From Granulosicoccaceae bacterium (GTDB taxonomy: Bacteria > Pseudomonadota > Gammaproteobacteria > Granulosicoccales > Granulosicoccaceae): a DNA stretch of 62,932 nt. The stretch covers positions 1 through 62,932 of the forward strand of contig JAHDCO010000020.1 in the NCBI GenBank assembly GCA_020629835.1. The letters are read 5' to 3'. The translations under genes were made by a program, and so were the position numbers. Positions 1 through 62,932 of this stretch are shown here, in pieces. The notes under the pieces were generated by a model. That model was not told the origin of the DNA. It worked only from the letters and a program-made list of their open reading frames with translations, and searched no databases. Numbering within the stretch: the first letter of the stretch is position 1; each line of letters opens with the position of its first letter.

Positions 1-410
1 CTGCCGTTCGTAAAGCTACCAAGAAGACAGTAGCCAAGCGCAAGCCTGCCGTTCGTAAAGCTACCAAAAAGACAGTAGCCAAGCGTAAGCCTGCCGTTCG
101 CAAGGCCACAAAGAAAACAGCTGCTAAGCGCAAGCCTGCCGTTCGTAAAGCTACCAAGAAAACAGTAGCCAAGCGTAAGCCTGCCGTTCGCAAGGCCACA
201 AAGAAAACAGCTGCTAAGCGCAAGCCTGCCGTTCGTAAAGCTACCAAGAAAACAGTAGCCAAGCGCAAGCCTGCTGTTCGCAAGGCCACGAAGAAAACAG
301 CTGCTAAGCGTAAGCCTGCCGTTCGTAAAGCCACGAAGAAAACGGTAGCTAAGCGTAAGCCTGCGGCTAGAACAGCCACAAAACGTACAGCAGCTACAAA
401 GAAGCGTTAA
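1..410 (+). CDS. Histone H1-like Lys/Ala repeat protein, C-terminal part
   Basis: The 5' end lies outside the window. The reading frame (codons starting at position 3) ends in TAA at 408-410. It encodes eight tandem copies of a 15-residue unit close to AVRKATKKTVAKRKP, then a short diverged tail ending in TKKR. The composition is almost entirely Lys, Arg, Ala, Thr, Val and Pro, as in eukaryotic H1 tails and in bacterial H1-like proteins such as Pseudomonas AlgP and Bordetella BpH1. Such proteins bind DNA non-specifically through an extended basic tail and are thought to affect nucleoid structure. The N-terminal domain cannot be seen, so the subfamily is open. A strong intrinsic terminator follows about 60 bases after the stop. 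Confidence 0.8.
   Translation, partial: AVRKATKKTVAKRKPAVRKATKKTVAKRKPAVRKATKKTAAKRKPAVRKATKKTVAKRKPAVRKATKKTAAKRKPAVRKATKKTVAKRKPAVRKATKKTAAKRKPAVRKATKKTVAKRKPAARTATKRTAATKKR
3..362 (+). repeat. Eight 45-bp tandem repeats inside the H1-like gene
   Basis: Units begin at 3, 48, 93, 138, 183, 228, 273 and 318, each 45 bp and in frame. Units carrying TVAK and units carrying TAAK alternate from the second copy on, giving a 90-bp higher-order period. This suggests that pairs of units have been duplicated. The array extends out of the window to the left, so the true copy number is unknown. Coding repeats of this kind commonly vary in copy number between strains. Confidence 0.9.
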
Positions 411-470
411 ACCGCTCCACAGCGAAGAAGGCCACCGGTAGATGTGGTCATAGCGGCGTACCTCTAAAAA

Positions 471-502
471 GCCAGGTGACTTCGGTTGCCTGGCTTTTTT
501 TT
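471..502 (+). terminator. Intrinsic terminator with UUCG tetraloop
   Basis: A ten-base-pair stem (471-480 with 485-494, including two G-U pairs) is closed by a C(UUCG)G tetraloop and followed by eight T at 495-502. Five A at 466-470 precede the stem, so the same hairpin also has a T-run on the minus strand. It can therefore serve the convergent helicase gene that stops at 510 as well as the H1-like gene. Confidence 0.92.
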
Positions 503-509
503 GGCTGAC

Positions 510-2873
510 TTAGCTGTGCCAAAACGCGGCTAACTGCCGATTCCAGCCCGATCTATCTTTACACACTGTCGGCTGAACGTGCTCCGGCAAGTTTTGTCGA
601 TAGAAAGCTTGCTGAAATCGATCGTCCACCAGGACGATAACGCCACGGTCACTTTCACTTCGAATGACGCGCCCCGCGGTTTGCAGCACACGAATTAGCC
701 CGGGGATGCGACTGGTGAAATCGAAGCCGTCGAAACCCTGCTCTCTGAAATGAGTGGCCATGAGATCTTGCTCGGTACTCAAACCTGGTAAGCCTACGCC
801 CACCACAATAGCGCCGATAAGCTGATCACCGACATAGTCTACGCCCTCACCAAAGACACCACCGAGAATCACAAAGCCCAAATGTGGGCCACCGTTCTGC
901 AAGCGGTCCAGTTGCGCCTGCCGCTCGGCCCGGCTATGCCCGGGCTCTTGTCGCCAAACCTCACAGTCTGGATAACGGGCAACATACGCCGCCCATAACG
1001 AATCCAGGTAGGCAAACGATGGAAGGAAAACTAAATAGCTGCCTGCTTTAGCTTCGTAAACATCGTGTACGAGCTCAACTAAAGCATCCAAAGAGCCTTG
1101 TCGTTGCCGATAGCGCGTACCAATGGTTGGCACCGATAAGCACAAGGACTGTTCTTGAGAAAACGGAGAATTCAAACGTGCAAACGCAGCGTCGTCAGCA
1201 ACACCGAGTACCTTTCGATAAAAATTTTCCGGGCGTAAGGTTGCAGAAAAAAAACAAACACTTCTGTAGTACTTATAAAGCTTCGCGAGTTCTTCCGAAG
1301 CATCTAAACACGTCAGTTGAATACTGACGTTTCGTTTACCCTGCACTTTTGTCACGCTTATGATGGTGCGGTGTGCGCCACCATATAGATCGTCAATGGC
1401 CGCGTACCGGCACAGCGCCTTAAACCAATCAACCGCTTCGATCGGGAGTACAGGAACTGCCGATAGCGCTTCCATTAATGCCTCGACCGCTGATGAAACC
1501 GAAGCTCTTAACCCATCCGGGGAACGCTCCATCACGGTCTCACCGTCAGGTAAACCACGCGCTTGTTTTAGCAGTGCTTTGTCAACTGCGTCCATCCTAG
1601 GCAATAGGGCCTTATGGTCAACGCGCAAACATTCCGACACTCGCCAGCACTGGTACCGGTCCAATTGCGCTGAAAACATATTCCGCGATCGGTCGGGTAA
1701 GTTGTGTGATTCATCCACGAGCAGCAATGAGCGTTTTTGGGGCTCACTGAAGCACGGCAGGCGAACCAAAGGATCGAAGACGTAGTTGTAATCGCACACA
1801 ACAATCGTCATCCAGGGCAGCAGTTGCAATGCCAGTTCGAACGGACATAACTGGTGTTTCCATGCCACATCGTCCAGCGCTGCTGGCGTGATAACACCCA
1901 TCATCAGGAGTTCTTCTCGCGCCGCAGGCAAGCGATCAAAAAATCCGACGCTAACCGGGCAGCGACCCTGCTCATCACGCTCACAGCCCCCATTTGAGCA
2001 AAAGCATGTCAGCTGTTTTGAACGAAGGCTAATCGCGTTTATCGCTAAACCGGATTTTTCCATATTATCAATGGCTGTATACACCGCAGCTACACCTGAT
2101 GCCTTCGCTGTTAAGTAAACGATTTGTTGGGCTTCTTTTTCCCCGAACGCCTTAACCGCAGGGAACAACGTACTGATCGTTTTGCCTATGCCAGTCGGCG
2201 CTTCACACAGGTGGATTTGCGAATCCCGCGCCGCCCGAAAAACTGAAGCTGCAAGGCTTCGTTGTCCTGCCCTAAAGTGAGTAAACGGAAAAGCCAGACC
2301 TTTTGCAGCCGCTTTACTCAGCTGATGTTGCGAGTGGACTTTCTTCATCCACGCTACATAACGATCGACAACGTCATTACCAAAACTGAGTATGTCGATG
2401 TAACTCAATTGTTCAGCATCAACGCGTGGTTTGGAATCATCGCGCAGGTTGATATACAGCACGTCCAACCGCCAGGCTCGCTCGCCACTTTTTTCCGCTA
2501 ACGTGGGTACCGTTGTTTGCTCATGCAAAAGGCAGTAGGCATACAAACGACACTGCGCACGGTGTAACTGCTTTTGCGCATCGGATAATTGCGCCGCGGG
2601 CACCAAGGTACTTTTGATTTCTGTTACATGCTGTGCGGTGCGGTTAAGGCAATCAATACGGCCTTGTAGTGTCACTTCTACACCAGCAACCTTAAGTCGG
2701 ACTTTGATTGAGACTTCGGTGTCATCAGCTGTGTTGGCTTGCCACTGTTGATGGGCCTTCTGCCCTTGTCTTGCCGTGGGGCCTATCGCACCGCCGAAGT
2801 CCAGATCACCCGTTCTGCAAACGAGTTGTGCTAATTCAGTGACCGAAACTCGAAGCTTAACCATCTGGTTCAA
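510..2873 (-). CDS. XPD/DinG-type ATP-dependent helicase with N-terminal Cas4-like nuclease domain
   Basis: 787 aa superfamily 2 DNA helicase of the Fe-S cluster Rad3/XPD/DinG group. Residues about 70-115 carry a PD-(D/E)XK-like signature (GRID with D74, then E85-I-K87, then a Q..Y segment) typical of Cas4/RecB nuclease folds. Walker A is EAPTGIGKT at 223-231. Cysteines at 290, 292, 297, 305 and 343 are candidates for the [4Fe-4S] ligands between motifs I and II. The DEAH-box equivalent is DESH at 387-390. Later motifs include SATL, the GVFGEGVD segment and QTAGRVIR. The family unwinds 5'-overhang DNA, R-loops or G4 structures. The start codon lies inside the end of the upstream FAN1 nuclease gene (17-bp overlap), so the two are translationally coupled and probably act in one repair pathway. 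This could be annotated as DinG-like or YoaA-like; the N-terminal domain separates it from both. Confidence 0.88.
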   Translation of the reverse strand: MNQMVKLRVSVTELAQLVCRTGDLDFGGAIGPTARQGQKAHQQWQANTADDTEVSIKVRLKVAGVEVTLQGRIDCLNRTAQHVTEIKSTLVPAAQLSDAQKQLHRAQCRLYAYCLLHEQTTVPTLAEKSGERAWRLDVLYINLRDDSKPRVDAEQLSYIDILSFGNDVVDRYVAWMKKVHSQHQLSKAAAKGLAFPFTHFRAGQRSLAASVFRAARDSQIHLCEAPTGIGKTISTLFPAVKAFGEKEAQQIVYLTAKASGVAAVYTAIDNMEKSGLAINAISLRSKQLTCFCSNGGCERDEQGRCPVSVGFFDRLPAAREELLMMGVITPAALDDVAWKHQLCPFELALQLLPWMTIVVCDYNYVFDPLVRLPCFSEPQKRSLLLVDESHNLPDRSRNMFSAQLDRYQCWRVSECLRVDHKALLPRMDAVDKALLKQARGLPDGETVMERSPDGLRASVSSAVEALMEALSAVPVLPIEAVDWFKALCRYAAIDDLYGGAHRTIISVTKVQGKRNVSIQLTCLDASEELAKLYKYYRSVCFFSATLRPENFYRKVLGVADDAAFARLNSPFSQEQSLCLSVPTIGTRYRQRQGSLDALVELVHDVYEAKAGSYLVFLPSFAYLDSLWAAYVARYPDCEVWRQEPGHSRAERQAQLDRLQNGGPHLGFVILGGVFGEGVDYVGDQLIGAIVVGVGLPGLSTEQDLMATHFREQGFDGFDFTSRIPGLIRVLQTAGRVIRSESDRGVIVLVDDRFQQAFYRQNLPEHVQPTVCKDRSGWNRQLAAFWHS

Positions 2874-4518
2874 GCTGCGTATACCGAACGTTTACCACGC
2901 GATGGGGGATGTGATGCCGAGTGAAGTATTGCATCCATCGGCGCTGGTGTTGTTGCAACGCATCCCCGGGGCCTTTAATTTCGATAAATTCATAACCTTC
3001 ATCATGAGGAAACAACACCAAATCCGGCAGACCTTTACCGTTATGCCGAAGATCCGCCAATAACCGATTAAACAAAGCACGCCAGTGCGCTGTGGGAATT
3101 CGAATTAACGCATCAGAGAGTAGCTCTTCGCTGAGCGCCTGCCAGTGCACCAATGCATTGCTCAGACCACGTTTGTCTTCCCAGTGTTGCCAGACGCGCG
3201 CTGCAAAACGTAAGGGTTCGTCTAACTCCTGCCAACGCGCTTCAAACAGGTGCTGACGTCGGGTTGTAAATTCGGGTTCCATCAAATCCGACGGACCCGC
3301 CTGAAACGGGTGATGGAATGCGCCATCCACCGGTGCAAACATCAGGTCCCATATGAATAAACCCAGCACACCTCTAACCAATGAATTCTCGCTGTAATAA
3401 CATCGGCCACTTTGTCGATAGTACTGCAGCGCTCGCCACTCCACACGGTGGTTCGTGTTATCGCTGGTAGTCTGCAATGTGAGTTTTGTAGTTGTGGGTC
3501 TAAATGGTTTAGTTCTACCCACCCGCTGCCCCAACCGCTTTTTTATTATGGGAGTTTGTCGTTCGGCAAATCTTGCCTCAGAGTCATCCAAAGGCGCAGA
3601 CAGCATGTCTGTCACGATGCTAAGCGCTTTAGCGTCTTGTTCAAGCGTTAATAGTAATCGCACCTGACGCTCACGGCTGGGCGGTAGGTGTGTTTGCTGG
3701 TACACCGTTAATGCCTGCGTGGGCAACTGCAATCGCTCCAGCTGCCTGGCTACCTGGTTTCGAAACCGCCCAACCCGGCGCACCAGATGCACATCCTGTT
3801 TTAACTCGTCATTGTCATACACTGATGGCAACAGGGCGTTCAGCGTTAGTAACGCATCGGCATCGGTTACATCGATTTGCTCCAGACAAGCCTGGCACTG
3901 AAAGTATCGCCAATGCGCATCAATGTGTTCTCGCGTTTGAAAGGCACGCGTGTTTTCATCGATGATGTAGGTTTCATAGGTTAGGTGCCCCAGGTCACGC
4001 ACCACAAATTCAGACAGGTCCTGGTAACGATTCCCGAAATAACACATCACGTACATCTCAAAGATATCACCGGCTTCAAGCGTGATCCACTGATCCATCG
4101 AAGCCAACTGCCGATGCACATCCGGCGACTCCAACGTGAGTAAGTGATCGTCCAATTGCGCCCTGGATAAACCTTTTAATGGTTCAAGCTCGGGCAACTT
4201 CATAAGCTCTGGACGTGTTACCAGATGCAGTAGCACGGCAAGTTCAGCAGGAGGCTCCGTATGAGCCAGTTGTGCCTGTGCCAGTTGCTGCGCAGCCTCA
4301 TCCAAATTCGCAATTTCAGGATACTTCAACTTGCCCAGACGAAACGTATTCCCCCGGCGGCTTAGCAATCGGATGTAGAGCCTGCGTGCGGGCTCGGGCA
4401 AGCTATGCACAGTCTCACACCAGGCAAGCTCCTCTGCGGTTAACAGCTTCTGGTAGGTGCGCTTAACAAAGGACGTCAGCGCCTCAAAATTGCTGAGGTA
4501 ATAATTCTCTGGCAGCAC
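2857..4518 (-). CDS. FAN1-family structure-specific nuclease (VRR-NUC)
   Basis: 553 aa. The C-terminus holds a VRR-NUC domain with the PD-(D/E)XK catalytic set visible as P498-D499, E513-I-K515 and a following QQHQRRW helix. The N-terminal part matches the general layout of bacterial FAN1 proteins (a helical DNA-binding region followed by a TPR-like helical region). FAN1 nucleases cut 5' flaps and unhook DNA interstrand crosslinks; the Pseudomonas aeruginosa homologue is the bacterial model. The gene is 20 bp downstream of the agmatinase gene and overlaps the downstream helicase by 17 bp. The family assignment is firm; the lesion specificity in this organism is inferred. Confidence 0.88.
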   Translation of the reverse strand: MLPENYYLSNFEALTSFVKRTYQKLLTAEELAWCETVHSLPEPARRLYIRLLSRRGNTFRLGKLKYPEIANLDEAAQQLAQAQLAHTEPPAELAVLLHLVTRPELMKLPELEPLKGLSRAQLDDHLLTLESPDVHRQLASMDQWITLEAGDIFEMYVMCYFGNRYQDLSEFVVRDLGHLTYETYIIDENTRAFQTREHIDAHWRYFQCQACLEQIDVTDADALLTLNALLPSVYDNDELKQDVHLVRRVGRFRNQVARQLERLQLPTQALTVYQQTHLPPSRERQVRLLLTLEQDAKALSIVTDMLSAPLDDSEARFAERQTPIIKKRLGQRVGRTKPFRPTTTKLTLQTTSDNTNHRVEWRALQYYRQSGRCYYSENSLVRGVLGLFIWDLMFAPVDGAFHHPFQAGPSDLMEPEFTTRRQHLFEARWQELDEPLRFAARVWQHWEDKRGLSNALVHWQALSEELLSDALIRIPTAHWRALFNRLLADLRHNGKGLPDLVLFPHDEGYEFIEIKGPGDALQQHQRRWMQYFTRHHIPHRVVNVRYTQLEPDG

Positions 4519-4538
4519 AAAGCAAAACCTGACGCGCC

Positions 4539-5495
4539 TTACCGGCGGTGGTGCAACATGCGGCCAATCAGATTCATTAAAACCTGAGCCGCCAGTGTAC
4601 TGGTGGAGCTGGTCGGGTCATAGTCAGGCGCAACCTCCACAAGATCCACCCCAACCACTTGCCCCTGACGACATAAGCCTTCCAGCAGCTCTAACACTTC
4701 GTAGTATACGAACCCGCCGTGACTCGGCGTGCCCGTGCCGGGCGCTATCGATGGGTCAAATGCGTCGATGTCGATGGTGATGTAGTAGCGCACACCTTTA
4801 GGGATTCGATCAAGTACGCCATCCACACCCAATTTTCTGAGCTGCCGAACCGACAGGATATCTGAACCCATGCGTCTGGCATCTTCATATCCATCACGCG
4901 CGGTCGACGAGACATTTCGAATTCCAATTTGAGACAGTCCGGTAACGTACGACTTTTCGGCCGCCCGGCGCATGGGATTTCCATGCCCGTACCGTACGCC
5001 ATGACGCTCATCCACAAAATCCAAATGCGCATCAATTTGAACAACGTGGATAGGCTCCTGGTTATCAAACGCGTTGATGCAGGGAATATTGACCGAGTGG
5101 TCGCCCCCAATCACTACCGGAATGGCACCGGCTTCCAGAATTTTGCGAACGCCGTATTCAATGTTCGCGTGGCTTTTTTCGGTGCTGGTGTGGATGATGT
5201 CTGCATCGCCTATATCCACAATGCGGGTGCTATCGGAGGGTAGATAGACGATGTCATCTTCGTGGTCATAAGCACCGGCGTGCCCAAACGAAAATAGCGT
5301 AGACGCCTCACGCACCCCACGTGGCCCCATACGCGCACCGGAGCGCCACTGGCAACCGAAGTCAAAGGGTGCACCTAGCACAGCCACGTCCGCTTCTATG
5401 GCATCCCAGTCTTCAACATACGGGTACTTGCCAAAGGTGCAAATACCCACAAACGGTAAATTCAGGCGACCCGATTCGTAACCGTGCTCCGACAT
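4539..5495 (-). CDS. Agmatinase-family ureohydrolase
   Basis: 318 aa binuclear manganese hydrolase of the arginase/agmatinase family. Metal-ligand motifs are complete: GGDHS at 130-134, DAHLD at 155-159, and the C-terminal TIDIDAFDP motif followed by APGTGTPSHGG. The C-terminal GTGTP motif and the length fit agmatinase (agmatine to putrescine and urea), but guanidinobutyrase, guanidinopropionase and guanidine hydrolases share it and cannot be told apart by eye. The substrate-loop sequence HGNPMR at 171-176 is the place to compare. The gene lies between a small secreted protein gene (18 bp upstream) and FAN1 (20 bp downstream) in a same-strand run headed by argG, so an arginine or polyamine link is possible but unproven. 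Confidence 0.85.
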   Translation of the reverse strand: MSEHGYESGRLNLPFVGICTFGKYPYVEDWDAIEADVAVLGAPFDFGCQWRSGARMGPRGVREASTLFSFGHAGAYDHEDDIVYLPSDSTRIVDIGDADIIHTSTEKSHANIEYGVRKILEAGAIPVVIGGDHSVNIPCINAFDNQEPIHVVQIDAHLDFVDERHGVRYGHGNPMRRAAEKSYVTGLSQIGIRNVSSTARDGYEDARRMGSDILSVRQLRKLGVDGVLDRIPKGVRYYITIDIDAFDPSIAPGTGTPSHGGFVYYEVLELLEGLCRQGQVVGVDLVEVAPDYDPTSSTSTLAAQVLMNLIGRMLHHRR

Positions 5496-5513
5496 AACTG
5501 CACTCTGCTCATA

Positions 5514-5882
5514 TCACTGAGCCTGCAGTTTACGCTCAAGTTCAGCCAGCTTGGCACTGGCTTCTGCTTCGTCCAATTTTTTAAACGGCTTTACCCCACC
5601 CAGCATCAGGAGGTCTTTGGTGGCATCGTAACGGGCGCCCACATTACCCTGATCACCAGCAATCAGCAGGATACCGTCCACACAGGTGGCAGGAAACGCC
5701 ATTTTTTCGTACTCGAATTTCACGTTTTTTCGAAAAAACGCCGCACGGTATTCGTCGCCGTCTTTCGAAATGGTCAACAACTCCTTACTGCTAGCCCGCC
5801 AGGTTCCCAGGTATTGCTCCCCAGCAAACGCCCAGCTGCTGGTGAGTAGACTCACTACACACAACGTTAACAGCCTCTTCAT
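5514..5882 (-). CDS. Small secreted protein of unknown function
   Basis: About 122 aa from the ATG at 5882; a GTG three codons further upstream (5891) is possible. The start MKRLLTLCVV, hydrophobic core and WAFA-GE junction form a clear Sec signal peptide of about 20 residues, cut after AFA. The mature part is a small domain beginning YLGTWRAS, a lipocalin-like opening (inference only), with a single mature cysteine and a charged helical C-terminus rich in Lys, Glu and Ala. I do not recognise the family. It lies between the SelD fusion and the agmatinase with gaps of about 20-30 bp, so it is probably co-transcribed. Confidence 0.65.
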   Translation of the reverse strand: MKRLLTLCVVSLLTSSWAFAGEQYLGTWRASSKELLTISKDGDEYRAAFFRKNVKFEYEKMAFPATCVDGILLIAGDQGNVGARYDATKDLLMLGGVKPFKKLDEAEASAKLAELERKLQAQ

Positions 5883-5915
5883 CACGGCCACGCTCTTGAT
5901 CGACAGCCGAAAAGT

Positions 5916-8090
5916 CTACCCCACACATATGGGTGCTTCGCTTTCCGTTGTGTCAATTCTCACCACAGCTTGACCTACGACACACGCTGAGGATAAACCG
6001 GCTGACCGTAAATCCTGCAGGCATTGGTCCGCATGGGTTTGTGGTATCAGCATGGCAAGACCGCCTCCGGTTTGCGGGTCAGTCAGGGCGATACGCTGCA
6101 CTGTGGTAAGCGACTCAGCGCCCTGTACTTCAGCCAACACGGCCTGATTAGCCGGGCTTAACGTGCTCTGCACCCCACTGTCGATCAAATCCGCTACACC
6201 CTCCAGCAGCGGAACGCTGGCGACCTTTACCGTACAAACCACCTGCTCCCGCGTCGCCAGCGCATGCAGGTGACCCAACAAACCAAAACCGGTGACGTCC
6301 GTGCAGAACGCCATGCCATGCTGCTGCGCCACGGCAGACGCCAGGCGATTGCTGGTCAGTAGGTGTTCCACGGCTGCTTCGATGTGCACACCAGCGGTCT
6401 TGTTTTGCATCAATCCGGCAAACAACACACCCACCCCCAGCGGTTGAGTCAGCACAATCGCCCAGGGGCCGTCCGAGCGCGGTGGTGCTTCTGTGGGTTG
6501 TGCGTTAACGACTAAGCCGACCTGCAGTTCTGAACCTTCTGATGTATGGCCACCGATCAATGCGCACTGCTCTGCATTAAGTTCTGCAACAACGCCGAGC
6601 ATCACTTGCTGAAGTTCGCGCGTAACGATCGTGTGGTGCGCATGTGGCAGCGTCAGGATAACTTGCGCCGAATGGCAAACAGCTGCCTGGGTATAAACAT
6701 CACTTAAGGCATGTAAGGTGGCGATTCGTCCAAAGCGGTAGGGATCGTCCATTAATGCACTGATTTGATCGACCGATTGAATCAGTTGATCGCTATGCCA
6801 AGTTACGCGAGCCGCATCATCACTTGCCTGTAACAACTGTGCCGCGTCCACCGAGTTGACTTTAGCCACAGGCAAATGCGCCAGCACGGTATTCAAAGCA
6901 TCTCCGGGCACTTTCGAACCACAGCCGTTACAGCGCATGACGGCCTCAGGGTCCGGCTTAGGGGTTGGCATGGTCATGGCTGAAAGGTCGATGAACTGCC
7001 GCATAAACTTTACGTCTATCCAGTTCTTCAGCTGCCACACCCACTTACCCGAAAACGTAACACCGCTACGACTACCAATCGCCTGGCGCTGACCTGTAGA
7101 CACCAACGATAAAAAATCCCGTTGTGGTGTATAGGTTTTAAACGGTTTTTGCGTGACCGCTGCGGTTAGGTTATGAAACAACACGGGCGCTTGCCTTACG
7201 GCGAAAACACCCGCCTTGGCGCTGGGTGTATCGACTTGTGTACCAATATCGCCAGTGGCAAAAACACCCGGATGCGAAACGCTTTGCAGATAGGCATCGG
7301 TACTGATGAACCCGCGCTCGTCCGTTTGAAAGCCAGCGGCTGTTGGCCATTGTGGCCCCGTTGCTCCAGTACACCACAGCAATTCGTCCACCGCTTGCAC
7401 GCGACCGTCAACAGACACCACTGACGCTTCGCGAACCTCGGCCACATCGAACTGTGTGTGCACTTGTACTCCAGCGGTTTGCGCTGCTTTTAAAGCCAAC
7501 TCCCCGACACGCGCTGGACGCTTGTTCATGGGCTTAACGCCACGTATAAACCAGTGCACCGCCGACGGCGTGGCACCGGTTCGCCGAGCCATAGCCATCA
7601 CCAGTTCGAAACCACCGGCCCCAGCGCCCACCACACCCCAAGTGCCGGCGTTACCTTGCGATACCGCCTGCCAGCGCTCCAGAAAACTGTGCACCGGTTT
7701 CACCGGTGTAGAAAATTCTGTTGCGCCTGGCGTTGTGAGGCTGGGTGTTGACCCTGTATCTAACGACAGTACATCGTATGCAATGTCCGGTCGCCCTTCC
7801 AGCTGTAACGTTTTTTCTTCGAGATTGATACCGGTCATATGCGCTTTGATAAACCGAATGCCGCCCCACGCACACAATCGCGTCAAGTCGATGTGGATGT
7901 CATCAAAGCTGTACAAACCTTCAATATATCCGGGCAACATGCCCGAATAAGGCGTCAGTACATCCCGAGAGATAAGCGTAATACGCACACCCGGTAACGG
8001 GTTCATCGCCCATCGTCGTAACACCAAGGCGTGCGAGTGGCCACCACCAACTAACACGATATCGTGATTAATCGGCGCGGCAGGGTTCAT
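5916..8090 (-). CDS. selD: Fusion of FAD/NAD(P) oxidoreductase and selenide,water dikinase
   Basis: 724 aa two-domain protein. Residues 1 to about 375 form a pyridine-nucleotide-disulfide oxidoreductase (NDH-2-like) with FAD motif VGGGHSHA at 14-21, a second dinucleotide motif GAGAGG at 155-160 and the FAD-closing ATGD at 278-281. Residues about 380-724 are SelD, which makes selenophosphate from selenide and ATP. The catalytic loop is CNGCGSK, with C390 in the place of the reactive Cys/Sec and Ser where E. coli has the second Cys. The glycine-rich ATP-binding and DxTGFGLLGH motifs (TDVTGFGLLGH) are present. This fusion is a known alternative SelD architecture; the flavin domain may supply or sense reduced selenium. 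The start overlaps the end of selU by 4 bp, which ties its product to tRNA 2-selenouridine formation. Confidence 0.92.
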   Translation of the reverse strand: MNPAAPINHDIVLVGGGHSHALVLRRWAMNPLPGVRITLISRDVLTPYSGMLPGYIEGLYSFDDIHIDLTRLCAWGGIRFIKAHMTGINLEEKTLQLEGRPDIAYDVLSLDTGSTPSLTTPGATEFSTPVKPVHSFLERWQAVSQGNAGTWGVVGAGAGGFELVMAMARRTGATPSAVHWFIRGVKPMNKRPARVGELALKAAQTAGVQVHTQFDVAEVREASVVSVDGRVQAVDELLWCTGATGPQWPTAAGFQTDERGFISTDAYLQSVSHPGVFATGDIGTQVDTPSAKAGVFAVRQAPVLFHNLTAAVTQKPFKTYTPQRDFLSLVSTGQRQAIGSRSGVTFSGKWVWQLKNWIDVKFMRQFIDLSAMTMPTPKPDPEAVMRCNGCGSKVPGDALNTVLAHLPVAKVNSVDAAQLLQASDDAARVTWHSDQLIQSVDQISALMDDPYRFGRIATLHALSDVYTQAAVCHSAQVILTLPHAHHTIVTRELQQVMLGVVAELNAEQCALIGGHTSEGSELQVGLVVNAQPTEAPPRSDGPWAIVLTQPLGVGVLFAGLMQNKTAGVHIEAAVEHLLTSNRLASAVAQQHGMAFCTDVTGFGLLGHLHALATREQVVCTVKVASVPLLEGVADLIDSGVQSTLSPANQAVLAEVQGAESLTTVQRIALTDPQTGGGLAMLIPQTHADQCLQDLRSAGLSSACVVGQAVVRIDTTESEAPICVG

Positions 8091-9204
8091 ACGTTAGACA
8101 GATCCTGGTGCGCTATCCAATCCACGATGTCATCGGCGTTGCCCTGAAATTGAATGCGGCTTTGCTTATGAGAGATTTGATAGTCGTACATGGGATCGTA
8201 ATAACGTTGCAACAAGAAGGCAATGTAGTGACGAAAACCGGTATCGTCGCCAGAGTCATTCATCTTGAGATGCGCGTTTTCCAACAAGCGTAACGCCTGC
8301 TTGGTGTTGTCACCACCAAGCCGTTTTTGAACTCGTTGCACTGCGTTTTCATGATGTGCGTAAAACGATTTCAAGCCCTCGTCCTGCCCATCTCGCTGCT
8401 GATAATCTGCGCTCAAATCGATCACGTAATCCTCGAGTACGTTTTGCACACGCTCTTCGAATGGCACGTCTAGCAGTGCAATAGGTGAGCTGCCAAGGCG
8501 ATTGCGTAACACCTGCGGCAAACTGACTCGTCCAATCATTCTTGCTTCGTCTTCTAAAACAACAGAACGTTCACTCGAATCAGTGGCTAACTTCAGATAC
8601 TCCACAGCCAGGGCATTTTCAAAATCGATGTTGCTGGGTTGCCCGCTCAGCATTGCACCAAAACTCGAACCCCGATGATTTGCCAGGCCTTCCAAATCGA
8701 TCGCACGATCACAGGCATTTAAAACACGGGTTTTTCCGGTTCCTGTGCGCCCGCCCACCACAACAGCGGGCAGCCGCGACACCCAATGATCAAGCGTTTC
8801 GATCAGGAATCGCCGCAGGGCCTTATACCCCCCTTCAATCAATGGATAGTTGACACCGGCATCAGACAACCATTGCTGGGAAGTGCGGGAGCGCAAACCT
8901 CCACGAAAACAGTACAAAGCGCCGTTGGGGTGCGTGGTAGCAAATTCGCGCCAGGCATCAATTCGTGCTTGTTTCAATTCGCCACTCACCAGCTTGTGCC
9001 CCAATGCAATGGCAGCGTCCTGGCCGTTATCCTTGTAGCGTTTGCCGACGGCATGACGCTCTTCATTGTTCATCAACGGCAAATTGTGTGATGTTGGAAA
9101 CGCCCCGTCCAAAAACTCCACTGGGGCGCGCACATCTATTAATGGCGTACCGTTTAAAAAAAGATCGGTAAAACCACGTTCATCAATCGTCGGGAGCGTT
9201 GTCA

Positions 9205-9205
<1 letters not shown>
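8087..9205 (-). CDS. selU: tRNA 2-selenouridine synthase SelU (MnmH)
   Basis: 372 aa. The N-terminal rhodanese domain has its catalytic cysteine at C99 in YCFRGGLRS, and a P-loop GGRTGTGKT lies at 151-159. This two-domain order is diagnostic of SelU, which replaces the sulfur of 5-methylaminomethyl-2-thiouridine at the tRNA wobble position with selenium from selenophosphate via a geranylated intermediate. The ATG overlaps the argG stop by one base (TAATG), and the gene end overlaps selD by four bases. Product and selenium donor are thus encoded together. No selA, selB or selC is seen here, so tRNA selenation may be the main use of selenium; that cannot be decided from this window. Confidence 0.95.
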
Positions 9206-10632
<1,427 letters not shown>

Positions 10633-13182
10633 ATGAAAAGCCATTACAGAGCGGTGGTGATCGGCGGAGGCGTCGTCGGGTGTTCCGTCTTGTTCCATTT
10701 GGCACGCGCTGGCTGGAAAGATGTGCTGTTGATTGAACGGTCGGAGCTTACCTCTGGATCTTCATGGCACGCGGCCGGTGGATTTCACACGTTAAATGGC
10801 GATGCAGATGTGGCCAAATTGCAGGCCTACACCGTCTCCCTGTACGACGAATTAGAAGCACTGTCGGGCCAGTCCTGCGGGCTGCACTTAACCGGCGGCG
10901 TCATGATGGCGGACACCCCCGAGCGCATGGATTTCCTGCGCCTGACCCACGCTCGCGGTCGCTGCCTGGGCATGCAGACCGAGCTCATCACCCCGTCCGA
11001 GGCGAAAGCCATGTTCCCGTTGATGGATGAAAGTCATTTTGTGGGTGCACTGTGGGACCCGGTGGAAGGCCACCTTGACCCGTCGGGCACCACCCACGCC
11101 TACGCGAAAGCCGCCAAAGTGCTGGGGGCCGACATTGAGCTTCGTAACCGGGTTGTGGACATCTCGCAAACCAGTGATGGCACCTGGTCCATCCATACAG
11201 AAAACGGTGTGGTGCAAACCGAGCACGTGGTCAACGCAGGCGGCTTATGGGCTCGCGAGGTGGGGCGTATGGTGGGCCTTGAGCTGCCGGTATTGGCCAT
11301 GGAACACATGTATCTATTGACCGACGAAATGCCCGAGGTGGTTGAATTTAACCAAAGCACGGGTCGTGAATTAATCGGGGTCATTGATTTCAAAGGAGAG
11401 ATCTATACGCGTCAGGAACGCAATGGCTTATTACTGGGTACTTATGAGAAAGCGTGTCGGCCCTGGTCACCAAACAACACGCCATGGGATTTTGGACATG
11501 AGCTGCTGGAACCGGACCTCGACAGAATCGCACCCTCGTTAGAAATTGGCTTCAAACACTTCCCGGCGTTTGAGCGGGCAGGCATTAAAGACGTCATTAA
11601 TGGCCCCTTCACTTTCGCCCCCGACGGCAACCCGCTGGTGGGGCCAGTGCCGGGACTTACGAATTTTTGGTGCGCCTGCGCGGTTATGGCCGGTTTTTCC
11701 CAAGGCGGTGGCGTTGGCTTAGCGCTAGCCAACTGGATGGTGGATGGCGACCCAGGTTATGACCTTTGGGGTATGGACGTTGCGCGCTTCGGTGACTGGG
11801 CCACGCTGCGCTACACAAACGCCAAAGTGCGGGAAAACTATTCACGTCGTTTTTCTATACGTTTTCCTAACGAAGAATTACCCGCCGCTCGCCCGCAACA
11901 AACCACCCCACTGTACGACACCATGGTGAAGGATAACTTCGCGGTGATGGGAGACAGTTGGGGGCTTGAATCCCCTTTGTGGTTTGCTCCGTCCGCTGAA
12001 CTTGCGCACGACATCCCTCGCTTCCACCGATCGAACGATTTTGAGCATGTGGGCAATGAAGTACGTGCAGCGCGTAATGGTGTTGGCGTGACCGAAATTT
12101 CCAACTTTGCCAAATACCAGTTCACCGGCCGCGATGCCGAAGCGCTGTTGAATCGATTGATGACAAACACGCTGCCTAACGTAGGGCGGATTGCGTTAAC
12201 ACCGATGCTCAATGAAAACGGCAAACTCATTGGCGACTTTACCGTCGCCAAAGCCGCTGAAGAACACTTCTACTTATGGGGATCCATCGCTGCACAGAAA
12301 TATCACCTGCGCTGGTTTGAACAACAACGCCCTGCAGAGGCTGATGTAAACATTCATGTGTTTGGTACCCAACTTGTTGGTTTAGCTATCACAGGCCCTA
12401 AAGCGCGGCTGGTGTTATCTGATTTAGCCGATGCGGACGTGACTAACGAGGCGTTTAAATTTATGGATCATCAAGCCATGGATGTAAACGGCGCCCCGTG
12501 TTTAGTCAACCGCATCAGTTTCAGTGGTGACTTGGGTTATGAAATCTGGATGGAGCCCTCCTACCAGAAAAAAGTGTACGACGGCATTAAAACCGCAGGG
12601 GAGCCCCACCGCATTGTCGACTATGGCATGCGCGCCCTGCTGTCAATGCGATTAGAGAAAAACTTCCCCACGTGGTTTGGTGAACTACGCCCAGTGTACG
12701 GCCCCTATGAGGCAGATATGGATCGGTTTATAAAGCTGAATACGAAAGACTTTATTGGAAAATCTGCAGCGGAAAATGAATTCGACACGGGTGGGCAAGT
12801 AAAGCGCGTAAGTTTTATCGTTGACGCTGTGGATGCCGACGTAATGGGCGACGAACCGGTTTGGGCAAAAATCGATGACGCAACGTTTGACACCGTCGTT
12901 CCGCCACACGAGTACGGCGCGCCCCGCTTTGATGCCACAGGCAGCAGTTGTATACCACCCCACCCTCAAAGAGACGGCGCGTGGCAAGTCGTCGGTTGGG
13001 TGACTTCAGGCGGTTACGGGCATTACGTTCAAGCCTCCTTAGCACAAGCCTACATTCCTACTGAATTAGCTTTACGCGATGAGGCGGGCTTATTTGAAAT
13101 TGAAGTGCTGGGCGAAAGACGTCCAGCACGGATTGCAATAACACCACCGTACGACCCAGACGGGTTGAATATGCGAAGTTAG
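10633..13182 (+). CDS. FAD-dependent dimethylglycine/sarcosine dehydrogenase family protein with GcvT domain
   Basis: 849 aa. The N-terminal DAO-type FAD domain opens with VVIGGGVVGCSV (residues 8-19). The SGSSWHAAGG segment contains H46, which aligns with the histidine that binds FAD covalently in dimethylglycine dehydrogenase. From about residue 440 on the sequence is GcvT/aminomethyltransferase-like and would bind tetrahydrofolate and capture the one-carbon unit. Members oxidise N-methylated glycines (dimethylglycine, sarcosine) or related compounds and pass electrons to ETF; an ETF-QO gene lies at the far end of this window but is not linked. No glycine betaine genes are adjacent, so the substrate is open. 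A possible terminator hairpin follows the stop. Confidence 0.85.
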   Translation: MKSHYRAVVIGGGVVGCSVLFHLARAGWKDVLLIERSELTSGSSWHAAGGFHTLNGDADVAKLQAYTVSLYDELEALSGQSCGLHLTGGVMMADTPERMDFLRLTHARGRCLGMQTELITPSEAKAMFPLMDESHFVGALWDPVEGHLDPSGTTHAYAKAAKVLGADIELRNRVVDISQTSDGTWSIHTENGVVQTEHVVNAGGLWAREVGRMVGLELPVLAMEHMYLLTDEMPEVVEFNQSTGRELIGVIDFKGEIYTRQERNGLLLGTYEKACRPWSPNNTPWDFGHELLEPDLDRIAPSLEIGFKHFPAFERAGIKDVINGPFTFAPDGNPLVGPVPGLTNFWCACAVMAGFSQGGGVGLALANWMVDGDPGYDLWGMDVARFGDWATLRYTNAKVRENYSRRFSIRFPNEELPAARPQQTTPLYDTMVKDNFAVMGDSWGLESPLWFAPSAELAHDIPRFHRSNDFEHVGNEVRAARNGVGVTEISNFAKYQFTGRDAEALLNRLMTNTLPNVGRIALTPMLNENGKLIGDFTVAKAAEEHFYLWGSIAAQKYHLRWFEQQRPAEADVNIHVFGTQLVGLAITGPKARLVLSDLADADVTNEAFKFMDHQAMDVNGAPCLVNRISFSGDLGYEIWMEPSYQKKVYDGIKTAGEPHRIVDYGMRALLSMRLEKNFPTWFGELRPVYGPYEADMDRFIKLNTKDFIGKSAAENEFDTGGQVKRVSFIVDAVDADVMGDEPVWAKIDDATFDTVVPPHEYGAPRFDATGSSCIPPHPQRDGAWQVVGWVTSGGYGHYVQASLAQAYIPTELALRDEAGLFEIEVLGERRPARIAITPPYDPDGLNMRS

Positions 13183-13188
13183 TGCTAT

Positions 13189-13207
13189 CGGTGCACTTTA
13201 CGCACCG
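13189..13207 (+). terminator. Short hairpin after the flavoprotein gene
   Basis: CGGTGC and GCACCG form a six-base-pair stem with a seven-base loop, starting 6 bases after the stop codon. No T-run follows, so termination is uncertain. The rest of the 13183-13411 spacer shows no further clear structure. Confidence 0.35.
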
Positions 13208-13411
13208 CACCGATTCGAATATTTCATACCGTTGCAGATCACCCATTAACGTGGTCAATACGCACCAATATGTTGTGAATCAAAACTGGATTGTGTGTTC
13301 AAAAACACCTTAACCATCGGTAAATCCCCTTTATTCGAGTGGGGTTAGTCGTGCAGCGGCTTCACAAACGTTGCCGTTAAGATAGACCCGTCGAATTGAT
13401 GAGCTAAGCGA

Positions 13412-14023
13412 TTGTCTGATCCAGTTACGGCCAACAACCCGTTAGTGGTCGTTGTAGATACAAGCGCAGCCCGCGCTGCGATCATCAAATCTGGATTGCA
13501 AGCGGCAGGCTACACCAAAGTAGAAATCCTGCTTGACGACGACTCTCTCGCGTCCAGCATTGAAGCACTCGACCCAGACGTCATCATCATTGACGTTGAA
13601 AACCCCAAACGCAATCAGATAGACAACATGCTGCAGTTAACTAAGGCGGTTAAACGCCCAGTAGCCATGTTTGTTGAAGAATCGGATAAGAAGACCACTG
13701 AACGCGCCATTGAAGCCGGTGTTTCTGCCTACGTGGTAGACGGATTCAGAGAGGATCGAATCCACACCATCATGGAAATGGCTATCACTCGTTTCAACGC
13801 GTTTGCTCGACTCGAACGAGAGCTGGAGTCAGCCAAATCAAGCCTTAGCGAACAAAGCACGCTGAACCGTGCGAAGCACGTGTTAATGGAGCACAGAAAA
13901 ATAAGCGAACGGGAAGCGCATCAGTTACTGCAAAGAACAGCCATGAATCAAAACCGCCGAATGGTGGAGGTTGCTGAAAACCTCATCATGTCAGCATCAA
14001 TACTGAATGACTCCAACAAATGA
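13412..14023 (+). CDS. nasT: NasT-type ANTAR-domain antiterminator of nitrate assimilation
   Basis: 203 aa. Residues about 10-130 form a receiver-like domain whose usual acidic pocket is not intact (VVVDTSAARA where a phosphorylatable receiver has paired acids), as in NasT pseudo-receivers. Residues about 150-200 form an ANTAR RNA-binding domain (AKHVLMEHRKISEREAHQLL and following helices). In Azotobacter and Pseudomonas NasT binds the leader RNA of nitrate genes and prevents termination, and NasS holds it inactive without nitrate. The start is TTG at 13412; an in-frame TGA at 13400-13402 rules out a longer protein. A matching two-hairpin target lies downstream at 14230-14272. No nasS is present in the window. 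Confidence 0.9.
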   Translation: MSDPVTANNPLVVVVDTSAARAAIIKSGLQAAGYTKVEILLDDDSLASSIEALDPDVIIIDVENPKRNQIDNMLQLTKAVKRPVAMFVEESDKKTTERAIEAGVSAYVVDGFREDRIHTIMEMAITRFNAFARLERELESAKSSLSEQSTLNRAKHVLMEHRKISEREAHQLLQRTAMNQNRRMVEVAENLIMSASILNDSNK

Positions 14024-14046
14024 ATTCGTTAGTAACAAATTCAGAT

Positions 14047-14094
14047 GTTGTTGGTAGCGCGAAAACTCTGAAGAGTTTTGGTGCGAGCAACAAC
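14047..14094 (+). other. Long inverted repeat after nasT
   Basis: Outer arms GTTGTTG (14047-14053) and CAACAAC (14088-14094) flank an inner perfect eight-base-pair stem AAAACTCT/AGAGTTTT (14062-14079), with poorly paired sequence between. There is no T-run. It may be a weak terminator, an mRNA-stabilising stem or a processing site in the nasT-nrt transcript; the sequence does not decide between them. Confidence 0.4.
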
Positions 14095-14229
14095 CCTAAT
14101 GCACGAACATAGTGCAAGACAAATTTACTCAAAAGAGCGCAGTTGTTACAAGTGATTGAAAGTTAGGCCAATTTTACCAAAGGCACGTTTGGCACAGTTA
14201 GTTCATTAGCTGTCATGCAAAAAACGAAT

Positions 14230-14272
14230 GCGGTCTAATGGCGGATCGCAGGAATTTACAGCAACGCCGCTG
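14230..14272 (+). promoter_or_regulatory. ANTAR-binding RNA element with two hexaloop hairpins
   Basis: Hairpin P1 (14230-14249) pairs GCGGTCT with GGATCGC around the hexaloop AATGGC. Hairpin P2 (14259-14272) pairs CAGC with GCTG around the hexaloop AACGCC. Both loops have A at position 1 and G at position 4, which is the established recognition signature of ANTAR proteins. The linker is nine bases. The last seven bases of P2 (GCCGCTG, 14266-14272) are also the first bases of the downstream terminator stem, so P2 and terminator cannot form together. Binding of NasT to P1-P2 would favour read-through into nrtA. Confidence 0.88.
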
Positions 14273-14333
14273 AATCGATGCGCACACACAGGCTCCACGC
14301 TTGAGTGTGTGCATCGGTGCAGCGGCTTTTTTT
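14266..14333 (+). terminator. Regulated leader terminator upstream of nrtA
   Basis: The 5' arm from 14266 (GCCGCTGAATCGATGCGCAC and on) pairs with the 3' arm ending at 14326 (GCATCGGTGCAGCGGC), interrupted by one mismatch, one G-U pair and a two-base bulge. Seven T follow at 14327-14333. It lies 60 bases before the nrtA start and is the controlled element of the ANTAR leader. Confidence 0.9.
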
Positions 14334-14392
14334 GTGGCCGTTTTTTTTACTTCATAAAAACACAGTAGTACATCTTTAGGAGAACTCAACGA

Positions 14393-15775
14393 ATGATCAA
14401 CTTCAAACAACGAGGTTGTAAGGCTTTAGCCGCTGTGACGATGTTTGCAGCCTTTGCAGCTCCAGTATTTACCGTTCAAGCGGAAATGCTGGACGTGGAA
14501 AAAGACGAATTAAAGTTTGGCTTTATCAAACTCACCGACATGGCGCCATTGGCTGTTGCCTATGAGCTCGGTTACTTTGAAGACGAAGGCCTGTTCGTCA
14601 CCTTGGAGCCACAGGCGAATTGGAAGGTATTACTAGATCGGGTTATCACGGGTGAATTAGATGGTGCGCACATGTTGGCTGGCCAACCGCTGGCCGCCAC
14701 CATCGGCTTCGGTACCGAAGCACACATCGTCACCCCCTTCTCCATGGACTTAAACGGAAACGGCATCACCGTGTCGAATGAAGTGTGGGAGATGATGAAA
14801 GAGAACATTCCACACGACGCTGAAGGTAAACCCATTCACCCGATCTCCGCTGAGTCGCTGGTACCGGTGGTACAGAAATTCAACGACGAAGGCCAGACCT
14901 TTAACATGGGTATGGTTTTTCCGGTATCCACGCATAACTACGAGCTGCGCTACTGGTTAGCAGCCGGTGGCTTGAACCCCGGTTTTTACTCACCCACTGA
15001 CGTCTCCGGCCAAATCGAAGCCGACGTACTGTTATCGGTTACACCGCCGCCTCAAATGCCCGCCACACTTGAAGCAGGAACCATTCACGGTTACTGCGTA
15101 GGCGAGCCTTGGAACCAAGCGGCCGTGTTCAAAGGTATTGGTGTACCCGTTATTACTGACTACCAAATCTGGAAAAACAATCCAGAGAAAGTGTTCGGTT
15201 TAACCAAAGAATTTACCGAAGAGAATCCGAACACCACACTCGCTTTGACTAAAGCGTTAATCAGAGCGGCTAAGTGGTTGGATGAAGACAACAACGCGAA
15301 TCGTCTGGAAGCGGTAGAAATGTTAGCCCGCTCTGAATACGTCGGTGCGGATGCAGAAGTTATTGCTAATTCCATGACTGGTACATTCGAATTTGAGAAA
15401 GGCGATAAGCGGGACATTCCAGACTTTAACGTGTTCTATCGCTACTACGCGAACTACCCCTACTACTCCGATGCGGTTTGGTACTTAAGCCAAATGCGCC
15501 GTTGGGGTCAGATTTCAGAAGCAAAAGATGACAGCTGGTACCACGATGTGGCGAAGTCCGTGTACTTACCGGAAACCTACTTAACGGCCGCACGCATGTT
15601 GGTGGAAGAAGGTTATGTGGAAGAAGCGGACTTCCCTTGGGATAGCGACGGCTTCCGTGCTCCCACACCGGCGACAGACATTATCGACGGCATTGGCTAC
15701 GACGGTCGTACACCTAACGCATACCTTGAGAGCCTGACTATTGGTTTGAAAGGCACCGATATGGTTAACAACTAA
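14393..15775 (+). CDS. nrtA: Nitrate ABC transporter substrate-binding protein
   Basis: 460 aa periplasmic binding protein of the NrtA/CmpA family. The N-terminus (basic [10 protein letters not shown], hydrophobic [14 protein letters not shown], then VQA-EM) is a signal peptide cut near residue 31. The mature protein begins with the family's typical [19 protein letters not shown]. The export signal argues for the transporter component rather than cytoplasmic NasS, which is homologous. An AGGAG ribosome site precedes the ATG. The gene follows the ANTAR leader and starts the structural part of the operon nrtA-nrtB-nrtCD-nirB-nirD-nasA. Nitrate is the inferred ligand from the neighbouring nitrate and nitrite reductases; cyanate or nitrite transport cannot be excluded. 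Confidence 0.92.
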
Positions 15776-15812
15776 CCGCTGTATTCACTGAGCACGTAAT
15801 TGGAGAACGCTG

Positions 15813-16886
15813 ATGTCTAATGCCACTGTCGCAATGCAAGAGCCGAGTGAACGGCGCGGAAAAGTCTTTTCAATGATCAACCGGGCCAGCGGATGGTTGG
15901 ATGCTTTCGGATTTTCCTGGCTGGTGCCCATACTTAAATTGGCCGCCGGGGATAGCCCAAAAGAGCAAATGCAGGAACTCAAACGGGTTCTACTCATTCC
16001 ACTGCTCGGAATATCCTTGTTCCTTCTCGCATGGACAGTGCTGGCACCCACCGTGAAAACATCCTTAGGCGCTGTGCCTGGGCCTGCACAAGTGTGGACT
16101 CAGGCCGGTGCACTGTGGGATGACCACGTACGGGAGCGTGAAAAGGCGGCAGCGTTCTACCAACGTCAAGACGATCGGAACGCCAAACTTATCGAAGCCG
16201 GTAACGAAGATAAGGTGAAGTTTCGTCAGTACACCGGTAAGCCCACATACATCGATCAAATTGGAACCTCTCTCCTTACCGTAGGTTTAGGATTTTTAAT
16301 CGCCACCTTGATTGCCGTGCCCTTGGGTGTTGCCTCGGGTTTATCGCGCACGGTTAACGGTGCGATAAACCCGCTGGTTCAAATATTTAAACCGGTATCA
16401 CCGCTGGCATGGTTACCGATAGTCACCATGATTGTGTCAGCAGCCTATACAGACCCCAGTGACTGGTTACCCAAATCATTACTCATTAGTGCGGTTACCG
16501 TGACTTTGTGTTCGATGTGGCCCACGCTCATCAACACAGCTTTAGGTGTTGCATCGGTTGATAAAGACTTAATGAACGTAAGCAAAGTCCTGCAACTACC
16601 CACATACAAAACCATCACTCAAATTGTTCTGCCCTCTTCCCTACCACTGATCTTTACCGGTCTACGGCTGTCACTGGGGGTTGGCTGGATGGTACTAATT
16701 GCAGCCGAGATGTTGGCTCAAAACCCAGGATTGGGAAAGTTTGTCTGGGATGAATTCCAGAATGGGTCTTCTCAGTCGTTGGCCAAGATCATGGTGGCGG
16801 TATTAACCATCGGCATCATTGGCTTCTTGTTAGATCGAATTATGTTCGCGTTACAAAAAGCCTTTACGTTTGGGGCCAGCCGGTAA
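15813..16886 (+). CDS. nrtB: Nitrate ABC transporter permease
   Basis: 357 aa inner-membrane permease of the BPD_transp_1 type. A hydrophobic segment near residues 50-65 is followed by a charged periplasmic stretch of roughly 70 residues and then by the five-to-six-helix permease core from about residue 150. The EAA-like coupling loop that contacts the ATPase is near LPSSLPLIFTGLRLSLGVGW. It lies 37 bp after nrtA and 6 bp before the ATPase gene, so it is part of the same transcript. Confidence 0.92.
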   Translation: MSNATVAMQEPSERRGKVFSMINRASGWLDAFGFSWLVPILKLAAGDSPKEQMQELKRVLLIPLLGISLFLLAWTVLAPTVKTSLGAVPGPAQVWTQAGALWDDHVREREKAAAFYQRQDDRNAKLIEAGNEDKVKFRQYTGKPTYIDQIGTSLLTVGLGFLIATLIAVPLGVASGLSRTVNGAINPLVQIFKPVSPLAWLPIVTMIVSAAYTDPSDWLPKSLLISAVTVTLCSMWPTLINTALGVASVDKDLMNVSKVLQLPTYKTITQIVLPSSLPLIFTGLRLSLGVGWMVLIAAEMLAQNPGLGKFVWDEFQNGSSQSLAKIMVAVLTIGIIGFLLDRIMFALQKAFTFGASR

Positions 16887-16892
16887 ACGATC

Positions 16893-18707
16893 ATGGATAA
16901 AGCAAACACAAAATACTTAGAAGTTTCAAACCTTTCAAAACACTACGGTGAAGGTGCGAACCGAACCGATGTGTTGAAAGACGTCAACCTGAATGTGGCT
17001 GAGGGTGAATTCATTGCCATTGTCGGGTTCTCGGGTTCGGGTAAGACCACGTTGATTTCAACCTTAGCGGGGCTGATCGAAGGTGACGGTGGTGGTGTCA
17101 TCTTCAAAGACCAAGAGATTGATGGGCCCAGTGCTGAACGCAGTATCGTATTTCAGTCCTACTCGCTGATGCCCTGGTTGAGCGTGAAAGGCAATGTGGC
17201 ACTTGCCGTTGATCAGGTGCATAAAAGCATGAGCCGTAAAGAACGTGCAGACATCGTGGATAAGTACATTGACATGGTCGGGCTGACGCCTGCCAAAGAT
17301 CGCTTACCGGCGGAGCTTTCTGGTGGCATGAGACAGCGAGTAGCGGTAGCCCGAGCCTTAGCGATGCAATCTGAAGTGCTGTTACTCGACGAGCCCTTAT
17401 CGGCATTGGATGCGTTGACTCGTTCAAAGCTGCAAGCAGAGTTTGCCGACATCTGTGAAAAAGAGCGCAAGACCATCGTGTTGGTTACCAACGATGTGGA
17501 CGAAGCCATCTTGTTGGCTGATCGGGTTATCCCGCTAACGCCGGCACCCAATGCCACGTTGGCCAAGGAATTTAAGGTCGACATCGCTCGACCGAGAAAC
17601 GCGAGCGCTATGAATTCGGACGAAACTTTCATAAAGCTACGCGCCGAAATTACCGCGTACCTGATGGCTATGAAAACCGAAAGTGACGCAAAGGAAGAAG
17701 CACAAACCCAACTACCGAACGTTATCCCGTTTGCAGGTAAAAAAGATAGAGATGCTGTGCCTAAGGCTTACGCGGAAGCCGCTCAAAGCGTTAAAGACGA
17801 TCGCTACCTGGAGTTATCAAAGCTCAGTAAAGTGTACCCCACCCCGAAAGGCCCATTAACTGTTGTCGATGAAATTGATTTCACGATTAAAAAAGGCGAA
17901 TTCATTACGCTGATTGGTCACTCGGGCTGCGGTAAATCCACGGTGCTTTCAATGGCCGCTGGGCTTAACTCCATCACCAATGGTGGAATTCTCTTAGATG
18001 GTAAGCACGTAGTAGATGGAAGCCCGGAGCGTGCGGTTGTGTTTCAATCGCCTTCGCTAATGCCTTGGTTGACGGCGTATGAAAACGTGGCCTTAGGCGT
18101 TGAGCAGGTCTACCCGAACGCATCAAAATCTGAACGATGTGATGTCATCGAGTATTACTTACAAAAAGTCGGCCTGGCGGATTCCATGCACAAATCCGCG
18201 CAGGATCTGTCAAACGGCATGAAACAACGTGTGGGTATTGCTCGAGCGTTTGCTCTATCTCCTAAACTGCTGTTGTTGGACGAGCCGTTCGGCATGCTGG
18301 ATTCGTTAACCCGTTGGGAACTGCAGGACGTGTTAATGGATGTGTGGACGCGCACTAAGGTTACAGCCATTTGCGTCACGCACGATGTGGATGAAGCTAT
18401 CTTGCTGGCAGACCGAGTACTCATGATGTCAAACGGTCCTAACGCAAAGATCGGCAACGTGATGGAAGTTGATTTACCTCGCCCACGCTCTCGTGAAGCC
18501 TTACTGGCACATGATGACTACTACGCGTATCGCGAAGAGCTACTTGAATTCCTCGAAGCCTACGAAGGCGGTGCCAACCCATCCGAGGAAAAACTGTCCA
18601 GTATTTCTGCCAAGCGCGAAAAGCGTTTACAACGCCAACGCTCACAAGCGCCTCTGCCAGCGCCTTTGCAAGCGCCTTTGCAAGCGCCTGTGGCAGCGGT
18701 GGAGTAG
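16893..18707 (+). CDS. Nitrate ABC transporter, two fused ATPase domains (NrtC-NrtD type)
   Basis: 604 aa with two complete ABC ATPase domains in one chain. Domain 1 (about 8-260) has Walker A GFSGSGKT at 45-52, signature LSGGMRQR at 142-149 and Walker B LLLDEP; its H-loop reads VTNDVDEA, with Asn200 in place of the usual His. Domain 2 (about 305-560) has Walker A GHSGCGKS at 342-349, signature LSNGMKQR and a normal H-loop VTHDVDEA (H497). Cyanobacteria use separate NrtC and NrtD; here one polypeptide supplies both nucleotide-binding sites. The C-terminus carries an Ala-Pro-Leu repeat tail not needed for the ATPase fold. The asymmetry suggests that only one site is fully catalytic. Confidence 0.93.
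   Translation: MDKANTKYLEVSNLSKHYGEGANRTDVLKDVNLNVAEGEFIAIVGFSGSGKTTLISTLAGLIEGDGGGVIFKDQEIDGPSAERSIVFQSYSLMPWLSVKGNVALAVDQVHKSMSRKERADIVDKYIDMVGLTPAKDRLPAELSGGMRQRVAVARALAMQSEVLLLDEPLSALDALTRSKLQAEFADICEKERKTIVLVTNDVDEAILLADRVIPLTPAPNATLAKEFKVDIARPRNASAMNSDETFIKLRAEITAYLMAMKTESDAKEEAQTQLPNVIPFAGKKDRDAVPKAYAEAAQSVKDDRYLELSKLSKVYPTPKGPLTVVDEIDFTIKKGEFITLIGHSGCGKSTVLSMAAGLNSITNGGILLDGKHVVDGSPERAVVFQSPSLMPWLTAYENVALGVEQVYPNASKSERCDVIEYYLQKVGLADSMHKSAQDLSNGMKQRVGIARAFALSPKLLLLDEPFGMLDSLTRWELQDVLMDVWTRTKVTAICVTHDVDEAILLADRVLMMSNGPNAKIGNVMEVDLPRPRSREALLAHDDYYAYREELLEFLEAYEGGANPSEEKLSSISAKREKRLQRQRSQAPLPAPLQAPLQAPVAAVE
18648..18695 (+). repeat. Four 12-bp repeats encoding an Ala-Pro tail
   Basis: Units start at 18648, 18660, 18672 and 18684, each close to GCGCCTTTGCAA, and the two middle copies are identical. 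They encode APLP, APLQ, APLQ and APVA at the extreme C-terminus of the fused ATPase, just before its stop. The array is likely to have grown by slippage. Confidence 0.85.
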
Positions 18708-18712
18708 AGCTA

Positions 18713-21169
18713 ATGAGCAATAAACAAAAACTCGTTGTCGTGGGCAATGGTATGGCACCCGGGCGAATGCTGGAGCATTTGTTTGAACTGGATGCTTCTG
18801 CTTATGACGTCACCATCTTCAACGCAGAGCCAAGGGTAAACTACAACCGCTTAATGCTATCGCCCGTGCTATCGGGCGAGAAGCAATACGAAGACATCAT
18901 CACACACGACGATGCGTGGTACGAATCCCATGGTGTGACACTGCATAAACAAAGCAAAATCACCCAGATCGATCGCTCAGCAAAGTGTGTGGAATCAGAT
19001 ACCGGCATCAAAGCTGACTACGACAAGTTAGTCATAGCTACCGGTTCCTCACCGTTTATCATCCCGCTTCCCGGGCACGACGCTGAAGGTGTACTCACCT
19101 ATCGCGACTTAGACGATGTAGAGACCATGATCAAAACCGCCAATGAAGGCGGGCACGCCATCGTCATTGGTGGTGGTCTGTTGGGTTTGGAAGCGGCCGC
19201 TGGTTTACGAGCCCAGGGCATGGACGTCACCGTTGTGCATCTTGCGTCCACGCTGATGGAAAGGCAGCTGGATGCACCGGCGGGATACTTACTGGAGCAA
19301 GCGTTTGAAGACCTTGGCATCTCAGTGGTCACCGGCGCAAATACAAAGACCATCCTGACCGAGAACAATCACGTTGTTGGAGTTGAGCTTGAAGACGGCA
19401 CCGTCTTTGATGCGCGCATGGTAGTTATGGCGGTGGGTATACGCCCATCCTCCGAATTGGCTAAATCCATCGATTTGGAAACCAATCGAGGCATTGTGGT
19501 AACAGACAGCATGCACACATCTGATGAAGCGATATTTGCGTTAGGCGAATGCGCTGAACATCGTGGGATGTGTTACGGCTTGGTGGCTCCGTTGTACGAT
19601 ATGGCGAAGGTCATCGCCAAGCAACTCGTGGGTGACACGACTGCGCAATACACCGGATCTTCAACCGCGACAAAATTGAAAGTCACCGGAATCGATCTGT
19701 ACTCCGCCGGTGATTTTTCCGATGCCGCTGATCACGAAGAATTGGTGCTGCGCGATGGCTCGGCAGGTGTGTACAAGAAGATCGTACTGAAAGATAACAA
19801 GATCGTTGGTACGGTTTTGTATGGTGATACCAACGACGGTCCCTGGTATTTTGACTTATTAAAGAAGGCGGAGGACGTTTCAGAGTTTCGCGATACCTTG
19901 TTGTACGGTCAGGCGTACCAGACGGGAGACGCGCCGGACCCTACGGCAGCCGTTGCAGCCTTGCCAGATGATGCTGAGATCTGCGGTTGTAACGGCGTAT
20001 GCAAAGGGAAAATAGTTTCTGAAATTAGCGCTCTGAAACTGACCAATTTAGACGATGTAAGAGCACACACCAAAGCTTCAGCCAGTTGCGGTTCTTGCAC
20101 AGGATTAGTCGAACAAGTATTAAAACTGACCTTAGGTGACAGCTACCAAGTCGGTGCTGTGGTACCGATGTGCGGTTGTACCGACTTAGGCCATGCTGAT
20201 GTTCGCCAATTAATCAAGTCAAAGGGCTTAAAAAGCATTCCTCAAGTTATGCAAGAGCTTGAATGGAAAACCTCCTGCGGTTGTGCCAAATGCCGCCCTG
20301 CTCTGAACTACTACCTCGTTAGCGATTGGCCAGAAGAATACGCCGATGATTACCAGTCGCGTTTTATCAACGAACGCGCCCACGCGAATATTCAAAAAGA
20401 CGGTACCTACTCCGTCGTACCGCGGATGTGGGGCGGTATGACCTCCTCAAAGGAACTACGGGCAATAGCTGATGTGGTCGATAAGTACGACATTCCTTCG
20501 GTGAAAGTAACCGGCGGTCAACGCATCGATATGTTGGGTGTTAAAAAAGAGGACTTACCCTTAGTCTGGAAGGACTTGGGTAAAGTCGGTTTTGTCTCTG
20601 GCCATGCGTACGCAAAAGGGCTTAGAACGGTAAAAACCTGTGTAGGAACTGACTGGTGTCGATTCGGCACGCAGGATTCCACCGGCCTTGGTATTAAGTT
20701 AGAAAAATTCCTGTGGGGTTCCTGGACGCCAGCAAAAGTAAAACTGGGCGTATCGGGCTGCCCGCGTAATTGCGCGGAAGCTACCTGTAAAGATGTCGGT
20801 GTTATTTGCGTCGACAGCGGTTACGAAATCCACTTTGCCGGCGCTGCTGGATTAGATATCAAAGGCACCGAAGTGTATGGCTTAGTCAAAACCGAAGAGG
20901 AAGTGATTGAACACATCACAGCCCTTATACAAATGTACCGTGAACAAGGGCATTACCTGGAACGCATCTACAAATGGGCCAAGCGTATTGGCTACGACGA
21001 AGTGCGACGTCAATTGTTTGATGATGCAGAACGTCGCAAAGCCTACTACGACAACTTTGTTCATTCGCAGCGCTTTGCCCAGGTTGATCCTTGGAGCGAA
21101 CGCGTATCCGGTAAGGACAAGCACGAGTTCAACCCAATGGCCGTACTAAAAATGGAAGTGGCGGTATGA
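18713..21169 (+). CDS. nirB: Nitrite reductase (NADH) large subunit
   Basis: 818 aa, close to the 847 aa of E. coli NirB. The N-terminal FAD domain starts VVVGNGMAPGR, and the NADH domain has VIGGGLLGLEAA near residue 150. Two BFD-type [2Fe-2S] segments follow (ICGCNGVCKG with SCGSC, and MCGCTD with CGCAKC). The C-terminal sulfite/nitrite reductase half carries the siroheme and [4Fe-4S] ligands in CVGTDWC and GCPRNC. The enzyme reduces nitrite to ammonium with NADH in the cytoplasm. It starts 5 bp after the nrtCD stop and overlaps nirD by four bases, so it is co-expressed with nitrate uptake. Confidence 0.96.
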   Translation: MSNKQKLVVVGNGMAPGRMLEHLFELDASAYDVTIFNAEPRVNYNRLMLSPVLSGEKQYEDIITHDDAWYESHGVTLHKQSKITQIDRSAKCVESDTGIKADYDKLVIATGSSPFIIPLPGHDAEGVLTYRDLDDVETMIKTANEGGHAIVIGGGLLGLEAAAGLRAQGMDVTVVHLASTLMERQLDAPAGYLLEQAFEDLGISVVTGANTKTILTENNHVVGVELEDGTVFDARMVVMAVGIRPSSELAKSIDLETNRGIVVTDSMHTSDEAIFALGECAEHRGMCYGLVAPLYDMAKVIAKQLVGDTTAQYTGSSTATKLKVTGIDLYSAGDFSDAADHEELVLRDGSAGVYKKIVLKDNKIVGTVLYGDTNDGPWYFDLLKKAEDVSEFRDTLLYGQAYQTGDAPDPTAAVAALPDDAEICGCNGVCKGKIVSEISALKLTNLDDVRAHTKASASCGSCTGLVEQVLKLTLGDSYQVGAVVPMCGCTDLGHADVRQLIKSKGLKSIPQVMQELEWKTSCGCAKCRPALNYYLVSDWPEEYADDYQSRFINERAHANIQKDGTYSVVPRMWGGMTSSKELRAIADVVDKYDIPSVKVTGGQRIDMLGVKKEDLPLVWKDLGKVGFVSGHAYAKGLRTVKTCVGTDWCRFGTQDSTGLGIKLEKFLWGSWTPAKVKLGVSGCPRNCAEATCKDVGVICVDSGYEIHFAGAAGLDIKGTEVYGLVKTEEEVIEHITALIQMYREQGHYLERIYKWAKRIGYDEVRRQLFDDAERRKAYYDNFVHSQRFAQVDPWSERVSGKDKHEFNPMAVLKMEVAV

Positions 21170-21492
21170 ACAATCAGATAGATGCCTGGGTACAGGTGGG
21201 GGAAGTTAACGATATCCCTGTGCGGGGAGCCCGTTGCGTTCAGCATGAAGATACGACCATCGCCCTGTTTCGAAGTGCTACCGATGAAATCTTTGCGTTA
21301 GAAGATCGTTGTCCACACAAAAAGGGCCCACTGTCACAAGGCATCGTTCACGACGACTGTGTCACCTGCCCGCTGCACAATTGGGTTATCTCGTTGAAAA
21401 GTGGCGAAGCACAAGGTGCTGATTCTGGGAAAACGCGCTCTTATCCTGTAAAAGTCGTGGGTAAAGACGTATTGCTCGGGCTACCACAGTGA
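21166..21492 (+). CDS. nirD: Nitrite reductase (NADH) small subunit
   Basis: 108 aa Rieske-type protein of the NirD family. The motif pair is DRCPHKKGPLS and CPLHNW: in many NirD proteins the Rieske ligands are partly lost, but here both Cys-X-His motifs (C-P-H and C-P-L-H) are present, so cluster binding is plausible. It forms the NirBD complex for nitrite reduction. It overlaps nirB by four bases (ATGA) and nasA by four bases (GTGA). Confidence 0.94.
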   Translation: MNNQIDAWVQVGEVNDIPVRGARCVQHEDTTIALFRSATDEIFALEDRCPHKKGPLSQGIVHDDCVTCPLHNWVISLKSGEAQGADSGKTRSYPVKVVGKDVLLGLPQ

Positions 21493-24251
21493 GTAGCCCG
21501 GTCAAATCCACCTGCCCATACTGCGGTGTAGGCTGCGGCGTGTCCGTAGAGCAATCCCCTGATGGCAGTCTTACGGTCTCAGGGGACGAAAACCACCCGG
21601 CTAACTTTGGCCGGCTCTGTTCAAAAGGTTCAGCCCTGGGCGAAACGGTTGATTTGGAAGGTCGCTTACTTCAGCCGCTGATTAACGACAAAGCCACTGA
21701 CTGGTCAACCGCGCTGGATTTGGTGGCCAACACCTTTGCCCAGACCATTGAGCAACACGGGCCGGACTCTGTTGCGTTTTACTTATCCGGGCAACTGCTA
21801 ACCGAGGATTATTACGTAGCCAATAAGTTAATCAAAGGCTTTATGGGTACGGCAAACATCGACACAAACTCCCGGCTGTGCATGGCCTCGTCGGTGGCTG
21901 GGCACAAACGGGCGTTTGGTAGTGACACCGTACCCAACACCTACGAAGACCTGGAAAAGGCCGACTTGGTTGTACTGGTGGGTTCTAACCTAACGTGGTG
22001 CCACCCGGTCATCGCACAGCGTATCGAAGCAGCCCATGCCGAAAACGCATCGAAACACCTGGTGGTAATCGACCCAAAGAAAACGCGTACCGCCGATGTT
22101 GCGGATACCCACCTGGCGATTGAACCCGATTCCGATGGCGTGTTATTCCAGGGTTTGTTACGATGGTTACATCAACACGAATTGGTGGATGAAGCCTACA
22201 TCCAACAGCACACCGAAGGTTTTGAAAAATCACTGAGTGCCACAGAGGGGTGCGCACCCGAATACGTTGCCGAGCACACGGGATTAACCGTTGACGAAGT
22301 GATTGCGTTTTATACCTTGTGGGGGCGTACCGAACGGGTTGTCACTGGCTACAGCCAAGGCGTTAACCAATCCACCTGCGGTACGGACAAAGTCAACGCC
22401 ATTCTTAATTGCCATTTGGCCAGCGGTAGAATCGGAACCGAAGGTTCAGGGCCCTTTTCGTTAACCGGGCAACCTAACGCCATGGGCGGCCGCGAAGTGG
22501 GGGGGCTGGCCAATATGTTGGCCGCTCATATGGACATTGATAACCCAGACCATCAGGAAATTGCACGATTCTTTTGGAACGCACCAAATCTCGCAACGTC
22601 CGTCGGGCTCAAAGCGGTCGACATGTTCGATGCGGTTAAGCATGGAAAAATAAAAGCAATTTGGATTATGGCCACTAATCCAGTGGTATCGATGCCCGAA
22701 GCAAACAAGGTGCGTGATGCCTTGGAAACGTGCGATTTTGTTGTGGTGTCTGATGTGCTTGCGAATACCGACACCATCGCCACCGCGACTGTCAAACTGC
22801 CCTCGCTTGGTTGGGCGGAAAAAGATGGCACCGTAACCAATTCAGAAAGACGGATTTCAAGGCAACGCAGATTCTTGCCGGCCCCAGGAGACGCCAAGGC
22901 CGATTGGTGGCAGATGTGTGAGGTGGCAAAACGTATGGGGTGGTCTGAGAATTTCAGTTATTCAACGCCTGCGGACATCTTCAGAGAACATGCGTCCCTC
23001 ACAGCGTTTGAAAATGAAGGACACCGCGATTTAAACCTTGAAGAACTCGCGGAAATTTCCAATGAAGAGTATGACGCGTTAGTGCCATTCCAATGGGGTT
23101 GTGATGCCGACGGTAGTACCGAAAATAATCAGCGATTTTTTGCTGACGGAAAATTCTATACACCCAGCGGTAAAGCGCGATTTATTCCAATCAAGCCTGT
23201 TGAATCATTAAAAGCGGTTACCCATACGCAACCGAAAGTAAAAACGAACTCAGCTAAGCCGATACGCGCCTTGAGCACAAACCCCGACGGGAATCATGAA
23301 CTTCTTGTGTCTTTGAACACAGGCCGTGTGCGTGATCAATGGCACACCATGACGCGTACCGGAAAGTCAGCTCGATTAGCTGACCACTATGCAGAGCCTT
23401 ATTGCGAAATCAGCCACGTTGATGCGGTGCAACTGGGTGTGCAGGACGCCGAACTAATAAAATTATCTATAGCGGATACTTCTGTTGTATTGCGGGTACT
23501 AATCAGCAATGAACAAACCCAGGGCCATATCTTTGTGCCGTTTCATTGGAATGACCAATGGGCATCGGCAGCTCGCATAAACACACTCGTGGCCTCCGAT
23601 GTGGATCCTTTTTCCGGGCAACCCGCGCTAAAAAGTGGGCGTGTGACGATCAGTCGCGCGAACCTGCCCTACCATGGCTTTGTCGTCTCGAGAAAAAAGC
23701 CCTCGATTGATGGCTTAGACTATTGGGCACTGGCCAAGGCTCGTGAGGGTTGGCGATTAGAATTTGCGCTTAAACAGCGGCCTGACGATATCGACATGTG
23801 GATGAATCAATTCACATCCGGAGCCGAACCCACACACGCTTACGATTTCCAACGGCAAAGCTGGCGCCGCGCCGAGTTCAAGCAAGACCAACTTCAAAGT
23901 GTGGCTTACTTTGCGAAAGGTCTTGTTAGCGTCTCCCGTTCATGGGCAACGCAGTTGCTAACTGAAACCTTCGATAGACCGTGTACTCGCTATAACGTTC
24001 TGGCCGGTTTTCCCGGTGCAGGCGCAGTCGATAAAGGTGCCATTATTTGTGCCTGTATGAACGTTGGACTCAACGAGCTAACCGCCAGCATTCAGGCCGG
24101 AAATCAAAACGTTAATGCAGTTGGCGACGATACCAGCGCCGGAACCGGTTGCGGTTCTTGCCGCATCGATATACGAAAGCTGATTGATGCACATGAAGTA
24201 AAGCGAGCACCGACTCCGGTGCTAGCAGAAGCCGCTGTTGCTGTAAGTTAA
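21489..24251 (+). CDS. nasA: Assimilatory nitrate reductase, molybdopterin catalytic subunit
   Basis: 920 aa cytoplasmic molybdenum bis-MGD enzyme. It starts at GTG 21489, overlapping the nirD stop. The N-terminal [4Fe-4S] cysteines are C9, C12, C16 and C44 (CPYCGVGC and GRLCSKG). The Mo-MGD domains follow through residue about 750. A C-terminal BFD-like [2Fe-2S] domain (ICACMNVG with TGCGSC) near 845-895 lets it accept electrons without a separate small subunit. No NasB-type NADH reductase gene is in the window; NirB or a ferredoxin/flavodoxin may be the donor. It is the last gene of the nitrate operon, with no clear terminator after it. Confidence 0.95.
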   Translation: MSSPVKSTCPYCGVGCGVSVEQSPDGSLTVSGDENHPANFGRLCSKGSALGETVDLEGRLLQPLINDKATDWSTALDLVANTFAQTIEQHGPDSVAFYLSGQLLTEDYYVANKLIKGFMGTANIDTNSRLCMASSVAGHKRAFGSDTVPNTYEDLEKADLVVLVGSNLTWCHPVIAQRIEAAHAENASKHLVVIDPKKTRTADVADTHLAIEPDSDGVLFQGLLRWLHQHELVDEAYIQQHTEGFEKSLSATEGCAPEYVAEHTGLTVDEVIAFYTLWGRTERVVTGYSQGVNQSTCGTDKVNAILNCHLASGRIGTEGSGPFSLTGQPNAMGGREVGGLANMLAAHMDIDNPDHQEIARFFWNAPNLATSVGLKAVDMFDAVKHGKIKAIWIMATNPVVSMPEANKVRDALETCDFVVVSDVLANTDTIATATVKLPSLGWAEKDGTVTNSERRISRQRRFLPAPGDAKADWWQMCEVAKRMGWSENFSYSTPADIFREHASLTAFENEGHRDLNLEELAEISNEEYDALVPFQWGCDADGSTENNQRFFADGKFYTPSGKARFIPIKPVESLKAVTHTQPKVKTNSAKPIRALSTNPDGNHELLVSLNTGRVRDQWHTMTRTGKSARLADHYAEPYCEISHVDAVQLGVQDAELIKLSIADTSVVLRVLISNEQTQGHIFVPFHWNDQWASAARINTLVASDVDPFSGQPALKSGRVTISRANLPYHGFVVSRKKPSIDGLDYWALAKAREGWRLEFALKQRPDDIDMWMNQFTSGAEPTHAYDFQRQSWRRAEFKQDQLQSVAYFAKGLVSVSRSWATQLLTETFDRPCTRYNVLAGFPGAGAVDKGAIICACMNVGLNELTASIQAGNQNVNAVGDDTSAGTGCGSCRIDIRKLIDAHEVKRAPTPVLAEAAVAVS

Positions 24252-24332
24252 GGTAAAACGTTCTAGAGTTGACGGGCGACTGCGATATTGCATTTTGAGG
24301 TCCAAAGAGCTGTCAATCGCTGGAATTGATTT

Positions 24333-24848
24333 ATGGGAAATAAGGTAAATAAGTACCAGCACTTCACAATACCGAACACAAACGTCCATGTATTAGCTCC
24401 TGTGGCTGAACTTGATTTTTTTGATAGCCAATCGATTCAGTTATCGATGGCGCTCAGTCCTCTGGAAGCATGGAATCTCATGATGTCGAAACCAATGCCA
24501 ATTTTAAGCTTGGCATTTCGCGTTAGAGATGTCATATCCACAAAATTCGGAGTTAAGAAAATCGGGGCATTTTCAGGCATTTCGCGACAAACCGTGGAGG
24601 CTGGCGATAAACTAGACTTCTTTTTGGTTGAGCATATCTCCCAAGATGTTCTAACGCTTTCAGAGCGAGATCGACATTTGGACGTGTTGACATGCATCTC
24701 AACGGTAGGGAACGAGCTGACAATCACGTCATCAGTCCAAATTCACAATAACTTCGGGCGGGCCTATATGATTCCAGTTGCTCCAGCACACAAACTGATT
24801 GTACGTAGCTTCATGCGCACGCTTAAGAAGTCACTCTCATCGCAGTAG
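24333..24848 (+). CDS. DUF2867-like protein
   Basis: 171 aa soluble protein without signal peptide or membrane segment. The pattern of an SRPBCC-like fold (LSPLEAWNLMMSKPMP, then GDKLDFFLVEHIS, then LDVLTCISTVGNELTITSSVQ) resembles DUF2867 proteins of unknown function. It starts 81 bp after nasA on the same strand but is more A/T-rich in codon choice than the nitrate genes, so it may be an independent acquisition. The family call is by pattern memory and should be treated as moderate. Confidence 0.65.
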   Translation: MGNKVNKYQHFTIPNTNVHVLAPVAELDFFDSQSIQLSMALSPLEAWNLMMSKPMPILSLAFRVRDVISTKFGVKKIGAFSGISRQTVEAGDKLDFFLVEHISQDVLTLSERDRHLDVLTCISTVGNELTITSSVQIHNNFGRAYMIPVAPAHKLIVRSFMRTLKKSLSSQ

Positions 24849-24948
24849 AAGGGCGTAAGAGCGATCAACCGGTTTTGGTTTCAGCCATAGTAAATCTGAA
24901 ATAAGCTGCTAGATTTTCTAGAAATCTGCCTTCCAACCACCAAATGCC

Positions 24949-25548
24949 ATGTACACAACTCCTCGCTATAGGATTCAAGAAATTTGCCTGGATGACGCGG
25001 CAAATATGAACGTGCTCGCACAATTTTCCACCGACGCGGCCAAGCAAAATTCCTCCAAATGGTTGTCCACTAAGTCTGATGCAATGAAAGAACTCCGACA
25101 ATGTGTCATTCCGAGTAATTATTCACGTATGGCCACAAAAAATAATAGACCTGTCGGTTGGATTTCTTCTTTTCCGATAAACAAATTAGTCTGGGAAATA
25201 CACCCGCTTCTAATTGATCCAGACAATCACGGAGAAGGTATTGGCACGCACCTCGTCAAAGAGGTTGAACAGACACTTCGGGCGCGTGGCGTACAGACAA
25301 TACAAGTGTCAACGACCGATGCGACGAACGCGACAAATTTAAGCGAGAAAGATCTGTACATCGATCCACTGGGGGAACTGCAAAGACTTGATGTCAGAGA
25401 CGCAACGATTGGCCATGCCTTTAAATTTTGGGTTCGCTCTGGCTACAAAGTCGTAGGCGTTATACCGGATGCCGAAGGGATCGGAATACCGAGTATTTGC
25501 CTTGCAAAGCGTCTCGTACCCTTTTCGATTGAATCTCACTCGGACTGA
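24949..25548 (+). CDS. GNAT acetyltransferase, possibly aminoglycoside-type
   Basis: 199 aa. The acetyl-CoA binding motif A is visible in PLLIDPDNHGEGIGTHLVKE (pattern Q/HGxGxG/T), and motif B in FKFWVRSGYKVVGVIPDAEG. The C-terminal FWVRSGYKVVGVIPD segment resembles AAC(6')-type and related GNAT proteins, but substrate residues cannot be read by eye, so resistance should not be assumed. It is flanked by unrelated accessory genes and a pseudogene. Confidence 0.7.
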   Translation: MYTTPRYRIQEICLDDAANMNVLAQFSTDAAKQNSSKWLSTKSDAMKELRQCVIPSNYSRMATKNNRPVGWISSFPINKLVWEIHPLLIDPDNHGEGIGTHLVKEVEQTLRARGVQTIQVSTTDATNATNLSEKDLYIDPLGELQRLDVRDATIGHAFKFWVRSGYKVVGVIPDAEGIGIPSICLAKRLVPFSIESHSD

Positions 25549-25648
25549 ATTCTAAAACTCAAGACAGTAGCCCGCTCTTAATCATAACTATAAGCCACGC
25601 TCCTAAATAAAGCTCGTGAATCAATCGCTATGTGTTTATGTTTGATTC

Positions 25649-26141
25649 TTACTGCATACGCGGCATAACACTTCCTAACATATCTTCCATCACAACACTC
25701 GCATCAATCGCTTCATCAATCGAAACAACCTGTTTTCTCCCTTCAAGAAACCCGTTCATGGCAGCCTGAAAACCATCGCTGGGAGTTGGCATTGGCGCAT
25801 CAAACAATACTTTTGGATTGCCAGCTCGGGGGCTGAAGGCTACTCGTCCGCCATCAAGTACGATTACGCCACCTTCACAATAAATTTCTATCTTTAGTTC
25901 CAACTTAGGCGCGGCCGTACTTGCCCAGCAGTGGATGAGAGTCCCTGCTTTTATATGAATGTCGCATCACCTAGAGTGGCGAATGAGTGTTCCAAACCAA
26001 GGCACTTGGATGAGCTGCTGTCGATAATGTGTCAATATCAGGTTCAGTTATACCCACTAACTGAAACGCTTCAGTGGATCGGCACACGTCAAGATAGTCT
26101 TGTGTATGGACATGAGAAGTGGCTATAAACGCTATACGCAT
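25649..26141 (-). pseudogene. Decayed Gfo/Idh/MocA oxidoreductase with internal deletion
   Basis: On the minus strand, an ATG at 26141 opens MRIAFIATSHVHTQDYLDVC and VGITEPD, a typical N-terminal NAD-binding start of the family, but the frame hits a TAG near 25972. In another frame, starting after a TGA near 25970, the sequence continues with GTLIHCWASTAAPKLELKIE and then DAPMPTPSDGFQAAMNGFLEG up to the stop at 25649, which is the typical C-terminal end of the same family. Together about 150 residues remain of an expected 330-350, so the middle has been lost. The flanking region has no mobile element. Confidence 0.75.
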
Positions 26142-26283
26142 AACCGAGATTGACTTTGAAAAGCACCCTGACTCGAACAATCTAACATAGTGCTGACCAC
26201 TCGCTAAGTAGACGCAACTACGCCCCTACTGGCAGACAGTCATAGATCTATTCATGCAGCAGCAAATATTCGATGCAGAAGAC

Positions 26284-26778
26284 TTAATCTCCAAACTCTG
26301 GGCTAAAGACAAGTCGCCCTTCTGGACGCTGCCCTTTAAAGCGCTTCCACTGAACAATCTCGTCTGAAACACCTTGATATTGGATGCTCCCATCGGATAC
26401 AAATCCAAATCTGCGATAGTATTTTGGATCGCCTATTAACGCACACCCGTCTGCATTCATACCCTCGATTAAACGAAGCCCTTCATTAATTAAGTTGCTG
26501 CCAATACCCCTTCGCTGAAGGCTCGGCATCACAGAGACAGGTCCCAGGCCAACCCAGGAGTTAACTTTCTCCCCGATAGTAACCGGTGAAAAAGCAACGT
26601 GGGCTACTATCACGTCGTCCTTAACGGCAACCAGCGAGAGTATTAAATTTCCAGCAGCGCGTAGACCGTCAATAACAGCGGGTTCAGTTCCATCACTGTA
26701 GGACTTAGGAGCGAAGGCATCGGCTGTCAACTGATGGATGGCCTTTACATCATCAGGGCGTTCTCGACGTATTTCCAT
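26284..26778 (-). CDS. GNAT N-acetyltransferase, YhbS-like
   Basis: 164 aa. The opening MEIRRERPDDVKAIHQLTADAF, the GPVSVMPSLQRRGIGSNLI acetyl-CoA motif (Q/R-R-G-I-G) and the YYRRFGF motif B are typical of the YhbS group of predicted N-acetyltransferases. The substrate is unknown. It lies between the decayed oxidoreductase and the acyl-CoA ligase on the same strand, 50 bp from the ligase's stop. Confidence 0.8.
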   Translation of the reverse strand: MEIRRERPDDVKAIHQLTADAFAPKSYSDGTEPAVIDGLRAAGNLILSLVAVKDDVIVAHVAFSPVTIGEKVNSWVGLGPVSVMPSLQRRGIGSNLINEGLRLIEGMNADGCALIGDPKYYRRFGFVSDGSIQYQGVSDEIVQWKRFKGQRPEGRLVFSPEFGD

Positions 26779-26828
26779 GGTTCAATGACATCATTTATTG
26801 AGGGGCGGCCAATCACTACTCGCTGAAC

Positions 26829-28340
26829 TTACCATGGTTCAGCCGTACCATCATGCGCTGCACGAAGCACATTCTTCTGCACTTTACCCATCGTATTTCG
26901 GGGAAGTGCTTCCATCAACGCATAGTGTTGCGGTTGTTTAAACCGAGCGAGTTTTTGTCCAACCATTTCACGCACCTTGTCCAGATCCAAATCGGGTACT
27001 GAAGGCACAACCGCCGCAACAACACTTTCGCCAAAATCGCTGTGCGGTACACCGAACACAGCGCTTTCATTAATGCCTTCTATTTCGTTCAGTACGTCTT
27101 CGATTTCTTTCGGATAGATATTGTAGCCGCCAGAAATAATCAGATCTTTCGATCGACCAACAATACTAAGCCGGCCATCGCTGTCCTGCACACCCAGGTC
27201 ACCGGTTATAAAAAATCCGTTTTCTCGTAACTCTTCCGCCGTTTTTTCGGGCATGTTCCAGTAACCCTGAAACACATTATCCCCTCGCACCTCGATCGAA
27301 CCGATCTCACCCGCTGGCAATGCATCACCCGTTTCTGAATCGGTAATGGCGACTTCGGTTCCGGGTAGCGCATAGCCAACAGTACCTGCAACACGTTTCC
27401 CGTTATAGGGGTTGGATGTAATCATGTTAGTTTCTGTCATGCCGTAGCGTTCCAGAATTCGATGGCCGGTTCGTTCATAAAACATTACGTGTGTATCCGC
27501 CAACAGTGGTGCCGAACCTGATATGAACAAACGCATGTTTGACGTCAGCGTTTTGATGAAACCCGGTGATGCCAGCAAGCGAGTGTAAAACGTAGGTACA
27601 CCCATAAGAACGGAAGACTGTGGCAATTCGTTCTGAATAGCATCAATATCAAACTTCTCCATCAAACGCACGGTAGCGCCAGCTATAAGACTGGTATTCA
27701 ATGCGACAAACAAACCGTGAGTGTGGAAGATGGGTAGCGCATGGAGCAAACGATCAGATTCCGTCATTTGCCAGTGTTCGGTTAGCACCTGCGCGTTCGA
27801 TAGCAGGTTTTTATGCGTCAGCATGGCACCTTTAGAACGCCCGGTTGTGCCAGAGGTATAGAGCAAGGCAGCCAAACTGTCAGGGCCACAAGGCACTGTA
27901 TTGAAGGCCTCCGGCTTAGTGTTTGCTGCTGACTGCAGGGTTCCTCCGCCTTGCCCCAGTGTGAGCAGTGTTGCACCTTGCTCTGCTGCCAGCGCAGTCA
28001 GTTCTTTTTGACTTTTCGGGTCACATACGATGACCGTTGGCTGAGCATCCCGGACAAAATAGCTGACCTCTTCTAACGTATACGCATTGTTTAATGGTAG
28101 GTATACAGCACCCGCTTGAACCGTTGCCGCGTAGAGTGCAACCGTATCGCTGGTTTTAGGTGCCTGCACCAGGACGCGATCACCGGCTGATACCCCCACA
28201 TCAACTAACGCATGAGCCATTTGCGCTGCGCGTTGGATGAAATCCGCATAAGTTACCGCCGATCCATCGTCACACTGTAAAAATATTGATCGGTTGTTCT
28301 TGTGCGGCAGGATCAAAGCGTCGTACAAAACATTGGTCAC
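26829..28340 (-). CDS. Malonyl-CoA synthetase-like acyl-CoA ligase
   Basis: 503 aa adenylate-forming enzyme. The P-loop is LLYTSGTTGRSKGAMLT, followed by LLHALPIFHTHGLFVALN, and the C-terminal hinge is VGRSKDLIISGGYNIYPKEIE with the catalytic Lys in NTMGKVQKN. The short length and the HALPIFHTHGLF segment are characteristic of MatB-type malonate/methylmalonate:CoA ligases, though 3-hydroxypropionate or other short acids cannot be excluded. The start is GTG at 28340 with an AAGGGA site upstream. It faces the tetR gene across 377 bp. Confidence 0.8.
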   Translation of the reverse strand: MTNVLYDALILPHKNNRSIFLQCDDGSAVTYADFIQRAAQMAHALVDVGVSAGDRVLVQAPKTSDTVALYAATVQAGAVYLPLNNAYTLEEVSYFVRDAQPTVIVCDPKSQKELTALAAEQGATLLTLGQGGGTLQSAANTKPEAFNTVPCGPDSLAALLYTSGTTGRSKGAMLTHKNLLSNAQVLTEHWQMTESDRLLHALPIFHTHGLFVALNTSLIAGATVRLMEKFDIDAIQNELPQSSVLMGVPTFYTRLLASPGFIKTLTSNMRLFISGSAPLLADTHVMFYERTGHRILERYGMTETNMITSNPYNGKRVAGTVGYALPGTEVAITDSETGDALPAGEIGSIEVRGDNVFQGYWNMPEKTAEELRENGFFITGDLGVQDSDGRLSIVGRSKDLIISGGYNIYPKEIEDVLNEIEGINESAVFGVPHSDFGESVVAAVVPSVPDLDLDKVREMVGQKLARFKQPQHYALMEALPRNTMGKVQKNVLRAAHDGTAEPW

Positions 28341-28717
28341 GCAGTTTTCCCTTATCGAGATTCAAAAGTTAAGAAGGAGTTTACTTTTAAAGACCGATAA
28401 TTCGGCCCAAATCGCCACCATGACGATACCTACCCGATTTAGCGCCTATCAGAATCACAGAGCTAAGCCCACTTACCTTAAAGCCTTAACTATCAGCATT
28501 ACCTTCTGTCGAACTGCGCTATCGCGATCTTCGGAGTCAGCACAGCCCAAGAGGCAGGGCTTGTTAGGCTCAGGAGGCCCGAAAGCCAGATACTCGCGAC
28601 TTGCCAATCGGATAAAGAAAACCCTCAACGTGCTTTCATGCCCCGATACAGTAGGCGAAATAAATTTTTTCTGTACTGGTACTTGACAAAAATAAGACGA
28701 ACGGTCATATTTTCCAT
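28341..28717. promoter_or_regulatory. 377-bp divergent spacer with tetR promoter
   Basis: Near its right end a TTGACA at 28683-28688 is followed 17 bp later by CATATT, a reasonable sigma-70 pair for the tetR gene at 28718. The TetR half-site lies between these boxes. The remaining 340 bases toward the ligase gene show no gene, RNA or strong repeat that I can identify. Confidence 0.5.
28694..28708 (+). promoter_or_regulatory. Probable TetR operator at the tetR promoter
   Basis: The sequence AAGACGAACGGTCAT shares CGGTCATATTTT with the palindromic site at 29366-29377. It overlaps the spacer of the tetR promoter and would give autoregulation. Confidence 0.5.
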
Positions 28718-29278
28718 ATGGCAAAACCGAACCACAAAAATAAAATCTTGGACGCTGGACTCGAAGTGTTCTACCAACAGGGCTTCCATGGCAGCGGCGT
28801 CCAGGACGTTGTGGACCGCGCAGAAGTTCCAAAAGGATCTTTTTATAACCATTTCAAAAGCAAGCAGGCATTGGGTCTTGAGGTGTTGGAAGCCTATTGG
28901 AATGCAAGTAACCACGCTCGTGCTGAACTTCGTTCAACCAACAAGCCCCCGCTTAAACGTATTGATCGCCACCTTGCCGAGTTAGGTTTTGACAAGAATG
29001 GCTGTCTAATTGGCAATTTCAGTGCAGAACTGGCTGGGATTGAAGAGTTTCGAAGCCGTATCAGCGAGTTATTTGAATCATGGAAATCGGATGTTGCTGC
29101 GTGCATCCGAGAGGGTCATGAGGATGGTTCTATTCGCGATGATGCGAAAGCAGAAGATCTCGCTGAGTTTATTGTTGAAGGTATGCAAGGAGCCAAACTC
29201 AAGGCAAAAATTGAACAAGACCCAGCCGTTGTTGTGCGATTTCGAAAATCAATTCAGCTATTTCTAACTGCACCCTAA
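28718..29278 (+). CDS. TetR-family transcriptional regulator
   Basis: 186 aa. The N-terminal helix-turn-helix is visible as GSGVQDVVDRAEVPKGSFYN followed by HFKSKQAL, which is the TetR recognition-helix pattern; the C-terminal half is the ligand-binding and dimerisation part. The architecture resembles the AcuR/NemR branch, whose ligands are small reactive or unsaturated compounds. A shared operator motif lies in its own promoter and before the metallo-hydrolase gene, so it probably represses both. The effector is unknown. Confidence 0.85.
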   Translation: MAKPNHKNKILDAGLEVFYQQGFHGSGVQDVVDRAEVPKGSFYNHFKSKQALGLEVLEAYWNASNHARAELRSTNKPPLKRIDRHLAELGFDKNGCLIGNFSAELAGIEEFRSRISELFESWKSDVAACIREGHEDGSIRDDAKAEDLAEFIVEGMQGAKLKAKIEQDPAVVVRFRKSIQLFLTAP

Positions 29279-29365
29279 ACTAGCAATCATCACAAGCTGC
29301 TTGGAGCGGCTGTATTCCGATCTTCACCCATGTACGAAAGCGGGTTATTTTTATCAAAATTTAAG

Positions 29366-29377
29366 ATGACCGGTCAT
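29366..29377 (+). promoter_or_regulatory. Perfect 12-bp palindrome, probable TetR operator
   Basis: ATGACCGGTCAT is a perfect inverted repeat 54 bases before the metallo-hydrolase start, followed by ATTTTT. Its right half and flank recur at 28701-28713 in the tetR promoter, which supports a common regulator. Confidence 0.65.
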
Positions 29378-29430
29378 ATTTTTACAACTTCACACCTACT
29401 TTTGGTATCAACAAACAGGAACTAACCAAC

Positions 29431-30420
29431 ATGTCCATCTCTTTAAAAATGAATCGACGCGATTTTCTCGGCGGCTCTGCTGGAATCGTAACAGCCACCG
29501 CACTGTCTTCAGTCGGTATTTCATCTTCCAAAGCGGCAGCGCCCATAGTAGGCACTCAGGTCTCGCAGATCTATCGTCGCAAGCTCGGCGCGTATGAAAT
29601 AACAGTACTTGGCGACGGCTATGTCGATCTACCCAACGAAATTTGGGCAAATCCAGGAGCAGATAAGATCAACAGCTATTTGGCCGATGCGTATCAACCC
29701 AGCGGATCCATTCGAAACGGTGTAAATGCCTATCTGATTAACACGGGTAAAAAATTAATTTTGGTCGATAGTGGCGCTGCCGGTTTATTCGGCCCCAACG
29801 CAGGATTATTCCCAGGCAACCTATCTGCTGCTGGTGTAAAACCCGAAGACATCGATCAAGTGTTGATTACCCATATTCACCCTGACCACGTTGCTGGCTT
29901 GTTGACTAGCGACGGCGGCGTTGTTATCCCTAATGGTCAGGTTCACGTCTCTAGTACAGAGTTGGACTATTGGACAGATGCGGAAGCTCAAGCGCAGGCT
30001 GTAGAGATTTCAAAGCCATGGTTTGACTTAGCACGTGGATGGCAAGCCGCGTACGACGGCCGTATCTCAACGTTTGATGGTGAAACTGATTTGGGCGACG
30101 GAATTACAGCCTTCCCACTACCAGGTCATTCACCAGGTCACACCGGGTATCGAGTTGAAAGCGAAGGCGAGAGCCTTTTGATCATTGGTGATGCGGTTAT
30201 CAGCGCCGCGATTCAATTCACCAATCCTGAAGCTGGCGCTATATGGGATACCAACGCAGAAGATTCGATCAAATCCAGGAAGATGCTATTTGATATGGCG
30301 GCAGCCGATCGCACCGCGATAACTGCAACGCATATTCCCTTTCCATCGTTTGGCTACGTTGATAACCGAGCTGATGGCACTTACGCATACGTGCCTGAAG
30401 AGTGGCGTTACGGTTTATAA
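29431..30420 (+). CDS. Tat-exported metallo-beta-lactamase-fold hydrolase
   Basis: 329 aa. The N-terminus has a twin-arginine signal, NRRDFLGGSAGIVTATALSS, with a probable cut after SKAAA near residue 36, so the folded metalloprotein is exported to the periplasm. The zinc motif is HIHPDHVAG, followed by PGHSPGHTGY and GDAVIS. MBL-fold enzymes of this type hydrolyse lactones, thioesters, phosphotriesters or similar; the motif resembles quorum-quenching and arylsulfatase-related groups but does not fix the substrate. It is controlled by the neighbouring TetR through the palindrome upstream. Confidence 0.85.
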   Translation: MSISLKMNRRDFLGGSAGIVTATALSSVGISSSKAAAPIVGTQVSQIYRRKLGAYEITVLGDGYVDLPNEIWANPGADKINSYLADAYQPSGSIRNGVNAYLINTGKKLILVDSGAAGLFGPNAGLFPGNLSAAGVKPEDIDQVLITHIHPDHVAGLLTSDGGVVIPNGQVHVSSTELDYWTDAEAQAQAVEISKPWFDLARGWQAAYDGRISTFDGETDLGDGITAFPLPGHSPGHTGYRVESEGESLLIIGDAVISAAIQFTNPEAGAIWDTNAEDSIKSRKMLFDMAAADRTAITATHIPFPSFGYVDNRADGTYAYVPEEWRYGL

Positions 30421-30435
30421 GCAATACACCGGAAT

Positions 30436-30461
30436 GAGCCTTTGGCAACTGCCAGGGGCTC
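30436..30461 (+). terminator. Hairpin after the metallo-hydrolase gene
   Basis: An eleven-base-pair stem GAGCCTTTGGC/GCCAGGGGCTC with two G-U pairs closes on the loop AACT, 15 bases after the stop. It is followed by CCTCTTCG rather than a clean T-run, so termination would be partial. Confidence 0.55.
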
Positions 30462-30574
30462 CCTCTTCGAGCTTGCAATGTGGCTATCCGTCTCGGGCGG
30501 CTAGGCAGCATATAGCGCTCCGCTTTATCGATTTCGCCTGTACGACAATGAATACTCGGATATAGGAGTGCACC

Positions 30575-30667
30575 ATGAATGCCATTACAACTGAGAGTTT
30601 CGAGGTTTACGGGACGAATATGTTGTCAAAAAGCCGTGCAAAACTGCCACTAACTACTTCAGTCTAG
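30575..30667 (+). CDS. Small open frame of 30 codons, possible gene remnant
   Basis: ATG at 30575 has a good AGGAG site ten bases upstream and opens MNAITTESFEVYGTNMLSK before a TAG at 30665. In the next frame an open stretch without start codon ends in a Glu-Pro-rich tail encoded by the repeat at 30666-30705. The two together could be one frameshifted small gene. I do not recognise either part. The surrounding 30421-30759 region otherwise has only the hairpin and the repeat. Confidence 0.25.
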   Translation: MNAITTESFEVYGTNMLSKSRAKLPLTTSV

Positions 30668-30705
30668 AACCAGAACTAGCACCAGAACCAGAACCAGAAC
30701 TAGCC
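30666..30705 (+). repeat. Hexanucleotide repeat (AGAACC-like)
   Basis: Six consecutive hexamers from 30666 read AGAACC, AGAACT, AGCACC, AGAACC, AGAACC and AGAACT, then a partial unit. In the frame starting at 30661 they encode alternating Glu-Pro with Leu-Ala. It is a short microsatellite-like array prone to slippage. Confidence 0.8.
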
Positions 30706-30759
30706 AGTGCTAACCCGTCCTAAAATCTCTAAACGCCTGATAATTGAAATATAAATAAA

Positions 30760-31203
30760 ATGATCAAAGAACTTATATTTGGATTTGTAGTCTTCGCCGC
30801 CGGAGTGGGTATTCCGGTTATGGGCGCTATAAATGCCGGCCTGGGTACACGTCTCGCAAGTCCCGTACTTGCGACAGTTATCCTTATGCTAGTTGGCCTC
30901 TTGGTAGCAACGACCTTCATGCTTCTCCAAGGCACACCATCGCTTCCCGATGCAATGCCACCTTGGCATTCATTTACCGGCGGGTTTCTGGTGGTTTTCT
31001 ATGTATTGGCAATTACAACGATCGCCCCAAAAATTGGCTTGGGGAACGCAATTTTCTTGGTGTTGATGGGGCAAATCGTGTCTACCAGCGTCATCGACCA
31101 CTTTGGATTAATGGGCGCCATCAAAACCCCCATCAGTTTTCAAAAGGGGTTAGGTATAGCGTTTATGGCAATCGGAATCGTCTTTGCTCGCCGTATCGTA
31201 TGA
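30760..31203 (+). CDS. DUF606-type small multidrug/DMT transporter
   Basis: 147 aa with four predicted transmembrane helices (about 5-27, 35-57, 70-90 and 95-145 in two segments). The opening GFVVFAAGVGIPVMGAINAGLG and the GNAIFLVLMGQIVSTSVIDHFG segment are characteristic of the DUF606 (YdcZ-like) branch of the drug/metabolite transporter superfamily. These are half-size membrane proteins that probably work as dimers; the substrate is unknown. Confidence 0.8.
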   Translation: MIKELIFGFVVFAAGVGIPVMGAINAGLGTRLASPVLATVILMLVGLLVATTFMLLQGTPSLPDAMPPWHSFTGGFLVVFYVLAITTIAPKIGLGNAIFLVLMGQIVSTSVIDHFGLMGAIKTPISFQKGLGIAFMAIGIVFARRIV

Positions 31204-31266
31204 ACGCCGGATTCTTAGCAAGTAAATCTGTGGAAACGTTGCAGCCTTTACCGTTATGCAACGCGC

Positions 31267-31728
31267 TTAGTGCTTAAAACCGGAATCCACACGCTGTTGA
31301 ATGGTGTCCGCATCGCCAAAGAAGAAGCTGTGCATGTGCCTACCAGGTATAAAAGTAAATGCGCCGGCAATTAACAGCGCGCCCAGGAACACGCTAATCA
31401 TACCTCGCTTATGCGCAGCCACATCCCCTCTGCGGATTGCCCGAATGGAGCGATAAAGCCCAATTAGCGTGAATGGGATAAACAGGTGAATAAACGAGAA
31501 ACCACGAAACCACTGAAACGGTTCGCCGTTTCCGTAACCCCGTACAAAAAATGCAGAGACGGCTGTGATAACCATCGTTACCACAAATGCCCGACCCAGG
31601 AGTTTGTGATTTGCGGTACCTTTTTTTAGAGCGAAAACCAACAAACCAATGACAAACGCTAGAACCGCGGTGACCCAGTGCAATTGCACTTGAACGGTAG
31701 AGAGTCGGGTAAATACTTCCCACTGCAT
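31267..31728 (-). CDS. DUF2306-like integral membrane protein
   Basis: 153 aa with about four membrane helices (13-34, 44-62, 78-98 and 112-130). It has a conserved-looking HWVTAVLAF start, the NHKLLGRAFV loop after helix 1 and a PGRHMHSFFFGD end, as in DUF2306 proteins. The multiple histidines in membrane-edge positions suggest haem or metal binding by analogy with cytochrome-like membrane proteins; that is inference. It converges with the DUF606 gene over a 63-bp gap with a seven-base-pair hairpin. Confidence 0.7.
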   Translation of the reverse strand: MQWEVFTRLSTVQVQLHWVTAVLAFVIGLLVFALKKGTANHKLLGRAFVVTMVITAVSAFFVRGYGNGEPFQWFRGFSFIHLFIPFTLIGLYRSIRAIRRGDVAAHKRGMISVFLGALLIAGAFTFIPGRHMHSFFFGDADTIQQRVDSGFKH

Positions 31729-31749
31729 TCGGGAACCGCCTACGCTGCG

Positions 31750-33216
31750 TTAATCATTACACGGAACAACTTCGAGAAAATCGCTGGGTTGGTTATCGCC
31801 ATCGAAAGGATCTACTGCGTCAACTATATTTTCGGGGCTAACAGAGTCACTGGAATTAACTGAGCCAAAACAGTCTCCAGCTAGAACCTCTAACGAGTTC
31901 TGCACACTGCCGTCGTTGTAAGTTTCTTCTAACAATACCGTAAAAGGCCCACCCTGAAGCAATTTTACCGGGCCAGTTTCACTTAACCCGAAGACCGTGC
32001 CTGACGGCGCTGCAATTTGCAGTAACCCACTAAGTAAAGCTGACTCCTCCATCAGGTTACCTAGCGTGTTATCCAACAGCACATCCGCGTACAGGTTCCC
32101 CGTTAACGTAACCGTCTCCTCTTGTTCCGACACGGTGAAACCAAAAGACTCTAAGGCGATTCGAACAACATCCCCGGAATTGACGTTTAACGTCATGGGG
32201 CCATTACTCAACCCCAAATTTGTGACCACTAAATCCCCATTAGACTCCTGAATCTCGACACGTCCTGTTAAGCCGGGTAGATCAATGTCCATCAAAGGTG
32301 AGCCTACCCCGTTAACCGGTGAACTAACTTCCAGCGCACCTAAGTTAAATTCAAACGCGCCACCTGTGTTAGTCATCCCCATAGATAATAAGGTTGCGGC
32401 ATCTATGTTGACTTGCAAATTCTCTTCTTCACTAATGATGCGTACAGGCTCTGTTATTTGAAGCTCGATGGATCCTAAATCGTCTGGGAACTCAGGATCT
32501 GCCGATTGTGAAAACCGCACAACACCCTCGAACTGTTCCGGGTAAACAGGCACGATATCCGGGTCACCGGTTAAGACATACTGATCCTGCGCCACAGCCA
32601 CCAACGGTTTTAAATTCAGTTCGTAACTGCCTGCGTGCGGCGCGTAGCCCACGCGAACCAGAGGCTCGCCTCGGTACTGATACGCCACGATGCCAGAATC
32701 TTCGCTGGCAGCGTCAATGGTCACCGTTACGTGCTGCATTAGAAAACTGCACGATGAGGCGTCTTGGATCGATTCATACAAGCGACGGCAGACCTGGTTT
32801 TCGTTCAAATCCACCACCAGGGTGTTGCCGGTTCGGGTAATGGATTCTGTATCGGCCTCGGAAAGACCCAATGAGATGGACAACAGCTCTTCGTTATTGT
32901 CGTTATAGAGTGGTGTTGGGTTGCCCAGCACGCCGTCGCTAGACAACGGAGAATCCATAGTCGGGTCAAACACCGCCCCCAGCTCGCTCACATCCATGCC
33001 CAGCAAGTTGGCCATGGAATCTACCGCTTGCCGTTGTATCTGCCGGTCAGTCAGATTATCAGCTGACACAGAGCTACCACCAGCAGGCAACAAGCTATCA
33101 GGCGTTGACTGGGATGAGTCGCCACCACCTCCCCCGCCACATGCACTGACTAACAACACCGCGACAATTGAGATAGCGCTTAGTACATTTGGATTTACGC
33201 ACCGATTGACTGACAT
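31750..33216 (-). CDS. Large lipoprotein of unknown function
   Basis: About 488 aa from the ATG at 33216, which has an AGGA site nine bases upstream. A longer reading from 33303 would put 29 residues before the signal sequence and is unlikely. The start MSVNRCVNPNVLSAIS is followed by the lipobox LVSAC and a run of six Gly, a typical outer-membrane lipoprotein anchor and linker. The rest is rich in beta-strand-like, Thr/Ser/Val/Asn-rich sequence with aspartate and glutamate and only a few cysteines, suggesting a beta-structured surface protein. I recognise no named domain. Confidence 0.75.
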   Translation of the reverse strand: MSVNRCVNPNVLSAISIVAVLLVSACGGGGGGDSSQSTPDSLLPAGGSSVSADNLTDRQIQRQAVDSMANLLGMDVSELGAVFDPTMDSPLSSDGVLGNPTPLYNDNNEELLSISLGLSEADTESITRTGNTLVVDLNENQVCRRLYESIQDASSCSFLMQHVTVTIDAASEDSGIVAYQYRGEPLVRVGYAPHAGSYELNLKPLVAVAQDQYVLTGDPDIVPVYPEQFEGVVRFSQSADPEFPDDLGSIELQITEPVRIISEEENLQVNIDAATLLSMGMTNTGGAFEFNLGALEVSSPVNGVGSPLMDIDLPGLTGRVEIQESNGDLVVTNLGLSNGPMTLNVNSGDVVRIALESFGFTVSEQEETVTLTGNLYADVLLDNTLGNLMEESALLSGLLQIAAPSGTVFGLSETGPVKLLQGGPFTVLLEETYNDGSVQNSLEVLAGDCFGSVNSSDSVSPENIVDAVDPFDGDNQPSDFLEVVPCND

Positions 33217-33337
33217 CTGGCTGCTTCCTGACAGACCAAGGAGGTACTCATTATTATCTAACAAGGTTAAACACGAAACTGTACGATTGTGTAACAGCAT
33301 CAATTAAGAAAGGGCACTTACCTGTAGGAACTGACAA

Positions 33338-34399
33338 TTAAGGTTGCCAGCTTCTGTACGCATCAAAAGATTCATCCAGTGGTAATACAACCGACCTTTG
33401 GGTTCGACTGGCATGGTAAACCGCCGTCACCAGTTCCAGCGAACGACGCCCATCCTCAAAATTGACACAGTCGTGTGGTAGGCCGCGCAGTTTTTTCGCC
33501 AACTCGGTGAACAGGCCTATGTACCCTACCGGTGAATCGGGTACCGAGGCTACGCAATCGTCAACAGCCTTTTGATCATTAGCACCACGTGCCTGAAACC
33601 GCCACTGCGAATCCGCTGGGGCATACGGATTGGTACCGCTGGTAGCGGTGAGCTTTTCAAAGCAAAAACGCAATCGCGACGTATCGTCAGCTGCGCCGAG
33701 TGTTATGGAGCTGGACGCGAGCGCACCGTTAGCCATTTGCAGTGAGATGCTGGCGCAGTCTTCGGTTTCAATATCATTAACCCGGGTTGTCGTTAAGGCG
33801 GACAACTGACCAACAGGCCCAAACACAGAACACAATAAATCATGGTTATGTATCGCATGGCCCAGCACCGCACCGCCCTGCTCGCCTTGCCAGGTTCCCC
33901 GCCATGGATTGTTGTAATAATCCGAATCACGATGCCAATGTGTTTCAACACTGGCAACCAGCGGTTTTCCGCACAGGCCTTGATTCATTAAAGCGCGCAG
34001 TTGTGACATCGCTGGCCCGTACCGGTATTGAAACACGGGTGTCAAACTTCTAGAGCTCATTGAAAGAATACGGCCTATGTCATCGGCATCCGATAACGAC
34101 GTAACCAATGGCTTTTCACACACCACATGTTTATCCGCTGCAAGCGCGTCGATAACGGCTTGTTTGTGCAAATGCGGAGGTAAGCAAATGTCTACAACAT
34201 CAACTGAAGGATCTTGTAGTACGGAAGCGAAGTCGGACACTACCTGAATATCACCATGGCTTCCAATTACCTCATGGGCGCGCTCAGTGTCTTTATCGCA
34301 CAACGTAACCACAGTAAAGTCGTCAGGCAGCGTTACGTACGCTGCCAAATGCTCGCGGCCAATGCCGGCACCAACAATGGCAACAGTAAAACCTTTCAT
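33338..34399 (-). CDS. Gfo/Idh/MocA family oxidoreductase (third gene of operon)
   Basis: 353 aa. The N-terminal Rossmann fold opens VAIVGAGIGREHLAAY, and the conserved substrate-lysine motif is CEKPLVT. A catalytic-type His/Asp pair lies in GGAVLGHAIHNHDLL. Such enzymes oxidise or isomerise sugars, inositols or related polyols with NAD(P). The start overlaps the upstream oxidoreductase by four bases (ATGA), so all three are translated from one message. It is the last gene of the operon. Confidence 0.88.
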   Translation of the reverse strand: MKGFTVAIVGAGIGREHLAAYVTLPDDFTVVTLCDKDTERAHEVIGSHGDIQVVSDFASVLQDPSVDVVDICLPPHLHKQAVIDALAADKHVVCEKPLVTSLSDADDIGRILSMSSRSLTPVFQYRYGPAMSQLRALMNQGLCGKPLVASVETHWHRDSDYYNNPWRGTWQGEQGGAVLGHAIHNHDLLCSVFGPVGQLSALTTTRVNDIETEDCASISLQMANGALASSSITLGAADDTSRLRFCFEKLTATSGTNPYAPADSQWRFQARGANDQKAVDDCVASVPDSPVGYIGLFTELAKKLRGLPHDCVNFEDGRRSLELVTAVYHASRTQRSVVLPLDESFDAYRSWQP

Positions 34400-35424
34400 G
34401 CACCACGACCAACACGATGTTGTTCAGCCAACGCTTGCGCTTGTAATGCAAGCTCCATCACCTTAAAACAGTGCGACTGTGGCATCGCGGTTTCAGTTCG
34501 ATGATGAATATCATTGACTAAATTTGAGAAGTACGGATAGCCAGCATCACGGCAGTCAATGTACTCGCAGCGTGAACCGTTTACGAGATACAAATGATCG
34601 GGTGTATCGCTGCGCGCGATATCTACATACTTGCGGAGCTCTATTGTGCCTTCGGTACCCAACAACGTTAGTCGTCCGTCTCCCCAGGTCGGCAATGCAT
34701 CTGGTGTATACCAGTCCACTCGAATATAGCCATGCGCTCCCTCGGCACGTAATGCCAGTTCACCAAAGTCCTGCAAACCCGGATCATCAGGGTTCGCGTA
34801 GTTACCGACCGACGCCATGGACACCGTTGCATCGGTGGCCCCGGTGAAATATAAAAACTGATCGACTTGATGCGAGGCGATGTCACATAAAATTCCGCCG
34901 TACTGACTTCGGTCAAAAAACCACTCCGGACGGGTGTCACGATTTAGCCGATGGGGCCCTAACCCCACTGTGTTGATCACCTTCCCAATGGCACCGGCTT
35001 GAACCAACTCCGCGGCTTTCGTTACGCTGGCTACTTCAAAGCGTTCTGAAAAATCAATGGACCATATGCGCCCAGTACTTTCTACGCACGCTTTAATGTC
35101 GTTTAACTGCTCAAGGGAAGTACACCCTGGCTTATCCACCATCACATCTTTACCGTGCTCCATGGCTTCAATAGCAAACGCCGCACGTTGCGCCGGAATA
35201 GCCGCAATCAGTATCAGATCGATGGATTTGTCTTCCAACAAGGCTTTACGATCCTGCACACGTGGTGCATCAGGGAACCACTGTTCAAACCCATCCAGCG
35301 TGCGGGGGTTTCCTTCAGTCCACCAACCGGCAAACTCCGCCCCGACAGCCAACATGTTCTTCGCCTGGCCATAGATATGAAAATGCTCTAAGCCGATTGC
35401 GGCAAACCGTAATGGAGCGGTCAT
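34396..35424 (-). CDS. Gfo/Idh/MocA family oxidoreductase (second gene of operon)
   Basis: 342 aa. It opens RFAAIGLEHFHIYGQAKNML, with a His-rich nucleotide loop instead of the plain GxGxxG, and carries VDKPGCT in place of the usual EKP motif; the lysine is kept. The SQYGGILCDIASHQVDQF segment has the catalytic-region histidine. The divergent N-terminus makes it a different subfamily from its two neighbours. Four-base overlaps at both ends give tight coupling. The substrate is unknown. Confidence 0.87.
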   Translation of the reverse strand: MTAPLRFAAIGLEHFHIYGQAKNMLAVGAEFAGWWTEGNPRTLDGFEQWFPDAPRVQDRKALLEDKSIDLILIAAIPAQRAAFAIEAMEHGKDVMVDKPGCTSLEQLNDIKACVESTGRIWSIDFSERFEVASVTKAAELVQAGAIGKVINTVGLGPHRLNRDTRPEWFFDRSQYGGILCDIASHQVDQFLYFTGATDATVSMASVGNYANPDDPGLQDFGELALRAEGAHGYIRVDWYTPDALPTWGDGRLTLLGTEGTIELRKYVDIARSDTPDHLYLVNGSRCEYIDCRDAGYPYFSNLVNDIHHRTETAMPQSHCFKVMELALQAQALAEQHRVGRGA

Positions 35425-36491
35425 ACGCTATCCCCTGAAATAAAGGTTTTCACTTCACATACGCGCCGATTTTTTGAAGAGTCAATTAAGGCATCAATCA
35501 AGGCATGCACGCGCAACGCCTCCCTCCCCGTTACACACGGTGCGCCTTGGCTTCGGATAGCATCACTGAAATCCTCTATCACATCCCGGTGCCAGGCATG
35601 CGTAAATGCCATAGGGTCAGCTCCAGCACCGGTGGTTGCGGTTGCGCCAAAGGTTTCGTTGCGGCCATCGCGCCACGCGACCGTCAATACACCCGACTTG
35701 AGCTGAATGACGGCGTGAGTAAAGTGCAAGCTAATGCTTTCCGCATCGCCTGGAAAATGTGCGGTGCTGGCAACTAACGAACCTACCGCACCGTTAGCAA
35801 AACGCAGAGACGCTGACACAAAATCTTCCGACTCCATACGGTGTAGTGGTGTTGTGGTGGCTATGGCTGCAACCTCGGTTATAGGCCCGGTCAAACTCAG
35901 CAACAAATCCAGGGTGTGTATGGCTTGCGAGATAAGTACGCCACCGCCGTCTCGTTCATAGGTGCCGCGGCCTGGTTCATCGTAGTAACTTTGCTCACGC
36001 CACCAAGGTACGCTAACGTCTGCAAGGACCAAGTCACCGAACACACCAGAGTCGATCATGGTTTTTAACGTGCGAGACGCTTCGCGCATGCGATGTTGAA
36101 AGACAACCCCAAGCGGCACACCCTTCGATTCACATAAAGTCACCAGGCCTTCAGCTGCCAACAGGTTTCGCTCTACGGGTTTTTCCAACAAAACACCAAT
36201 ACCGTTTTCAGCCAATTCCGTCACGATTGGCACCCGCGCGTTGGGCGGGGTAATCACTAAAGCCCAATCCAATGATTCACTGGCAATGAGTTCAGCAACG
36301 GAGCCATAAGGGGTTACCTCTTGGCCGGTAGCTTGGCTGGCCTTCTCAGCAAACGTGGTGGCCGAGTCTAGACGCCGCGCCACCACGCCTTTCAGCGTTA
36401 ATTTATCGGATAAATCCACAAGCGATTGCAGATGAACATCAGCCACCATACCGGTGCCAATGAGTGCCATGTTTTGGATAGAAGCGGACAT
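35421..36491 (-). CDS. Gfo/Idh/MocA family oxidoreductase (first gene of operon)
   Basis: About 356 aa from the ATG at 36491; an ATG at 36506 and a GTG at 36509 are possible and would add five or six residues. The Rossmann opening is MALIGTGMVADVHLQSL, and the lysine motif is LEKPVER. The GGGVLISQAIHTLDLL segment matches the catalytic region. It heads a three-gene operon and is divergent from an FMN-binding protein across about 100 bp. Confidence 0.87.
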   Translation of the reverse strand: MSASIQNMALIGTGMVADVHLQSLVDLSDKLTLKGVVARRLDSATTFAEKASQATGQEVTPYGSVAELIASESLDWALVITPPNARVPIVTELAENGIGVLLEKPVERNLLAAEGLVTLCESKGVPLGVVFQHRMREASRTLKTMIDSGVFGDLVLADVSVPWWREQSYYDEPGRGTYERDGGGVLISQAIHTLDLLLSLTGPITEVAAIATTTPLHRMESEDFVSASLRFANGAVGSLVASTAHFPGDAESISLHFTHAVIQLKSGVLTVAWRDGRNETFGATATTGAGADPMAFTHAWHRDVIEDFSDAIRSQGAPCVTGREALRVHALIDALIDSSKNRRVCEVKTFISGDSV

Positions 36492-36593
36492 GGTGCAGGA
36501 GTTCATCACGATTCAAACAGCGGCGCAACCCTGGTGGGTGTGACTGCGGTATCGTGTTCATCGACACTACGATGGAACGGGCTGAATAAACCT

Positions 36594-37217
36594 ATGAACG
36601 ATACAACTTACCGACGTGTGAACAGCATTGACGAACTGGAGGCGCTGTACGCGAAACCATCGAAAGCCAGCGTATCCAAAGAACTTTCATCGTTAAATAA
36701 GTATTACCGCAAGCTGATTGAAGCGTCGCCGTTTCTTTGTATTGCCAGTGAGGGCCCGAACGGATTGGATTGCTCACCCCGTGGTGACGGCCCGGGGTTT
36801 GTGCGCATTCTCGACGATAAAACACTCGCCTTGCCGGACCGTCGCGGCAACAACCGTTTAGACACCCTCAAAAATATTGTCACGAACCCGCGCGTTGGGC
36901 TGCTGTTTATCATTCCAGGTGTCAATGAAACCTTGCGAATTAACGGCACGGCCATCATCACCGATGATACGAGTGTGTTGGAACACTTTGACGTAAACGA
37001 TAAACGCCCTGTCACCGCCATCGTGATCACCATCGAACAAGTGTACTTTCAATGCGCGCGAGCGCTACGGCGTTCGAACCTTTGGAACAGCGATTTTCAT
37101 GTGGATGGTAAAACGCTGCCCAGCCCCGGAACGCTCATTCAATCGGCTAGCCCCGATTTTGACGGTAAGGCTTACGATGCGGAACTGGCAGAACGATTAG
37201 CAAAGACGCTGTATTGA
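36594..37217 (+). CDS. FMN-binding split-barrel protein, pyridoxamine 5'-phosphate oxidase-like
   Basis: About 207 aa from the ATG at 36594. A longer frame from 36426 exists but its first 56 codons would overlap the opposite oxidoreductase's start and look non-protein-like. It resembles the MSMEG_1061-type PNPOx-like group: CIASEGPNGLDCSPRGD is the flavin-side motif, then LALPDRRGNNRLDTLKNI, then VGLLFIIPGVNETLRINGTA. Such proteins bind FMN or F420 and act as reductases or scavengers; the cofactor and substrate are unproven. A strong hairpin follows the stop. Confidence 0.82.
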   Translation: MNDTTYRRVNSIDELEALYAKPSKASVSKELSSLNKYYRKLIEASPFLCIASEGPNGLDCSPRGDGPGFVRILDDKTLALPDRRGNNRLDTLKNIVTNPRVGLLFIIPGVNETLRINGTAIITDDTSVLEHFDVNDKRPVTAIVITIEQVYFQCARALRRSNLWNSDFHVDGKTLPSPGTLIQSASPDFDGKAYDAELAERLAKTLY

Positions 37218-37237
37218 TGAGTTGAACGAAACAGCAA

Positions 37238-37270
37238 GTTAAAGAGCGCGAGCTACTAGCGCTCTTTAAC
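37238..37270. terminator. Bidirectional hairpin between convergent genes
   Basis: A perfect twelve-base-pair inverted repeat, GTTAAAGAGCGC and GCGCTCTTTAAC, encloses a nine-base loop. The loop holds the stop codon of the permease gene on the minus strand, and its right arm codes for that protein's last residues. It sits 20 bases after the stop of the plus-strand gene. T-runs are short on both sides. Confidence 0.7.
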
Positions 37271-38239
37271 AAATGGGGTGCCGATGGCTTTCGGTGCCAC
37301 CGCTTTGCCGATAAATCCGGCCAATAAAACCACGGTTAAGATGTACGGCAAAGCCTGAATGAACTGCACGGGCACTTCACCAATAACCGGCAGCACAATG
37401 CCCTGCAAACGGATGGCGATAGCGTCAAGAAAGCCGAACATCAAACAGGCAAACATGGCAGGTACCGGCCGCCACTTACCAAAGATCATGGCCGCTAACG
37501 CGATATACCCCTGGCCGGCGGACATCTCTCGAACAAACGAGGCGTTCTGCGCAACAGATAAATAAGTACCGGCAATACCGGCTAACAAACCACAAATAGC
37601 CAGCGAGGAATAGCGCAGCCGACTGACGGACAAACCGGCCGTATCAATAGCTAAAGGATTCTCGCCTACCGCGCGTACCCGCAAGCCGAATCGTGTTCGG
37701 TAGATAACCCACCAGGTTGCGAACACAGCAAGCAACGCGACGTATACCAGCAGATTATGACCGTTGATAACTTCATTAAACAACGGCCCGACAATCGGCA
37801 CCGCGTCCCCAATCGCGGCAGCACCTGGAAAATCAATCGGCATAAAACGCGCTTCGGCAGGTAAGGATGGCGTTTGCCCACCTTGTGCAAACCACGCAAT
37901 ACCCAGCACCACCGTTAAGCCCGATGCCAGGATGTTGATGGCAAGGCCACTGACCACCTGATTACCTCGGTGCGTGATGCACGCAAACCCGTGCACAAGC
38001 GCCAACACAATCCCGACCAAAATACCCGCTCCCAACGCAAGCCACGCACTGCCTGTCCACGCAGCCACCGCCGCCGCCGCAAATGCGGTGGCGAGCAGCT
38101 TGCCTTCCAAACTGATATCAATGATGCCCGAGCGCTCTGAAAAGATACCTGCCATGGCGCATAGAATCAGAGGCGTGGATACGCGAATGGTGGCGTCAAA
38201 TACCGCCAGGATATCCATCCATGAAATTCCGAATAGCAT
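37256..38239 (-). CDS. Nucleoside-type ABC transporter permease, second subunit
   Basis: 327 aa inner-membrane permease of the BMP/RbsC-like family (NupQ type). Eight or more hydrophobic helices and the conserved SGIIDISLEGKLLATAFAA and ITHRGNQVVSGLAIN segments are visible. It pairs with the preceding permease in a heterodimer with one twin-cassette ATPase. The start overlaps the upstream permease's stop by one base (TGATG). The last gene of the BMP operon. Confidence 0.88.
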   Translation of the reverse strand: MLFGISWMDILAVFDATIRVSTPLILCAMAGIFSERSGIIDISLEGKLLATAFAAAAVAAWTGSAWLALGAGILVGIVLALVHGFACITHRGNQVVSGLAINILASGLTVVLGIAWFAQGGQTPSLPAEARFMPIDFPGAAAIGDAVPIVGPLFNEVINGHNLLVYVALLAVFATWWVIYRTRFGLRVRAVGENPLAIDTAGLSVSRLRYSSLAICGLLAGIAGTYLSVAQNASFVREMSAGQGYIALAAMIFGKWRPVPAMFACLMFGFLDAIAIRLQGIVLPVIGEVPVQFIQALPYILTVVLLAGFIGKAVAPKAIGTPFVKER

Positions 38240-39360
38240 CAGTGATCCACCACTGCGTTAACCGGGCGGATTTTTAAGTACAGCCTAACGATCCAGGGTC
38301 TTAACATCAGCGCCAGAGCGCCGGAGAACAAAATGATAAGCCCCTGTATGGCAACCACCATTTCGCGGGTGATTTTAGGGATTTCAAAGTTGAGCTCTGC
38401 CCCACCCTGGTACAACACACCGAATAACAAGCTGGCCATGATGATGCCGACGGGGTGATTACGCCCCATTAAAGACACGGCAATACCGGTGAAACCATAG
38501 CCGGCGGTAAAGTTGTTAATGATGCGGTGATGAACACCCATGATTTCATTCACTGCAACAAAACCAGCGAGTGCACCGGATAAGCACATGGTGGTAATGA
38601 TGATGGTTTTGGGGCGAATACCGGCATACACGGCCGCCGCCTCACTTTGCCCCGCCGTACGCAATTCATAACCCCACCTCGTTCGCCAAACGTACACCCA
38701 GACAAACAAGCTACATAGCAATGCTAAAAATATTGATGCATTCAACGGTGTGCGCGTGATCTTGACACCAAACCAGGCAAAGATTTCATGCATGGCGGGT
38801 AACCAGGCGGCTTCTGCAAACGCGCGCGACTCCGGTGACATTTGCCCGGGCTCTCGCAATACGTTCACGAGTAGATAAACCATCAACGCCGATGCGATGA
38901 AGTTAAACATGATGGTGGTGATAACAATATGACTGCCGCGATAGGCTTGCAGCCAGGCCGGTATAAATGCCCACGCAGCGCCGAAAAACGCGGCGGCCAC
39001 AATGCCCAGCGGGATCAGGAATAACGGCGGTAGCACACTATCAAACGCTAAAAACACCAGCCCAACACCCAGCCCTGCGATGTATGCCTGCCCTTCACCA
39101 CCAATGTTGAACAAACTGGCATGAAACGCAACCGCTACAGCAAGGCCGGTAAATATAAAGTTTGTGGTGTAGTACAAAGTGTAGCCAATGGCGTAGTCGC
39201 TACCAAACGCGCCTTCGATCATGATGCCCACAGCTTCTAACGGGTCTACGCCAATCGCCAACATGATTAAGCCTGAAGCAATCAACGCCATGATGATGTT
39301 CAGGATGGGGATGATGACCACCTCTAACCAGGCAGGCAGTGGAATGGCTGCTGTATTCAT
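38239..39360 (-). CDS. Nucleoside-type ABC transporter permease, first subunit
   Basis: 373 aa inner-membrane permease of the NupP/YufP family, with about eight helices and the conserved TNFIFTGLAVAVAFHASLFN and IGGEGQAYIAG segments typical of BMP-linked permeases. It overlaps the ATPase gene by four bases (ATGA). Predicted role: nucleoside or purine uptake. Confidence 0.88.
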   Translation of the reverse strand: MNTAAIPLPAWLEVVIIPILNIIMALIASGLIMLAIGVDPLEAVGIMIEGAFGSDYAIGYTLYYTTNFIFTGLAVAVAFHASLFNIGGEGQAYIAGLGVGLVFLAFDSVLPPLFLIPLGIVAAAFFGAAWAFIPAWLQAYRGSHIVITTIMFNFIASALMVYLLVNVLREPGQMSPESRAFAEAAWLPAMHEIFAWFGVKITRTPLNASIFLALLCSLFVWVYVWRTRWGYELRTAGQSEAAAVYAGIRPKTIIITTMCLSGALAGFVAVNEIMGVHHRIINNFTAGYGFTGIAVSLMGRNHPVGIIMASLLFGVLYQGGAELNFEIPKITREMVVAIQGLIILFSGALALMLRPWIVRLYLKIRPVNAVVDH

Positions 39361-40961
39361 GCTGACTCACTCTGGTGCGCGTTCGCCATCATTAAACCCA
39401 AGGTGGTTTTGTCCGCACCTCGGCCAGGCATTTCCCCAACAATTGCTCCTTCACACATCACAATGATGCGATCCGACAAGGCCATGATTTCATCGAGCTC
39501 TACGGATACCAGTAACACCGCACATCCGCTATCGCGCATGTCGACGAGTTTTTGATGAATAAGCTCAATGGCACCGATGTCTACCCCGCGCGTGGGCTGG
39601 CCCACTAACAGCGCTTGCGGCTCTTTGTCCAGTTCTCTGGCCAGAATTAACTTTTGCTGATTGCCACCAGAGAACGAGGCGCTCTTTAAATTGGGGTTAC
39701 CCGGTCGGACATCTAAACCACTCATTAATTTGGCACAAAGCTCTTTGATGGTTTTTACTTTAAGCAGGCCTCGCCAATTGATTCCTGCACCGCGGTGGTA
39801 CCCAAGCACTGACGATTCCGCGGCCGAAAACGTTTTGACCAAACCGAGTTTTAATCGGTCTTCCGGCACATGATTCACTTTCAAATCACGCATGACTGAT
39901 GGGTTGGTGGGAGTGTTGGCCGATGTCATCCTTCCGTTGATTGAGAACTGACCCGACGTCGGAGAGGTAATGCCCGATAACACGTCCAGTAATTCACTCT
40001 GACCATTTCCTGCAACCCCGGCAACGCCTAAGATTTCCCCTTTACGCACATTGAACGTGATGTTTTTCAAGGTGCTCAGACCGTTCTTATCGGTCAGCGA
40101 TATGTCTTGCACATCGATGGCTATTGGCGTATCGGCTGCGATATCTACCGCGCGCACATGGTTCGTGCTGTTGACCTTGCGGCCAACCATCAATTCGGCT
40201 AATTCTTCCATGGACGTATCGGCCGTATTGCGATGCGCCACCATCTCACCCAGGCGCAGGACCGACACCGCATCAGTTACGTCCATAATCTCACGCAACT
40301 TGTGCGTAATTAAGATAATAGTAACGCCGCGCTCCTTAAGCGCCTGCAACACGCGGAATAATTGATCCACTTCCTGTGGGGTAAGTACGCCCGTTGGTTC
40401 ATCCAGAATCAAAATATCCGCGTGTCGATACAACGCTTTTAGAATTTCGGTGCGTTGCTGTTCACCGACCGGTAGCTCTCCGGCCGGGGTGTTTAAATCG
40501 ACCGTGAGCTGATACTCACGGCTTAAGCGATCGAGTTCTTTTTTGGCATCGTCGGCACTGGGTTTGATTAAGCGGTACTCTTCCGCACCCAACATGACGT
40601 TTTCAATAACCGAGAATGTATCCACCAGCATAAAGTGCTGATGCACCATACCGATACCGGCCGCGATCGCTTCGTTAGAATTCTCAATAGAGATGGGTTT
40701 GCCGTTGATTCGAATTTCACCTGAATCGGCTTGATAAAAGCCGTACAGGATACTCATCAATGTGGATTTACCCGCCCCGTTTTCACCCACAATGCCGTGG
40801 ATGGTGCCGCGTTTAACGGCCAGGTTGATGTCGTGATTGGCTCTGACGGCTCCGAAGTGTTTCGTGATGCCGAGCAGCTGGATAGCGAATTCTGATGACT
40901 CGCCAGGAGAAGTGGCCTCGGTCACCGCGGTGACCGAGGCTGGTGATGATTCACTCACCAT
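39357..40961 (-). CDS. Nucleoside-type ABC transporter, twin-cassette ATPase
   Basis: 534 aa with two ABC ATPase domains. The first has a standard Walker A, GENGAGKSTL, and Walker B LILDEPTGVLTP. The second has the degenerate GVAGNGQSEL seen in the NupO/RbsA family, with signature SGGNQQKLILAREL. It follows the BMP binding protein after 20 bp and overlaps the first permease by four bases. Confidence 0.9.
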   Translation of the reverse strand: MVSESSPASVTAVTEATSPGESSEFAIQLLGITKHFGAVRANHDINLAVKRGTIHGIVGENGAGKSTLMSILYGFYQADSGEIRINGKPISIENSNEAIAAGIGMVHQHFMLVDTFSVIENVMLGAEEYRLIKPSADDAKKELDRLSREYQLTVDLNTPAGELPVGEQQRTEILKALYRHADILILDEPTGVLTPQEVDQLFRVLQALKERGVTIILITHKLREIMDVTDAVSVLRLGEMVAHRNTADTSMEELAELMVGRKVNSTNHVRAVDIAADTPIAIDVQDISLTDKNGLSTLKNITFNVRKGEILGVAGVAGNGQSELLDVLSGITSPTSGQFSINGRMTSANTPTNPSVMRDLKVNHVPEDRLKLGLVKTFSAAESSVLGYHRGAGINWRGLLKVKTIKELCAKLMSGLDVRPGNPNLKSASFSGGNQQKLILARELDKEPQALLVGQPTRGVDIGAIELIHQKLVDMRDSGCAVLLVSVELDEIMALSDRIIVMCEGAIVGEMPGRGADKTTLGLMMANAHQSESA

Positions 40962-40981
40962 CTACTGATTGCCGCGTGCTT

Positions 40982-41977
40982 TTAGTAAGTGCAGGCGTTA
41001 TCAGTTGTGTAATCGTGAACCATCAGTTCACCAGAAACAATTTTGGCTGACGCATCGTCTAGCGCTGCCTTCATCTCGTCAGAGATCAGTGCTTCGTTGT
41101 GCTCATCCAATGCCCAACCAACACCTTCTTCAGCTAAGCCCAGTACTTGAATACCCGCTTCCCAGGATCCATCCATTGCGCTTTGGTACGCTGTGTAAGC
41201 CGCAACGTCAACGCGCTTCAGCATAGAAGTCAGCATGGTGCCTGGGTGCAGGAAGTTCTGGTTTGAATCAACACCAATGGCCAACTTGCCTGAATCTTTA
41301 GCGGCCTGATAAACACCCACGCCGGTGCCACCTGCTGCGGCGTAAACCACGTCCGCACCGCGATCAAATTGACCTTTTGCCAATTCACTACCACGGCCTG
41401 GATCGTTCCATGCGGCAGGCGTTGTACCGGTCATGTTTTGAATAACGGTGGTTTGGTTGTCTACGTAGCGAGCGCCCTGCTCGTAGCCACAGCCAAAACG
41501 ACGGATCAGAGGAATGTCCATACCGCCAACAAAGCCTACTGTGGAGGTTTCTGAGGCCATGGCCGCGATCATGCCCACGAGGAACGAGCCTTCGTGCTCT
41601 TTGAATACGATGGACTGAACGTTAGGAAGATCGACAACACCATCGATGATGGTGAATTTAGTGTCGGGGAAATCTTTAGCGACCGCTTCCATAGGACCGG
41701 CCTGGGCGAAGCCAACTCCTAAAATAGGGTTTGCACCGCGTTGTGCCATACGGCGGATAGCTTGCTCACGCTGAGTTTCATTGGTGACTTCGAATTCGCG
41801 GTATTCAATGCCCGTGTCAGCTTTGAAGCGCTCAACACCGTCGTAGACGCCTTGGTTGAACGACTTATCGAATTTTCCGCCCATGTCGAAAATGACGGCG
41901 GGTGAAATGTCTTCAGCTTGTGCGGCAACGGAGGCCAACACCAGGCCCAGGGCTGCCCCGATGTGTTTAATACTCAT
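40982..41977 (-). CDS. BMP-family nucleoside-binding protein
   Basis: 331 aa periplasmic protein. The signal peptide MSIKHIGAALGLVLASVAA ends at QA-ED near residue 21; there is no lipobox cysteine, so unlike many BMP proteins it is soluble rather than lipid-anchored. The mature part has the family features DMGGKFDKSFNQGVYDG and ILGVGFAQAGPMEAVAK. A GAGGA site lies before the ATG. With the three downstream transport genes and the linked nucleoside hydrolase and ribokinase, nucleosides are the likely ligand. Confidence 0.88.
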   Translation of the reverse strand: MSIKHIGAALGLVLASVAAQAEDISPAVIFDMGGKFDKSFNQGVYDGVERFKADTGIEYREFEVTNETQREQAIRRMAQRGANPILGVGFAQAGPMEAVAKDFPDTKFTIIDGVVDLPNVQSIVFKEHEGSFLVGMIAAMASETSTVGFVGGMDIPLIRRFGCGYEQGARYVDNQTTVIQNMTGTTPAAWNDPGRGSELAKGQFDRGADVVYAAAGGTGVGVYQAAKDSGKLAIGVDSNQNFLHPGTMLTSMLKRVDVAAYTAYQSAMDGSWEAGIQVLGLAEEGVGWALDEHNEALISDEMKAALDDASAKIVSGELMVHDYTTDNACTY

Positions 41978-42098
41978 AACGGATCCTCACTACTGTGTGC
42001 GTTTGTTAGGTATTTTCGAGTGTATCACGATCAGATTTGGCCACCGATACCTACAAGCGCAAGAAGCGCATAAACCATCAGGTGTAGTCGATGCGATT

Positions 42099-42115
42099 TG
42101 CACCTCCGAGGTGCA
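42099..42115. other. Inverted repeat before the BMP operon
   Basis: TGCACCT and AGGTGCA form a perfect seven-base-pair dyad around CCG. It lies 122 bases before the BMP gene and 20 bases beyond the 95-aa gene. It lacks a T-run on either strand, so it could be an operator for the transporter operon or a weak terminator. No purine riboswitch fold was evident in this 157-bp spacer. Confidence 0.35.
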
Positions 42116-42134
42116 CAGCCGGGCTACCGACTAA

Positions 42135-42422
42135 TTACTTTGCCTTGAGCAGCATCTCCGCGAGCTCAGGGAATCGTTCGCGATGGTAGTACGGCGATGT
42201 CTGACCCGGGCTCTGCGGGTTTTCCTGATTCACACCAAACTCAAGCCCCTGGCCCACCAGCACTTTGTATTTTTTAATAACGCCTTCTCGCGTTGCGCTT
42301 GGTCGGGTGGCCTCTTCCATCAGCCCAAGCTCGAGCATAATTTTATTGGCCCGCACGGCTGACAACTCAACGTTGTGCTCTTTCAGCAGTGCGGTGAGTG
42401 CTGCCAATCCCGCGTTTTTCAT
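42135..42422 (-). CDS. Small conserved-looking protein, 95 aa
   Basis: 95 aa, without signal or membrane segments. A helical N-terminal half, LAALTALLKEHNVELSAVRA followed by MLELGLMEEATRP, leads into a GVIKKYKVLVGQGLEFGVN segment and a charged end. The layout faintly recalls the winged-helix C-terminal region of phage antirepressors, but I would not name it. It starts on the last codons of the Kef-like antiporter gene (ATGA overlap), so it is translated with it and may be an accessory of that transporter or simply share its message. Confidence 0.65.
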   Translation of the reverse strand: MKNAGLAALTALLKEHNVELSAVRANKIMLELGLMEEATRPSATREGVIKKYKVLVGQGLEFGVNQENPQSPGQTSPYYHRERFPELAEMLLKAK

Positions 42423-44110
42423 GTTTGATCCTCTATGCGATTCGATTCGTTGGAATCCCGGTAACTTTCCGTATACGCCTGCGCCTCCAGCGGGCTCACG
42501 CCAACCGTCTCCAGGACATCTTCGCCCATCAGCAACGCGGTTTCAAATGTCTCGCTGTAAGCGCGATCGGCGCCGGCTGAAGTTAGCTGCTCGCAAACCG
42601 ATGCATTCGCCCCGCGAGCTAACACCGTTAAGTTTGGAAATCGATGCCGAACAATGGCGGATAACTCCAACGCGCGCTCGGCATCATCGATAGCAATGAC
42701 CATAACCACCGCGCGCTCAGCTCCAGCGGCTTCGAGTAAATCCGGGCGTAAGGCATCGCCATACAAACCGACAAACCCTGCCTCACGCAACGCATGAAAT
42801 TTATCGGGGTTCTGATCAATGACCGCTACCCGAAAACCATTTTGCTGCAGCAGCGAGGCAATGATTTGCCCTACCCGACCATAACCTGCCACCACCACTT
42901 GCGAGTCGGCCCGTGCGCCCTGTTCAATGCCCGTGTTGGTCTGCTGAGCCGCTGGAATGACGTCACGCTTGGCCGCCCAGTACAGTAGCCAAGGTGTCGT
43001 AAGCATCGACAGCCCCACAATTAACATCAACTGCGCATCCAACTTCGCCGAAATAACGCCCCAGCTCGCGGCAAAGTGAACGATGACAAATGCTAACTCC
43101 CCACCCTGGGATAACACAGTCGCTAACCAAATACGCTGCCGCCTGGGTACCGATGACCAACGTAACAGCGTTCGTAACACCCACGCTTTAACCACAACCA
43201 GTAAGACAACCAAAGACAAGGTTTCCGCCGGCCGGTTAAACAAGGTGGCGAAGTCAATGGTCATACCCACGGCCATAAAAAACAAACCGACCATCAAACC
43301 GTGAAAAGGACGGGTTGCTACGCTTACCGCATTTCCGTAATCCGAACGCACCATTAAATAAGCGGCAAGCAGTGCACCGATTTCCATGGGCACACCCACC
43401 AACTGCATAAATAACAGCAGCCCGATAACAATCATCAGCGCTAGCGCGGTAAACACTTCATCCAGGCCAACACTCACCGCATAACGCAGCGCATGCCTGA
43501 GTAACGCAGGCCCTGCTAAGCCAATCACCACAACAACAACGGCACTGCGAATCACCATCGGCCAGCGGCTGCCTTCGGTTGCGGCGGCTTCAATTCCGAG
43601 CAGAGGCACCACTAGAAGCAGTGGTAGCACCGTAAGACTTTGACTCAGTAAAAGCCGCTCCCCCGTTTCGGTTAAAGGGGACCCGCCAGGGTAATGCGCG
43701 GCGAACGCATGTCGTGCAACCGCGCCTGACGATAAGCTCAACGCCAGTGCACAGACCAGGGCTTCAGTCCATACCAAACCGGTGAGTAAAGCGATCAAAA
43801 AGATGATGCTAAAACTCAGCAAGAGATGCCAAAACCCTAAAGAAAATCGACCATCAATCAACGCCGACATGCGTCTTGGGGTAGCTTGCATAGCCAGCAT
43901 GAACAACAGCACCAAAGCGGTAAACTGTTCAAACAACGCGATGGGCTCGGGTTCACGTATGACCGCTAGCCCCCAAGGTCCGATCAAGATGCCGGCAACG
44001 AAATAACCCAGTACAGGACCAAGACCCAATCGCTTGGTAATGGGTACCGCCAGTAACGCGGCTAATAAAAAAACAAAGACGTGAAACAGCAGCCCGTGTG
44101 TCTCACCCAT
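42419..44110 (-). CDS. Kef-type monovalent cation:proton antiporter with TrkA-N domain
   Basis: 563 aa. The N-terminal 380 residues form a CPA2 membrane domain of about twelve helices, and the motif GLGPVLGYFVAGILIGPWGL is at residues 29-48. Residues about 405-525 are a Rossmann TrkA-N/RCK domain with VVVAGYGRVG. Compared with KefB/KefC, the LFQD motif that carries the essential transport aspartate reads LSQSLTVLP (S158), and the GLEL motif reads AMQA (73-76). A typical potassium or sodium antiport cycle is therefore doubtful. It overlaps the upstream amidotransferase by 8 bp and the downstream 95-aa gene by 4 bp. Confidence 0.87.
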   Translation of the reverse strand: MGETHGLLFHVFVFLLAALLAVPITKRLGLGPVLGYFVAGILIGPWGLAVIREPEPIALFEQFTALVLLFMLAMQATPRRMSALIDGRFSLGFWHLLLSFSIIFLIALLTGLVWTEALVCALALSLSSGAVARHAFAAHYPGGSPLTETGERLLLSQSLTVLPLLLVVPLLGIEAAATEGSRWPMVIRSAVVVVVIGLAGPALLRHALRYAVSVGLDEVFTALALMIVIGLLLFMQLVGVPMEIGALLAAYLMVRSDYGNAVSVATRPFHGLMVGLFFMAVGMTIDFATLFNRPAETLSLVVLLVVVKAWVLRTLLRWSSVPRRQRIWLATVLSQGGELAFVIVHFAASWGVISAKLDAQLMLIVGLSMLTTPWLLYWAAKRDVIPAAQQTNTGIEQGARADSQVVVAGYGRVGQIIASLLQQNGFRVAVIDQNPDKFHALREAGFVGLYGDALRPDLLEAAGAERAVVMVIAIDDAERALELSAIVRHRFPNLTVLARGANASVCEQLTSAGADRAYSETFETALLMGEDVLETVGVSPLEAQAYTESYRDSNESNRIEDQT

Positions 44111-44837
44111 TGCTGGTGTGTTTAGACTCAGCTAACGGGCGGCAGGAAGCATCACACCACGAGTGAAGAAAACCGGATAACCAGGCAGACACGGTGGCAT
44201 CGTGTAATTCCGCTTTTGCCATCATGGCGGCACGTTGCTCATCGTTAAATTGATCCGGGCTTTTCTCGCGATTGCGAGCCTGCCATATGGCTAAGGCTTC
44301 CGGATTTACTTCTGGGTGAAATTGAACCCCGAAGACGCGATCACTTAATTGAAAGGCTTGATTTTCAAACACCTCACTTCGAGCCAAACTAATCGCACCC
44401 GCCGGTAGCGTAAACCCCTCTTTATGCCACTGCATAACCGTCATGGGCTCTGGCAAAAAGTGCTTACCGGCTTCTGTGGGCATCACCAGGCTGGGGCCGA
44501 TTTCACTCAAGCCTTCCGGATGAAGCGATATGGTAGAACCCAATACACGGGCCAGCATTTGAGCCCCCAGGCAAATACCAAAAAAACCAACCTCTTCTTT
44601 CAAACACGCCTCAATGAACGCAAGCTCCGGCCTTACCCAATCGTGCACATCATCATCGTTGGCACTGGGCGCACCTCCGAAAACGATAACGCCGGTGTAT
44701 CCGGCCGGGTTTGGAAATTCAGCCCCAAGCAGTGGATAAAACCAATCAAAGCATTTGCCGTTACTGTCCATCCAGCGGCAACAACGGTCGACGTTCCACC
44801 CTTCAGAATGTTTGACTAATAGGTATCGTTCAGACAT
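44103..44837 (-). CDS. Class I glutamine amidotransferase-like protein
   Basis: 244 aa. The catalytic triad is complete: C89 in FGICLGAQML, H171 and E173 in FGVQFHPEV. It belongs to the GMP-synthase-like GATase group of cytoplasmic enzymes that act on gamma-glutamyl compounds or transfer ammonia; no synthetase partner is fused or adjacent. It begins right after the lipoprotein stop and overlaps the antiporter gene. The substrate is unknown; gamma-glutamyl-putrescine or similar hydrolysis is one possibility. Confidence 0.85.
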   Translation of the reverse strand: MSERYLLVKHSEGWNVDRCCRWMDSNGKCFDWFYPLLGAEFPNPAGYTGVIVFGGAPSANDDDVHDWVRPELAFIEACLKEEVGFFGICLGAQMLARVLGSTISLHPEGLSEIGPSLVMPTEAGKHFLPEPMTVMQWHKEGFTLPAGAISLARSEVFENQAFQLSDRVFGVQFHPEVNPEALAIWQARNREKSPDQFNDEQRAAMMAKAELHDATVSAWLSGFLHSWCDASCRPLAESKHTSNG

Positions 44838-46574
44838 CTAGCGCACAAACAGACTGAACGTGTTGGAACGAGCAAATAGCCCTTCCGGGTCAGTTGCCAC
44901 GATGCGAATACCCACCGCAGACTCTTGTTCGGTGGGCCTTCCGCTAATCACCCCCTGTGCTGACAAGCTCAGCCCGTCTGGCAAACTGCCTTGCACCGTG
45001 TAGGTCAAGTCGTCATCCTCGGGGTCTGAAAAATTTGCGGTAATGGGCGTCATGGTTTGGTTTACGCGTAAAGTCCGACTGCTGATTGCCGGACCATCAA
45101 ATTCTGGTGCAGTGTTTAAAGACGTAGCGTCCAGATTAAAGCTTGCCTGAATCGGTGTGGAAACGCCGTCACTGGCGGTTACAGTGATTTCATAGGTACC
45201 GGCAGCTGATACAAACCCGGTAATCACGCCGGACAGCTCCCCTACTGTCAAGCTGACGTCGTCATCATCACTGGATACGCTGTAGCGGATGGTCTGCGAT
45301 TCTGGATCGGTGAAATATCGTGCACTGGCCAAGGCAAAGCGTTCGTTAACCTCGACCTCCTGGTCCGGAATGGCACGAGCTTCGATGGGTGCGTTGGCGA
45401 TTACCGAAAAAGGTACGGTGAAATCCAATGCTTCGGTGCCGTCGTCCGCTCGCACCGCCAGCGAATAGCGTCCGATATCTTCTGGCGTGGGGATACCTTC
45501 CAGAATACCGTCCTGGGTAACCGTTACATCACCGCTGGGTGGTAACGAGGCGGTTAACGCACTATAAGTCAGCGTCGCGCCCTTAGGATCTTGAACGTTC
45601 TGATTAAAGTCATCGTTTAATTCAACCCCCACAATGCCGACTAACGGGGGAAACGGTGCGACCAATACGGGCGGCTCATCCACGGCCACAATGCGCACCG
45701 TTACGGTGGCATTAACGCTAAAGGTGCCGTCAGTTACCGCGTAAATAAATCGATCTTCTACATCGTTTAGTAACGCACTGCCACCGAACTCATAACGAAA
45801 GGTGCCGTCGCTAAACAATTCAAAATCGGATGCGGCAAACGGGGCACTAACCGGAGTTGTTATGACTTCCAAAGGCTGATTACGAACGTCGTTGTCGTCA
45901 GAATCATTGCTTAGCAGATGACGAGAACTGCCGGCAGGATTTAACACATCGGTTTCCAGTAGCGTAAATACATCATCTCTGGCGACGGGGGGTTCGTTCA
46001 CCGATTGAATGCAGAACGTATGTTCGCTAACCGCCAATCCACCTAAATTGTCTGAGGCGGTTAATCGGTACGTTACCCCTACCGGAGCCTTCAGCTCTGG
46101 CATGGTGGCAACAAATTGGGTCGTACGAGAAACCGACGATTCGAGCGAGCCGGCGACAGTCACTGTTTGTCCGTCCGTACCCACACTGGCCACTTGCTCG
46201 AAGGTCAAGGCACACGCCCCGTCCGCACACGCCTCGGCTAATGAATCAACGGACAACTGAGCATCAAAGCCAACCTGGTTTTGGCATTGAGCTAACGCGC
46301 CTTGCTGGATTGGGCTCGGACTCCAGCGCCAGGTGCTGATCACCCCATCCCGATCGCTGGCGGTTGATGTGATCAGAATGGAGTCGCTCTCCGCTACAGC
46401 GGCAACGGTGAACGGCGAACCATCATCGAATAACACTTCAACCGTGGGCAATGCATTGGTTTGCTGCCCAGTACCATCTACCCACCCACAACCTGCGGCA
46501 GACAGCGCTAACAGGCAGAGGACTACCCCAGTCCTGAATCTAAGCCGGAACCGGCGCCCGAACCCACAAATCAA
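44838..46574 (-). CDS. Lipoprotein with Ig-like/cadherin-like domains
   Basis: About 578 aa. The start is undecided: TTG at 46574 overlaps the nucleoside hydrolase stop as TTGA and gives a good signal peptide (charged RRFRLRFR, hydrophobic VVLCLLALSAAG, lipobox Cys); a TTG at 46598 is also possible. After the lipobox the protein is a series of bacterial Ig-like and cadherin-like modules: a DNEPP-type domain near 200-310, then putative Ig domains with repeated PEDIGRYSLAVRADDG and VSAAGTYEITVTASDG edge strands. Such proteins act in adhesion or cell-surface assembly. It sits inside a metabolic operon. Confidence 0.85.
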   Translation of the reverse strand: MICGFGRRFRLRFRTGVVLCLLALSAAGCGWVDGTGQQTNALPTVEVLFDDGSPFTVAAVAESDSILITSTASDRDGVISTWRWSPSPIQQGALAQCQNQVGFDAQLSVDSLAEACADGACALTFEQVASVGTDGQTVTVAGSLESSVSRTTQFVATMPELKAPVGVTYRLTASDNLGGLAVSEHTFCIQSVNEPPVARDDVFTLLETDVLNPAGSSRHLLSNDSDDNDVRNQPLEVITTPVSAPFAASDFELFSDGTFRYEFGGSALLNDVEDRFIYAVTDGTFSVNATVTVRIVAVDEPPVLVAPFPPLVGIVGVELNDDFNQNVQDPKGATLTYSALTASLPPSGDVTVTQDGILEGIPTPEDIGRYSLAVRADDGTEALDFTVPFSVIANAPIEARAIPDQEVEVNERFALASARYFTDPESQTIRYSVSSDDDDVSLTVGELSGVITGFVSAAGTYEITVTASDGVSTPIQASFNLDATSLNTAPEFDGPAISSRTLRVNQTMTPITANFSDPEDDDLTYTVQGSLPDGLSLSAQGVISGRPTEQESAVGIRIVATDPEGLFARSNTFSLFVR

Positions 46575-47569
46575 GCGATATGGTGCTGCAACAAGCAAGT
46601 TAAGAATTCCTGTCTGACTGAGTCAGAGTCCACTTCCATGGCAATGGCGGTACTGGAGGTTACGTTTTCCCAGTGCGGCAAGGCATAAACGTACCCTTTA
46701 CGGTCACAGGTTAACTGACCTACGCTGATTCCGCTATCCACCACTCGGGAGCGCCCGCTTACCAGCTCGAAAGCGTCCGGGTGCAGCATATACAGAACCG
46801 CCGCTGCATCGTGCATCGCACAACTGGGTTCCTCATCATCTTTCGCAGCGCCTTTTGAGGCGTAGAAATCCACGTAAAAGCGGCTGGAGTCCCACAGCAA
46901 TTTGCCCGTTCTACCTGCCCCGTCTCTTAACTGGGCCAGGTGCGAATCGGACACCATTATCTTATGCGTAACGTCCAAACCAATCACAGTGGCCGGCCAT
47001 TCCTCGGCCAGGATTTGATCCGCCGCGTGCGGGTCATTGAGAAAATTGGCCTCGGCCACCGGAGTGACATTACCCGGCTCATCCAACGCGCCGCCCATAA
47101 TGATCAGAGAACGTAATAAGCTCGGCAACTTCGGTTCCATTTGCAACGCCTTGCCTACGTTCGATAGCGGTCCCACCGCAATCAGGGTTATTTCGCCAGG
47201 GTATTGGCGAGCTTGTTCAATGATGTATTCAGCTGCGGCCAAGTCATGTAACTTTTCATGCGCCGCACCTTCAGTAGGCACCCAATGTTCATCGTAGTAA
47301 TTGCCTAAACCATCGGCCCCATGCACGCTTTCAGAATGAGGCCTGGGCGGTTGCACCAAGGGCTCGGCCATGCCTTTCGCAACGACCACATCTCGCGCCC
47401 CGAAAATCTCCAGTAAGTACTGTGCATTGCGCGTAGTTTGATCAACGTTCACGTTGCCAAACACGGTGGTTAGCGCGAGCAGTTCAATGTCCGGATGGGC
47501 GACGCATAAGGCGATGGCCATCGCGTCATCGACACCCGGGTCAGTATCCAGGATCACTTTGTGAGTCAT
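46571..47569 (-). CDS. Inosine-uridine-type nucleoside hydrolase
   Basis: 332 aa. The calcium-binding active-site signature DTDPGVDD is at residues 8-15. The family cleaves ribonucleosides to base and ribose. It follows the ribokinase gene by 13 bp on the same strand and precedes the lipoprotein. With the nearby BMP transporter it would provide the second step of nucleoside salvage. Base specificity is not deducible by eye. Confidence 0.92.
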   Translation of the reverse strand: MTHKVILDTDPGVDDAMAIALCVAHPDIELLALTTVFGNVNVDQTTRNAQYLLEIFGARDVVVAKGMAEPLVQPPRPHSESVHGADGLGNYYDEHWVPTEGAAHEKLHDLAAAEYIIEQARQYPGEITLIAVGPLSNVGKALQMEPKLPSLLRSLIIMGGALDEPGNVTPVAEANFLNDPHAADQILAEEWPATVIGLDVTHKIMVSDSHLAQLRDGAGRTGKLLWDSSRFYVDFYASKGAAKDDEEPSCAMHDAAAVLYMLHPDAFELVSGRSRVVDSGISVGQLTCDRKGYVYALPHWENVTSSTAIAMEVDSDSVRQEFLTCLLQHHIA

Positions 47570-47582
47570 GATGTTGCGCCTC

Positions 47583-48479
47583 TCACGCCTGCGATGTCAT
47601 AAATTGTTCAACGTCCTTAGCCGTGGGTATGCTAGGTGTCGCCCCTGGCTTTGTTACCGACAAAGCAGCGGCAAAACACGCTTTGTGTGCTGCGACAACT
47701 GGTTCTAAACCGGCTACCAAACCCGCCAGCAAGTAACCGACAAACGTATCCCCTGCGCCGGTGGTATCCACCGCATCGACGCTAGGCGCCGAACAGTGCG
47801 TGACATGGCCCGCATGAATCAGCTCAACCCCACCTGCCCCGAGGGTTAATGCCACAATCGACTTTGGAAATTGCTGTGCCAAAGCGCTGACCAGCTCCTG
47901 CGCACTGCCATGTTCATTGGCCACAACCCCTCTGGCTTCCACTTCATTCACGATAAAACAGTTCACTTGCTCAAGCGGTAACTGCAAAACCGACTCACTC
48001 ATGGGCGCAGGGTTAAACGCAAGTGACAACGATTTTGCCTTAGCCTGAGCAAAAACTTCATCGAGCGCGTTGCACTCGTTTTGCAACAAAACCCAATCGC
48101 TTTGCTCAGCATCTGTGAGAGCCTCGTTTAGCTGATCAGCGCTTAGCTGATGATTCGCTCCACCGAACAGCACAATGGAATTTTCCCCCGCATCATCCAC
48201 TTGAATGATGGCATGCCCACTCGGGCCGTCAACGCTTCGTACCGGTTTCGTGTCCACACCCCAGCCGTTGAGTTGCTCCAATGCCCATTGATCCGATTGA
48301 CCAATGCAACCGACATGTGACACGGGGCATCCGGCGCGTGCGGCCGCCACCGATTGATTCGCGCCCTTACCACCCAACACGGTGGACAACTCATGACTGG
48401 CGAGGGTTTCCCCGGGTTTGACCAGGTGCGGCACCCGATAAACGTAATCAACGTTGATAGAACCGATGTTGTAAATCAT
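47583..48479 (-). CDS. Ribokinase-family sugar kinase
   Basis: About 298 aa from the ATG at 48479; a TTG at 48494 would add five residues. It is a PfkB-family kinase: GGKGANQSVAAARAG near the N-terminus and DTTGAGDTFVGYLL with the catalytic Asp near 250. It fits ribokinase, phosphorylating the ribose released by the nucleoside hydrolase encoded just downstream. The upstream haloacid dehalogenase gene ends 8 bp before. Confidence 0.88.
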   Translation of the reverse strand: MIYNIGSINVDYVYRVPHLVKPGETLASHELSTVLGGKGANQSVAAARAGCPVSHVGCIGQSDQWALEQLNGWGVDTKPVRSVDGPSGHAIIQVDDAGENSIVLFGGANHQLSADQLNEALTDAEQSDWVLLQNECNALDEVFAQAKAKSLSLAFNPAPMSESVLQLPLEQVNCFIVNEVEARGVVANEHGSAQELVSALAQQFPKSIVALTLGAGGVELIHAGHVTHCSAPSVDAVDTTGAGDTFVGYLLAGLVAGLEPVVAAHKACFAAALSVTKPGATPSIPTAKDVEQFMTSQA

Positions 48480-48487
48480 AAAGTCTC

Positions 48488-49189
48488 TTAGCAAATTCCA
48501 ACGATGCCCGGTAAGGCCGATAAATCATCAACGGTTGCAACCGGACGCCCAGGCAGACGTTCTACGGGTTGTCCGTATCGGTTTACCCACACAACCTGAA
48601 AACCAAAATTGGCAGCCCCGCTGGCGTCCCAAGCATTTGAAGACAGGAAGGTAATGTCTTCTGCGTTAATACCCAGCGCCTCTACCGCAAGCTGATAAAC
48701 CGCCGACGTCGGTTTGTAAACCCGCAAGCAATCCACAGACAACTGGTGGTCAATAAGATGCCCTAAGTTCGCGCTGTTAACAGCCGCTTGAATCATGTCA
48801 GGCGATCCATTAGTCAGTATGGCCGTTGCAATGCCCGCTTTTTTTAATAATTGAAGGGTTTGCTTTACCTCAGGAAACGCACTCAAGGTGAGGTACGCCT
48901 GCATCAGCTCGGCGTGCAAAACCGTGTCGTAACAGCGGTGGTGCTCCAGGGCGTAGTCGAGGGCGTCCCCGGTCACCTGCCAAAAATCCACGTACTCGCC
49001 CATTAAGCTGCGCAGCCAAGTGTACTCAAGCTGTTTTTGTCGCCACAGTTGCGACACCTGCTGATGCTGAGGGCCCACCCGTGAAGACAAGGCATTTACA
49101 GCCGAGTGCACATCAAACAAGGTTCCGTACGCATCAAACACACATGCGGTACGCAAGTTGTTGGCTGACGGCTCGGCTTCCGTTTGCAT
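48488..49189 (-). CDS. Haloacid dehalogenase type II-like HAD hydrolase
   Basis: About 233 aa from the ATG at 49189; a longer reading from 49261 overlaps the thioesterase gene and is not needed. The nucleophile motif is FDAYGTLFDVHSA with D19, the next motif is AILTNGSPD, and the third is FLSSNAWDASGA with the invariant FSSN-AWD pattern of type II (S)-2-haloacid dehalogenases. It may dehalogenate short 2-haloacids or act on another small acid. The gene order before ribokinase may be fortuitous. Confidence 0.85.
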   Translation of the reverse strand: MQTEAEPSANNLRTACVFDAYGTLFDVHSAVNALSSRVGPQHQQVSQLWRQKQLEYTWLRSLMGEYVDFWQVTGDALDYALEHHRCYDTVLHAELMQAYLTLSAFPEVKQTLQLLKKAGIATAILTNGSPDMIQAAVNSANLGHLIDHQLSVDCLRVYKPTSAVYQLAVEALGINAEDITFLSSNAWDASGAANFGFQVVWVNRYGQPVERLPGRPVATVDDLSALPGIVGIC

Positions 49190-49199
49190 TGGGTGCCTT

Positions 49200-49652
49200 T
49201 TAAGAGTTGGGGAGTGAGTAAGTAGCGGTGGCACGTGCAACCAGCGCATCATCCTGCGCACTGTGGATCAGGATATCCCCAACCGCTAATCGCTTGCCCA
49301 ATTTCAGTAACTGAGCTGTCGCCACAACATCGGTTGGCGCAGGCTTTCGTAAAAAATCTATCGACAAGTTAGTGGTTACGGCCAAGGCCAATGGTCCCTT
49401 ACGCGCCAGTACCGCCCCGAACATAGCCGCGTCAGCCAGTGTCATCATTACAGGGCCTGATACCGTGCCGCCTGGCCGCAGGAAATCTGTATTAAAAATC
49501 GCGCGCAGTGCGACGCTCTCCCAGGTAAATCGTTCCACTTGCATACCGATCAACCTGGCGAACGGCAATTGCTCATCACACAAGCGAACAAATTCGTCGG
49601 CGCTCAATAGCGGTTGCCTGGGCGAATCAGAACTGTCGGCTTCCGGTGACAT
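49200..49652 (-). CDS. Hotdog-fold thioesterase, PaaI-like
   Basis: 150 aa hotdog-fold protein with the conserved GGTVSGPVMMTLADAAMFGA motif region and a C-terminal LAVGDILIHS segment typical of PaaI/YdiI acyl-CoA thioesterases. It would hydrolyse aryl- or short acyl-CoA esters in the cytoplasm. It begins the long minus-strand run and faces the enoyl-CoA hydratase gene across 96 bp, which may be a functional pair. Confidence 0.82.
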   Translation of the reverse strand: MSPEADSSDSPRQPLLSADEFVRLCDEQLPFARLIGMQVERFTWESVALRAIFNTDFLRPGGTVSGPVMMTLADAAMFGAVLARKGPLALAVTTNLSIDFLRKPAPTDVVATAQLLKLGKRLAVGDILIHSAQDDALVARATATYSLPNS

Positions 49653-49748
49653 AGTGATTTGGGTGGTGCGTGTTTGTTCGCGCTCAGGCTAGCACAGCTG
49701 GCGTTTTCTGATACCGTTAAAGTTCCTGCGCATTATACGACGGCGACC

Positions 49749-50522
49749 ATGCAAGAACCCTACGTTTTAGCTGAGCATAACAATGGCGTTAGCCAACTCA
49801 CGTTGAATCGACCCAAATCATTTAATGCGTTATCTGAGGAGATGCTGGCCGCCGTTCACCACGAACTGGACTACCTGCCGAACGACTGTCGGGTTGTGGT
49901 GCTCAGAGCCTCGGGGCGTGCTTTCTGCGCGGGGCACGACTTAAAGCAGATGCGTCAACACACCGACCAGGCCTACTTCGAACAGCTGTTTGCACGTTGC
50001 AGTGCACTCATGTCGTCTATTGTTCAGCTACCGGTGCCAGTCATTGCAGAAGTTCAAGGCCTTGCAACAGCGGCCGGTTGTCAGTTGGTGGCCACCTGCG
50101 ATCTTGCTATAGCAGCAGATACGGCCGAGTTCGCGGTCTCTGGAATTAACGTTGGATTATTCTGCAGCACACCGTCTGTGGCGCTGTCTAGAAACCTCAA
50201 TAGAAAACGGGCTATGCAGCTGTTGATGACCGGCGAATTTATTGATGCACCTACCGCTGTAGAGTGGGGTCTCATCAATGAATCAGCACCTGCTGATGAA
50301 CTAAGTGAACGCGTCAAAGTGATGACCGAAAAAATTATCAGTAAATCAGCGGTTGCGGTAAAAACAGGCAAGCAGCTCTTTTACAAGCAATTGGAAATGG
50401 GATTAAGCGATGCGTATGAGCTTGCCGGTCGTACCATGGCGTGCAACATGATGGCTGATGATGTAGCCGAAGGCATTGATGCGTTTATTGAAAAGCGCAA
50501 TCCGGAATGGACGCACTCGTAA
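49749..50522 (+). CDS. Enoyl-CoA hydratase/isomerase family protein
   Basis: About 257 aa from the ATG at 49749; a frame from 49659 adds 30 poorly conserved residues and is unlikely. Typical crotonase features are the oxyanion-hole segments AGHDLKQM and AAGCQLVATCDLAIA, and the family C-terminal trimer helices. The acids usually needed for hydration are not clearly placed, so hydratase, isomerase or another crotonase activity is open. It is near a thioesterase and acyl-CoA genes. Confidence 0.85.
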   Translation: MQEPYVLAEHNNGVSQLTLNRPKSFNALSEEMLAAVHHELDYLPNDCRVVVLRASGRAFCAGHDLKQMRQHTDQAYFEQLFARCSALMSSIVQLPVPVIAEVQGLATAAGCQLVATCDLAIAADTAEFAVSGINVGLFCSTPSVALSRNLNRKRAMQLLMTGEFIDAPTAVEWGLINESAPADELSERVKVMTEKIISKSAVAVKTGKQLFYKQLEMGLSDAYELAGRTMACNMMADDVAEGIDAFIEKRNPEWTHS

Positions 50523-50538
50523 GCTACCACCGGCGCTT

Positions 50539-52740
50539 TTAAAAACCACTCACCTGCTTACTGAGCAGTTGCAACTCTCGATTGGACAGCCACTCGGTTG
50601 CCTCTTCGCTACTCAACGGGTGACTGATAAAGTAACCCTGTGCTTCGTTGCAGCGGTAACGCTCCAGCATACCCATCTGGCCCTCGGTCTCCACGCCTTC
50701 AGCGATAACCGATAAACCTAAGTTGTGCGCCAAAGTGATGATGGACAGAACGATCGCTGCATCACCCGGGTCAATTTCTAAGTCTTTTATAAACAGCTGA
50801 TCAATCTTGAGCTTATCAACGGGCAAACGTTTGAGATAACTTAACGAAGAAAAGCCGGTACCAAAATCGTCTACCGACACGTGAATGCCTAATACCTTCA
50901 TTTGGCGCAGCAGTTCGATACCCGCCTCTATGTCTTCCAGAAAAAGGCTTTCAGTTAATTCTACTTCCAGTAACCGGGGATCCAGCCCACTGGTGGCCAG
51001 CGCATGGTCTATATCATCAATGATGTTCCCCCGTTCGAATTGCACCGGTGAACAATTCACCGCCACCGAGAACGGCTCTCGCCCAGCCTCAATCCACGCT
51101 TGCATCTGCTTACAAGCTGCTTCCAGCACCCAACGCCCTAGCGGCACGATAAGACCCGTTTCTTCTGCTATTTTGATGAACTCAGCCGGATTTACCGGGC
51201 CATTCGTTTTGTGAGTCCAGCGTGCTAAGGCTTCCATGCCCACCACTTTGTGATCCAGCAGATCTACCTTGGGTTGGAACATCAATGTGAGTTCATTGTT
51301 TTCAATGGCCGCCTTTAAATCGGCTTCCATCGAGAATCGAGCTAAGGCCGCTTCGTGAATTTTACGCGAGTAGAACTGATAACCGTTTCGTCCCTGTTCC
51401 TTGGCGTGATACATCGCCACGTCGGCGTGCTTCATCAAAGTTTCGGAATCACCACCGTCCATCGGGAACACGCTAATGCCGATGGTGGTTGTTACTGATA
51501 CTTTCGTGTCATTAATGGTGTACGGCTTTCCGATAACCGCTGCAATGCGTTCTGCCACGCGGGCAGCATCACCACCACGGTTAAGTTCTCCTAACAAAAC
51601 CACAAATTCATCGCCTCCTAGGCGAGCAACCGTGTGTTGTTGTTTGGTTTCTTCTTCATCGTCGGGGCTGCGCGACACGCTATCGGTATCACGTACCACG
51701 ACTTTTAATCGCGAGGACACCTGTTGCAACAGCTCATCACCCGCATCATGCCCCAAGGTGTCGTTAACCTGTTTGAAATGATCCAGATCCAGAAACAGCA
51801 AAGCAAACTCGGTGTTCTTTCGACGCGCCCGCTTCAGCGCGTATTCCAACCGCTCATACAATTGCGCCCGGTTAGGTAATCCGGTCACCAGGTCGTAGTA
51901 CGCCAAATTATGAATTTGTTGCTGAGCATTGGTGCGTTCGGTGATGTCCTGCACCGTGCCGAACACATGCGTGCAGCAGCCTCTGACATCAAAATGTGGG
52001 TGCACTTCTAATCGCACCGTTCGCTCTGATGCCTCGTTATCCGAGCCAACGCAAAATTCCATGTTGAAAGCACGACAGGTTTCAAACACCCGCAGTAGTC
52101 GTGTTAATACCGACTGCTTATCGCGGTTTACCACAGCCGACAAAAACGAATCGATAGAGCCGGTGCGAACTGACTCAGGCAAACCCATGACTCGTGAAAA
52201 TTCCTTAGACCAGAAAAATTCCTGAGCTTTGTCCTGGCATTCCCAATGTCCAAGGCGAGCGATGCGTTGAGCGCTATCCAGTTTACTTTCACTCAGTCGC
52301 AAGGCATCGGCGGTCTGCTTAGCGCGCAACATATAACGCACGCGAAAAGGCAGAGTCAGGTAGTTAATAGGTTTTGTCAGAAAGTCCGTAGCACCCTCAT
52401 CGTAGGCGCGCGTAATCGACTCTAAATCTTCAAGGCCGGTAATCATTAATATGGGTAGGTATTCACCGCCTGGTGAACGTCTGATCTCTGCGATGGCATC
52501 GAATCCATCCATCACCGGCATCATGGCATCCATGATAATAAGATCCGGTGATTGATCAACGAACTGTTTTAACGCCTCTTGCCCGTTTTGCGCCTGTACA
52601 ACAGTGAAGCCCGCATCCTCTAGTGAACTTTCCGCCAGCAACAGGCTGGCCGCATCATCATCCACATGCAGGATGGTATACGTCTGTGGGTGCGCGTTCT
52701 GCACCGCCAAGGAACTATTGGGTAGTTCAGTCTCTCGCAT
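50539..52740 (-). CDS. REC-PAS-GGDEF-EAL cyclic-di-GMP regulator
   Basis: 733 aa. The receiver domain (about 21-135) has the phosphoacceptor D71 and K123. A PAS-like region lies at about 155-265. The diguanylate cyclase active site GGDEF is at 375-379 and is intact; no RxxD inhibitory site lies at the usual position, where an acidic insert is found instead. The phosphodiesterase domain has EAL at 503-505 and the later DDFGTGFSSLSYLKRLP and AEGVET motifs, so both domains look catalytically competent. The start overlaps the HPt gene by one base (TAATG), making it the likely phosphorelay output. Confidence 0.92.
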   Translation of the reverse strand: MRETELPNSSLAVQNAHPQTYTILHVDDDAASLLLAESSLEDAGFTVVQAQNGQEALKQFVDQSPDLIIMDAMMPVMDGFDAIAEIRRSPGGEYLPILMITGLEDLESITRAYDEGATDFLTKPINYLTLPFRVRYMLRAKQTADALRLSESKLDSAQRIARLGHWECQDKAQEFFWSKEFSRVMGLPESVRTGSIDSFLSAVVNRDKQSVLTRLLRVFETCRAFNMEFCVGSDNEASERTVRLEVHPHFDVRGCCTHVFGTVQDITERTNAQQQIHNLAYYDLVTGLPNRAQLYERLEYALKRARRKNTEFALLFLDLDHFKQVNDTLGHDAGDELLQQVSSRLKVVVRDTDSVSRSPDDEEETKQQHTVARLGGDEFVVLLGELNRGGDAARVAERIAAVIGKPYTINDTKVSVTTTIGISVFPMDGGDSETLMKHADVAMYHAKEQGRNGYQFYSRKIHEAALARFSMEADLKAAIENNELTLMFQPKVDLLDHKVVGMEALARWTHKTNGPVNPAEFIKIAEETGLIVPLGRWVLEAACKQMQAWIEAGREPFSVAVNCSPVQFERGNIIDDIDHALATSGLDPRLLEVELTESLFLEDIEAGIELLRQMKVLGIHVSVDDFGTGFSSLSYLKRLPVDKLKIDQLFIKDLEIDPGDAAIVLSIITLAHNLGLSVIAEGVETEGQMGMLERYRCNEAQGYFISHPLSSEEATEWLSNRELQLLSKQVSGF

Positions 52741-53099
52741 TAGGCAGCTTGCTTCAAGAATGAACGAATACCGGCTGCAGATTCGTCAAACTCTGCCACC
52801 AGTCCCTCGGATAACAAGGCACAGCGTTCTATGTCGCCACGCCGAGCCGCCTGCTCCAATTCGCGACAACGCAGGGATAAACTCACAGCCCCAACATTTG
52901 CGCTGCTGGATTTTAAAGAGTGCGCACCAATTCGAATAGACTCGATATCCCCGACCGCCACACCGTGTAACACCTGCTCGATACAACGCGGTGATTCGCA
53001 CTCGAACAGCTGTACGATTCTTTCTAACAAGTTCGGTTTGTTCGGACGCTGTAGGGCCGAGATTCCCTGCAACGCATTGAAATCCAGTTCAATACTCAT
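52740..53099 (-). CDS. HPt phosphotransfer protein
   Basis: About 119 aa from the ATG at 53099; a TTG at 53108 would add three residues. A four-helix HPt domain with the phosphorylatable His in GAHSLKSSSANVGA (H60). It carries phosphate from a hybrid kinase to a receiver, most likely the downstream REC-PAS-GGDEF-EAL protein whose gene overlaps it by one base. No histidine kinase is in the window. Confidence 0.85.
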   Translation of the reverse strand: MSIELDFNALQGISALQRPNKPNLLERIVQLFECESPRCIEQVLHGVAVGDIESIRIGAHSLKSSSANVGAVSLSLRCRELEQAARRGDIERCALLSEGLVAEFDESAAGIRSFLKQAA

Positions 53100-53386
53100 G
53101 GCACCCAAACACGCAACGTAGAGTCTTCTGTCTCTAATTGATCTAGCTGGGCATACACTTCAGATTCCAGGCGTCTGAGCTGCTGGCAATCTTCGTCCAG
53201 GGAGCTTTCAAAGAGCGGTAAATCGTCTTCGAGATGGTTCGAGTTATTTAGCGATGGCAACCCAACCGACAGCGATCGCGCAAATACGCGTCGAGCATGC
53301 GAGAAACCTCGGTCGGCAATTGCCAAAACCGCGAACTGCATCTCGCCTGTGATTTGCCGAATATCCAACGCCACTGCCTCGCACAC
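53096..53386 (-). CDS. Hypothetical protein before the HPt gene
   Basis: Up to 96 aa from a GTG at 53386; an ATG 15 codons later (MQFAVLAIADRG) is also possible. The stop overlaps the HPt start in the classical ATGA arrangement, which is the main evidence that the frame is translated. A helical and acidic second half (LEDDLPLFESSLDEDCQQ) ends in a short beta-like tail. I do not recognise it; a role in the phosphorelay is only suggested by position. Confidence 0.4.
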   Translation of the reverse strand: MCEAVALDIRQITGEMQFAVLAIADRGFSHARRVFARSLSVGLPSLNNSNHLEDDLPLFESSLDEDCQQLRRLESEVYAQLDQLETEDSTLRVWVP

Positions 53387-53554
53387 CTCGTTTTTTGTGA
53401 TCTATGCCACGCTCGCAGAGCCATGAGACTGGCCAATTTGCCAGAACAGCCTCTTCCTTGGTGCTTTTATCGACGTGTGCGCACCGATCCTTGATGCTAA
53501 TTGCCATCAAAAATCCTTGGCCGCGTACATCCCTACCGCTTTGAAACACGACCG

Positions 53555-54766
53555 TTAATCAATGGCTTTCGATTCCCGCCAGGCAGCCAGTGCCTCGGGG
53601 TTAGCAGCAAGCCATTCAGTCAATACCTCATCGGTATGTTGACCCAGACGGGGGCCTGCTGACGATGAATGGCCGGGCGTTTTAGAGAGCTTAGGGTGTA
53701 ATGCCGGTATTAGCCTTTCCTGGCCGTGCACGTCCACCGACTCGAACGAATTCCTGGCCTGAAAATGTTCATCCTGGGCGATGTCACTGATGGAGTTGAT
53801 CGGGCCTGCGGGCACCTCGGAGGCCGCCAGGCGCTCCAGCACGTCATCTGAACTCAGCTGCCCCGTCCACGCTTGCAGGGCACCGTCAATTAATCGTTCG
53901 TGTTCCACCCGACCGGGGTTATGTGCCAGCCGCACATCGTCGGCCAAATCTTCCCGCTCTATTAGGCGCATTAAACGCTTGAAAATGGAATCGCCATTGC
54001 CGCCTATCACGACAAACCGACCATCCGCACACCGATAGGTATTGGTCGGTACGATGCCTGTGAGCGTAGCGCCTGACGGCTCCCGCTGAACCCCAGCACC
54101 GGCGTACTCGGGATACACGCCCTCCATCATGTTGAACACTGATTCCACGATGGAAACATCCACACTTTGCCCACCAACATTCAATCGTTCGCGTGCGCAC
54201 AGCGCGAGCAACGTACCAATAACCGCATGCATGCCAGCCAGGGTGTCACCCAAGCTCAGGTTGGGGCGTACAGGTACCTGCCCCGGAAATCCATTCACGT
54301 ATCGAAAACCTGCCACGCCCTCACATGCAGACGCAAATCCCAATCGGTCCTTGTAAGGACCGGTTTGACCGTAGCCCGATACGCGTGTGTACACCAGCGC
54401 TGGGTTGCTCTCTGCAAACACCTCAGGCCCAAGGCCCCAGCTTTCCATTTTTCCTGCGCGAAAATTTTCAACCACCACATCACAGCGTTGAATCAATTCA
54501 CGCACGACATTCTGACCCTGTTCAGAGCTTAAGTTGACCGCGACTGATCGTTTGTTGCGGGCCATGCTGTGCCACCAGTAGGATTCCCCGTGCTCATCCA
54601 GTTCGCGCCATGTCCGTAGCGGGTCACCTTTGCCCGGAGGTTCTATCTTGACGACATCAGCGCCATAGTAGGCAAGCATTTGCCCGGCCGTAGGGCCTGC
54701 CACCAACTGCCCCAGTTCCAACACTCGTAAACCGCTCAGCGGCCCCTGAAGTGGTTTTGTTTCCAT
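53555..54766 (-). CDS. CaiB/BaiF-type CoA-transferase (family III)
   Basis: About 403 aa from the ATG at 54766; a TTG six codons earlier is possible. The opening GPLSGLRVLELGQLVAGP is the family's N-terminal strand, followed by GADVVKIEPPGKGDPLR and the SLGDTLAGMHAVIG segment with the catalytic Asp. Such enzymes move CoA between carboxylic acids, such as oxalate, carnitine, benzylsuccinate or mesaconate. It is divergent from an acyl-CoA ligase gene over about 100 bp, so they may act on the same acid. Confidence 0.9.
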   Translation of the reverse strand: METKPLQGPLSGLRVLELGQLVAGPTAGQMLAYYGADVVKIEPPGKGDPLRTWRELDEHGESYWWHSMARNKRSVAVNLSSEQGQNVVRELIQRCDVVVENFRAGKMESWGLGPEVFAESNPALVYTRVSGYGQTGPYKDRLGFASACEGVAGFRYVNGFPGQVPVRPNLSLGDTLAGMHAVIGTLLALCARERLNVGGQSVDVSIVESVFNMMEGVYPEYAGAGVQREPSGATLTGIVPTNTYRCADGRFVVIGGNGDSIFKRLMRLIEREDLADDVRLAHNPGRVEHERLIDGALQAWTGQLSSDDVLERLAASEVPAGPINSISDIAQDEHFQARNSFESVDVHGQERLIPALHPKLSKTPGHSSSAGPRLGQHTDEVLTEWLAANPEALAAWRESKAID

Positions 54767-54867
54767 AACACTATCTGCCTGCAATACGAAAGACCGAACC
54801 GCCGAACGAGTATGCCTGATGACGTATTATGGTGTGAATCAACCACACACCACAGTACTGAAGGCCT

Positions 54868-56511
54868 ATGTTGGACTACCCGAACGCTGAGCAGCCCGGT
54901 GATCAATCAGTTGCCATGCCGGCGCTAAGCGCAAACTACGCAGCGCTTTCGCCATTAAGTTTTTTACAACGCGCTGCTGAGGTGTATCCGAATCATATTG
55001 CTATCCGTTACGCAGAAAAAACCACCGATTGGCAAACGGTGTATTCACGATCCGTACGCTTAGCGTCCTCTTTGGTAGAACATGGCATAGAGCCCGGAGA
55101 TGTGGTGGCGGTCATTGCACCCAATATTCCGGAATTGTTTGAATTGCATTACGCCGTCCCAATGGCAGGTGCCATTCTCAACGCGATTAACACCCGGCTG
55201 GAAGCCGATACGGTGAGCTACATTCTCGAACATGGCGGTGCCAAGGTATTGTTTGTTGATCGCGAGTCAACGCACGTTGTTAACGCGGCACTGGCTAACG
55301 TAAGTGATCCGCCAACCTTGATTGACATTCACGACCCTGCCGCGGTCGGTGAGCCGGTATCGGACAACACCTACGAAGACTGGGTTGCAAAAGGCGCGTC
55401 TTCATGGCGCTGGCTTCGAGCCGAAAGTGATTGGCAGTCCATCGCACTCAATTACACGTCAGGTACAACAGGTCGACCAAAAGGTGTGGTGTATCACCAC
55501 CGTGGTGCTTACTTGAACGCGATGAGTAACATCACCGGCTGGGAGATGCCACACCACCCCACGTACCTGTGGACGCTACCGATGTTTCACTGCAACGGTT
55601 GGTGCTTCCCCTGGACACTAGCCGCCGTTGCCGGAACCAGTGTGTGCATTCGTCAAGTTAATGCAGAGTCTATCTATAACGGTATTCGTGAACACAACGT
55701 CACGCATTTTTGCGGCGCACCCGTGGTGCTGAATATGGTCATCAACCATAGCGAAGAACACAGTAACCCATTACCCCACACAGTAAACATCATGACAGCC
55801 GCAGCGCCGCCGCCTGCCAGCGTACTGGAACGAATTGAAAATTTAGGTTTTCGAGTAACGCATGTATATGGCCTGACAGAGACCTACGGACCGGCAGTTA
55901 TGTGCGCCTGGCATGCTGAGTGGGATGCATTGCCCAGCGAGGAACGTGCAAAAAAGAAGGCTCGGCAAGGTGTGCGTTATCAAGTGCTGGAAGGGTTGGA
56001 TGTAATCAACCCCGAAACGATGCAACCGGTACCGCGAGACGGTGAAACACTGGGTGAAGTCATGTTTCAAGGCAACATCGTTATGCGTGGCTATTATAAG
56101 AACGCCGAAGCCACGGAAGAGGCGTTTGCCGGTGGTTGGTTCCACAGTGGTGATCTGGCCGTAATGGACCCAGACGGGTACTTGCGTTTACTGGATCGAG
56201 CCAAGGACATCATCATATCCGGTGGTGAGAATATTTCGTCAATAGAAATAGAAGACACCCTGTACCGCCATCCGGACGTGTTGGATGCAGCGGTAGCGGC
56301 AAGGCCTGATGACTATTGGGGGGAAACGCCTTGTGCGTTCGTGACCTTACGTGACGGTGCTTCTGTGACCGAAGCTGAAATGATTGCGTTCTGCCGCGAC
56401 AACATGGCACATTTTAAATGCCCCAAAACTGTCGTGTTTACCGACTTGCCGAAGACATCTACCGGAAAGGTGCAGAAGTTCCTGTTGCGAGAACGCGCGA
56501 AGAACCTCTGA
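54868..56511 (+). CDS. Acyl-CoA ligase of the AMP-binding family
   Basis: 547 aa adenylating enzyme. The P-loop is LNYTSGTTGRPKGVVYHHRG and the C-terminal hinge is LDRAKDIIISGGENISSIEI, with the final catalytic Lys in KTSTGKVQK. The segment ICRIQVNAES-type loop and the short length fit short- to medium-chain ligases such as the DmdB/AAE group, which act on methylmercaptopropionate or fatty acids; the chain length cannot be fixed. It has the ATG at 54868 with no close alternative. Confidence 0.86.
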   Translation: MLDYPNAEQPGDQSVAMPALSANYAALSPLSFLQRAAEVYPNHIAIRYAEKTTDWQTVYSRSVRLASSLVEHGIEPGDVVAVIAPNIPELFELHYAVPMAGAILNAINTRLEADTVSYILEHGGAKVLFVDRESTHVVNAALANVSDPPTLIDIHDPAAVGEPVSDNTYEDWVAKGASSWRWLRAESDWQSIALNYTSGTTGRPKGVVYHHRGAYLNAMSNITGWEMPHHPTYLWTLPMFHCNGWCFPWTLAAVAGTSVCIRQVNAESIYNGIREHNVTHFCGAPVVLNMVINHSEEHSNPLPHTVNIMTAAAPPPASVLERIENLGFRVTHVYGLTETYGPAVMCAWHAEWDALPSEERAKKKARQGVRYQVLEGLDVINPETMQPVPRDGETLGEVMFQGNIVMRGYYKNAEATEEAFAGGWFHSGDLAVMDPDGYLRLLDRAKDIIISGGENISSIEIEDTLYRHPDVLDAAVAARPDDYWGETPCAFVTLRDGASVTEAEMIAFCRDNMAHFKCPKTVVFTDLPKTSTGKVQKFLLRERAKNL

Positions 56512-56513
56512 AT

Positions 56514-56539
56514 GCCGCTCTACACGTCGTAGAAGCGGC
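56514..56539. terminator. Hairpin between convergent acyl-CoA ligase and sohB
   Basis: GCCGCTCTAC and GTAG(A)AGCGGC form a ten-base-pair stem with one bulged A and a five-base loop. It spans the eight-base gap between the two stop codons and runs into the end of sohB. No T-run is present. Confidence 0.4.
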
Positions 56540-57617
56540 TACGCGACAGCCTGTCGAACCAGCGTACGGTAATGTTGTCCACAGCCGCTTGAAAACTGAT
56601 CGATAAGCGCTCACCCAAGCCCTTTTTCTCTTTGTAGCGCACGATCATGACATCCGCCGCATCGGCGGCCTTCATTAGGTACTCGTCACTGGTGGTTACT
56701 ACATCCACAAGATCGAGTTCTTTGGCTTCTTGTCCTAACCACACTTCGCCGGTGGCCACTTTTTCGATATCCAGCTTACGTCGATACGTTTGCACATGAT
56801 CTTTAAAACTCCCGTGAATGCGCTCGATATCTTCTATGAATTTTTCTCTAGCCTCATCGGTGTTCTCACCGAGTACGGTTAAGGTGCGCTTGTATTTACC
56901 GGCGGTGAGCAATTCAATATCAATATCGTTTTTCTTCAGTAAACGATGAAAGTTAGGCATTTGTGCAACCACGCCGATGGAGCCAACCATGGCAAACGGT
57001 GCCGCTAGAATTTTATTACTGACACAAGCCATCATGTAACCCCCACTGGCAGCTACCGTATCCACAGTCACGGTCAATGGAATGTTTTTATCCAACACGC
57101 GTGCAAGTTGTGAAGCTCCCAAGCCGTACGAGGACACCATACCGCCACCACTTTCTAAACGAACCACCACTTCATCCTGCGTGGTGGCGGTGGTTAGGAT
57201 CGCTGACAGTTCATGACGTAAGTTCTCAACTGCGGACGCTCTGATATCCCCATCAAAGTCCACAACGAAGACGCGCTTGCGTGAGGGCTCTGCAATCCGA
57301 GTTTCGCCTTTGCCACGTTTTTTCGCCGCTGCTTTAGCCTGCTTTTTTTCTTTTTTCCGTTTCGCTTTCTCTTCGGCTTTGCGCTCTTTTTCGGCAAACT
57401 TGGCCGCTGAATCATCGAGCAATGCCATCGACAGCGTGTCACGCATATCATCAAACTGCTCATTGAGCCGTGTGATCGTCACAGCGCCAGCGGCACTTGG
57501 GCCTTTACGCCCCTTCGACGCAACGGCAACCATAGACACGGCAACCACAATAATCGCGATGACTATCGTCAACACTTTCAACAAAAACAAGCCGTATTCA
57601 GCGAAAAGCTCTACCAA
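56520..57617 (-). CDS. sohB: Inner-membrane protease SohB
   Basis: About 365 aa. I place the start at TTG 57617: a GGAG site lies seven bases upstream and the sequence from there, (M)VELFAEYGLFLLKVLTIV, matches the E. coli SohB N-terminus; the longer reading from 57653 would overlap rlmKL. One N-terminal membrane helix is followed by a Lys-rich charged linker (about 90-130, KRKKEKKQAKAAAKKRGK). The peptidase S49 domain has catalytic Ser in TVAASGGYMMA and Lys in LLTAGKYKR. It is a membrane-anchored serine protease; it faces the acyl-CoA ligase end to end. Confidence 0.92.
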   Translation of the reverse strand: MVELFAEYGLFLLKVLTIVIAIIVVAVSMVAVASKGRKGPSAAGAVTITRLNEQFDDMRDTLSMALLDDSAAKFAEKERKAEEKAKRKKEKKQAKAAAKKRGKGETRIAEPSRKRVFVVDFDGDIRASAVENLRHELSAILTTATTQDEVVVRLESGGGMVSSYGLGASQLARVLDKNIPLTVTVDTVAASGGYMMACVSNKILAAPFAMVGSIGVVAQMPNFHRLLKKNDIDIELLTAGKYKRTLTVLGENTDEAREKFIEDIERIHGSFKDHVQTYRRKLDIEKVATGEVWLGQEAKELDLVDVVTTSDEYLMKAADAADVMIVRYKEKKGLGERLSISFQAAVDNITVRWFDRLSRSRFYDV

Positions 57618-57631
57618 TGGAACACTCCAGG

Positions 57632-59749
57632 TTACTGCGTTAAAAACCAACACCGGTGTATGCGGGTGTTACGTTGAAAGTCCCTATCCAGAGACCAAGC
57701 TGTGCGGTCTGCAATGTTGATGCTCGGGTGTTGCTGTTGCAACGCCGTTGTGTCCAACTTGAACCGCCGAAAATTGTTGGAAAATACCAACGTGCCACCG
57801 GGTGCTAACAAAGACATGCACAGAAGAATGCACTGGACATGATCGCGTTGCACATCCCAGTCATGATCTAAGTCTCGCGAATTAGAAAACGTGGGTGGGT
57901 CCAGCACAATCCAATCGTACTGTTTTTTGCCCGATTCTTCAGACGCGTGCACTAACCAATCCATGACATCGGCGCGAATCACCTCGTGCTCGTCTCCGAC
58001 AAACCCGTTCAGTTCCAGATTTCGGCATGCCCACTCGGTGTAGCGTTTAGAAAGATCGACCGAACAGGTTTCGGTGGCACCACCCATGGCGGCCGCAACC
58101 GACAATGACGCCGTATAAGCGAACAGATTAAGCACGCGTTTACCGTGGCTGTTTTCGGCTAAATGACGACGTAAAACTCGGTGGTCCAGGAACAGTCCGG
58201 TATCCAGATAGTCGCTAAAGTTTAATTCGAGCTTGCCTTGCGGCTCGTCCAGTACGGCCAGTACACGCGAATCGTCTTGACGGTTGTATTGACCACCAGC
58301 TTCCTGCTGGCGACGAAGCTTAAGAAACAGCCTGGAGGGAGTGACTTCCAAGAGTTCCGGCAACACGGCTATTACCGCCTGCCGGCGTTGGTCTGCCATT
58401 GCCACGTTAACCGACGATGGCGCTTCATATTCCTGCACCACCACGTAGCGAGCATCGCAGTCGTAAACGTCAATGGCCATCGCAAATTCGGGTAGCTCTG
58501 CATCGTATACGCGATAAGCAAACACATCATTGCGCTCTAACCATTTGCGCAGATGCTTCTGATTCTTTACCACCCGATTTTTAAAGCCTTGAGTGTCCAC
58601 CGCGTGGCTCCGGGCCTGCGGAATGGTGCCCGCCATAACATCGCAGTCGATGCCGCCGTTTTGAAAGGCCAACACGGTTTTTAACGGTAACCGGGTTCGC
58701 TTGACCGCATTTCTGGATGCCGCTAACAACGCACACTGCCAGCCTGCATAGTCTCGGCTTAACTGCACACCAATTTTTTCATAGAGTCCATCATCATCTG
58801 CTACACGCACCCCGTAGGGTGGGTTGGAAATCAACAAGCCCTGTTTTGCCGGCAACGTTTGCAATGAGGAACCCAGACTTTGCCGATACCATTGAATGTC
58901 ATTAGAGACGCCAGCACTCTTCGCATTGGCAACCGCTGCCCCTACCGCAACCGCATCACGGTCAGCACCGACAATAACGGGCAAAGTTTTTGATGCCGAC
59001 TCCTGCACCCGAAGTTCTGCATCCTGTAAGCACGTTTGCCACAATGCGTGATCGTGACCGGCCCAACCGAGAAACCCGTAGTAATCACGCAACTGACCTG
59101 GGGGAATGTCTCTGGCCATCAGCGCTGCTTCGATCAGTAAGGTGCCAGAACCGCACATGGGATCTACCAATGGCTTACCGGCCTTGTGAGCGTCCAGCCA
59201 ACCGGCTTGCATGAGCATGGCAGCGGCCAAATTCTCCTTCAAAGGCGCAGGCCCCTGCGCCTGGCGGTAGCCGCGACGATGCAGCCCCTCACCGGATAGA
59301 TCCACCGCCAGGCGGCACTTATTTCTGAACACATAAGCGTTTACACGCAAATCAGGACGTTGTGTTTCAACATTAGGTCGCTCCTGGCAAGCGTCACGAA
59401 ACTGATCAACGATGGCGTCTTTAACGGTTAGCGCTGCGTACTGAGAATGCGTGATATCAGACTTAGCGGTAAACGCATCCACCGCCAGCGTGTTGTCGAC
59501 ACTCATATGTGCCGACCAATCGACCGATTTGACGGTGCTGTAAAGGGCCTCTGGGGTTTCCGCAGGCCCCTGATGAATAGGCAACAAAATGCGGTTTGCC
59601 AACCGGCTCCATAAGCACGCGCGGTAAGCAACCGGAAGTCCACCACTGAACTGCACCCCAGCACCCGCGGTTTGCACGGTGCTTGCACCCAGGTTTATCA
59701 GTTCGTCGGCAAGCAACGACGCGATACCGCTCGGGCATGTCGCGTACAT
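57632..59749 (-). CDS. rlmL: Bifunctional 23S rRNA guanine methyltransferase RlmKL
   Basis: About 705 aa from the ATG at 59749, whose product MYATCPSGIASLLADEL matches the family start; a longer frame to 59887 is not needed. A THUMP domain is followed by the RlmL half, with NPPYG (the N6/N2-methylase motif) and the PMCGSGTLLIEAALMARD segment. The C-terminal RlmK half has the FAYTASLSVAA and VLDPPTFSNSRDLDHDWDV motifs. The fused protein makes m2G2445 and m7G2069 in 23S rRNA. It ends 14 bp before the sohB start. Confidence 0.93.
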   Translation of the reverse strand: MYATCPSGIASLLADELINLGASTVQTAGAGVQFSGGLPVAYRACLWSRLANRILLPIHQGPAETPEALYSTVKSVDWSAHMSVDNTLAVDAFTAKSDITHSQYAALTVKDAIVDQFRDACQERPNVETQRPDLRVNAYVFRNKCRLAVDLSGEGLHRRGYRQAQGPAPLKENLAAAMLMQAGWLDAHKAGKPLVDPMCGSGTLLIEAALMARDIPPGQLRDYYGFLGWAGHDHALWQTCLQDAELRVQESASKTLPVIVGADRDAVAVGAAVANAKSAGVSNDIQWYRQSLGSSLQTLPAKQGLLISNPPYGVRVADDDGLYEKIGVQLSRDYAGWQCALLAASRNAVKRTRLPLKTVLAFQNGGIDCDVMAGTIPQARSHAVDTQGFKNRVVKNQKHLRKWLERNDVFAYRVYDAELPEFAMAIDVYDCDARYVVVQEYEAPSSVNVAMADQRRQAVIAVLPELLEVTPSRLFLKLRRQQEAGGQYNRQDDSRVLAVLDEPQGKLELNFSDYLDTGLFLDHRVLRRHLAENSHGKRVLNLFAYTASLSVAAAMGGATETCSVDLSKRYTEWACRNLELNGFVGDEHEVIRADVMDWLVHASEESGKKQYDWIVLDPPTFSNSRDLDHDWDVQRDHVQCILLCMSLLAPGGTLVFSNNFRRFKLDTTALQQQHPSINIADRTAWSLDRDFQRNTRIHRCWFLTQ

Positions 59750-59871
59750 CAGGGTATCGGGTTTTATAACCAAGGTCTGCTCGTTATAAGCTGTGAGTAG
59801 GCCCGACACGTAAACAACCAGCGAGCTCAAGGGGGCATGCAGAGTACAATGGATTGTAACGCACACACGTA
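59750..59871. promoter_or_regulatory. Divergent spacer between rlmKL and the MBL nuclease gene
   Basis: About 120 bases must carry two promoters. I see no clean sigma-70 box pair or palindrome by eye. Confidence 0.35.
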
Positions 59872-61302
59872 ATGGCAAACGAACCAAAACATATGAAACT
59901 CACCAGCTACGGCGCCGCCGGAGAGGTCACCGGTTCGTGTCATTTACTTGAAGTGGGCGACAAACGTATCTTGTTGGACTGCGGGTTAATTCAGGGGCGT
60001 CGTAAGGACGAACTTCGCAACCATGACCCCTTCCCGTTTGAACCGGCATTGCTGGATGCTGTTGTACTGAGCCATGCGCATATCGACCACAGCGGTCGCT
60101 TACCAATACTGATTCGCCAGGGATTCAAAGGAAAGATTTACACGCATGAGGCCTCTGCCGATCTTGCCACCATCCTGCTCAAAGATTCTGCTTACCTGAA
60201 CCAACGCGATGTGGCTTACCGCAATAAACGGCGTGCCCGTAAAGGCAAGCCACCCTTACAAGCGCTGTATGAACAGGCGGATGTGGAAGAAACGCTGACA
60301 CGATTTTCCACCTTGCGATTCGGTGAGCAGCAAACGATAACCACGGGTGTAACCACGGGTGTAACCATCACCCTGCACGACGCCGGGCATATCCTGGGTT
60401 CTGCCATGGTTGAACTGCAGCTGAGTGAAGGCGACGAACAGCGCACGCTGGTATTCAGCGGCGATTTGGGGCATCGAGGCGCACCTATCCTCAAAGATTT
60501 CCATCGCCTGAAACACGCCGATTTTGTCTTAATGGAAAGTACCTATGGTGATCGTGTCCATCGCAGCTGGGATAAAACTTTCGATGAAGTGAGCGAAATT
60601 GCGGAAAGGCTTCGAGGCGTCAACGGTAATGTGCTCATCCCTGCATTTTCGGTTGGGCGCAGTCAAATGATTTTGTATATGTTTGCGCGTTATTTCGAAC
60701 AATGGGATTTAGGCCGGTGGAAGATTTTTCTTGATAGCCCAATGGCCATAGAAGCCACCGAACTGTATTTAAAGTACACCCGGCTCTATGACGATGCTGC
60801 TGCGCAGTTCTACGAAGAACATGGCGCGCTATTGAGTATGCCTAATTTACATTTTTCTAAAACGGCCGATCAATCCCGAGCCATCAATGCTATGGAATCC
60901 GGCGCTATTGTTTTAGCCGGTAGCGGTATGTGTACCGGTGGGCGAATCATGCATCACCTGAAACACAACCTATGGCGAAAAGATTGTCATGTCGTCATTT
61001 CCGGATACCAGTCGATGGGGTCCTTAGGTCGCAAATTGGTAGAAGGCGCTCCAACAGTGAAACTTTGGGGTGAAAAAATTCGCGTGGCCGCCACCATCCA
61101 TACGGTGGGTGGCTTATCCGCACACGCTGACCAGGAAGGCATGCTGGAATGGTACAGCCACTTTGACTCTCGCCCACCCGTGCTACTGGTGCACGGAGAA
61201 CAACGCGCCAGTGAGGCATTGGCCGTGAGATTGAGAAAAGATTACGGAGCGCGTGCCAATGTCGCGGTGCCCGGAAAAACCACTGATTTATTAAACCCGT
61301 GA
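59872..61302 (+). CDS. RNA-processing metallo-beta-lactamase (CPSF73/beta-CASP type)
   Basis: 476 aa. The zinc motif is HAHIDHSG, with later HDAGHILGSAM and SGDLGHRG, and the beta-CASP part carries LIPAFSVGRSQ, GSGMCTGGRIMHHL and GGLSAHADQEG. This is the bacterial CPSF-like nuclease family (ribonuclease J/Z relatives), acting on RNA. A start at ATG 59893 (MKLTSYGAAGEV) would also be reasonable. A 12-bp in-frame duplication at 60339-60362 encodes a repeated TTGV. Confidence 0.9.
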   Translation: MANEPKHMKLTSYGAAGEVTGSCHLLEVGDKRILLDCGLIQGRRKDELRNHDPFPFEPALLDAVVLSHAHIDHSGRLPILIRQGFKGKIYTHEASADLATILLKDSAYLNQRDVAYRNKRRARKGKPPLQALYEQADVEETLTRFSTLRFGEQQTITTGVTTGVTITLHDAGHILGSAMVELQLSEGDEQRTLVFSGDLGHRGAPILKDFHRLKHADFVLMESTYGDRVHRSWDKTFDEVSEIAERLRGVNGNVLIPAFSVGRSQMILYMFARYFEQWDLGRWKIFLDSPMAIEATELYLKYTRLYDDAAAQFYEEHGALLSMPNLHFSKTADQSRAINAMESGAIVLAGSGMCTGGRIMHHLKHNLWRKDCHVVISGYQSMGSLGRKLVEGAPTVKLWGEKIRVAATIHTVGGLSAHADQEGMLEWYSHFDSRPPVLLVHGEQRASEALAVRLRKDYGARANVAVPGKTTDLLNP

Positions 61303-61347
61303 GCTTGAAAGGCTTTAACAACATTTATTTAACTGAAGGTATTTAAC

Positions 61348-62932
61348 ATGAGCACAGAACGCGAATCGATGGAGTTTGATGTCGTCATCGTGGGTGCAGG
61401 TCCAGCAGGGCTCTCAACCGCTTGCCGCTTAATGCAACTCGCCAACGAACACGACAAGGAAATTTCGGTAGTTGTGTTGGAGAAAGGTTCCGAGGTGGGC
61501 GCCCATATCCTCTCCGGTGCGGTTATAGAGCCTAGAGCCCTGACCGAGTTGTTTCCTGATTGGAAAAACGATAACGCGCCGTTGCTCACAGAAGTTACCC
61601 GCGATGACATTTTGTTTTTCACCGGTGAAACCAGTTCGTTCAAAGTACCTAACTTTCTTGCCCCAAAGACCATGCACAACCACGGTAACTACGTGGCGAG
61701 CTTAGGCAACCTGACACGTTGGCTGGGCGAAAAGGCTGAAGAACTTGGTGTGGAAATTTTCCCGGGGTTCGCTGCCGCGGAAGTGTTATTCAACGACGAT
61801 GGCAGCATCAAAGGTGTGGCAACAGGCGATATGGGTCTGGATGCAGACGGCAACCCGAAAGACGGCCACGAACCGGGCATGGAGCTGCATGCCAAGTACA
61901 CAGTATTTGCCGAAGGTTGCCGAGGTCATTTAGGTAAGCAACTGATTCAGCAATTCGGCTTAGCTGAAGATAAATCACCACAACACTACGGCATTGGCAT
62001 CAAAGAACTGTGGGACGTTGATCCTGACAAACACGAGCCGGGCTTAGTGGTGCACGGTGCAGGCTGGCCGTTGTCAGAGTCAGGCAGTACCGGGGGCGCA
62101 TTCCTCTACCACTTGGAAAACAATCAAGTCGTTGTTGGGCTGATCATCGATTTGTCTTACAGCAACCCTCACCTGAGTACCTTTGATGAATTTCAGCGTT
62201 TTAAAAACCACCCGAAAATTGCCGCAACTCTCACCGGCGGTAAACGCGTTTGCTATGGCGCCAGAGCGATTGCGAAAGGCGGTTTAAACTCGCTTCCAAA
62301 AATGGTGATGCCCGGTGGCTTGTTGGTAGGCTGCGATGCCGGTACCTTGAATTTCTCAAAAATCAAAGGCACGCATACGGCGATGAAGTCGGGCATGGTT
62401 GCAGCTGAAACCCTGTTTACTGCAGTTACCGGTGATGAGGAAGCACCAGCGGAACTGACGGCCTTCACCGAAGCGTTTGAAGCCAGTTGGGCCTACGAGG
62501 AACTGCATCGCTCAAGAAACTTCGGGCCAGCGCTGCATAAGTTCGGCACTTACCTTGGTGGGGCTTTCAATTTCATCGACCAAAACCTATTCAGTAAGGG
62601 CTTACCGATTACATTGAAAGATGACGTACCCGATCACGCCACGTTGAAAAAAGCAGGCGAATCCAAGGTGATTCATTACCCAAAGCCTGACGGCAAACTC
62701 ACCTTTGATAAATCCTCTTCGGTGTTTCTGTCCGGAACAAACCACGAGGACAACCAACCGGTTCACTTACAGTTAACCGATCCCTCAACACCCATCAGCG
62801 TGAACCTTCCAAAATACGCTGAACCCGCGCAGCGTTACTGTCCGGTAGGTGTCTATGAAGTGATTGTGGAGAACGACGAACCGCGCTTCCAGATTAATTC
62901 GCAGAACTGTATTCACTGCAAAACCTGCGATA
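61348..62932 (+). CDS. Electron transfer flavoprotein-ubiquinone oxidoreductase, N-terminal part
   Basis: About 528 codons are present; the gene runs off the right end. A GAAGGT site lies eight bases before the ATG at 61348. The opening FDVVIVGAGPAGLSTACRL binds FAD, and the ETF-QO motifs GAHILSGAV, the AKGGLNSLPKM ubiquinone-side region and the C-terminal [4Fe-4S] motif QNCIHCKTCD at the window edge are visible. The enzyme passes electrons from ETF to ubiquinone at the membrane and would receive them from acyl-CoA or methyl-amine dehydrogenases such as the flavoprotein at 10633. Confidence 0.96.
   Translation, partial: MSTERESMEFDVVIVGAGPAGLSTACRLMQLANEHDKEISVVVLEKGSEVGAHILSGAVIEPRALTELFPDWKNDNAPLLTEVTRDDILFFTGETSSFKVPNFLAPKTMHNHGNYVASLGNLTRWLGEKAEELGVEIFPGFAAAEVLFNDDGSIKGVATGDMGLDADGNPKDGHEPGMELHAKYTVFAEGCRGHLGKQLIQQFGLAEDKSPQHYGIGIKELWDVDPDKHEPGLVVHGAGWPLSESGSTGGAFLYHLENNQVVVGLIIDLSYSNPHLSTFDEFQRFKNHPKIAATLTGGKRVCYGARAIAKGGLNSLPKMVMPGGLLVGCDAGTLNFSKIKGTHTAMKSGMVAAETLFTAVTGDEEAPAELTAFTEAFEASWAYEELHRSRNFGPALHKFGTYLGGAFNFIDQNLFSKGLPITLKDDVPDHATLKKAGESKVIHYPKPDGKLTFDKSSSVFLSGTNHEDNQPVHLQLTDPSTPISVNLPKYAEPAQRYCPVGVYEVIVENDEPRFQINSQNCIHCKTCD

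Follow-up and report, generated by a model that had tools for sequence, protein, structure and literature searches.

Does an antitermination leader that has kept every recognised feature of its class still report nitrate when the sensor protein that accompanies it in related bacteria is not found? This question is raised by a nitrate-assimilation locus of a Granulosicoccaceae bacterium. The window, which is the whole stretch of DNA that was analysed (62,932 nt), carries the following genes and an associated hairpin:

13412-14023, forward strand: nasT, encoding a receiver (Response_reg, PF00072, 39.3 bits) plus ANTAR (PF03861, 59.2 bits) protein of 203 aa, TTG start
14047-14094, forward strand: long, imperfect hairpin after the nasT stop (GTTGTTG..CAACAAC), without a U-tract, from folding
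14393-15775, forward strand: nrtA, nitrate-binding protein (PF13379), 460 aa, with an N-terminal signal sequence by eye
15813-16886, forward strand: nrtB permease, best NCBIfam match ntrB (151.7 bits, below cut-off)
16893-18707, forward strand: nrtCD, two fused ABC ATPase domains, from domain matches
18713-21169, forward strand: nirB, assimilatory nitrite reductase large subunit (TIGR02374, above cut-off)
21166-21492, forward strand: nirD, small subunit (TIGR02378, above cut-off)
21489-24251, forward strand: nasA-type molybdopterin oxidoreductase with a C-terminal BFD [2Fe-2S] domain

The nasA-type ORF stays below cut-off for the NCBIfam NasC, NasA, and formate dehydrogenase models alike. The window NrtA is up to 86% identical to the NrtA proteins of its relatives (best 80 of 566). 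A repeat origin of the 14024-14200 spacer, which includes the 14047-14094 hairpin, was rejected, as one copy was found in the genome. Elsewhere in the window, a 724-aa ORF (5916-8090, reverse strand) appears by eye to fuse FAD/NAD oxidoreductase-like and SelD-like parts, and adjoins a rhodanese-like 372-aa ORF.

The RNA leader and its promoter region

The region between nasT and nrtA contains two promoter-like elements followed by the leader:

14100-14116, no strand assigned: NtrC-like palindrome TGCAC-N7-GTGCA, perfect
14190-14205, forward strand: sigma54-like site TGGCAC-N5-GTTCA, -24 element intact, -12 GC changed to TC
14229-14250, forward strand: P1 hairpin, UGCGGUCU-AAUGGC-GGAUCGCA, 8 bp, hexaloop AAUGGC with A1 and G4, from folding and covariance model R1
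14259-14272, forward strand: P2 hairpin (antiterminator), CAGC-AACGCC-GCUG, 4 bp, with A1 and G4, from folding and model R1
14266-14326, forward strand: intrinsic terminator stem, 5' arm GCCGCUG (14266-14272), 3' arm CAGCGGC (14320-14326)
14327-14333, forward strand: U7 tract of the terminator, from the sequence

Both loops consist of six bases on stems of at least 3 bp, and the linker is short, with a loop-to-loop distance of 26. The 5' arm of the terminator is exactly the final seven bases of P2. Folded freely, 14229-14333 reaches -57.2 kcal/mol with the terminator formed (-45.3 kcal/mol for the terminator hairpin by itself) and -46.1 kcal/mol with P2 forced; the penalty of 11.1 kcal/mol for keeping P2 folded indicates that P2 and the terminator are mutually exclusive and that the terminator is the default. 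For the 126-nt fold, z is -6.3. An earlier sequence-only reading had described an ANTAR leader upstream of nrtA beside nasT, with loops AATGGC and AACGCC, a terminator that begins with the last seven bases of P2, and exclusive pairing between the two. This anatomy was borne out base by base, including the 370 bp between the end of nasT (14023) and the nrtA ATG (14393); P1 begins at 14229, 205 bp past the 3' end of nasT.

In a scan of the 369-base intergenic region for a hairpin pair with an overlapping terminator, the leader scored 28.0, a value reached in 0 of 1000 dinucleotide shuffles (any match at all occurred in 16 of 1000), and the runner-up in the window, over both strands in 370-base tiles, scored 19.5. 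The relatives used for comparison were the best 80 of 566 confirmed nrtA stretches, 77-86% identical in their best segment, whose titles name mainly Hyphomicrobiales and Rhodobacterales plus a few MAGs under other names. Among these best 80, a mechanical scan found the P1/P2/terminator design no more than 420 bases from nrtA in 50, compared with 11 of 1600 shuffles; the loop-to-loop distance was 18-29 in 44 of the 50 and 36-44 in the other six.

The covariance search that the sequence-only reading proposed yielded nothing in Rfam, and a model was made from the relatives in its place. Rfam, searched with the window and with 14000-14450, gave no match at the gathering threshold and no ANTAR match, and at E up to 10 it returned eleven weak matches, all unrelated. 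Model R1, which was trained on 38 of the 50 scan-positive relatives (window excluded; 12 with long linkers or near-duplicates omitted), found the leader as its top match in the window at 26.4 bits (E 3.7e-5; next match 11.9 bits). At E up to 0.1, R1 also recovers 20 of the 30 scan-negative loci among the best 80 relatives. The R1 alignment is 99.1% paired, and 8 of 9 pairs are changed on both sides, with compensatory stem changes; these pair counts overstate the case, because the training relatives were chosen by a scan that demands P1/P2 pairing, and independent support comes from the shuffle control, the window match, and the scan-negative loci that R1 recovered (20 of 30). Because no shuffle attained the observed score, the relatives share the design, and a covariance model trained without the window finds it, the leader is an ANTAR-type terminator/antiterminator switch, a new addition to an established class of RNAs.

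A search of the window's own genome with R1, in which 150 of 1681 candidates were scored, gave a best match at chance level (E 0.6), and was non-exhaustive to the point that the window's own 26.4-bit element escaped it. A narrower search of this genome for the P2 core, which is blind to P2 stems of other sequence, gave 30 matches, against 23 with a reversed control, and of the 30 only the window copy has P1 and the terminator. A simple terminator scan listed a smaller hairpin (14321-14342) and not the main terminator, because the main stem has mismatches. This smaller terminator-like hairpin (14321-14349; AGCGGC-U7-G-UGGCCGU, then another T-run) shares the main terminator's 3' arm, and might be a back-up stop.

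Upstream of the leader, the palindrome at 14100, which is taken here to be the NtrC consensus motif, was present in perfect form in 0 of 2000 mononucleotide shuffles, and the sigma54-like site follows 90 bp downstream of it. Several relatives have a partial palindrome 91-93 bp upstream of their sigma54-type site. By the pattern of GG at -24 and GC at -12, 12 bases apart, the window site departs at -12, where it reads TC; it scores 10.5 bits, which 9 of 2000 mononucleotide shuffles equal or exceed, and this is less than all sites of this type found 117-250 bp before nrtA in 36 of the best 80 relatives (13.9-26.5 bits). With its changed -12 element, the site can be assigned to sigma54 only tentatively. 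No sigma54 site is recognisable at the sister locus (L011), and a simple promoter scan gave no sigma70-like site before nrtA. In four loci without a sigma54 site (L011, L045, L055, and L081), TGC(A/G)TCGCA- or TGCATTGCA-like palindromes are visible by eye upstream of nrtA, perhaps the site of another regulator.

NasS, NasT, and the origin of the cluster

The RNA half of the switch is complete, and the regulatory system is incomplete. Among the best 80 of 566 relatives, nasT is present in 72 loci, and in 71 of these nasT and the leader are separated by an ORF of 343-426 aa; at the exception (L066) no single ORF of at least 200 aa occupies this place. These ORFs, sixteen of which were aligned, are probably NasS, judging from their position, their NrtA-type kinship, and the lack of a signal sequence in those that were printed. 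In the window, the 370-bp gap between nasT and nrtA holds no NasS-type ORF. A comparison of 13951-14400 with the 71 NasS sequences for remnants gave a best E of 0.004, judged to be chance, in a match that spans the terminator and T-rich sequence upstream of nrtA. Genome-wide, PF13379 strongly matches two proteins, namely NrtA and a paralogue of 506 aa (contig C94), and has two matches below the family cut-off on C115 and C55 (23.5 and 20.4 bits; frames of 349 and 357 aa). A NasS query matched only the two strong proteins and neither of the weaker frames, and a domain scan of NrtCD gave no NasS-like domain. Neither the locus nor the rest of the genome yielded a NasS; the assembly is 97.13% complete in 149 contigs, so that a nasS gene could still lie elsewhere. 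The C94 paralogue (L002, 305-2655, reverse strand) has a Tat-like signal by eye and stands beside a permease-like ORF, perhaps as part of another anion uptake system.

NasT is the one ANTAR protein found in this genome, and its domain scan gives Response_reg and ANTAR only, with no NIT domain. To locate RNA contacts, NasT was mapped onto EutV by alignment, with the numbering fixed by published residues. Of the seven RNA-contact positions that NasTs conserve, four differ in the window, whereas 110 other NasTs have at most two changed (Y or F being accepted at Y164). In EutV numbering, the changes are R142Q (position changed in 0 of 110 others), K143S (5 of 110), Y164H (neither Y nor F in 3 of 110), and R168Q (2 of 110), while K149, E160, and M172 are retained; in window numbering the altered residues are Q148, S149, H170, and Q174. 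One NasS-linked NasT (L251) also carries H and Q at two of the altered sites. By the same offset, the window Q, H, and Q are equated with R340, W362, and R366 of NasR, whose alanine mutants lose RNA binding according to the available text (PMC7496416). Alanine mutants of EutV are likewise described, in the accessible part of the report, as binding RNA more weakly, 55-fold for Y164 and 8-fold for R142 (PMC8934654). By analogy, RNA binding by the window NasT is possibly weakened, and the His at the Y164 position may still stack on G4.

Compared with NasS-linked NasTs, the ANTAR domain of the window averages 42.5% identity; every one of the 72 alphaproteobacterial rows is higher (52.4-68.6%), though six rows from its own class are lower (38.0-42.4%). 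The receiver domain reaches 43.0%, near the bottom of the alphaproteobacterial range (42.1-56.9%), and keeps the acceptor Asp. Both domains have drifted from the sister L011, to which the window NasT is 55% identical in the receiver and 51% in the ANTAR domain, and L043 77 and 68%. The ORF is nevertheless intact over 203 codons at ~0.8 changes per site, where ~8 stops would be expected if it were unconstrained, which indicates that NasT is still under selection and that its binding may have been re-tuned rather than lost.

The NasT tree nests the window with L011 (Pseudohoeflea) and L043 (support 100/99) on an end branch of 0.8 (median 0.14). The NrtA tree places it inside an alphaproteobacterial set of 44 rows (support 98) on an end branch of 0.27 (median 0.13); since this branch is also above the median, part of the acceleration is general. 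RpoB, used as the organism marker, is 85-86% identical to that of three genomes of the genus and 80% to one of the family. Within the class, identities are 73-74% to G152 and G223, 70% to G037, and 76% over 587 residues to a G045 fragment, compared with 59-60% to four alphaproteobacteria (no RpoB came from the genome of L057). A search of 26 same-genus genomes gave a best NasT match of 37% identity. Because NasT and NrtA, unlike RpoB, group with Hyphomicrobiales homologues, the nas cluster was probably acquired from a Hyphomicrobiales-type source, with nasS lost afterwards; such a horizontal transfer with later gene loss is the simplest account.

Readings of the switch

The RNA switch itself is textbook, while the standard reading, in which nitrate frees NasT from NasS, fails as it stands without NasS. 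The sequence-only reading had invoked the known NasR/NasT mechanism and, with it, nitrate-regulated read-through. Neither, in that form, is supported at this locus, given that no NIT domain and no NasS were found, that four of seven contacts are altered, and that NasT relies on NasS for its nitrate response in the accessible text on Paracoccus denitrificans (PMC3795266). With NasS not found and NasT altered at RNA-gripping residues, the switch has probably lost the textbook manner of reporting nitrate.

The preferred reading, to which a probability of about one half is given, is expression that is blind to nitrate and controlled by nitrogen status, with read-through by an unsequestered and possibly weakened NasT. 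A Hyphomicrobiales-type nasT-nasS-nrt-nir-nas cluster would have brought the leader in, and nasS would have been lost later. By default, the nascent RNA would form the 14266-14326 terminator, and transcription would end at ~14330. NasT bound to the P1 and P2 hexaloops would let P2 hold the first seven bases of the terminator, allowing read-through into nrtA. Once NasS was gone, read-through would be nitrate-independent, because without NasS nothing known sequesters NasT. The remaining control would be nitrogen status at the promoter, through the NtrC-like and sigma54-like sites, and the level of read-through would be set by the residual RNA binding of the altered NasT. As far as the accessible parts of the reports go, nasS mutants of P. 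denitrificans express nas without nitrate and retain ammonium repression (PMC3795266, PMC5424462). In the window, the RNA half is canonical and the protein half is changed at the residues that grip RNA, which makes compensatory weakening directly testable.

An unlikely alternative is that the locus is a working nitrate switch with a replacement sensor, in which another protein or the receiver of NasT senses nitrate or nitrogen. The intact NasT ORF with its acceptor Asp, the canonical leader, and the recurrence of a NasS-less nasT-nrtA order in nine other genomes (leader seen in six), which makes the arrangement seem maintained, fit such a sensor; however, no candidate was found, there being one ANTAR protein, no NIT domain on NasT, and no NasS-like domain on NrtCD, and the contact residues of NasT are altered. 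Somewhat less probable is a regulatory relic, in which NasT no longer binds, the leader is a fixed attenuator, and control is by the promoter only. The four altered contacts, with R142 changed in none of the other 110 NasTs, and the low ANTAR identity (42.5%, below all 72 alphaproteobacterial rows, though six class rows are lower) point in this direction, but NasT is free of stops and frameshifts despite its long branch, every recognised P1 and P2 feature is kept, and a permanent -45 kcal/mol terminator before nitrate genes would be costly. An ordinary NasS-NasT pair, with nasS in the unassembled 3% of the genome, is improbable: the genome is a draft (97.13% complete, 149 contigs), yet nasS stands beside nasT in 71 of the 72 nasT-bearing loci among the best 80 of 566 relatives, its usual place lies inside a contig, closed up and without a convincing remnant, and the contact changes in NasT would be left unexplained. 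Chance hairpins beside a plain terminator can be dismissed as very improbable, since the short stems and the occasional match in shuffles (16 of 1000) stand against a score that none of 1000 shuffles reached, a relatives' model that matches the window, and the same placement relative to nasT and nrtA.

Taken as a system, the locus is a variant of known ones, with the sensor missing and the regulator altered. In Pseudomonas aeruginosa AmiC-AmiR, the ANTAR protein is freed from a binding-protein inhibitor. The window shares regulation by an ANTAR protein with that system as described in the available text (PMC3369931), but no inhibitor gene was found in its genome. There is a close likeness to the P. 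denitrificans NasS-NasT/nasA leader, which in the accessible text has a REC-ANTAR NasT gene upstream, a two-hairpin non-coding leader before the nitrate-assimilation operon, and NtrC involvement (PMC3795266, PMC5424462); the window differs in that no NasS was found in its genome, its operon opens with an ABC transporter gene (nrtA), and the NasT contacts are altered. Like the Klebsiella oxytoca NasR/nasF leader, as far as its published descriptions were accessible, the window has two A1/G4 hexaloop hairpins, a P2 that overlaps the terminator, and a nitrate-assimilation operon downstream (PMC7496416, PMC3369931). Unlike NasR, whose own NIT domain is described there as sensing nitrate, its regulator has a receiver and no NIT domain. 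With EutV and the eut leaders of Enterococcus faecalis it shares a REC-ANTAR protein and a dual-hexaloop antiterminator, going by the available portions of the reports (PMC3369931, PMC8934654), whereas EutV, described there as activated by phosphorylation, serves another pathway and the window residues at R142, Y164, and R168 are replaced. In the accessible part of a Halomonas survey, NasR and NasST are described as seeming to exclude each other almost completely (PMC8014003). Within the literature searched, from which most subscription papers were absent, NasT is presented alongside NasS and appeared without it only in constructed nasS mutants, and the available text of two papers on marine nitrate clusters (PMC12388587, PMC4899447) contains nothing on NasT.

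NasT without NasS in other Gammaproteobacteria

Within the class Gammaproteobacteria, an ANTAR protein is present in 126 of 370 genomes, and 80 of the 126 were examined (the 79 best ANTAR scores plus the window's own genome). Counting only PF13379 matches of ~250 bits or more, 34 of the 80, window included, have a strong PF13379 domain that starts 270-989 bp past the ANTAR domain, and 11 have one within 140 bp downstream of it. Forty loci were fetched, 33 with the 270-989 bp spacing and seven with <140 bp. In 15 of these 40, nasT directly precedes nrtA (~70% or more identical to reference NrtAs) with no nasS between them. A second NasS/NrtA-like domain, without a signal, lies ~3-4 kb downstream in five of the 15, and among the remaining 10, nine genomes lack any other PF13379 protein above 100 bits (G202 has one). 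The nine NasS-less genomes (G037, G045, G076, G147, G152, G179, G223, G262, and G341) are 96-100% complete. Labelling loci of this kind as a nitrate-responsive 'NasST' would be unsafe.

In five of the nine, P1, P2, and a terminator precede nrtA (L216, L227, L234, L236, and L238), according to a raw scan with no shuffle baseline. In a sixth (G045) a leader with longer spacing was seen by eye, while the leader scan gave none at L241, L244, and L247. Model R1, at E up to 1, matched 0 of the 9 loci, and the leader is less certain in these nine genomes than in the window.

On the NasT tree, the NasS state changes at least four times. The acceptor Asp is lost in 7 of 8 NasS-less class NasTs vs. 0 of 13 NasS-linked ones, although with 2-3 independent pairs this is phylogenetically not significant; receiver domains are also more diverged in the NasS-less members than in the NasS-linked ones (identity, p = 2e-5; ANTAR domain, p = 0.08), again over only 2-3 independent pairs. 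L234, from which no nasT ORF was recovered, and L223, whose genome has other PF13379 proteins, were omitted from this test. Three loci counted as NasS-linked (L250, L252, and L255) have neighbours that match NrtA references better than NasS references, show no signal by eye, and start <60 bp from nasT. The window departs from the trend of receiver decay, as its NasS is gone and its Asp is kept. It is conceivable, though rather doubtful, that NasT without NasS forms a distinct, repeatedly evolved class of ANTAR antiterminators, in which the leader is kept and NasT is rebuilt, by receiver decay in the other class genomes or by a weaker RNA grip in the window, turning a nitrate-responsive switch into a valve whose read-through is constitutive or governed by another input.

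The signal-less NasS/NrtA-like domains ~3-4 kb downstream of nasT (L220, L222, L228, L230, and L246) might be a relocated nitrate sensor. Three of the five (L220, L222, and L228) match NrtA slightly better than NasS references. The L246 copy lies inside a 716-aa ORF with an ambiguous start, and the L222 copy is fused to an NrtC-like ATPase in a 726-aa ORF with an NrtC-like start.
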